Shown here one piece after another: positions 1-23,264 of a stretch of 23,264 nt of DNA; the stretch's first letter is position 1, and each line of letters opens with the position of its first letter. A program made the position numbers and the translations under genes. The stretch is taken from IMG/VR virus record IMGVR_UViG_3300006789_000172, positions 1 to 23,264 of that record; one strand, given 5' to 3'. This stretch comes from a virus. Under the pieces are notes generated by a model. That model saw nothing but the letters and a program-made list of their open reading frames with translations. It did not search any database and was not told where the DNA came from.

Positions 1-312
1 AATGCTCAAGCAGTAGAACAGTCTAATGTGGCATGGAGAAGGCAGGCAAATACAATTGATACAGCAGCTAAAAATGCTGTTAATCAGCAAAATTCTATGA
101 ATGCTTTTAATTTGACCAGGGATTCTCAAAATGCTTTATGGCAAGAGCTAAGAGATAATGCTACTTATGATTGGCAAGGAGGCCAGAATCAATTAGATAG
201 ACTTTCTAGAATGTTATCTACTGCTTTATCTAATGATGCTATTAAAGCTAATGAGTCATTAGGATGGGGGCAAGGTAATCTTAAAGACTTATTTGATATG
301 TTTACAGATTAA
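1..312 (+). CDS. Internal virion protein, T7 gp14-like (3' part only)
   Basis: The reading frame is open from the first base of the window, so the gene begins upstream; the GTG at 28 is an internal codon and not a credible start. The visible 103 residues are Gln/Asn/Ala-rich and predicted almost wholly helical, with no Cys and a short acidic end (LFDMFTD). Proteins of this look, placed just before the large ejection proteins, occupy the T7 gp14 position in podoviruses. T7 gp14 is an inner-core protein that leaves the virion first and forms a channel in the outer membrane. That role is inferred from position and composition, not from a diagnostic motif. The stop is followed 14 bases later by the next gene, pointing to one transcription unit. 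It could instead be another minor structural protein. Confidence 0.6.
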   Translation, partial: NAQAVEQSNVAWRRQANTIDTAAKNAVNQQNSMNAFNLTRDSQNALWQELRDNATYDWQGGQNQLDRLSRMLSTALSNDAIKANESLGWGQGNLKDLFDMFTD

Positions 313-326
313 TAAGGACAAATATA

Positions 327-1571
327 ATGGGAATATTTAGTAAACTTTGGAAAGGCGTTAAAAAAGTCTTTAAAAAGATTGGCAAAGGAATTAAAAAGGT
401 TGCCATGAAAGTCGGTAAATTTATGGATAAGATCGGCATTGTTGGACAAATAGGAATGATGCTTGTGATGCCTCATCTAGGGGGCTGGCTAATGTCGAGT
501 CTTGGTGCTGCGGCTGAAGTCGCTTTAGCGAGCGAAATTGCTTTTATAAGGGGTGCAGGAGCCGTTCTAAATACTGTACATAAGTTTGCTGCTACTGCTG
601 GTAATGTTTATAGTACTGTTACTGGAGCCGTTAAAGATTTTATAGGCACAGCAGGAAAGTATATTGGTGGTAAACTAGGATTACCAGGTTTTGAAAAGAT
701 GACATTAGATAAAGCGTGGCAAACTTATTCAAATGACGTAATGAAAAATATATCAAGTATTGCAGATCCCTGGAAACAAGCTGTAACAATTAACCCTGGC
801 TTTGGTACAACTGTTGCGGAACAAGCCAGAGCCGTAGGCATGTCTCCAGAAGACTTTGTAAAAAATTACACTATGCCTGAAAATGTAGCCGCTAGTATGC
901 AAGGATTATCAGGAGATGATTTAGCGAATTTTAGATTTGATTCTATTAAAATAGAAGTTCCTAAACCTGGCCTACCGTCTAGCCAATCTATAACTGTTCC
1001 GATTGCCGAGCCTTTTCAAGCAACACGGAATACAGACTTTTGGGGGTTTGCTCCTCAAACTCAAGAGGAACAAATTGCAAGCTTTTTTGATTTACCAGAC
1101 AGTTCAGGAGTTACCGCCAAGCTTGCCCCAGTACCGGAGGAAGCGACGACTAACCTGGCCGCAGGGTTCGATGAGACGCCGCGAAGTTTATTAGATCCCG
1201 CGCCTGAGCCGCCCGCCGATTCCGCTTATCCTGATTTAGGCGAAAAGGAAGACAACTGGTGGGAAAGAACGAAAGATAGTACTAAACAAGCAGTAACAGA
1301 TTTTCCTGGTCAATTACTGTCTAGGGGAGGCCAAGAAGTCTTTATGAATTGGGCGGCTGGCGATCCTCCTGAGTATCCTCCACAGTTTCGTGGAGGCGCA
1401 AATTATTGGGAGCCATCAGATCAGAGCATGGCCTTTAGTGTTCTAAGCACTCCTTTGGGAACAGTAGGAATGCCTCCGGGGTATATGGGTTCTTTAGCCG
1501 GAACGAATACTTATCTTCAAGGAAGTGTTGGAGCTACGGCTGATGTTTGGAAACGCTGGATGAGCAGCTAG
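327..1571 (+). CDS. Virion protein with cationic amphipathic N-terminus and hydrophobic segment (putative ejection/membrane protein)
   Basis: This 414-aa protein starts at an ATG with AAGGA eight bases upstream. Residues 1-37 form a Lys-rich amphipathic stretch with a regular K-K-hydrophobic pattern (KKVFKKIGKGIKKVAMKVGK), like a membrane-active peptide. Residues about 40-75 are hydrophobic and Gly/Met/Ala-rich, enough for one or two membrane helices. The middle is mixed. Residues about 255-310 are a Pro/Glu/Asp-rich linker encoded by unusually GC-rich DNA, and the C-terminus is Gly/Pro/Trp-rich. I recall similar N-termini in marine podovirus structural proteins but can name no characterised family. 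Sitting among ejection-protein genes, it plausibly inserts into the cell envelope during DNA delivery; that is inference. Confidence 0.65.
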   Translation: MGIFSKLWKGVKKVFKKIGKGIKKVAMKVGKFMDKIGIVGQIGMMLVMPHLGGWLMSSLGAAAEVALASEIAFIRGAGAVLNTVHKFAATAGNVYSTVTGAVKDFIGTAGKYIGGKLGLPGFEKMTLDKAWQTYSNDVMKNISSIADPWKQAVTINPGFGTTVAEQARAVGMSPEDFVKNYTMPENVAASMQGLSGDDLANFRFDSIKIEVPKPGLPSSQSITVPIAEPFQATRNTDFWGFAPQTQEEQIASFFDLPDSSGVTAKLAPVPEEATTNLAAGFDETPRSLLDPAPEPPADSAYPDLGEKEDNWWERTKDSTKQAVTDFPGQLLSRGGQEVFMNWAAGDPPEYPPQFRGGANYWEPSDQSMAFSVLSTPLGTVGMPPGYMGSLAGTNTYLQGSVGATADVWKRWMSS

Positions 1572-1602
1572 AAACAGTTTATTAATATAGGATAATATAA
1601 TT

Positions 1603-2238
1603 ATGGCTGATTTACAATCTCTTGGACTAAGACCAGAAAAGGGTCTTGATCCTCAAATTCAAGAAGCAGTGGCTAATAATAGACTATCTTTGGATAGGCC
1701 TATACCAGGAGAATCATTAACTAATGATCCTAATAGTCCTTATCCTTTTGAACAAGCTCCTGAATATACAGACAGAACAGAAGCATTAGAATATTTATTT
1801 ACAACTTTTACAGAAGAAAAAGCTTACCAAAGTATTTTAAATCTTATATCTAATGATGTTCCTATTATAAATCTAGCAGAGATATTTCTTTATAAAGGTT
1901 TTACAGAAGGAAAGTGGAACCCTGATTTAATGCTTATGTTAGCGGAGCCAACAGCTTATATGCTAATGGCGTTAGCAGAACAAGCAAATGTTGATTATAA
2001 AATTATTAAAGACGAAGATGATGACGATTTAACAGAAGAAGAAATATATGGAAAGCCTGAAAAAGATGATGATGATTTTAGAATGTTTGGCAGGAAATAT
2101 AGTTCAGGAAAATTAAAAGAAATGGAAAAAAAGAGCAAGGTTTCTAAGGGAGCTTTGCCTCCTGAAATTGTTAAAAAGATTGAAGAAGTGCCTGCCCCTG
2201 CCGGACTATTGGCTAGGCCTGCACAGGATATAGTTTAA
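1603..2238 (+). CDS. Conserved hypothetical virion-region protein, acidic
   Basis: The protein has 211 residues, with AGGA ten bases before the ATG. The N-terminal 60 residues are Pro/Asn-rich and look disordered (GESLTNDPNSPYPFEQAPEY). Residues about 60-130 look like a compact helical domain (EALEYLFTTF, then LMLMLAEPTAYMLMALAEQA). After that comes an Asp/Glu run around residues 137-160 and a Lys-rich tail ending in a Pro-rich peptide. No enzyme motif, signal peptide or clear membrane span is visible. Similar proteins recur in marine phage structural regions as far as I recall, always without a function. Its place between two putative ejection proteins suggests a small structural or chaperone-like partner, which is inference only. 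Confidence 0.6.
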   Translation: MADLQSLGLRPEKGLDPQIQEAVANNRLSLDRPIPGESLTNDPNSPYPFEQAPEYTDRTEALEYLFTTFTEEKAYQSILNLISNDVPIINLAEIFLYKGFTEGKWNPDLMLMLAEPTAYMLMALAEQANVDYKIIKDEDDDDLTEEEIYGKPEKDDDDFRMFGRKYSSGKLKEMEKKSKVSKGALPPEIVKKIEEVPAPAGLLARPAQDIV

Positions 2239-2252
2239 GGAGTATTAAATAG

Positions 2253-4955
2253 ATGGCTCAAGACCAAGAACAATTAATGAAAGTTTTCGGCTCTTTAATG
2301 CAGGCTAAAGGAGAGAGTTCAGATCCAGCAGAAGATTACTATCGGCAGCGTGAGAAGTATGAAAAGCGCAGAATGATAAGTAGTATTTTTGCTCCTATTG
2401 CAGGGCAGTTTTTAGGAAACTTAGTAGCGGCTCCTTTTCGTGAGCCTGTACAAGATTTTCTAAAAACTTCTGACGGCAGAGAGCTATACGGGCAGTGGAG
2501 AAATCACGATTTATTGGTAGGAGAACTAGCTAATGCGACAGAGGATATTAAAAAATATGACGGCAGCCGATCAGACTATTTTTATGATAGAGTATCTAAC
2601 TACACTAATGAGCAACTGGTAGAAGCACTAGGAGAAGACTGGCATAAAGATTTTCAAGGGCCTCAAACTATTATGGATAGTGAAACAGGAGAGCTTATTA
2701 GTCAAAAAGCTTCTCCAGTTAGAGGGATATATGGGGATGTAATGGATCATGTTAGGCGAGTTGCTAAAATTGAAGAAGCAGAATATCTTGAAGGTATAGA
2801 GTATTATAAGAATTTCCCTACTTACGAACAGTTTATAACTAATGTTGAACGGTACGGGCCGAGATCTTCTAATTTTGGACAGGCTTTATTTAGAAAGCTT
2901 AAAAGGGCTTTTACAGGGCAGTCCAGAGAAGACTATATTGATCAATCTATTTTAAATATTACAGGTGTGAATGCTCATATTTTCGCTCAAAAAGTAGATG
3001 AAAAGCCTGATTCCGATTATTGGTCAATGGATGTTGAAACACTACAAGAGGGAATGTCCCGCGTAACAGGCGCTATTACTCCCGAAGTACTAGACCCTAT
3101 TATTCAAGAAGCTATAGAAAAATATTGGGCAACCCCTACTGGAACAGCAAAGGCCTTTGAAAATAAACTAGCCTTAAATGAACGAGAGTCGGCTAATAAT
3201 TTATATATAATGTATCGGAGTGGAGAAATGCCTCCTTCTATGGAGGCCGCATATATAGCTGTAATCCAGGAAAGAGAGCAAGGCGCTCCCCTGCCTTCTA
3301 TGGGAACGCTTAATGCAAAAATAATGGAGACTCTAAAAGATTTTGTAGTCGATTTACCAGACAACGACGATATAATAAATAGCATTATTGTTGGTGAAAA
3401 TTTTACAGATTTTATGGACGGAAAAGAAGGGAGGCCTGGACTGAATCGAAGTTTATGGGCATTACAATTTGAAGGTGTTGACGATAGACAGATTCCAGTT
3501 TGGATAGATGACCTAGGTTTAGAAGGTAATTTAGAATATTATATAAATGAAAATGTGTTGACAAGTACTCAAGCAACTGCTTTTAAGGAGCATCGAAATA
3601 TAGTAATAAATGAATTAATAAATGCAGGAAAGGGGGCAATGGCTCTTACGATTTCAGAAGCAAACAGGACGGGCCTGGAAATGCCTGCTATAAATAACCC
3701 TCTAACACGCAAAGTATTCCAAAGAGAGCTTCTATTACAAACAATAAAAGGTCTTACTGATGATTATATGGAAAGAGGGGATACTACGATCTATCAGGAT
3801 CAGTCTTTTGATGTTTTGTTTGGCTTTGCTCCTAATTTACTTAGGAACGCTATGACAGGCAAAGTTTTTCAAGGAGAGAATATTAGTAATAGAATAGAGC
3901 TTTCAACAACACAGGCCGAGAGCGAGGCCCTCGACCTAGACGGGATGACGACGAGCGAAGAGCCGGAAGAAGAGGAGACTACGGACACCGACGAACAGAT
4001 TGATATAGGCCCTATAACTGAAATGCCGGTAACTACACGGCAAGATCAGATAAATATTGTAGATAGGCTTGCTAATACTTTCCAAACATCTTACAAGGAG
4101 GCTCCAACAGTACAAGAAAATTATCAAGAAAGAGTACGAAGCGCAGTTAGCACACTAAATTCTTTAACTCCTGATCAAATTAATATATTTAAGACATCGG
4201 CGTTTAATTACAGAGCGCTCCCTTTCTATAGAATGGTAGAAAAAGTGGCTAACAGTGAAAACCCTGCAATATTTCCTCTGACTAATACTGACGGCTTGGT
4301 ACTGAAAGTAACTCCTTCACAAAGGCTACGGGACGATAAAGTTTTAATAGGCGCGGAAGCAAATGCAGGAGGACGCTTTTTGCAATTTACAGTAGGAAGG
4401 ATGGAAACGCCCGAAGTACCAGGAATAATGGGGCCAAAGCCGCCGCCTTTTATGTTAGGAGGAAGCGAACCTAAAGAACCTGATAAGGAATTTGTTGGAT
4501 TAGCGGAGAGTTACTCAAAACAGAGAAACGCCATAAAATATGATAATTTACCTCCTGCACTAAAAGAATATCTTGGCGTTATAAGTGAAGCAAGTTATGT
4601 TCCGTTACTACGGGAATTAAAAGAGCTAGGCGTTAAGGATGTAGATAGTATACCGGGCAGAACCCCTGAGACATATGTGACTGAAGGAGGGACATATAAA
4701 GGCAACACAGATAACGAAAAAAGAATCAGTGAGATTAGAGCAGCCCTAGAAATCATGTTCCGTTCTATAGGTGCGCCGGGAAGTGACACAGCAGGAGTTA
4801 GAGGTACAAGGCTGCCTCTTAGTCATACTTTATTAATAGCCGCTTATAATGATAATAATCCTGATAATCCGTATTCTTTACCTCCTGTAGCACAAGAAAA
4901 TTATCAAGAAAAAGCACGAAGCGCGGTTAGCACACTAAATAAATTTAACTTTTAA
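2253..4955 (+). CDS. Large internal virion protein (gp15-like position)
   Basis: The protein has 900 residues, starts 14 bases after the previous stop and is preceded by AAGGAG. It is mainly helical and charged. The only clearly hydrophobic part is near the N-terminus (residues about 40-65, SSIFAPIAGQFLGNLVAAPF), which could touch membrane. Residues about 550-590 are a Glu/Asp/Thr linker (EEPEEEETTDTDEQ) encoded by GC-rich DNA. The last 21 residues duplicate an internal segment starting at residue 620 (QENYQE-x2-RSAVSTLN) almost exactly at DNA level. No catalytic motif is visible. A protein of this size between a gp14-like gene and a giant last core protein matches the T7 gp15 position, where the product helps form the DNA-ejection conduit. 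The role is inferred from synteny. Confidence 0.6.
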   Translation: MAQDQEQLMKVFGSLMQAKGESSDPAEDYYRQREKYEKRRMISSIFAPIAGQFLGNLVAAPFREPVQDFLKTSDGRELYGQWRNHDLLVGELANATEDIKKYDGSRSDYFYDRVSNYTNEQLVEALGEDWHKDFQGPQTIMDSETGELISQKASPVRGIYGDVMDHVRRVAKIEEAEYLEGIEYYKNFPTYEQFITNVERYGPRSSNFGQALFRKLKRAFTGQSREDYIDQSILNITGVNAHIFAQKVDEKPDSDYWSMDVETLQEGMSRVTGAITPEVLDPIIQEAIEKYWATPTGTAKAFENKLALNERESANNLYIMYRSGEMPPSMEAAYIAVIQEREQGAPLPSMGTLNAKIMETLKDFVVDLPDNDDIINSIIVGENFTDFMDGKEGRPGLNRSLWALQFEGVDDRQIPVWIDDLGLEGNLEYYINENVLTSTQATAFKEHRNIVINELINAGKGAMALTISEANRTGLEMPAINNPLTRKVFQRELLLQTIKGLTDDYMERGDTTIYQDQSFDVLFGFAPNLLRNAMTGKVFQGENISNRIELSTTQAESEALDLDGMTTSEEPEEEETTDTDEQIDIGPITEMPVTTRQDQINIVDRLANTFQTSYKEAPTVQENYQERVRSAVSTLNSLTPDQINIFKTSAFNYRALPFYRMVEKVANSENPAIFPLTNTDGLVLKVTPSQRLRDDKVLIGAEANAGGRFLQFTVGRMETPEVPGIMGPKPPPFMLGGSEPKEPDKEFVGLAESYSKQRNAIKYDNLPPALKEYLGVISEASYVPLLRELKELGVKDVDSIPGRTPETYVTEGGTYKGNTDNEKRISEIRAALEIMFRSIGAPGSDTAGVRGTRLPLSHTLLIAAYNDNNPDNPYSLPPVAQENYQEKARSAVSTLNKFNF
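4110..4160 (+). repeat. 51-bp direct repeat, copy 1 (internal)
   Basis: This stretch of the 900-aa protein gene encodes VQENYQERVRSAVSTLN. It matches 4890-4940 at 47 of 51 bases by hand alignment, in the same frame, 780 bases apart. Confidence 0.85.
4890..4940 (+). repeat. 51-bp direct repeat, copy 2 (C-terminal end)
   Basis: This copy encodes AQENYQEKARSAVSTLN and forms nearly the last residues of the 900-aa protein; the frame ends five codons later. Homology to copy 1 stops sharply after the shared AAT codon, which suggests an end that was rebuilt by recombination. Confidence 0.85.
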
Positions 4956-4972
4956 TAGAAAGACGAATAATA

Positions 4973-7900
4973 ATGGCTACAGATAAAACGTGGGAATCAT
5001 TATATAGTGAGCCTCCTAAATGGGAAACACGCCCCTCTGCCAAAAGAAGATTTGAGTTTGGTGTGGAGGCTTCAACGTGGTTTGGAGGCGAGCTTTGGCG
5101 CATGGGAAAAGCCGCTTTACAACCAGGAGATTACAGAGAAAATATCGAAAGACTAGAACAAGAAAGACTTTCAAGAATTAAAGAAAAATTCCCCGATATT
5201 TCAGAAGAAGACGCAGCCAGTACAGCAGCTTTATGGGGACAAGGTGTAGGAATGCTGCTAGATCCTGCGATGTTTGGTACAATGTATTTAGCGGCCCCTG
5301 TAAAAGGCTCACAATTAACAAGGGCTGGCTTACGGGCTAAATCAGCCGGTATTTTTGGAGTAGAGGCTCCTATCAGGACAGCTACTTATCAATCTTCCAG
5401 AGGAGAAGATATAGACCCTACGAGCATTGCTTTGAGTACTGTTCTTGGAGGAGGAGTAGGGGCTGCTTTTCCTATGGTGGGACAAAGAAGACGTTTACTT
5501 GGGGCTGGAAAAGAAGAAACGCCAGAGCAAGTTATTAGGGATGCTACAGGAATATCTCATAAGCCTGTAGATGAAATCTCGCCTTCCAAAGCTTTAGAAT
5601 TATATCGTAAAGAAATGCGTCCCAGTATTGTCGATCCTCCCTTACCTCTTGAACAAGAACGAGCTATACATACTTCTTTATTAGCAGCAAGAGAACGGGC
5701 TGATATGCCTAAATCATTATTAGAGAATACTAGAAATATTCCTAATAATAATGAACTTCCTGCTTATCGTGCTGCTCTTACGCAACGAATAAAAGAGGAA
5801 AAAATAAGACGTACTAATAAAGAAGTTGGTGCTTTATCAGATAGAGAATTCAGGCTTTTAAGAGAAGAGAGGGTCAGGGTCTATAAAGAAGAAAAAGCAT
5901 TAGGATTCAATACAGCAGATCAAGCTATTGAACTTGGAGATGGGCTATATGCAGGAATATCTCAACTGTCTGATGATGGTCTTCTTACTGCGGCTTCTAT
6001 TAGAAGGGCGATTATCAGACCATTAATAGGGGCGGCAGGAGGCTATGGAACAGGGGCTACTGCTAATCTCTTTACAGAAGAAGACAATATTAATCCTTTA
6101 ATGTTCGCACTGATAGGAGCAACAGGAGGAGCTTTATCTAGTAAAATAGTTAAGTCTACTTTTTCTCCTTTAGTTAAAGAGGCTGGACAAGACGCGGTAA
6201 GTGACACTATTAAAAATACTATATGGGGTCAGGCCAATGTTCTTTTTTCTTCTACAATAGCTACAAGGGCAAATGCTTTTGGAGGGCGGCTAGAGCTATT
6301 TTCTAGGATGCTTTTTAATCAAGTTGGAGCAGATGCAAGAGGAGCATCTAAAGTAGCTTTAGAAACAACCTCCTCTTTAGTGAGGCAGGAAATAAACCAT
6401 ACCAGAAGGATATTTTTTGAGAATCAAACTTTAGACAATACAAAGTTTTCTTTGTTAGGATATAATAAAGATATAGTTCGTTATAGAGAAGCCGTTGGAA
6501 AATATACAAGAGGCTTATACGGTGAGACAGGGACAAGACAAGCCACCCAAGGATTAAAAGAGGCTGGTTTTAATGACGCAGAAATAGAAATGATTCGTGT
6601 AGCTTCTAGAGGAAGCAAAGCTCAAATTAATAAATTATGGGACGAGGTTAATGTTGTTCTTCCTGGGGTTGAAAAGCTAAAGGACTATGGGCTTCCTCAG
6701 TTTCATAACCATGCAGCAATTATAAAGAATGAAGCCGCCGCTAGAGCAGCTTATGAAAGAGCTTTTAGAATACAGGCCAAAACAGACGCGAGAATAAAAG
6801 ATCCAGTAGCTGCTGCTAAGAAGCACATAGATGAGATTATACAAACAGGCTCCCCTGGCGCGAAGACCGGAGGTCAGTGGATAGGGAGCGACTATAGTAA
6901 TCCTAATATGAGGATGCGTAGTATTATTAAGAATTTTGAATTAGACAGAACTTTTAAAGATATTAAAGCAGTTAAAGAAATTGAAGATTTTATGTTGTGG
7001 GATGTAGAAGAAGTAATGTCTCGTTATGTAGAATCGACTATTCCTTCTTTAGAATTTGCCAGAAGGTTTGGAGCAAGAGGCGAGGTAATAACCTCTATGA
7101 AAAGAGCGATTATTAAGGATTTTAAAAAGGCAATAGACAACGCTTCTTCTCCTAGCGAACAGAGAAGCCTACGAAGGTTACAAGACAAAGAAATGAAAAC
7201 TATACATGATATGGTAGATGTGTATCATGGTAGGTTACATGCTCGGCATGGTATCTCTTCTAATAATATATCTAATAATGCTTATGCTATAGCTACTACA
7301 TTTGCAAATTTGACTTATTTGCCAAAAGTTGTTGTTGCTAGTTTAGGAGACTTGGTACAGCCTTTTCAAAATAGTGGGGTTATGTCTGGTTTAAAAGGAA
7401 TGGGAAGAACCTTTAGTAAAAAAGATAAAGGAGGATTTCATAAGGACGGGTTTGGGGATGTAGGAGTTCTAGAACATGAACTACGAGCCTATACTATGAA
7501 AAATAACCCCGGCTCAACTGTTCAGGCTGCTACTTATGCTATAAACCAGAAGTGGTTTCAAATAAATGGACTAGCGCCTTTTACTGGTTTTGCTAGAAAG
7601 TTCGCATATAATTCAGGAATAGAGGAAGGGTTTAAAATTGCAGTACGGCTAGGAAAAAGAAAAACGCAATCACTCGCTGCCAGGGCTTCTGACGCAGGGA
7701 TTTCAAACCCTATAGCATCGTATCTTAGAAAGTTTAAAACTGTAGACGAAGCATGGCAAGACACAACGGCCCGTACTTATTTAAACAGAATAGGGGTAAA
7801 GGCGGCAGACAGGGATGCGCTTCTTCCTCAACTTGGAAATAGGAGAGGGTTTGCACAGTCTAAAAATCCTGCTATTCGTGCTACAGGACAGTTCTTATCT

Positions 7901-10801
7901 TGGGCGCAAGCTAAAAGCTCACAGACAAATGCTTTAATTAACAGGATGGAATCAGGAGATGCGGCACTGGCAGTTAGAATGTTAGGTTCGTTGGTTATAT
8001 ATGATGGTATTTTAACATTCAGAGATTTTTTAAACGATCCTACTGGAGAAAGATTAAAAGAAAAAGGGGTTGATACTTATACTGAGAATTTTAGAAAATT
8101 AGAAACTGTAGGAAGGTCGGGTCAATTTTCTGGAAATTGGACTCCTTGGTATATTGACAAAGTGGCTCAACTCATGTCCACAAACACGGCATATAATCCT
8201 CTTTCTAATGTTGCGCCTAGTTTAGGATGGGCTTGGGATATGATTACAGGTTTTTCGCCTCTTCCTTTTAAGGGGAATGTAGGCACGGTCTGGTCAAACT
8301 TAGCTCAGAGTGATCCAGAGGGAGCGATGGTACAGGTGCTTAACCGTGTTCCTCTTGGAAAAGAGCTTATGGATTTAAGAGAAGGCATTACTGGTGACAA
8401 ATTAGTAGATAAGCCTGCCCTTCGTCGGCAACAAGCAAAAGGTGGAATAGTTGAAAATGTTCCAGGTGTTCCAAAAGAACCTGATGAAAGAATAGATAAA
8501 ATGACAGGGCTTCCTTATAATGTACAAGCTGGTAAAGCTTTTATAGATGAAGAAGATCCAGAAAAACGAGAAGAATTTGTATTAGGAGGGCTTTCCTCAA
8601 GAATAGCAAGTGCTTTAAGAGAGGGACTAGGGAAGCTGTTTCCAGTGACAGCCTCTAAAGCAGACTATGTTCCTTCTGCCAGAATATTATCTGGTTTAAA
8701 GCCTTCCAGTAGAAAGGCCTCCCCTCCAAAAGCTTCCGAAGTTTCTCCAGAAGTACCTTCCTCTGCTGGAGAAGACTTGGCAAGATTGCAAGTAGCAGAA
8801 GAGGCCGCAGAAGCTGCTACATCTGCTGCGGGTAAAGATGTTGCAAGATTGAAAGCAGTAGAAGAAACAGACGTAGGAAATCTTTCACGGGAAGAAGTTC
8901 TTGATTCTATTAATGAAATGCCTTTAAAAGAAAGATTAAAAATTATAAGTGACGATTATGATACTTTTTATGATAAAAAATATGAATTTTTAGATAGCGA
9001 TAAAATTGACTTTTATGAAGATATTGTTGATCTTAAAACCTTACCTTCTGATTTTAAATCTAATGATGATGTCAATACCTTACTTAGAGTATATCTAACA
9101 AGATATGATATTCCTGAAAAGTTTATGGGTGAGGTTGATACGTTTGGAGAATTTAGAAGAGTGGCACATTTTAAAGAGTTAGATAATGGTAAAATTAGAA
9201 TCTTTATTCCTAATAATCAATATAGAGGACAAAATAAATTCACTACTAAAACATTTGATAATCCATCAAAAAAAGAAATAGAAGATTTTTTAACATCTAG
9301 TCCTGTGGACAAATCAATTAAGGAAGATGTTGCAAGACTGCAAAGTGTAAAAAAGACAGACAATGTACCTATGTTTCGTCATACACCCGAAGAAATAGAT
9401 ATTGCTGTTGCTACGGCAGCCAGTTCTGGGCCAGGAGTAGTAGGAGCGAAAGCCCTTGTTCCAAGAGCCGTTCTTCAAGAAGTCCCTAAAGCAGATAGAG
9501 GGTTTGTTTCTGTTCTAGAATTTGGAGCAGGGCCAAAAGCTCCTCATGCAGAACTATTTAGAAGAGAAGGTTTTCAAAATGTAACTGCTTATGATCTTCC
9601 TACTAGTATAAGAGAAGGAATACATGATCCAGATGCTTTGATAAGAAAGTATGATGTAATTAATGCTTCTAATGTTTTAAATGTTCAAGCTACAAAAAGA
9701 ATGCTTACTAATACTTTATCAGAATTAAGAAACTCTGTTAAAGAAGAAGGCTTTATTATAGCTAATTTTCCGATTACTCCTAGAAAAGGAGCTTATGAAG
9801 GAATAGGGACTAACAAGCAACAGACAGATTATTTAATTTCAAAAATTAAAGAGCAGTTTAATAGTGTTGAACGAATTACAGTTAAAGGAAGCAAAGATAG
9901 AAATGTGTTTAAAATTTCAAAGCCTAAAGCTGATGCCGAAGTTCGTATTATTACAGAGCCTCCTGCTACGACTGTACGGCCCACTACAGAACTGCCTCTT
10001 GCTACTAAACCTGAAACCGAGGTAAGTGTAAAAAGGGTGTGGATAGAGGATCATGTTGAAAAGCTTGCCTTGTTATATCTACCTGGGGCTGCTTACCTCA
10101 ATTCAAGAGAAAAAGAAGAAGCTCTTGATTCTATTAATGAAATGACTTTAAAAGAAAAATTAGAAATTATAAGTGACGAGCCAATTAAGGAAGATTTGGA
10201 AAGATTACTACAAGCTACAGAAGAAATAGAAGAGCCTCCATCTCCCGAAGAGGAAAAAGAAAGAGAGGGTTATCAAGAAGGCAGTTTGGTTGAAGACCCC
10301 TTCTCTGCTGGAGAAGATTTGGAAAGATTACAAGCTACAAGGGCAACAAGAAACAACAACCCTTACAACCTTGTTTACGGGCCTGCTATAGGAGCATCAG
10401 ACATACCTTGGAACGACAAGCTTCCTCACGATCCTGAGATTGAAGACACCTTTGAAAGATTCCTAACCCCTTTAGCAGGAATGAGGGCGGGGCTTATTAA
10501 TACATTAACACACTATGAGAGAGGAAAGAACACAGTAAGGGACTTAATAAGTGGTCACGCGCCTCAAAGGGGAGATATAAAAGAATTTCAAGGTAAAGAT
10601 GAAAACCCTACAGAATCATTTATTAGGTATGTAGCGGATGAAATGGGGGTAGAAGACACAGACGAATTAGATTTAACTAATAGAGATACTTTAAGAAAGT
10701 ATAACAATGCTGTTATTAAATTTGAAGGATTTGAAAATACGGACGAGACACTAGCAGATAGTGCTATAGACTTAGCTTACGAGTATAAGCAAATAAATTA
10801 A
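4973..10801 (+). CDS. Giant ejection/internal virion protein with methyltransferase-like and muralytic-like modules
   Basis: This 1942-aa protein occupies the T7 gp16 position as last and largest of the core proteins. Residues 1-1200 are helical, with Gly/Ala-zipper hydrophobic patches (TVLGGGVGAAFPMVG near 160, LIGAAGGYGTGATANLF near 350, FALIGATGGAL near 375) suited to membrane insertion during DNA ejection. From about 1260 it becomes modular. Five ED-x-x-RLQ-type linkers (residues 1263, 1284, 1449, 1738, 1778) alternate with domains: an unknown domain at 1330-1440, a Rossmann methyltransferase-like domain at about 1485-1655 (LEFGAGPKAPHAELF, then YDVINASNVLNV), and a terminal RNNNPYNL domain at 1789-1942 resembling a family found at the ends of phage structural proteins and thought to act on peptidoglycan. 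The architecture also recalls the polyvalent proteins described in phages and plasmids. Family assignments are by eye; the ejection role is inferred. Confidence 0.7.
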   Translation: MATDKTWESLYSEPPKWETRPSAKRRFEFGVEASTWFGGELWRMGKAALQPGDYRENIERLEQERLSRIKEKFPDISEEDAASTAALWGQGVGMLLDPAMFGTMYLAAPVKGSQLTRAGLRAKSAGIFGVEAPIRTATYQSSRGEDIDPTSIALSTVLGGGVGAAFPMVGQRRRLLGAGKEETPEQVIRDATGISHKPVDEISPSKALELYRKEMRPSIVDPPLPLEQERAIHTSLLAARERADMPKSLLENTRNIPNNNELPAYRAALTQRIKEEKIRRTNKEVGALSDREFRLLREERVRVYKEEKALGFNTADQAIELGDGLYAGISQLSDDGLLTAASIRRAIIRPLIGAAGGYGTGATANLFTEEDNINPLMFALIGATGGALSSKIVKSTFSPLVKEAGQDAVSDTIKNTIWGQANVLFSSTIATRANAFGGRLELFSRMLFNQVGADARGASKVALETTSSLVRQEINHTRRIFFENQTLDNTKFSLLGYNKDIVRYREAVGKYTRGLYGETGTRQATQGLKEAGFNDAEIEMIRVASRGSKAQINKLWDEVNVVLPGVEKLKDYGLPQFHNHAAIIKNEAAARAAYERAFRIQAKTDARIKDPVAAAKKHIDEIIQTGSPGAKTGGQWIGSDYSNPNMRMRSIIKNFELDRTFKDIKAVKEIEDFMLWDVEEVMSRYVESTIPSLEFARRFGARGEVITSMKRAIIKDFKKAIDNASSPSEQRSLRRLQDKEMKTIHDMVDVYHGRLHARHGISSNNISNNAYAIATTFANLTYLPKVVVASLGDLVQPFQNSGVMSGLKGMGRTFSKKDKGGFHKDGFGDVGVLEHELRAYTMKNNPGSTVQAATYAINQKWFQINGLAPFTGFARKFAYNSGIEEGFKIAVRLGKRKTQSLAARASDAGISNPIASYLRKFKTVDEAWQDTTARTYLNRIGVKAADRDALLPQLGNRRGFAQSKNPAIRATGQFLSWAQAKSSQTNALINRMESGDAALAVRMLGSLVIYDGILTFRDFLNDPTGERLKEKGVDTYTENFRKLETVGRSGQFSGNWTPWYIDKVAQLMSTNTAYNPLSNVAPSLGWAWDMITGFSPLPFKGNVGTVWSNLAQSDPEGAMVQVLNRVPLGKELMDLREGITGDKLVDKPALRRQQAKGGIVENVPGVPKEPDERIDKMTGLPYNVQAGKAFIDEEDPEKREEFVLGGLSSRIASALREGLGKLFPVTASKADYVPSARILSGLKPSSRKASPPKASEVSPEVPSSAGEDLARLQVAEEAAEAATSAAGKDVARLKAVEETDVGNLSREEVLDSINEMPLKERLKIISDDYDTFYDKKYEFLDSDKIDFYEDIVDLKTLPSDFKSNDDVNTLLRVYLTRYDIPEKFMGEVDTFGEFRRVAHFKELDNGKIRIFIPNNQYRGQNKFTTKTFDNPSKKEIEDFLTSSPVDKSIKEDVARLQSVKKTDNVPMFRHTPEEIDIAVATAASSGPGVVGAKALVPRAVLQEVPKADRGFVSVLEFGAGPKAPHAELFRREGFQNVTAYDLPTSIREGIHDPDALIRKYDVINASNVLNVQATKRMLTNTLSELRNSVKEEGFIIANFPITPRKGAYEGIGTNKQQTDYLISKIKEQFNSVERITVKGSKDRNVFKISKPKADAEVRIITEPPATTVRPTTELPLATKPETEVSVKRVWIEDHVEKLALLYLPGAAYLNSREKEEALDSINEMTLKEKLEIISDEPIKEDLERLLQATEEIEEPPSPEEEKEREGYQEGSLVEDPFSAGEDLERLQATRATRNNNPYNLVYGPAIGASDIPWNDKLPHDPEIEDTFERFLTPLAGMRAGLINTLTHYERGKNTVRDLISGHAPQRGDIKEFQGKDENPTESFIRYVADEMGVEDTDELDLTNRDTLRKYNNAVIKFEGFENTDETLADSAIDLAYEYKQIN
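8759..8791 (+). repeat. ED-x-x-RLQ linker repeat, copy 1
   Basis: It encodes SSAGEDLARLQ at residue 1263 of the 1942-aa protein, opening the modular C-terminal region. Related copies lie at 8822, 9317, 10184 and 10304. Confidence 0.75.
8822..8854 (+). repeat. ED-x-x-RLQ linker repeat, copy 2
   Basis: It encodes SAAGKDVARLK at residue 1284, only 63 bases after copy 1; the two may be a local tandem duplication joined by an Ala/Glu spacer. Confidence 0.7.
8891..8953 (+). repeat. 63-bp direct repeat, copy A
   Basis: It encodes EEVLDSINEMPLKERLKIIS followed by Asp, at the entry of the unknown domain. It matches 10115-10177 at 59 of 63 bases by hand alignment, 1224 bases apart and in frame. Confidence 0.85.
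9317..9349 (+). repeat. ED-x-x-RLQ linker repeat, copy 3
   Basis: It encodes IKEDVARLQSV at residue 1449, between the unknown domain and the methyltransferase-like domain. Confidence 0.7.
10115..10177 (+). repeat. 63-bp direct repeat, copy B
   Basis: It encodes EEALDSINEMTLKEKLEIIS followed by Asp. It lies just after the methyltransferase-like module and directly before linker copy 4, so copies A and B bracket the unknown domain plus the methyltransferase-like domain. Confidence 0.85.
10184..10216 (+). repeat. ED-x-x-RLQ linker repeat, copy 4
   Basis: It encodes IKEDLERLLQA at residue 1738, seven bases after direct repeat copy B. Confidence 0.7.
10304..10336 (+). repeat. ED-x-x-RLQ linker repeat, copy 5
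   Basis: It encodes SAGEDLERLQA at residue 1778 and leads straight into the terminal RNNNPYNL domain. It resembles copy 1 most closely (both carry SAGEDL). Confidence 0.75.
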
Positions 10802-10802
10802 A

Positions 10803-11066
10803 ATGCTCCTCTACCTTGAAAAAGATCTTGACAACGCTTATCAAATAGATTGCAAAGAACGAGCAAAGAAAGAAAAGCCTTGGATAAAGAGAGAAGAATT
10901 CAGAGGGATTTACGAAGACCTTATTAACCTGTATCTGCAAAAGGCAGAAGAACATATTTTTGTAGATGTATCTTTAGAAGATTTGCCAGGATGGGTATTA
11001 GGAGAAGTTGAAAATACATTACAAAACGAGATTGTATTTACCGAAGAGGATAAACGAGAGACATGA
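10803..11066 (+). CDS. Small acidic hypothetical protein
   Basis: The protein has 87 residues, starts one base after the giant gene's stop and ends in an ATGA overlap with the next gene, so it is probably translated by coupling; no strong ribosome site precedes it. It is charged and helical (LEKDLDNAYQIDCKERAKKE, then IKREEFRGIYEDLINLYLQKAEE), with no signal peptide or membrane span. Small proteins starting like this (MLxYLEKDLDxAY) are, as I recall, common at this point in marine podovirus genomes, between the ejection proteins and the lysis genes, and none has a known function to my knowledge. A cytoplasmic accessory or assembly factor is a guess from composition alone. Confidence 0.65.
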   Translation: MLLYLEKDLDNAYQIDCKERAKKEKPWIKREEFRGIYEDLINLYLQKAEEHIFVDVSLEDLPGWVLGEVENTLQNEIVFTEEDKRET

Positions 11067-12274
11067 CAGACTTTATTTTTAACAGATATTTTATTCCCAC
11101 TTTTATTTTATATATTCTTGGAAGTGTTCCTAATGTTTATGCACAGCAGACAGGAGTAACGTGTACTGCGGGTTCACAGTATTGTGAAGCTAATACTCTT
11201 TTAACAACTACAACTAGTACTAATACTAACACGAATGTTAATACTAACATTAACACTAATACGAATACAAACACGAATACAAATACAAATAATAATACTA
11301 ATATAAATACTAGTACTAACAATAATACTAATGTAAATACTAATAATAATCTAAATACTAATCTAAATACTAGTACTAATACTAATGCTAATACTAATCT
11401 TAATACTAATACTTCTACTTCAACTAATAATAATACTAATAATAATATAAATACAACTGAATATTCTGGAACATCAACTAATACAAATATTAATACCAAT
11501 ACATCGACCAACACAAATAATAATACTAATGTAAATACTAATACGAATAATAATACTTCAACAATTAGTTCATCTTCTACGGCAACTAATACAAATGTCA
11601 ATACTTCTACTGTGGATCAAAATGTAACTAGCAATAATGTAAATACATCAACCAATACAAATAATACAACTGCTACTAATACTAATACAAATACTAATAC
11701 AAATAATAATACTTCGGTATCTGAAAGCACTTCATCTTCGGATGTCACAACAAATAATACAAATGTAAACACTAATGAAAATATTAACCGTAACGAAACG
11801 ACACAGCGGATTACGCAAGATATTAATAGTCCTCCTCCTAGCGCGATTGCGCCAAGTATAGGAAGCTCCTATTCACAAGATTTATGTACGACAGGAGTAA
11901 GTGGGGCTTTGCAGACCCAAATTTTTGGATTTTCTGGAGGCAAGAGCATAACAGATAAGAACTGCGAACGTATCAAGTTATCTAAAACACTATACGACAT
12001 GGGCATGAAAGTTGCTGCTGTCAGCTTAATGTGTCAAGATGATAGGGTCTTTTCAGCTATGGAAATGGCAGGTACTCCCTGTCCTTATATGGGCAATATA
12101 GGAGAAGAGGCTCAAAAAAGATGGGACAGAAACCCGCAAGATCAGCCTGAAGGGATGACTAGTATTCACCATAATTTTAGAGAAGCGGATAGCAACTCCA
12201 GATATGAATATCGTGTTTGGACAAAAGAAGAGTTTTGTAATGAAATGCCTAACGAAACTATATGTCAGTCTTAG
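11063..12274 (+). CDS. Secreted Asn/Thr-repeat protein with conserved Cys-containing C-terminal domain
   Basis: The protein has 403 residues. Residues 1-27 look like a signal peptide (hydrophobic FIPTFILYILG, then VYA before QQ as a likely cleavage site). Residues about 45-260 are almost only Asn and Thr with some Ser, Ile, Val and Leu, mostly alternating N-T. Residues about 275-355 form a folded-looking domain with four Cys (LCTTGVSGAL, DKNCERIKLSKTLYDMGMKV, MCQDDRVFSAMEMAGTPCPY). A short charged tail adds two more Cys. I recall the same C-terminal signature, with similar NT tracts, in other marine phages but know no function. Export to the periplasm or outside is likely if the signal peptide works. 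It overlaps the next exported protein by 35 bases, suggesting a joint role. A virion decoration or adhesin-like protein is also possible. Confidence 0.7.
   Translation: MTDFIFNRYFIPTFILYILGSVPNVYAQQTGVTCTAGSQYCEANTLLTTTTSTNTNTNVNTNINTNTNTNTNTNTNNNTNINTSTNNNTNVNTNNNLNTNLNTSTNTNANTNLNTNTSTSTNNNTNNNINTTEYSGTSTNTNINTNTSTNTNNNTNVNTNTNNNTSTISSSSTATNTNVNTSTVDQNVTSNNVNTSTNTNNTTATNTNTNTNTNNNTSVSESTSSSDVTTNNTNVNTNENINRNETTQRITQDINSPPPSAIAPSIGSSYSQDLCTTGVSGALQTQIFGFSGGKSITDKNCERIKLSKTLYDMGMKVAAVSLMCQDDRVFSAMEMAGTPCPYMGNIGEEAQKRWDRNPQDQPEGMTSIHHNFREADSNSRYEYRVWTKEEFCNEMPNETICQS
11200..11815 (+). repeat. Asn/Thr low-complexity coding tract
   Basis: This is a degenerate repeat of AAT/AAC and ACT/ACA/ACG codons, alternating Asn-Thr, inside the secreted protein gene. 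All these synonymous codons are mixed irregularly. That fits an old tract kept by selection on the protein better than fresh polymerase slippage. Confidence 0.85.
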
Positions 12275-14717
12275 TTTATTATTTTCAATTGCCGTAGGAG
12301 CCGCTGATTTCACTGTAGGGTCTGGATCTATTATTGATCTAAGAACCCAGGAAGGCGCGTCACAGTGGGATGTTTCGGACGATGGGCTATCTGAAGCTAT
12401 TGATTTAGGCTTTACATTTGAATTTTATGGGAATGAATATACTCAGGGGCATATGGCTACAAACGGTTGTTGGTCATTTACGACGGACTATTGCTATGAT
12501 TACACTCCTGACCCGTTACCTAACACGGTTTATACTATCTACCCCTTTTGGACAGATCTTATTAGGGATAATGGCTCTAGAATGCTTACCAAGTATTTTG
12601 ATTCTCCTGATGGTGACGGTTATTTTATAGCTGGTTGGTATGATTTAAGAGAGTATTATCGAAACTCCGATAACACATTTGAAATGTGGTTATATGAAAA
12701 CTCTAATAATATTGAATTTAGATACGGAGAATTAGATATTAGTAACCATGATGTTTTGATTGGTATACAGGGAAGTATGACAGAGTATGATCAGTACCTG
12801 TTCCATGATGAATGTGCTACAGGAACTACAAATATTTCTAGTTCTTGTGTTAATAATGATTGGAATAATACTTCTCATAATACAAGTTTAGAAAATAACT
12901 CTCTGATAATAGAAGCAGATATTACGGCACGTTGTATTGCTGACCCTTTATATTCTATAGATTGTACTGGATATGCACAGGCTTATTTTAATCAGCAATG
13001 TGAAATGGACGCTTTATATGATGTGGGTTGTGCTGGATACGCACAGTCTTATTTTAATCAGCAATGCGGGATAGATGTTTTATATAATGTGAACTGTGAT
13101 GGATACGCGCTGGCTTATTTTAATCAGCAATGTGGGATAGATGCTTTATATGATGTAGATTGTTCTGGTTATGATGCGGCTTATATGACGCAACAGTGTT
13201 CTTTTGATACGCTTTACCATAGTTCTTGTCCTGGTTATAGGGCAGCTTTAGAGCAACAACAAGCCATCGCAGATTCTCATACAATAGAAGAAGAAGAGAT
13301 TGAGGATGGCACTTACAGTCAGGAAGAAAACGATATGTTTGGTTTATCTCCTGATGAAATGTATATAAATGAAGGTTATGATTCAGAAGAGGAATTTTAT
13401 GGATATGAAACAGAAATTTTGGAACCTCCTTACAACGATATGGGCTACGATGAAGAAGAGATTCAAGCAATTGATCAATTTTATCAAGAGGAAGCGGTAA
13501 CATTTGAACCAGAGAATTTGTTTGTTTCTGCTCAACCTGAAACAGGGTTAAGCTCTTCTGGTGACGGGTCTATTCCTTTTAATAATATAGAGGCAACACA
13601 TGAAGAAGCTTCTGTTGTACAATTAGACGAAGCATATATTTTTGAAGAGTTGGAAATCACTGACAATTGGTTATCTGTTGAGGATGATTGGGCAGAAGAC
13701 GCGGCTTTAGAAGAGGAAGAAGCTAGTCCCTTAGAAGAACAAGCGGAAGAGCTTTTTGAAGATTTAGAAGAGATAGCCGAAGAAACTGAGATTCTTTTTA
13801 TTGAAGATGAAACCCTTGAAGAGCTTATAAATGAAGAAGAATTAGAGCTTCTGCTCGATGAAGAAGTAGAAGAAGAAGAAGACAACGTAGAAACTTTTAA
13901 AGAGAAAGAAGAAGCTACTCTTGATGTTGAGAAAAAATCAAAAAGGGTTTTTGTACGGTCTAAGGGGCCTAGTTTTTCCGGGCCTGTTCTCACTCAGGAA
14001 GCCGCTGTAGCTTTAAATTCTGTAATAGATATGGGGGTACAGGGCATGGAAGTTACGGGCGCTACAGGGTCTGTCAGTGCGTTAGAGGACGAAAGCGGTG
14101 ATAGCTTCCTAAGAGAACAAGGGGAACAGACATCAGGAATTCAAGAATTTCAAGCAGCAGAAACCGGCCCTGAAATAGTTTCCTCTCCTTTTGAAGTAGC
14201 GGAACAACAGCAAGAACAGCAGACCCAGGACGAGTTAGTATTTGAAGAAGGAGAAACCTTTGCACAATCGGACATTCAATTTGAAGAGAATTTTAATGAG
14301 GCAATAGCTGTAGGAGGAGATATAGGGACATTCCTTAGTCAACAAGCTCCCGATTTTGGGAGGTTTGATGTAGCTCCTCCGACAGTTACTGAGCAAAGAA
14401 TTACACAAGCTGTAGAATCTTTAGCAGATCAGATAGGAGCGGCGGCAGCACAAGAAAATTTACAAGGACAGTTAGATGTTATGATGCAGGAAGGAGGCTT
14501 TGATACAGATCAAACGGCAGCGGTAGTTTTCATGGGATATAGGGAAGGCTTCTCGCAGTATACACAACAGACGCAGATTCCTGATCAGGGCAGTTGGTAT
14601 ATTAGTAATATTTTGTATGCAAAGGAGGATGTACAGGACAATAACTTTAGCTTTTATATGATGGCAGGAAAGTCTCAAAAAAAGCTTAACGAAATGGTGA
14701 ACGTAGGATATAAGTAA
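12240..14717 (+). CDS. Secreted multidomain protein: NIDO-like domain, five Cys repeats, acidic stalk
   Basis: The start was placed at 12240, not 12204, because it puts a clean signal peptide first (MKCLTKLYVSLSLLFSIAVG, then AAD) and has AAGAAGAG just upstream; the product is 825 aa. Residues about 24-200 resemble a nidogen-type (NIDO) domain (FTFEFYGNEY, YPFWTDL, DGYFIAGWYDLREYYRNSDN-TF, NNIEFRYGEL). Residues 232-341 are five 22-residue repeats with a C-x2-D-x-LY-x3-C-x-GY core ending in QQ, ten Cys in all. Residues about 347-567 are very acidic (long Glu/Asp runs) and probably extended. The C-terminal 250 residues are Gln/Glu/Ala-rich with a helical end. The disulphide-ready repeats fit an exported protein. 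Candidate roles are envelope or surface adhesion, or a virion appendage; none is proven. Confidence 0.7.
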   Translation: MKCLTKLYVSLSLLFSIAVGAADFTVGSGSIIDLRTQEGASQWDVSDDGLSEAIDLGFTFEFYGNEYTQGHMATNGCWSFTTDYCYDYTPDPLPNTVYTIYPFWTDLIRDNGSRMLTKYFDSPDGDGYFIAGWYDLREYYRNSDNTFEMWLYENSNNIEFRYGELDISNHDVLIGIQGSMTEYDQYLFHDECATGTTNISSSCVNNDWNNTSHNTSLENNSLIIEADITARCIADPLYSIDCTGYAQAYFNQQCEMDALYDVGCAGYAQSYFNQQCGIDVLYNVNCDGYALAYFNQQCGIDALYDVDCSGYDAAYMTQQCSFDTLYHSSCPGYRAALEQQQAIADSHTIEEEEIEDGTYSQEENDMFGLSPDEMYINEGYDSEEEFYGYETEILEPPYNDMGYDEEEIQAIDQFYQEEAVTFEPENLFVSAQPETGLSSSGDGSIPFNNIEATHEEASVVQLDEAYIFEELEITDNWLSVEDDWAEDAALEEEEASPLEEQAEELFEDLEEIAEETEILFIEDETLEELINEEELELLLDEEVEEEEDNVETFKEKEEATLDVEKKSKRVFVRSKGPSFSGPVLTQEAAVALNSVIDMGVQGMEVTGATGSVSALEDESGDSFLREQGEQTSGIQEFQAAETGPEIVSSPFEVAEQQQEQQTQDELVFEEGETFAQSDIQFEENFNEAIAVGGDIGTFLSQQAPDFGRFDVAPPTVTEQRITQAVESLADQIGAAAAQENLQGQLDVMMQEGGFDTDQTAAVVFMGYREGFSQYTQQTQIPDQGSWYISNILYAKEDVQDNNFSFYMMAGKSQKKLNEMVNVGYK
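12933..13262 (+). repeat. Five tandem 66-bp repeats encoding 22-residue Cys units
   Basis: Units begin at 12933, 12999, 13065, 13131 and 13197, each opening with a TGT codon and each exactly 66 bases. Units 2-4 are the most alike (LYDVGC, LYNVNC and LYDVDC, then GYA or GYD); units 1 and 5 have diverged. Each unit holds two Cys eight residues apart plus a GY and a QQ end. Confidence 0.9.
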
Positions 14718-14718
14718 T

Positions 14719-15246
14719 ATGACAGAAGTAGAATATAAAGGTATTAAGGTTGGAGGAGGAAAACTTCTTCTAATATTGCCCCTGCTTGGTACGATTTCAG
14801 GAGGCTTGTGGGGAGGTTTTGAATTATATAATAGACTTTTGGATGCGGAAGCAAAGTTATCAGCACTACAGCCAACGGCTATAAAGGCTGAAATGAATAG
14901 ACTTGAAACGGTTTATAATATTATACGGGAAGAACTGGTAGCCGATATTGCGGCAGTGTCTGCTAATATCGAGGCTGTTTCCCGTGACATAGACGAGTCT
15001 AATAGACTTTCTAGAAGTGTCGAATCTTCTACTGCTGAAACTCAGAGAGAGGTTCGTAATGATATATATGAGATAGAAAAATCTATGCACACACAATTTC
15101 AAGACATGAATACAGAATTAAGGACTATGCGAAGCGACCTGGACGACGAGGCCAGATCTATAAACGAGGATCTGCGTGAGATTCGTGATGATTTACAAGA
15201 AAGAATTGAACAAATATTAGCTAATCCTCTTAATGATGTAGAATAA
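14719..15246 (+). CDS. Membrane-anchored coiled-coil protein of the lysis region
   Basis: The protein has 175 residues and starts one base after the previous stop, with AGGA upstream. One hydrophobic segment spans residues about 14-35 (KLLLILPLLGTISGGLWGGF). Residues about 40-170 show heptad-like spacing of hydrophobic and charged residues (EAKLSALQ, then IEAVSRDIDESNRLSRSVES, then MRSDLDDEARSINEDLREIR), typical of a long coiled coil, and there is no Cys. One N-terminal anchor followed by a coiled coil is the architecture of inner-membrane spanins such as Rz, and the gene sits directly before the holin, which fits. No outer-membrane lipoprotein partner with a lipobox is visible here. It could instead be a holin regulator or a tail-region membrane protein. 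Confidence 0.55.
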   Translation: MTEVEYKGIKVGGGKLLLILPLLGTISGGLWGGFELYNRLLDAEAKLSALQPTAIKAEMNRLETVYNIIREELVADIAAVSANIEAVSRDIDESNRLSRSVESSTAETQREVRNDIYEIEKSMHTQFQDMNTELRTMRSDLDDEARSINEDLREIRDDLQERIEQILANPLNDVE

Positions 15247-15258
15247 AGGCAGAAGAGA

Positions 15259-15642
15259 ATGATAGATAAATTGATAGGCCCCGTAACAAGTATCGTAGAT
15301 AAGTTTGTAGTTGATAAAGACTTAAAGATGAAGCTACAGCATGAGCTAGAGACAGCTTTACATAGCGCTAACTTAGCACAGCTTGAAGTAAACAAAGCAG
15401 AGGCGGCTCATAAGAGCGTCTTTGTGGCTGGCTGGAGGCCTTTCGTTGGATGGGTCTGTGGGGTTGCTCTTAGTTATCATTTCATTCTGGCCCCTCTCTT
15501 ACAGTTCGGTTTCGCGTTAGCCGGAATGGATCAAGAACTTCCAGAGTTTGAATTTAGTCAGCTATCAACTGTACTCATGGGGATGCTTGGCCTGGGAGGG
15601 CTTCGGACGTTTGAAAAGATGAAAGGAGTTTCAAGAGACTAG
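15259..15642 (+). CDS. Holin, GTA-type three-transmembrane family
   Basis: The protein has 127 residues and resembles the three-TM holin family first defined from gene transfer agents of alphaproteobacteria. The recognisable core is VAGWRPFVGWVCGVALSYHF followed by a second span, the polar loop MDQELPEFEFSQL and the final GMLGLGGLRTFEK. Residues 1-50 form an amphipathic cytoplasmic helix. Such proteins open lesions in the inner membrane at the end of infection so that muralytic enzymes can reach the wall. It is the last gene of the rightward unit and sits 12 bases after the coiled-coil membrane protein. No endolysin gene adjoins it. The family match is by eye and fairly secure; actual holin activity is inferred from the family. 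Confidence 0.8.
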   Translation: MIDKLIGPVTSIVDKFVVDKDLKMKLQHELETALHSANLAQLEVNKAEAAHKSVFVAGWRPFVGWVCGVALSYHFILAPLLQFGFALAGMDQELPEFEFSQLSTVLMGMLGLGGLRTFEKMKGVSRD

Positions 15643-15652
15643 ACTACTTTTA

Positions 15653-15904
15653 TTAAAGAATCCTCTGTAATAGCCCACTAAGTAATATGAACAGGGCTAT
15701 AGAATTCAGCACAATTAATGCCCTGTCTTTCCACATACACGCCACAATAAGCCACCCACTAGCGCCAATAAGCGAAAGGGTTGTATCTAAAAAATTAGAT
15801 CCTTCCGAAGCCCTGATAGCCATTGCTGTAATTAAAACTAAAGAAGAGAACCACTTAATATACCAAGACAGTTTATCTTTAGGTGTTGTACCTTTTAACC
15901 CCAT
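15653..15904 (-). CDS. Small three-TM membrane protein, hypothetical
   Basis: The protein has 83 residues and starts at an ATG with a strong AGGAG seven bases upstream (15912-15916 on the minus strand). Three hydrophobic segments are visible: about 14-30 (WYIKWFSSLVLITAMAI), 38-56 (LDTTLSLIGASGWLIVACMW) and 60-80 (DRALIVLNSIALFILLSGLL). The pattern GWLIVACMWKDRALIVLNSI resembles a short membrane-protein family of unknown function that I recall from marine bacteria and phages (possibly DUF6552). It is the last gene of the leftward unit and faces the holin tail-to-tail across 10 bases. It may modify the host inner membrane during infection, or be an antiholin-like partner; neither is shown. Confidence 0.65.
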   Translation of the reverse strand: MGLKGTTPKDKLSWYIKWFSSLVLITAMAIRASEGSNFLDTTLSLIGASGWLIVACMWKDRALIVLNSIALFILLSGLLQRIL

Positions 15905-15911
15905 TTCAAAT

Positions 15912-15916
15912 CTCCT
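15912..15916 (-). promoter_or_regulatory. Shine-Dalgarno site AGGAG for the 83-aa membrane protein
   Basis: AGGAG lies seven bases before the ATG at 15904, inside the 44-base gap after the 72-aa gene. It is one of the stronger ribosome sites in the minus-strand block, so this gene is probably not dependent on coupling. Confidence 0.7.
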
Positions 15917-15948
15917 AAATTTACTAATCAGCAGGCCAACAATTTAAG

Positions 15949-16167
15949 TTAGTTGCATACTATATTCCCTAGTTCTTCTTCTAAAAATTTATGAAGTGGT
16001 TCCAGTTTTATTCTGCCTTCTCTTATTATCTTCTCAATAATGGGAAGATCGTCCTTGTTAAATATCTTGCGAGCGTCTTTTTCTAGGAGGCCGCTTAATT
16101 CAGTTACAAGATTTCCTTTTGAATCAATCAAAATTCTAAACGATAAAATATTCCCTTCCTTATTCAT
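15949..16167 (-). CDS. Small hypothetical protein coupled to RNR
   Basis: The protein has 72 residues. Its ATG overlaps the RNR stop as ATGA, so translation is probably coupled. The sequence begins with a short beta-like stretch (GNILSFRILIDSKGNLVTEL) and continues as charged helices (LPIIEKIIREGRIKLEPLHKFLEEELG), ending in VCN. There is no signal peptide, membrane span or recognised motif. Its position directly behind RNR might suggest a role in nucleotide supply, but the lone Cys near its end is not enough to call it a redoxin, and it has no CxxC. I do not recognise it. Confidence 0.55.
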   Translation of the reverse strand: MNKEGNILSFRILIDSKGNLVTELSGLLEKDARKIFNKDDLPIIEKIIREGRIKLEPLHKFLEEELGNIVCN

Positions 16168-18080
16168 AAGATTTCACAAGTGTTAGCTGAACAGGCTAAC
16201 TCTTTATTATTCTCTGTCATGTCTTCCTTCTCATACTCAGGAAGAACTGTCCAATCAATTGAAGTAGTCGTTTTCTTTAGCCACTCCTTATATTCTTTAG
16301 CCGTTATCTCTTGATAAGGCGCTTGCTGATAAGAGTGATCTACATAAGGAAGAAAGGAGATGCCTGACACATCATCAAAATTCTCGTACACCCAGGCTCC
16401 TACTTCCAGCCACTCGTTCTCTCTAACTGAAACAGTTACAGAAGGCTTGTGTTCACACCAATTATCTTGGTAATGTTTCCAAAGCTTTAAGTGTTCTAAT
16501 GCTGTCAGGTTTTCTCTGGTTATTGCGTTCTTTGGCGCTTTAATCGGGAAGTAAAATACATAGGTGTGATCAGGCTTAGTTGTATCGTCCTCATGGTACA
16601 CGCCTTGATCCACCATTAACTGTGCTAGAGGGTCTTTCTTATCCGCTCTGATCGTTCTTAGGTAATAAGGGCTATGTCTAGTATGTATTCCACTGGCACT
16701 ATCTACTAATTGACTAACAGTTCCGCTTGGTTTGACACAAGTAATAGCTGCTGCCGGGCTTATTCCTAATTTCTTAGCCCATTTTTTATTCTCTTCTACG
16801 GCTATCCTCTTTAACTGGTCAAGCTTAATACTGCCATCTACCATCTTTTTATTATCGAGAATGCCTGTGAATGAAACGCCAAGAAGCGCCTCTTCCTTAG
16901 TGTTGTTATGCCACGACCTGCTCAAGTATCTAAAGTTAGTTAGCGTGGCTTGGAAAGTTCCTAGTATTGTGGCCAGCCTTACCTTGTTTTGCAAGGTTTC
17001 TAAAGTATCGTTTTCTCGTACAACAACCTCTGTTAGGTTACAGAACTGTTTGTTGCGTAGAATGATCTCACTACAAGGATTAGTGCCGAAGTCTGAATAG
17101 GGTTCTCTCCTGCCGTTCTTAGCCGCCTGTTTTTCAGAAGCTTGTCTATTGAAGATCCCTCTCTCTCCGCTTTTACTTTCATACAAGGATAACCACTCCT
17201 TCATAAAAGCTCCCATATCGGCAGCATCCGTATAAGCCACTGAATTATTAGACAGCGCTCTCTGTTGATTATCTTCCCACCATGCCCCTGACTTAGCATT
17301 ACGCATACGCTCGTCTGAGAGGTTGCTGAGAGAGATTAAAGCACTTCGCCTTACTCCTCCTACTACTACAACTTCTGCGACCTTACACATCAAATCATGG
17401 CAATCTATGGACACTAACTTCCTGTGGCCTTTAGCAATGGCATCCTTAAAAATGTTAATAGTAAAGCTAAACAAATCTTCTAAAGGCGCAGGGCCACTGG
17501 CTCTCCCGCCGAAAGTTTTTAGCCTTGCCCCATGTGGACGGACATTCGATACGTCCCACTGCGGAATCTGTCCAGAGTACAATAAAGAGATAAGCTCCTT
17601 ATAAGCTTTGGCCCATCCTATTTTAGAATCGGCTACTCTTATCATAGTGTCTGTATCAAATAGCTCTTCTGGCAAGTCTGGAAGCTTGTTGACGTATTGA
17701 CGCTCAACACTAAACCCTACGCCTGTCCCGCACATAAGGATGTATAGAGTCTCGTCAAAGGCTCTTGGAGTATCCACCGCCAGATAACTACAGTTAAATC
17801 CTGCAACATGGTCACGTTCCAAGGCTTTGCCTGCCGACATTAATGCTCTCATGCTTGGCATGATGTCTAAATTAAGCACAGCCTTTTCTAATTCATTTCG
17901 CACATTTATAGTAACGTGTGCTGTATCGGGCGCAAGGTGTTGTATATGTGTCACAAAAAAATCAAAGTAACGTGAAACTGTTTCCTCCCAAGTTTCTCTT
18001 CTTCCTTTCTCTTCGTTCCACCTGGCATATCTGCTTAGATGAATAAACTGCTGGTAATTAGTAGGTAGTTCAGTCCTCAT
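16164..18080 (-). CDS. nrdJ: Adenosylcobalamin-dependent (class II) ribonucleotide reductase, monomeric RTPR type
   Basis: The 638-aa enzyme reduces ribonucleotides to deoxyribonucleotides using a radical generated from coenzyme B12, without oxygen or a small subunit. Catalytic landmarks are visible: Cys97 in GFNCSYLAVD and Cys347 in QFCNLTEV as the likely reducible pair, Cys336 and Glu338 in TNPCSEI as the thiyl-radical Cys and its acid, and a C-terminal Cys630-x4-Cys635 shuttle pair (CSANTC). Other family signatures are MCGTGVGFSVER, VRPHGARLKTFGGRASGP and the Pro-Ser-Gly-Thr loop KPSGTVSQLVDSASGIHTRH. It is about 100 residues shorter than the Lactobacillus enzyme, so an allosteric region may be reduced. 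It supplies dNTPs for phage replication and ties infection to host B12 supply. The start overlaps the upstream gene by 11 bases. Confidence 0.92.
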   Translation of the reverse strand: MRTELPTNYQQFIHLSRYARWNEEKGRRETWEETVSRYFDFFVTHIQHLAPDTAHVTINVRNELEKAVLNLDIMPSMRALMSAGKALERDHVAGFNCSYLAVDTPRAFDETLYILMCGTGVGFSVERQYVNKLPDLPEELFDTDTMIRVADSKIGWAKAYKELISLLYSGQIPQWDVSNVRPHGARLKTFGGRASGPAPLEDLFSFTINIFKDAIAKGHRKLVSIDCHDLMCKVAEVVVVGGVRRSALISLSNLSDERMRNAKSGAWWEDNQQRALSNNSVAYTDAADMGAFMKEWLSLYESKSGERGIFNRQASEKQAAKNGRREPYSDFGTNPCSEIILRNKQFCNLTEVVVRENDTLETLQNKVRLATILGTFQATLTNFRYLSRSWHNNTKEEALLGVSFTGILDNKKMVDGSIKLDQLKRIAVEENKKWAKKLGISPAAAITCVKPSGTVSQLVDSASGIHTRHSPYYLRTIRADKKDPLAQLMVDQGVYHEDDTTKPDHTYVFYFPIKAPKNAITRENLTALEHLKLWKHYQDNWCEHKPSVTVSVRENEWLEVGAWVYENFDDVSGISFLPYVDHSYQQAPYQEITAKEYKEWLKKTTTSIDWTVLPEYEKEDMTENNKELACSANTCEIL

Positions 18081-18228
18081 TATATTCTTCTTCTCTGTGT
18101 AAAAAATCTTTGTATTTTAACTCGTCTTTCTTCTGCCTGTTTAGTCTTTTATTTTTAGCGTTTTGTTTTGCTTTCTTTCTTCTTAAAAACCCTAACCTTC
18201 GTTCAGCTTTCCTGTCTCGTTCAACCAT
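18070..18228 (-). CDS. Very basic small peptide, hypothetical
   Basis: The product is 52 aa from the ATG at 18228. A TTG at 18279 would give 69 aa but has no good ribosome site and would deepen the overlap with the upstream gene, whereas the ATG has AGGAGG eleven bases before it. More than a third of the residues are Lys or Arg (RKAERRLGFLRRKKAKQNAK, then NKRLNRQKKDELK), ending in an acidic HREEEYNED. This suggests a nucleic-acid-binding or partly disordered helical peptide. It overlaps the upstream 85-aa gene by 37 bases and RNR by 11, so all three are probably co-translated. No family is recognised. Confidence 0.5.
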   Translation of the reverse strand: MVERDRKAERRLGFLRRKKAKQNAKNKRLNRQKKDELKYKDFLHREEEYNED

Positions 18229-18449
18229 GAACCTTCTGTCCTCCTGTCTATGAAACAAGGGGTTTCGTCTCCTGTCCAAGCCCCTACAATATTGAATTCA
18301 AAGTATTCAACGGCTTCTTCATAGCTCATGCCGTCACGCTCTATCAGAATTTTAATAATCTTCTCAGCATCATAAGCAATCAGGTCAGGCTGTGAGCAGC
18401 GCCGGGCAACGCCTATTATAGCTTCATCAAAACCGTCTGCAATTATCAT
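18192..18449 (-). CDS. Conserved hypothetical phage protein (EAVEYFEFNIVGAW family)
   Basis: The product is 85 aa. The ATG at 18449 was preferred over the one at 18455 because it forms an ATGA overlap with the endonuclease I stop and has AAAGGA five bases upstream. The core reads ADGFDEAIIGVARRCSQPDL, then YDAEKIIKILIERDGMSYEE, then AVEYFEFNIVGAWTGDETPC. This is a small protein family that I recall across many marine podo- and myoviruses, always without a known function. It looks cytoplasmic and globular, with alternating helices and no metal motif. Its place in the replication block between endonuclease I and RNR is typical, but function cannot be read from it. Confidence 0.75.
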   Translation of the reverse strand: MIIADGFDEAIIGVARRCSQPDLIAYDAEKIIKILIERDGMSYEEAVEYFEFNIVGAWTGDETPCFIDRRTEGSWLNETGKLNEG

Positions 18450-18847
18450 GTCCATCCTTTAGGAAGTGTTTGCTCCGTGAACCACCTGAACCCGTTAGTT
18501 TCTGCCCATTCAGAATGGCTTCGTTTTGTTCCGTCCTTTCGCTTCTTAGCTTGAGGCATCGGAGCATCAGGATTAGAAAATAAGAATACTAGTTCTGTGG
18601 CTTCTGGTAATGCTTTCTTTATCCACTTATACTTACTGTATTCTTGAAAGTCCCAGAACCTGCCCTTTGCTTCTAGTAGAATAGTCTTATCTCCAAACGT
18701 CTGAATAAAATCAGGCTCGTAATTATGTTCAATAATATAATGAACCTTATCTCCATGATGTTCCCAGGATTTTAAAAGCTCCTCATGCAGATGCTTTTCC
18801 CACCTGGAATCATACTTGGGTCTTAGTTTTCTAGGCTTTCTTCTAAT
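18446..18847 (-). CDS. T7-type endonuclease I (Holliday-junction resolvase), probable ATT start
   Basis: The 133-aa reading frame has the phage endonuclease I pattern: Glu in SRWEKHLHEELL, Asp in HNYEPDFIQ and Glu-x-Lys in ILLEAKGRF, matching T7 gp3 residues E20, D55, E65 and K67. The tail KDGTKRSHSEWAETNGFRWF also fits. The enzyme cuts branched DNA, resolving replication junctions and helping degrade host DNA. The frame has no ATG, GTG or TTG before the catalytic Glu: it opens after a TGA at 18851-18853. The best start is ATT at 18847, with AGGGG seven bases upstream and the ATT sharing its last base with the TAG of the upstream ORF (ATTAG). Alternatives are a frameshift from that ORF or a sequencing error. 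Function is fairly sure, the start is not. Confidence 0.75.
   Translation of the reverse strand: MRRKPRKLRPKYDSRWEKHLHEELLKSWEHHGDKVHYIIEHNYEPDFIQTFGDKTILLEAKGRFWDFQEYSKYKWIKKALPEATELVFLFSNPDAPMPQAKKRKDGTKRSHSEWAETNGFRWFTEQTLPKGWT
18455..18460 (-). promoter_or_regulatory. Shine-Dalgarno AAAGGA deciding the 18449 start
   Basis: AAAGGA ends five bases before the ATG at 18449 but abuts the ATG at 18455, so it favours the shorter start. The ATGA overlap with the endonuclease stop points the same way. Confidence 0.6.
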
Positions 18848-18965
18848 GGATCATCCCCTGTCTTTCTTCTAGTTCAAGAGTAATGGATCTTTTTAAAATA
18901 ATCAAAACCTCTTCATCAACATCTTCTATAGAATGTCCTGACATAATAAAACCAGCCAAAGACAT
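18843..18965 (-). CDS. 40-aa hypothetical ORF coupled to its neighbours
   Basis: The reading frame starts at an ATG that overlaps the upstream gene's TAA (TAATG) and ends in a TAG that overlaps the proposed ATT of endonuclease I. Its product is MSLAGFIMSGHSIEDVDEEV followed by LIILKRSITLELEERQGMIH, a short acidic helical peptide. Exact head and tail coupling in a compact operon argues that it is translated. It might be a leader that feeds ribosomes to the endonuclease gene, or the N-terminal part of a fusion if a +1 shift occurs at its stop. No homologue is recognised. Confidence 0.45.
   Translation of the reverse strand: MSLAGFIMSGHSIEDVDEEVLIILKRSITLELEERQGMIH
18855..18859 (-). promoter_or_regulatory. 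Shine-Dalgarno-like AGGGG before the ATT start
   Basis: AGGGG sits seven bases before ATT at 18847, a normal ribosome spacing. It is also close to an ATG at 18854 that opens only three codons in the 40-aa ORF frame. Confidence 0.45.
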
Positions 18966-19285
18966 TACAATATCTTGTAGGGAGTGTGCTGTTTCGGTGC
19001 TGGTAATTGTAGGCTGCATTTTATTTGTTCCATAGTAATATCTTTAATGTTGGTTTTAGGCTCTTGTCTTAGTACTCTCTTTATTCCTTTCTTAATCCAT
19101 TTGAAAGAATAAGAATTCAAATGAATTTTATTGTTTGCAAAGAAGTGAGTTTCAGCAGGAAGCAAATTATGAATGTTGCTTAACGATACCCTCTCCGCTT
19201 CTTCTTCTGGTAACAGAGACTTAACCCATTCGACTAGAAGTTCCCTAGTTCTTTGATGTATTTGTCTTGCTTTCCTAGCGTTCAT
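18965..19285 (-). CDS. Conserved hypothetical protein of the replication block
   Basis: The protein has 106 residues. Its ATG overlaps the exonuclease stop as ATGA, and its own TAA overlaps the next ATG. It starts as a basic helical region (NARKARQIHQRTRELLVEWV, then KSLLPEEEAERVSLSNIHNL), continues LPAETHFFANNKIHLNSYSF and then a Lys-rich stretch (KWIKKGIKRVLRQEPKTN). I recall small proteins with this FANNK-type core in marine podoviruses, next to replication genes and without assigned function. Positive charge would allow DNA binding, but no HTH, zinc or nuclease motif is evident. Confidence 0.65.
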   Translation of the reverse strand: MNARKARQIHQRTRELLVEWVKSLLPEEEAERVSLSNIHNLLPAETHFFANNKIHLNSYSFKWIKKGIKRVLRQEPKTNIKDITMEQIKCSLQLPAPKQHTPYKIL

Positions 19286-20154
19286 GTAGGCCTGTTCACT
19301 TCTAAAACTTTAGGCAGGGACACAACGCGGGTGAAGTACTTTAAGCCTGCTGCATATTTGAATATCCTCAACCCGTAACCGTTATTAGCGTCTGAATGAC
19401 ACTCCATTTTGTAAGGACAGTAGACACATCCTCTAGGTAATCTCATGTTTCCGCGCTTACCTTCTGGTATTGGATTATAACATTTTGCAGGGGGCGTGTC
19501 AAGTGCTGCGGCCTCTCTCACCCTTTTAATTTTTTCCTTGACGTTAATTTTCACAAGAGGCCCAGGCTGATACAGGGCAAGCTCTCCGCTTTCTTTATTC
19601 ATAGCTAAGAACCCGCCTTCGTCCGTGCCTTCGGCAGCCTCGTATCCTGCTAGTTGGGCCATGTATCCAAAGGGATCATCGTCATGGAGAGTTCCTTTCT
19701 CAAACTTCTTGAATGCAAACGAAGAGGCAGTCTTGATGTCCACCACTTCTCCGTCTATCTTGCAGTCCATGTGACCTTTAACGCCGTCTACTTCAATTTC
19801 TTTTTGTTCGTCTTCTACTTCATGTCCTGATAACTTGACTAACAAAAGCACCAGCTCTTCCAAGATATGCCCATAAAGAAACTTAATAAACACTGAAGGG
19901 TGTGTGCGGTTGAATGCTAAGTTTCCATTCTTTAAGTCATACCACAGCCTTCGCATAGGCCTTCCAATGATTGACATACGAAGAGAGGCCTTTTCCTTGT
20001 GAGGAGTAGACCAGTTTTTTAAGGCTACTTTTATTCGTTCCCCAAACTCTTCGATATGCTCGTCTGGTATTTCTAAATCTTCTGAATCACACAAACAAGA
20101 AAGAGTTTCGTAAATATCATCTACAACAGTTGTCAAGTTCTTACTTTGTGGCAT
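19282..20154 (-). CDS. PD-(D/E)XK exonuclease, RecB/Cas4-like, with CX2CX5C cluster
   Basis: The 290-aa protein carries the RecB-family nuclease core: Glu in GHILEELVLLL (residues 99-100), Asp130 in GVKGHMDCKI, Asp139-x-Lys141 in VVDIKTAS, and a Gln-x3-Tyr in YMAQLAGYEA (167-171). The C-terminal third has Cys225 and then Cys243-x2-Cys246-x5-Cys252 (RGCVYCPYKMECH), the spacing seen in Cas4 and AddB iron-sulphur nucleases. It stands where T7 carries its gp6 exonuclease and probably degrades DNA strands during recombination, primer removal and host DNA breakdown. The start has AAAGAGG nearby and lies four bases after the preceding stop. Nuclease assignment is firm; the metal cluster is inferred from spacing. 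Confidence 0.85.
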   Translation of the reverse strand: MPQSKNLTTVVDDIYETLSCLCDSEDLEIPDEHIEEFGERIKVALKNWSTPHKEKASLRMSIIGRPMRRLWYDLKNGNLAFNRTHPSVFIKFLYGHILEELVLLLVKLSGHEVEDEQKEIEVDGVKGHMDCKIDGEVVDIKTASSFAFKKFEKGTLHDDDPFGYMAQLAGYEAAEGTDEGGFLAMNKESGELALYQPGPLVKINVKEKIKRVREAAALDTPPAKCYNPIPEGKRGNMRLPRGCVYCPYKMECHSDANNGYGLRIFKYAAGLKYFTRVVSLPKVLEVNRPT

Positions 20155-20158
20155 TGCC

Positions 20159-20458
20159 TTAATCCTCTTTATGATCTACGAAACGCAGCTCTCTGCTTGT
20201 AGGACTATAATTTAAGATCTGAACATTCAAATCCTTTTGTTTCTTTGTTCTTTTTCGGCCTGCTCTTCCTGATCTGGTTTTAACATCTATCAAAGTCACT
20301 TCTCCTTTCTTAGTTGCTATCAGATCCACCGGCCCACTACAACCACAGTTTTTAAATACTTCATACCCGTGATCCCATAGCCAAGTGACCGCATAAAACT
20401 CTGCTAAATCCCCCTTTCTATTATCGTGTCTATGTTTCTTTCGGTCTAGTGCTTTCAT
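20159..20458 (-). CDS. Small PD-(D/E)XK endonuclease, resolvase/intron-endonuclease-like
   Basis: The protein has 99 residues with a compact nuclease fold: Glu20 in KGDLAEFYA, Asp45 in GPVDLIATKKGE and Asp58-x-Lys60 in VTLIDVKTR, followed by a basic loop (SGRAGRKRTKKQKD) that could hold DNA. This layout is that of archaeal Hjc-type resolvases and the group I intron-associated PD-(D/E)XK family. It follows the HTH gene by three bases and precedes the larger exonuclease by four. As the phage also has endonuclease I, this may be a second junction- or nick-specific nuclease, or a host-directed one. Fold is fairly sure, substrate unknown. Confidence 0.78.
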   Translation of the reverse strand: MKALDRKKHRHDNRKGDLAEFYAVTWLWDHGYEVFKNCGCSGPVDLIATKKGEVTLIDVKTRSGRAGRKRTKKQKDLNVQILNYSPTSRELRFVDHKED

Positions 20459-20461
20459 TAT

Positions 20462-20659
20462 TTATTCACTCAATGAATATACAGCGTAGTCATTGCCTTT
20501 GTGGGTTTGAATATTGTGTCCTGCCTTCCGAAGCTCGCTAATCCTGGCAGCTAGTCGAAAGCATCGAAAGTCTATCAAAGCTTCGATAGGTGAAATAGTT
20601 TTACCTGTTTGTAAGTGTGCTAAGATGCTTGCATTTTGACTTGTGTTAGAAATTCTCAT
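20462..20659 (-). CDS. Small helix-turn-helix protein (HTH_39-like)
   Basis: The protein has 65 residues and is essentially one winged helix-turn-helix: TSQNASILAHLQTGKTISPI (helices 1-2), then EALIDFRCFRLAARISELRK (recognition helix), then AGHNIQTHKGNDYAVYSL as the wing. The pattern SQN-x2-IL-x2-L ... EAL-x5-RL-AARISELR-x-GH-x-I matches the HTH_39 family often found in phages and mobile elements. AAGGAAG lies seven bases before the ATG, which also overlaps the upstream stop (ATGA). It could regulate early transcription or bind the replication origin; targets cannot be seen here. Confidence 0.8.
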   Translation of the reverse strand: MRISNTSQNASILAHLQTGKTISPIEALIDFRCFRLAARISELRKAGHNIQTHKGNDYAVYSLSE

Positions 20660-20973
20660 TGTGTTTCTTCCTTATATTTAGTGTGTCTAATAACTCTTGC
20701 ATGATCTCGTTTATCTCCTGCATAAAAGATAAGCCCTAGTCTTTCTAGTTCACTAGGACGCGAAGAAATTGTACTGTATCCCATATTGGGGTATGCCGCT
20801 TTCATTTCCTTAACAGTAACTCCTGCTTTGCCTGCTTCTGTAATGAGATTAAAAACAAAAGCCCTTGTTTTAGCTAGTGGTACAGCATACGCAGCTTCTT
20901 TACTTGTTTGTGGATCGTTTTTTCTGTGTAATTTGTGAGGGCTTAGATCATCAAATAGTCTTTGTTGTTTCAT
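20656..20973 (-). CDS. Winged-helix-like DNA-binding protein
   Basis: The ATG at 20973 lies one base after the polymerase stop (TAACATG) and gives 105 aa. A GTG at 20988 would add five residues and overlap the polymerase end, and cannot be excluded. Residues about 20-95 form a winged helix: KNDPQTSKEAAYAVPLAKTR, a helix ending FNLITEAGKAG, the turn VTVKEMKAAYPNMGYSTISS, then RPSELERLGLIFYAGDKRDH as recognition helix and wing. The sequence SSRPSELERLGLI is typical of phage replication-region wHTH proteins. It pairs with the next, also HTH, gene through an ATGA overlap, so the two may act together as regulators or at the origin. Confidence 0.7.
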   Translation of the reverse strand: MKQQRLFDDLSPHKLHRKNDPQTSKEAAYAVPLAKTRAFVFNLITEAGKAGVTVKEMKAAYPNMGYSTISSRPSELERLGLIFYAGDKRDHARVIRHTKYKEETQ

Positions 20974-20974
20974 G

Positions 20975-22738
20975 TTAATGTGTTTCACTCCAGTTATCTC
21001 CTATGCTATACTCACCGTCCAACGGACACATGAGATGGAACGCTTCCCCTGCTTTACGGATACACTCCACGCCCAGACTTCCTACATCTTCTGCCTGATC
21101 TTCGCGTACTTCTAATTGCCATTCGTCATGGACATTAGCAACAAATTTAGCGTCGTATCCTTTTTCTTTAATTAATTTATCAAACCTGATCAGGACTTCC
21201 TTCATTGCGACAGCTCCTGCGCTTTGCAACAGTGTATTCAGTGCAGCATACTCACTGCGAATAAGGATCTTTCTTCCGTCTAATCCTTTGAGGTAGCCTC
21301 GTCCAGCCGCCACCGACACTCTCTTCTTGAGCGTCTCAAATGTTCGCAGATTATAAAGGAAACGTCGTTTAAGCTCTTCTCCATCTGCTGCGCTTCCTCC
21401 AACCACTGATCCAATTTTCTTATTTCCTGCACCGTAAATGAGGGCATAGATGAATGTCTTCGCCTGATTTCTCGATTCAAGTCCTGCAAGTTTTTGATTA
21501 GTGGTGTGTATATCTCCGTTAATGATTTCATTTATATAATCCTTGTCTTTCATATAGTGGGCCAGCATTCTTAGCTCTAGTCCACTAGCATCTATACCTA
21601 CAAGCTTGTATCCTTCATCCACTGTCCAACATTCTCGGCATTCTTTTCCATAAGGGGAAGCAGCATTCGGAACCTGGGCCATGTTGGGGCGCATGTGTGT
21701 CATACGTCCCGTGATTGCACCAGTAGATTTTATAAAACCGTGTACTCTGCCGTCCTCCTCGTCAATTGCATCTAACCAAGAATCAACTTGAGCAATCCTT
21801 TTCTGTACCAGAAGATACTCCGCTATCAGTGCCGCCTCTGGTATCCCCTTCACTCCCATCAATACTTTCTCGTCAACGATAGGCCTGCCATGCTCCGTAA
21901 ACTTCTCTGGCTTCCATCCAAACTCTTGCAGGTACTGTCCTATCTGAAGCCTAGAGCCTAGATTAAAGTCGATTGTCTTGTATCTTTTAATAGGTTCTAG
22001 TGTATTCTTAGTGACAGCTTGTTCGTATTCCTCGTTGGTTAGTCTGCCTCCTTTCGCAACACGGCTAATCGCTCCGTCCTTTTTACGCTTGGGAATTAAA
22101 ACAATCTCTTCTATCTTGGGTTTGAAGATCTTTCTAACTTCTTCTTCTATCTCTGCCAAGCGTTCCCTTAGTTCTGCTAATAAAATGTTTGCCTTCTTCT
22201 GGTCAAGGAGGAAGCCATCTTTTCGCTGCTTCTCCAAGATACGGGAAACCTCATGCTCTAGTGTAACTGACTGCACAGAGAAGCCGCGCCCTTCTTGCTG
22301 CAAGTATTTAAAGACGGCTAAGTTTAATTCAACATCCCTGATACAATACTCTAACATTTTAGATGAATACTTATCGTACTCGTCAAATGTAATCTTAGGA
22401 AAGTTTAATCGTGACGGCGCTCCCCATGTTGCCAAAGCGTGTGCGTTAGGGCCGCCTCTAGTTGGATTGAAAAGCCTCGATAGAACCAGCGTGTCTACAA
22501 CTTTGGTATTTCCATTGGCTACTTTCCTTCCTGTTAGTTTCTCAATTACAGGAATGTCAAAGCCTAAGATATTGTGTCCTACTAAATAGTCACTAGCTTC
22601 CAGAAGATCACACCCTTCTGAAATCTGCTCTGGCCCATAAGTATATAGCTGTCCACTGTCAACATCTTTTGCGACTATGCACCAGATCTTAGACGGTGTA
22701 AGAGAGTTTGTCTCAATATCAAATACTAATCTTGTCAT
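20975..22738 (-). CDS. Family A DNA polymerase with 3'-5' exonuclease (T7-like)
   Basis: The 587-aa replicative polymerase has an N-terminal proofreading domain: Asp7 and Glu9 in FDIETNSL (Exo I), Asp61 in GHNILGFDIP (Exo II), Tyr131 and Asp135 in YCIRDVEL (Exo III). The polymerase domain has motif A (Asp383, GIDASGLELR), motif B on the O-helix (Arg423, Lys427, Tyr431, Tyr435; RNQAKTFIYALIYGAG) and motif C (His537-Asp538, VANVHDEWQ). It is shorter than T7 gp5 (704 aa), with no obvious thioredoxin-loop insertion, and has no 5'-3' exonuclease domain. The residue equivalent to E. coli Phe762 is Tyr431, as in T7. It lies four bases downstream of the helicase gene, in the order seen in T7-like replisomes. 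Confidence 0.95.
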   Translation of the reverse strand: MTRLVFDIETNSLTPSKIWCIVAKDVDSGQLYTYGPEQISEGCDLLEASDYLVGHNILGFDIPVIEKLTGRKVANGNTKVVDTLVLSRLFNPTRGGPNAHALATWGAPSRLNFPKITFDEYDKYSSKMLEYCIRDVELNLAVFKYLQQEGRGFSVQSVTLEHEVSRILEKQRKDGFLLDQKKANILLAELRERLAEIEEEVRKIFKPKIEEIVLIPKRKKDGAISRVAKGGRLTNEEYEQAVTKNTLEPIKRYKTIDFNLGSRLQIGQYLQEFGWKPEKFTEHGRPIVDEKVLMGVKGIPEAALIAEYLLVQKRIAQVDSWLDAIDEEDGRVHGFIKSTGAITGRMTHMRPNMAQVPNAASPYGKECRECWTVDEGYKLVGIDASGLELRMLAHYMKDKDYINEIINGDIHTTNQKLAGLESRNQAKTFIYALIYGAGNKKIGSVVGGSAADGEELKRRFLYNLRTFETLKKRVSVAAGRGYLKGLDGRKILIRSEYAALNTLLQSAGAVAMKEVLIRFDKLIKEKGYDAKFVANVHDEWQLEVREDQAEDVGSLGVECIRKAGEAFHLMCPLDGEYSIGDNWSETH

Positions 22739-22742
22739 ATCT

Positions 22743-23264
22743 TTAACTGAGATTTAAAGAAACCTCTGTCTCCTCTTCATTAGAAAACATAATATCATCT
22801 GAATCCATTTCACTCAAACGGCCCGTGATCCTGTCGTACACCAAATGTGTTGCAATCCCAACGTCTCCAGTATATCGGGATTTCAATATCCTGATCCTGG
22901 TTGTGTTCGCTTCTACAGGATCATCTGATTGTTGGTTACGCTCCAGTGAGATTACACAATCAGACAACTGAGCTATGCTTTGAGAACCTCTCAAATGAGA
23001 GAGGCTTGTCTCAACCCCGTTCTCATGTCCACGATTACCATCTATCCTGCGTAAGTGAGATACCAATATAATCCCTGCCCCTGTTTCTTCTACTAGCGAT
23101 CTAAGCCTAGTCATTATATTATCTATGGATCTTCTCTCGTCACCAGAAGCCAGAGAAGAAACAAGCATGTGAAGATGGTCAACCACTACCCATTTACAGT
23201 CACACCCGACGATCATAAACCGAAGCTTTGAAAAGATTTCATCTATGTCATTCGTTCCAAAGTG
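22743..23264 (-). CDS. Replicative DNA helicase, DnaB/T7 gp4 family (3' part only)
   Basis: The frame is open to the window edge, so the ATG at 23216 is internal; 173 C-terminal residues are visible. The Walker B strand reads KWVVVDHLHMLVSS, the motif 3 strand GAGIILVSHLRR ends in Ser-His, and the motif 4 region RGSQSIAQLSDCVISLER with RIRILKSRYTG carries the basic residues used across subunits for ATP hydrolysis. This is the RecA-type motor that unwinds the phage fork 5'-3' as a hexamer. Walker A and any primase domain lie outside the window, so whether it is a gp4-like primase-helicase cannot be told. The acidic C-terminal tail (SNEEETEVSL) resembles tails that contact the polymerase in T7. 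It is the most upstream visible gene of the leftward block. Confidence 0.9.
   Translation of the reverse strand, partial: HFGTNDIDEIFSKLRFMIVGCDCKWVVVDHLHMLVSSLASGDERRSIDNIMTRLRSLVEETGAGIILVSHLRRIDGNRGHENGVETSLSHLRGSQSIAQLSDCVISLERNQQSDDPVEANTTRIRILKSRYTGDVGIATHLVYDRITGRLSEMDSDDIMFSNEEETEVSLNLS

Follow-up and report, generated by a model that had tools for sequence, protein, structure and literature searches.

The window analyzed here, i.e., the whole 23,264-nucleotide stretch of record IMGVR_UViG_3300006789_000172, is 23.3 kb long and represents a genome fragment, catalogued in IMG/VR, of a marine phage resembling podoviruses. Its minus strand codes for a DNA polymerase, a primase/helicase, a Cas4-type exonuclease, and a ribonucleotide reductase. 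The plus strand, to which all window features below belong, codes for a large ejection-type protein (4973..10801; phrog_873) with a lysozyme-like C-terminal domain, three genes here called A, B, and C, and a GTA-type holin with three transmembrane segments (15259..15642; PF11351/phrog_3427), the ejection gene being the upstream and the holin the lysis neighbor of A-B-C. The lysozyme-like domain terminates the ejection protein (10322-10753, residues ~1784-1927) at a junction where relatives have a stand-alone lysozyme gene (compared with L001:8262-8696); between the ejection gene and A, the close relatives L001, L002, and L005 each possess a lysozyme as a gene of its own. The start codon of A overlaps the stop codon of a preceding gene for 87 amino acids (ATGA), a junction that suggests coupled translation.

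Gene A (11063..12274) encodes a protein of 403 amino acids belonging to phrog_20531 (match at 4.6e-13), a family annotated as 'unknown function' for which neither partner nor cassette is described. The protein consists of a probable signal peptide (11063..11143), a QTGxCTAG-like motif, an Asn/Thr-rich linker (11195..11797, residues 45-245), and a Cys-bearing helical C-terminal domain; alignment and AF2 place a conserved, disulfide-ready helical domain at residues ~258-360 of A, in the C-terminal part of the protein (11804..12271). The initial annotation had described A as an Asn/Thr low-complexity protein with a Cys-bearing C-terminal domain, which agrees well with an Asn plus Thr content of 72% in the linker and with the mapped Cys residues (34, 41, 275, 301, 324, 340, 392, and 401), the conserved domain having four Cys. 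Across the family the N/T/S-rich linker differs greatly in length, being very short in some proteins and several hundred residues long in others. The Cys domain, by contrast, is conserved, and a hydrophobic C-terminal segment terminates A in 19/118 loci. AF2 modeling of an A fragment gives confident helices in the core only (residues 52-109, pLDDT 77-89; pTM 0.44), and a fold search with A yields weak matches only, with FimV TPR3 at Z 2.1, and no functional match.

Judged from their N-termini, both A and B look exported, A having the weaker signal peptide. With a simple von Heijne-type rule, A passes in 61/84 loci and B in 48/62 loci, as compared to 78/637 background genes. B of the window passes as well, and A of the window misses the criterion of a positive n-region alone (MTDFIFNR..., net charge 0); its hydrophobic core, its -3/-1 site (VYA followed by QQTG), and its QTGxCTAGxQYCE motif, which is present in much of the clade, agree with relatives possessing canonical signal peptides. 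The signal peptides proposed earlier for both proteins are therefore supported.

Gene B (12240..14717) encodes a protein of 825 amino acids with a swappable head, Cys repeats, an acidic stalk, and a conserved tail. The reported overlap of A and B is exact, as are the coordinates of both genes: it comprises 35 bp (12240-12274), and the start of B overlaps the stop of A in 40/41 relatives (median 26 bp). An alternative in-frame ATG exists upstream at 12204; the start at 12240 is preferred because it has the better Shine-Dalgarno sequence (AAGAAGAG), exposes the signal peptide, and is conserved in relatives. The canonical signal peptide (12240..12302; MKCLTKLYVSLSLLFSIAVGA followed by ADF), which shares its first 35 bp with the 3' end of A, precedes a NIDO-like β-sandwich head (12312..12944), about five Cys repeats (C..LY...C.GY..AY..QQ; 12933..13298, residues 232-353) that are helical in the AF2 model, an acidic low-complexity stalk (13302..14039, residues 355-600) with 33% D/E and 3% K/R, and a C-terminal tail (Y...WY...IY...DN...; 14490..14714) common to B proteins with different heads where its profile matches. 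The disulfide-ready repeats and the acidic stalk are thus as first described. The assignment of a NIDO-like domain stands in part: the head is a confident β-sandwich in AF2 (pLDDT mostly ~90) and PF06119 (NIDO) matches 5/42 B relatives, the best at 2e-4, yet B of the window itself has no match at E<0.01, and in other B proteins unrelated heads occupy the same slot. The head has no clear PDB match; a fold search with it found glycosidase and lyase β-sandwich domains as weak matches (Z up to 5.1) and no functional match, and a search of a viral fold library found two uncharacterized Caudovirales proteins. In tblastn searches against INPHARED, neither B, the Cys repeats of B, nor C of the window gave a match.

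At least seven unrelated heads occupy this one slot in the B family. Clustering placed 65 heads in a NIDO-centered group, nine in a carbohydrate-binding-type group, seven in a short group, and two in each of three groups, besides singletons, and the B tail is common to several of these groups. Members of the NIDO clade show good conservation of the head. That the head was copied from the phage's own tail fiber was considered and rejected, as no relative of it is found elsewhere in the same sequence in eight phages/loci.

Gene C (14719..15246) codes for a protein with an N-terminal transmembrane segment and a coiled coil, which ends in the motif ANPLNDVE (15220..15243). The tripeptide NPL lies no more than nine residues from the C-terminus in 86/86 complete C proteins, as compared to ~11 of ~5,150 other ORFs (~0.2%), although the training seeds for C were mostly picked by this motif; held-out loci and phage records were not. 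From profiles and predicted features, C seems to be an inner-membrane coiled-coil protein with the topology of an i-spanin. C of the window matches no spanin family of PHROGs, and C of locus L088 matches phrog_739 at 0.026 only, among 18 other families.

The C-terminal domain of A has matches in at least 593 stretches of IMG/VR and in 11 phage records, which comprise pelagiphages, roseophages, and uncultured phages, and in inspected loci A is followed by a large, usually exported B and then by C. The first loci served to build three profiles, which cover the A core, the C-terminal 75 residues of B, and C and were then run on all loci. C is encountered downstream of A in 79/79 loci that extend for 3.6 kb or more beyond A, consisting of 55 loci of the training set, 17 held-out loci from genome_contigs, and seven phage records. 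The B-tail profile matches in 55/55, 9/17, and 1/7 of these, respectively, indicating that the tail is conserved in a large marine clade and has diverged or is different in cultured pelagiphages, in which B was assigned by position. The initial annotation had seen a coupled, exported pair between ejection and lysis genes, and a coupled exported system in the company of lysis genes is supported. The pair is, however, not complete, as the invariant unit is A-B-C, with the head of B as a swappable module.

A-B-C occurs in the T7-like podoviruses Baldr and S28-C10, in the siphovirus-like HTVC202P, which possesses a tape measure, in the T4-like Mosig, in the HMO-2011-type phages HTVC033P and CRP-207, and in the spring-water genome MW202481. 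The A profile detected no A in 12 related isolates. HTVC202P and HTVC111P are sister phages with 95% identical terminases; the former has A-B-C, whereas the latter lacks A and has the same slot occupied by a TM-coiled-coil protein together with small secreted proteins that contain Cys. This pair indicates that the module can be exchanged and apparently travels as one piece. A host origin of the module was rejected, since the contigs matched in genome_contigs had been binned to a scatter of taxa and are read as mis-binned phage DNA. A recognizable lysis gene is situated at a distance of no more than 2.5 kb in at least 54/124 loci, many of which are incomplete. These neighbors are lysozymes (35 loci), GTA-type holins (12 loci), or Rz with a downstream lipoprotein (12 loci), and an endolysin is encoded near the module in HTVC023P and HTVC033P. 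In L088, Rz follows directly after C and matches phrog_739 at 7.5e-12. For the 12 Rz loci, the L088 protein was scored against PHROGs, the records of L043, L053, and L064 match phrog_739, and the others were assigned by similarity; phrog_739 is an unspecific coiled-coil model with matches in 11/14 control genomes.

Further exported proteins are associated with the module in some phages. Just upstream of A, CRP-810 (L136:8393-8650, minus strand), CRP-207 (L143:14959-15165, minus strand), and MW202675 (about 907-1116) encode a small protein with an A-like motif (CxRNxxAxTLxxIGxxEAAxxLxCxx), which reads as a lipoprotein with a lipobox in CRP-810 and CRP-207, in both of which no gene is annotated for it. 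Among 50,697 phage records it is limited to these three, and its position and exclusivity suggest that it is part of the cassette. It resembles the A profile only weakly (E ~0.007; 12 bits versus 9.8 for the best of 1000 shuffles). In seven loci (L101, L103, L106, L107, L108, L111, and L120), up to three further signal-peptide proteins are inserted between B and C, for example in L106:4971-6231 and L107:9275-10639. One of these has two Cys and, by eye, a pilin-like C-terminal strand pattern, one is chaperone-like in appearance, and one belongs to phrog_37374; a profile search with the inserted proteins against PDB sequences revealed nothing meaningful.

From three protein families with a common order, export or membrane features, the terminal NPL, swapped heads, and a lysis neighborhood, we infer a physical complex with docking partners, a ligand, and a role in release. 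Our preferred reading, to which we give a probability of roughly 0.45, is that A-B-C forms a late envelope complex of the infected cell, an accessory of release or lysis that is spanin-like without being a spanin. C would reside in the inner membrane and extend a coiled-coil arm into the periplasm, carrying NPL as docking motif at its tip. A would serve as an exported adaptor, a disulfide-bonded helical domain on a flexible N/T-rich tether, which in some phages may be anchored by the hydrophobic C-terminal segment. B, also exported, would present a swappable ligand-binding head on its acidic stalk, and its conserved tail would dock to A or C. Acting together with endolysin and holin at the end of infection, the complex would hold or breach the outer envelope and thereby allow the release of progeny. 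That NPL might dock into the helical domain of A, in the manner of TPR-like peptide binding, is only an idea, as the model of A is of low confidence.

This release role is supported by the constant presence of C after A and of NPL in C, by the lysis genes nearby, and by the upstream lipoprotein of CRP-810, CRP-207, and MW202675. Like the two-component spanins Rz/Rz1 (phrog_739, phrog_214), A-B-C comprises a predicted coiled-coil inner-membrane protein (C), exported partners, overlapping genes, and a position in the lysis cassette. In contrast to Rz/Rz1, A and B are far larger and have no lipobox, a scan of the window detected no lipoprotein ORF, C ends in an invariant NPL, B carries a swappable head, and the module coexists with an Rz-like gene and a lipoprotein in 12 loci, where ordinary spanins are not replaced. 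This coexistence weakens the release reading, as do the lack of functional matches in fold searches, the weak homology of the upstream lipoprotein to A, the lack of a clear difference in lipoprotein content between isolates with and without A-B-C, and the consideration that a spanin needs no swappable adhesin-like head. The coexistence also led us to reject A-B-C as a plain spanin, and C as an ordinary i-spanin was rejected because an Rz-like gene lies beside C in L088 and further loci.

A less likely alternative is that A and B are displayed on the surface of the infected cell with C as their inner-membrane anchor, and that the head of B binds a glycan or phage receptor in order to block superinfection, to mask receptors on debris and so save progeny, or to make cells stick. 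In favor of it are the export of the proteins and the swappable, adhesin-like character of the heads, which comprise NIDO, carbohydrate-binding-type, and further kinds; the seven loci with additional exported proteins, one pilin-like by eye, fit as well, and no protein other than B has a NIDO-type head in the examined loci. However, the module sits among late lysis genes, whereas most known phage exclusion genes are small and expressed early, conservation of the head is high within the NIDO clade, and no outer-membrane route is encoded as far as tested, CsgG being absent from 20 records. The receptor-blocking exclusion proteins Llp of T5 and Cor of phi80 and N15 are also phage proteins exported to the host envelope; they are small, single, and mostly lipoproteins, in contrast to three genes that code for a head-stalk-tail protein, an inner-membrane partner, and A. 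Release or lysis seems to fit the genomic context somewhat better than superinfection exclusion or adhesion, the preference resting on the position of the module, the topology of C, and the replacement in HTVC111P, while the alternatives remain viable owing to the swappable head and to the presence of Rz alongside the module.

It is improbable that A and B are finally carried by the virion, for instance through attachment during or after lysis, with the head of B helping to find the next host. Such a function could account for a swappable binding head and for the location of A after the ejection genes in the window, but it is difficult to reconcile with signal peptides and an invariant pairing with an inner-membrane protein. 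Furthermore, the module occurs in genomes whose tails are unrelated (podovirus-, siphovirus-, and T4-like), and no relative of the head occurs among the tail proteins of the tested genomes. A literature search found no virion proteomics for A-bearing phages.

Slightly more improbable still is that the module disrupts the outer membrane as a lipoprotein-free replacement of Rz/Rz1. In six phages with A-B-C (HTVC202P, Baldr, S28-C10, HTVC033P, HTVC023P, and HTVC115P), neither a lipoprotein ORF nor a confident Rz match was detected, and a lipoprotein ORF is likewise not detected in the majority of complete pelagiphages that carry the module. CRP-235, which lacks A, has an embedded Rz/Rz1-like pair, and CRP-207, which infects the same host, has A-B-C. 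Nevertheless, both systems coexist in the 12 loci mentioned, phrog_739 is an unspecific model, and in most pelagiphages lacking A-B-C no lipoprotein spanin is detected either. The absence of the lipoprotein is therefore not tied to A-B-C, and isolates with and without the module show no clear difference in lipoprotein content, so that replacement is without statistical support.

Curli and type VIII secretion genes have been reported in some pelagiphages (PMC9599517, PMC7029224, PMC9004378), and A is likewise an exported marine-phage protein with curlin-like Asn-rich repeats, yet A is most improbable as the amyloid subunit of such a system, as it matches neither curlin nor any other Pfam family, its linker varies widely in length beside a conserved Cys domain, and the link to pelagiphage curli systems is removed by the absence of CsgG from the 20 records, 19 of them A-bearing (the window's own record is a fragment), searched with a model that matches 4/14 control genomes.

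Returning to a late envelope complex, one may go further and suppose, with the odds somewhat against it, that A-B-C is an undescribed three-part envelope-spanning phage machine, in which C loads A and an interchangeable B by means of NPL and thereby controls the opening of the outer envelope or phage interaction, and which has been distributed as one block across marine phages of podovirus-, siphovirus-, and T4-like type. A full-text literature search found no description of the A-B-C module. The phages that carry it number in the hundreds and infect bacteria that are abundant in the ocean, namely SAR11, Roseobacter, and probably further groups. In most pelagiphage isolates examined, no lipoprotein spanin is detected; A-B-C is a concrete and testable candidate for an envelope function late in their infection, and the A-B pair followed by a C ending in NPL provides a signature for finding the module anywhere.

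Despite their wide spread, the proteins of the module are annotated as 'hypothetical' or in a misleading manner, for example in L011, L012, L013, and L129, where A is called OmpA family, C lysozyme or DUF2730, and B TonB transport protein. The phage contigs L095-L122 appear mis-binned in public MAGs labeled Euryarchaeota, Woesearchaeota, Trichodesmium, Bacteroidetes, and others, and OQ414636.1 (L126) is entitled EXVC032P Baldr, yet its locus tags are named EXVC031PHodr. L006:1484-2750, located downstream of C, codes for a small CopC-like protein and for a protein of periplasmic appearance whose N-terminus is rich in His; this may be a metal-related insertion. Finally, a gene annotated as 'toxin-activating lysine-acyltransferase' is present in pelagiphages and a roseophage (L007:11243-11692, L130:24054-24476, and L150:9830-10279).
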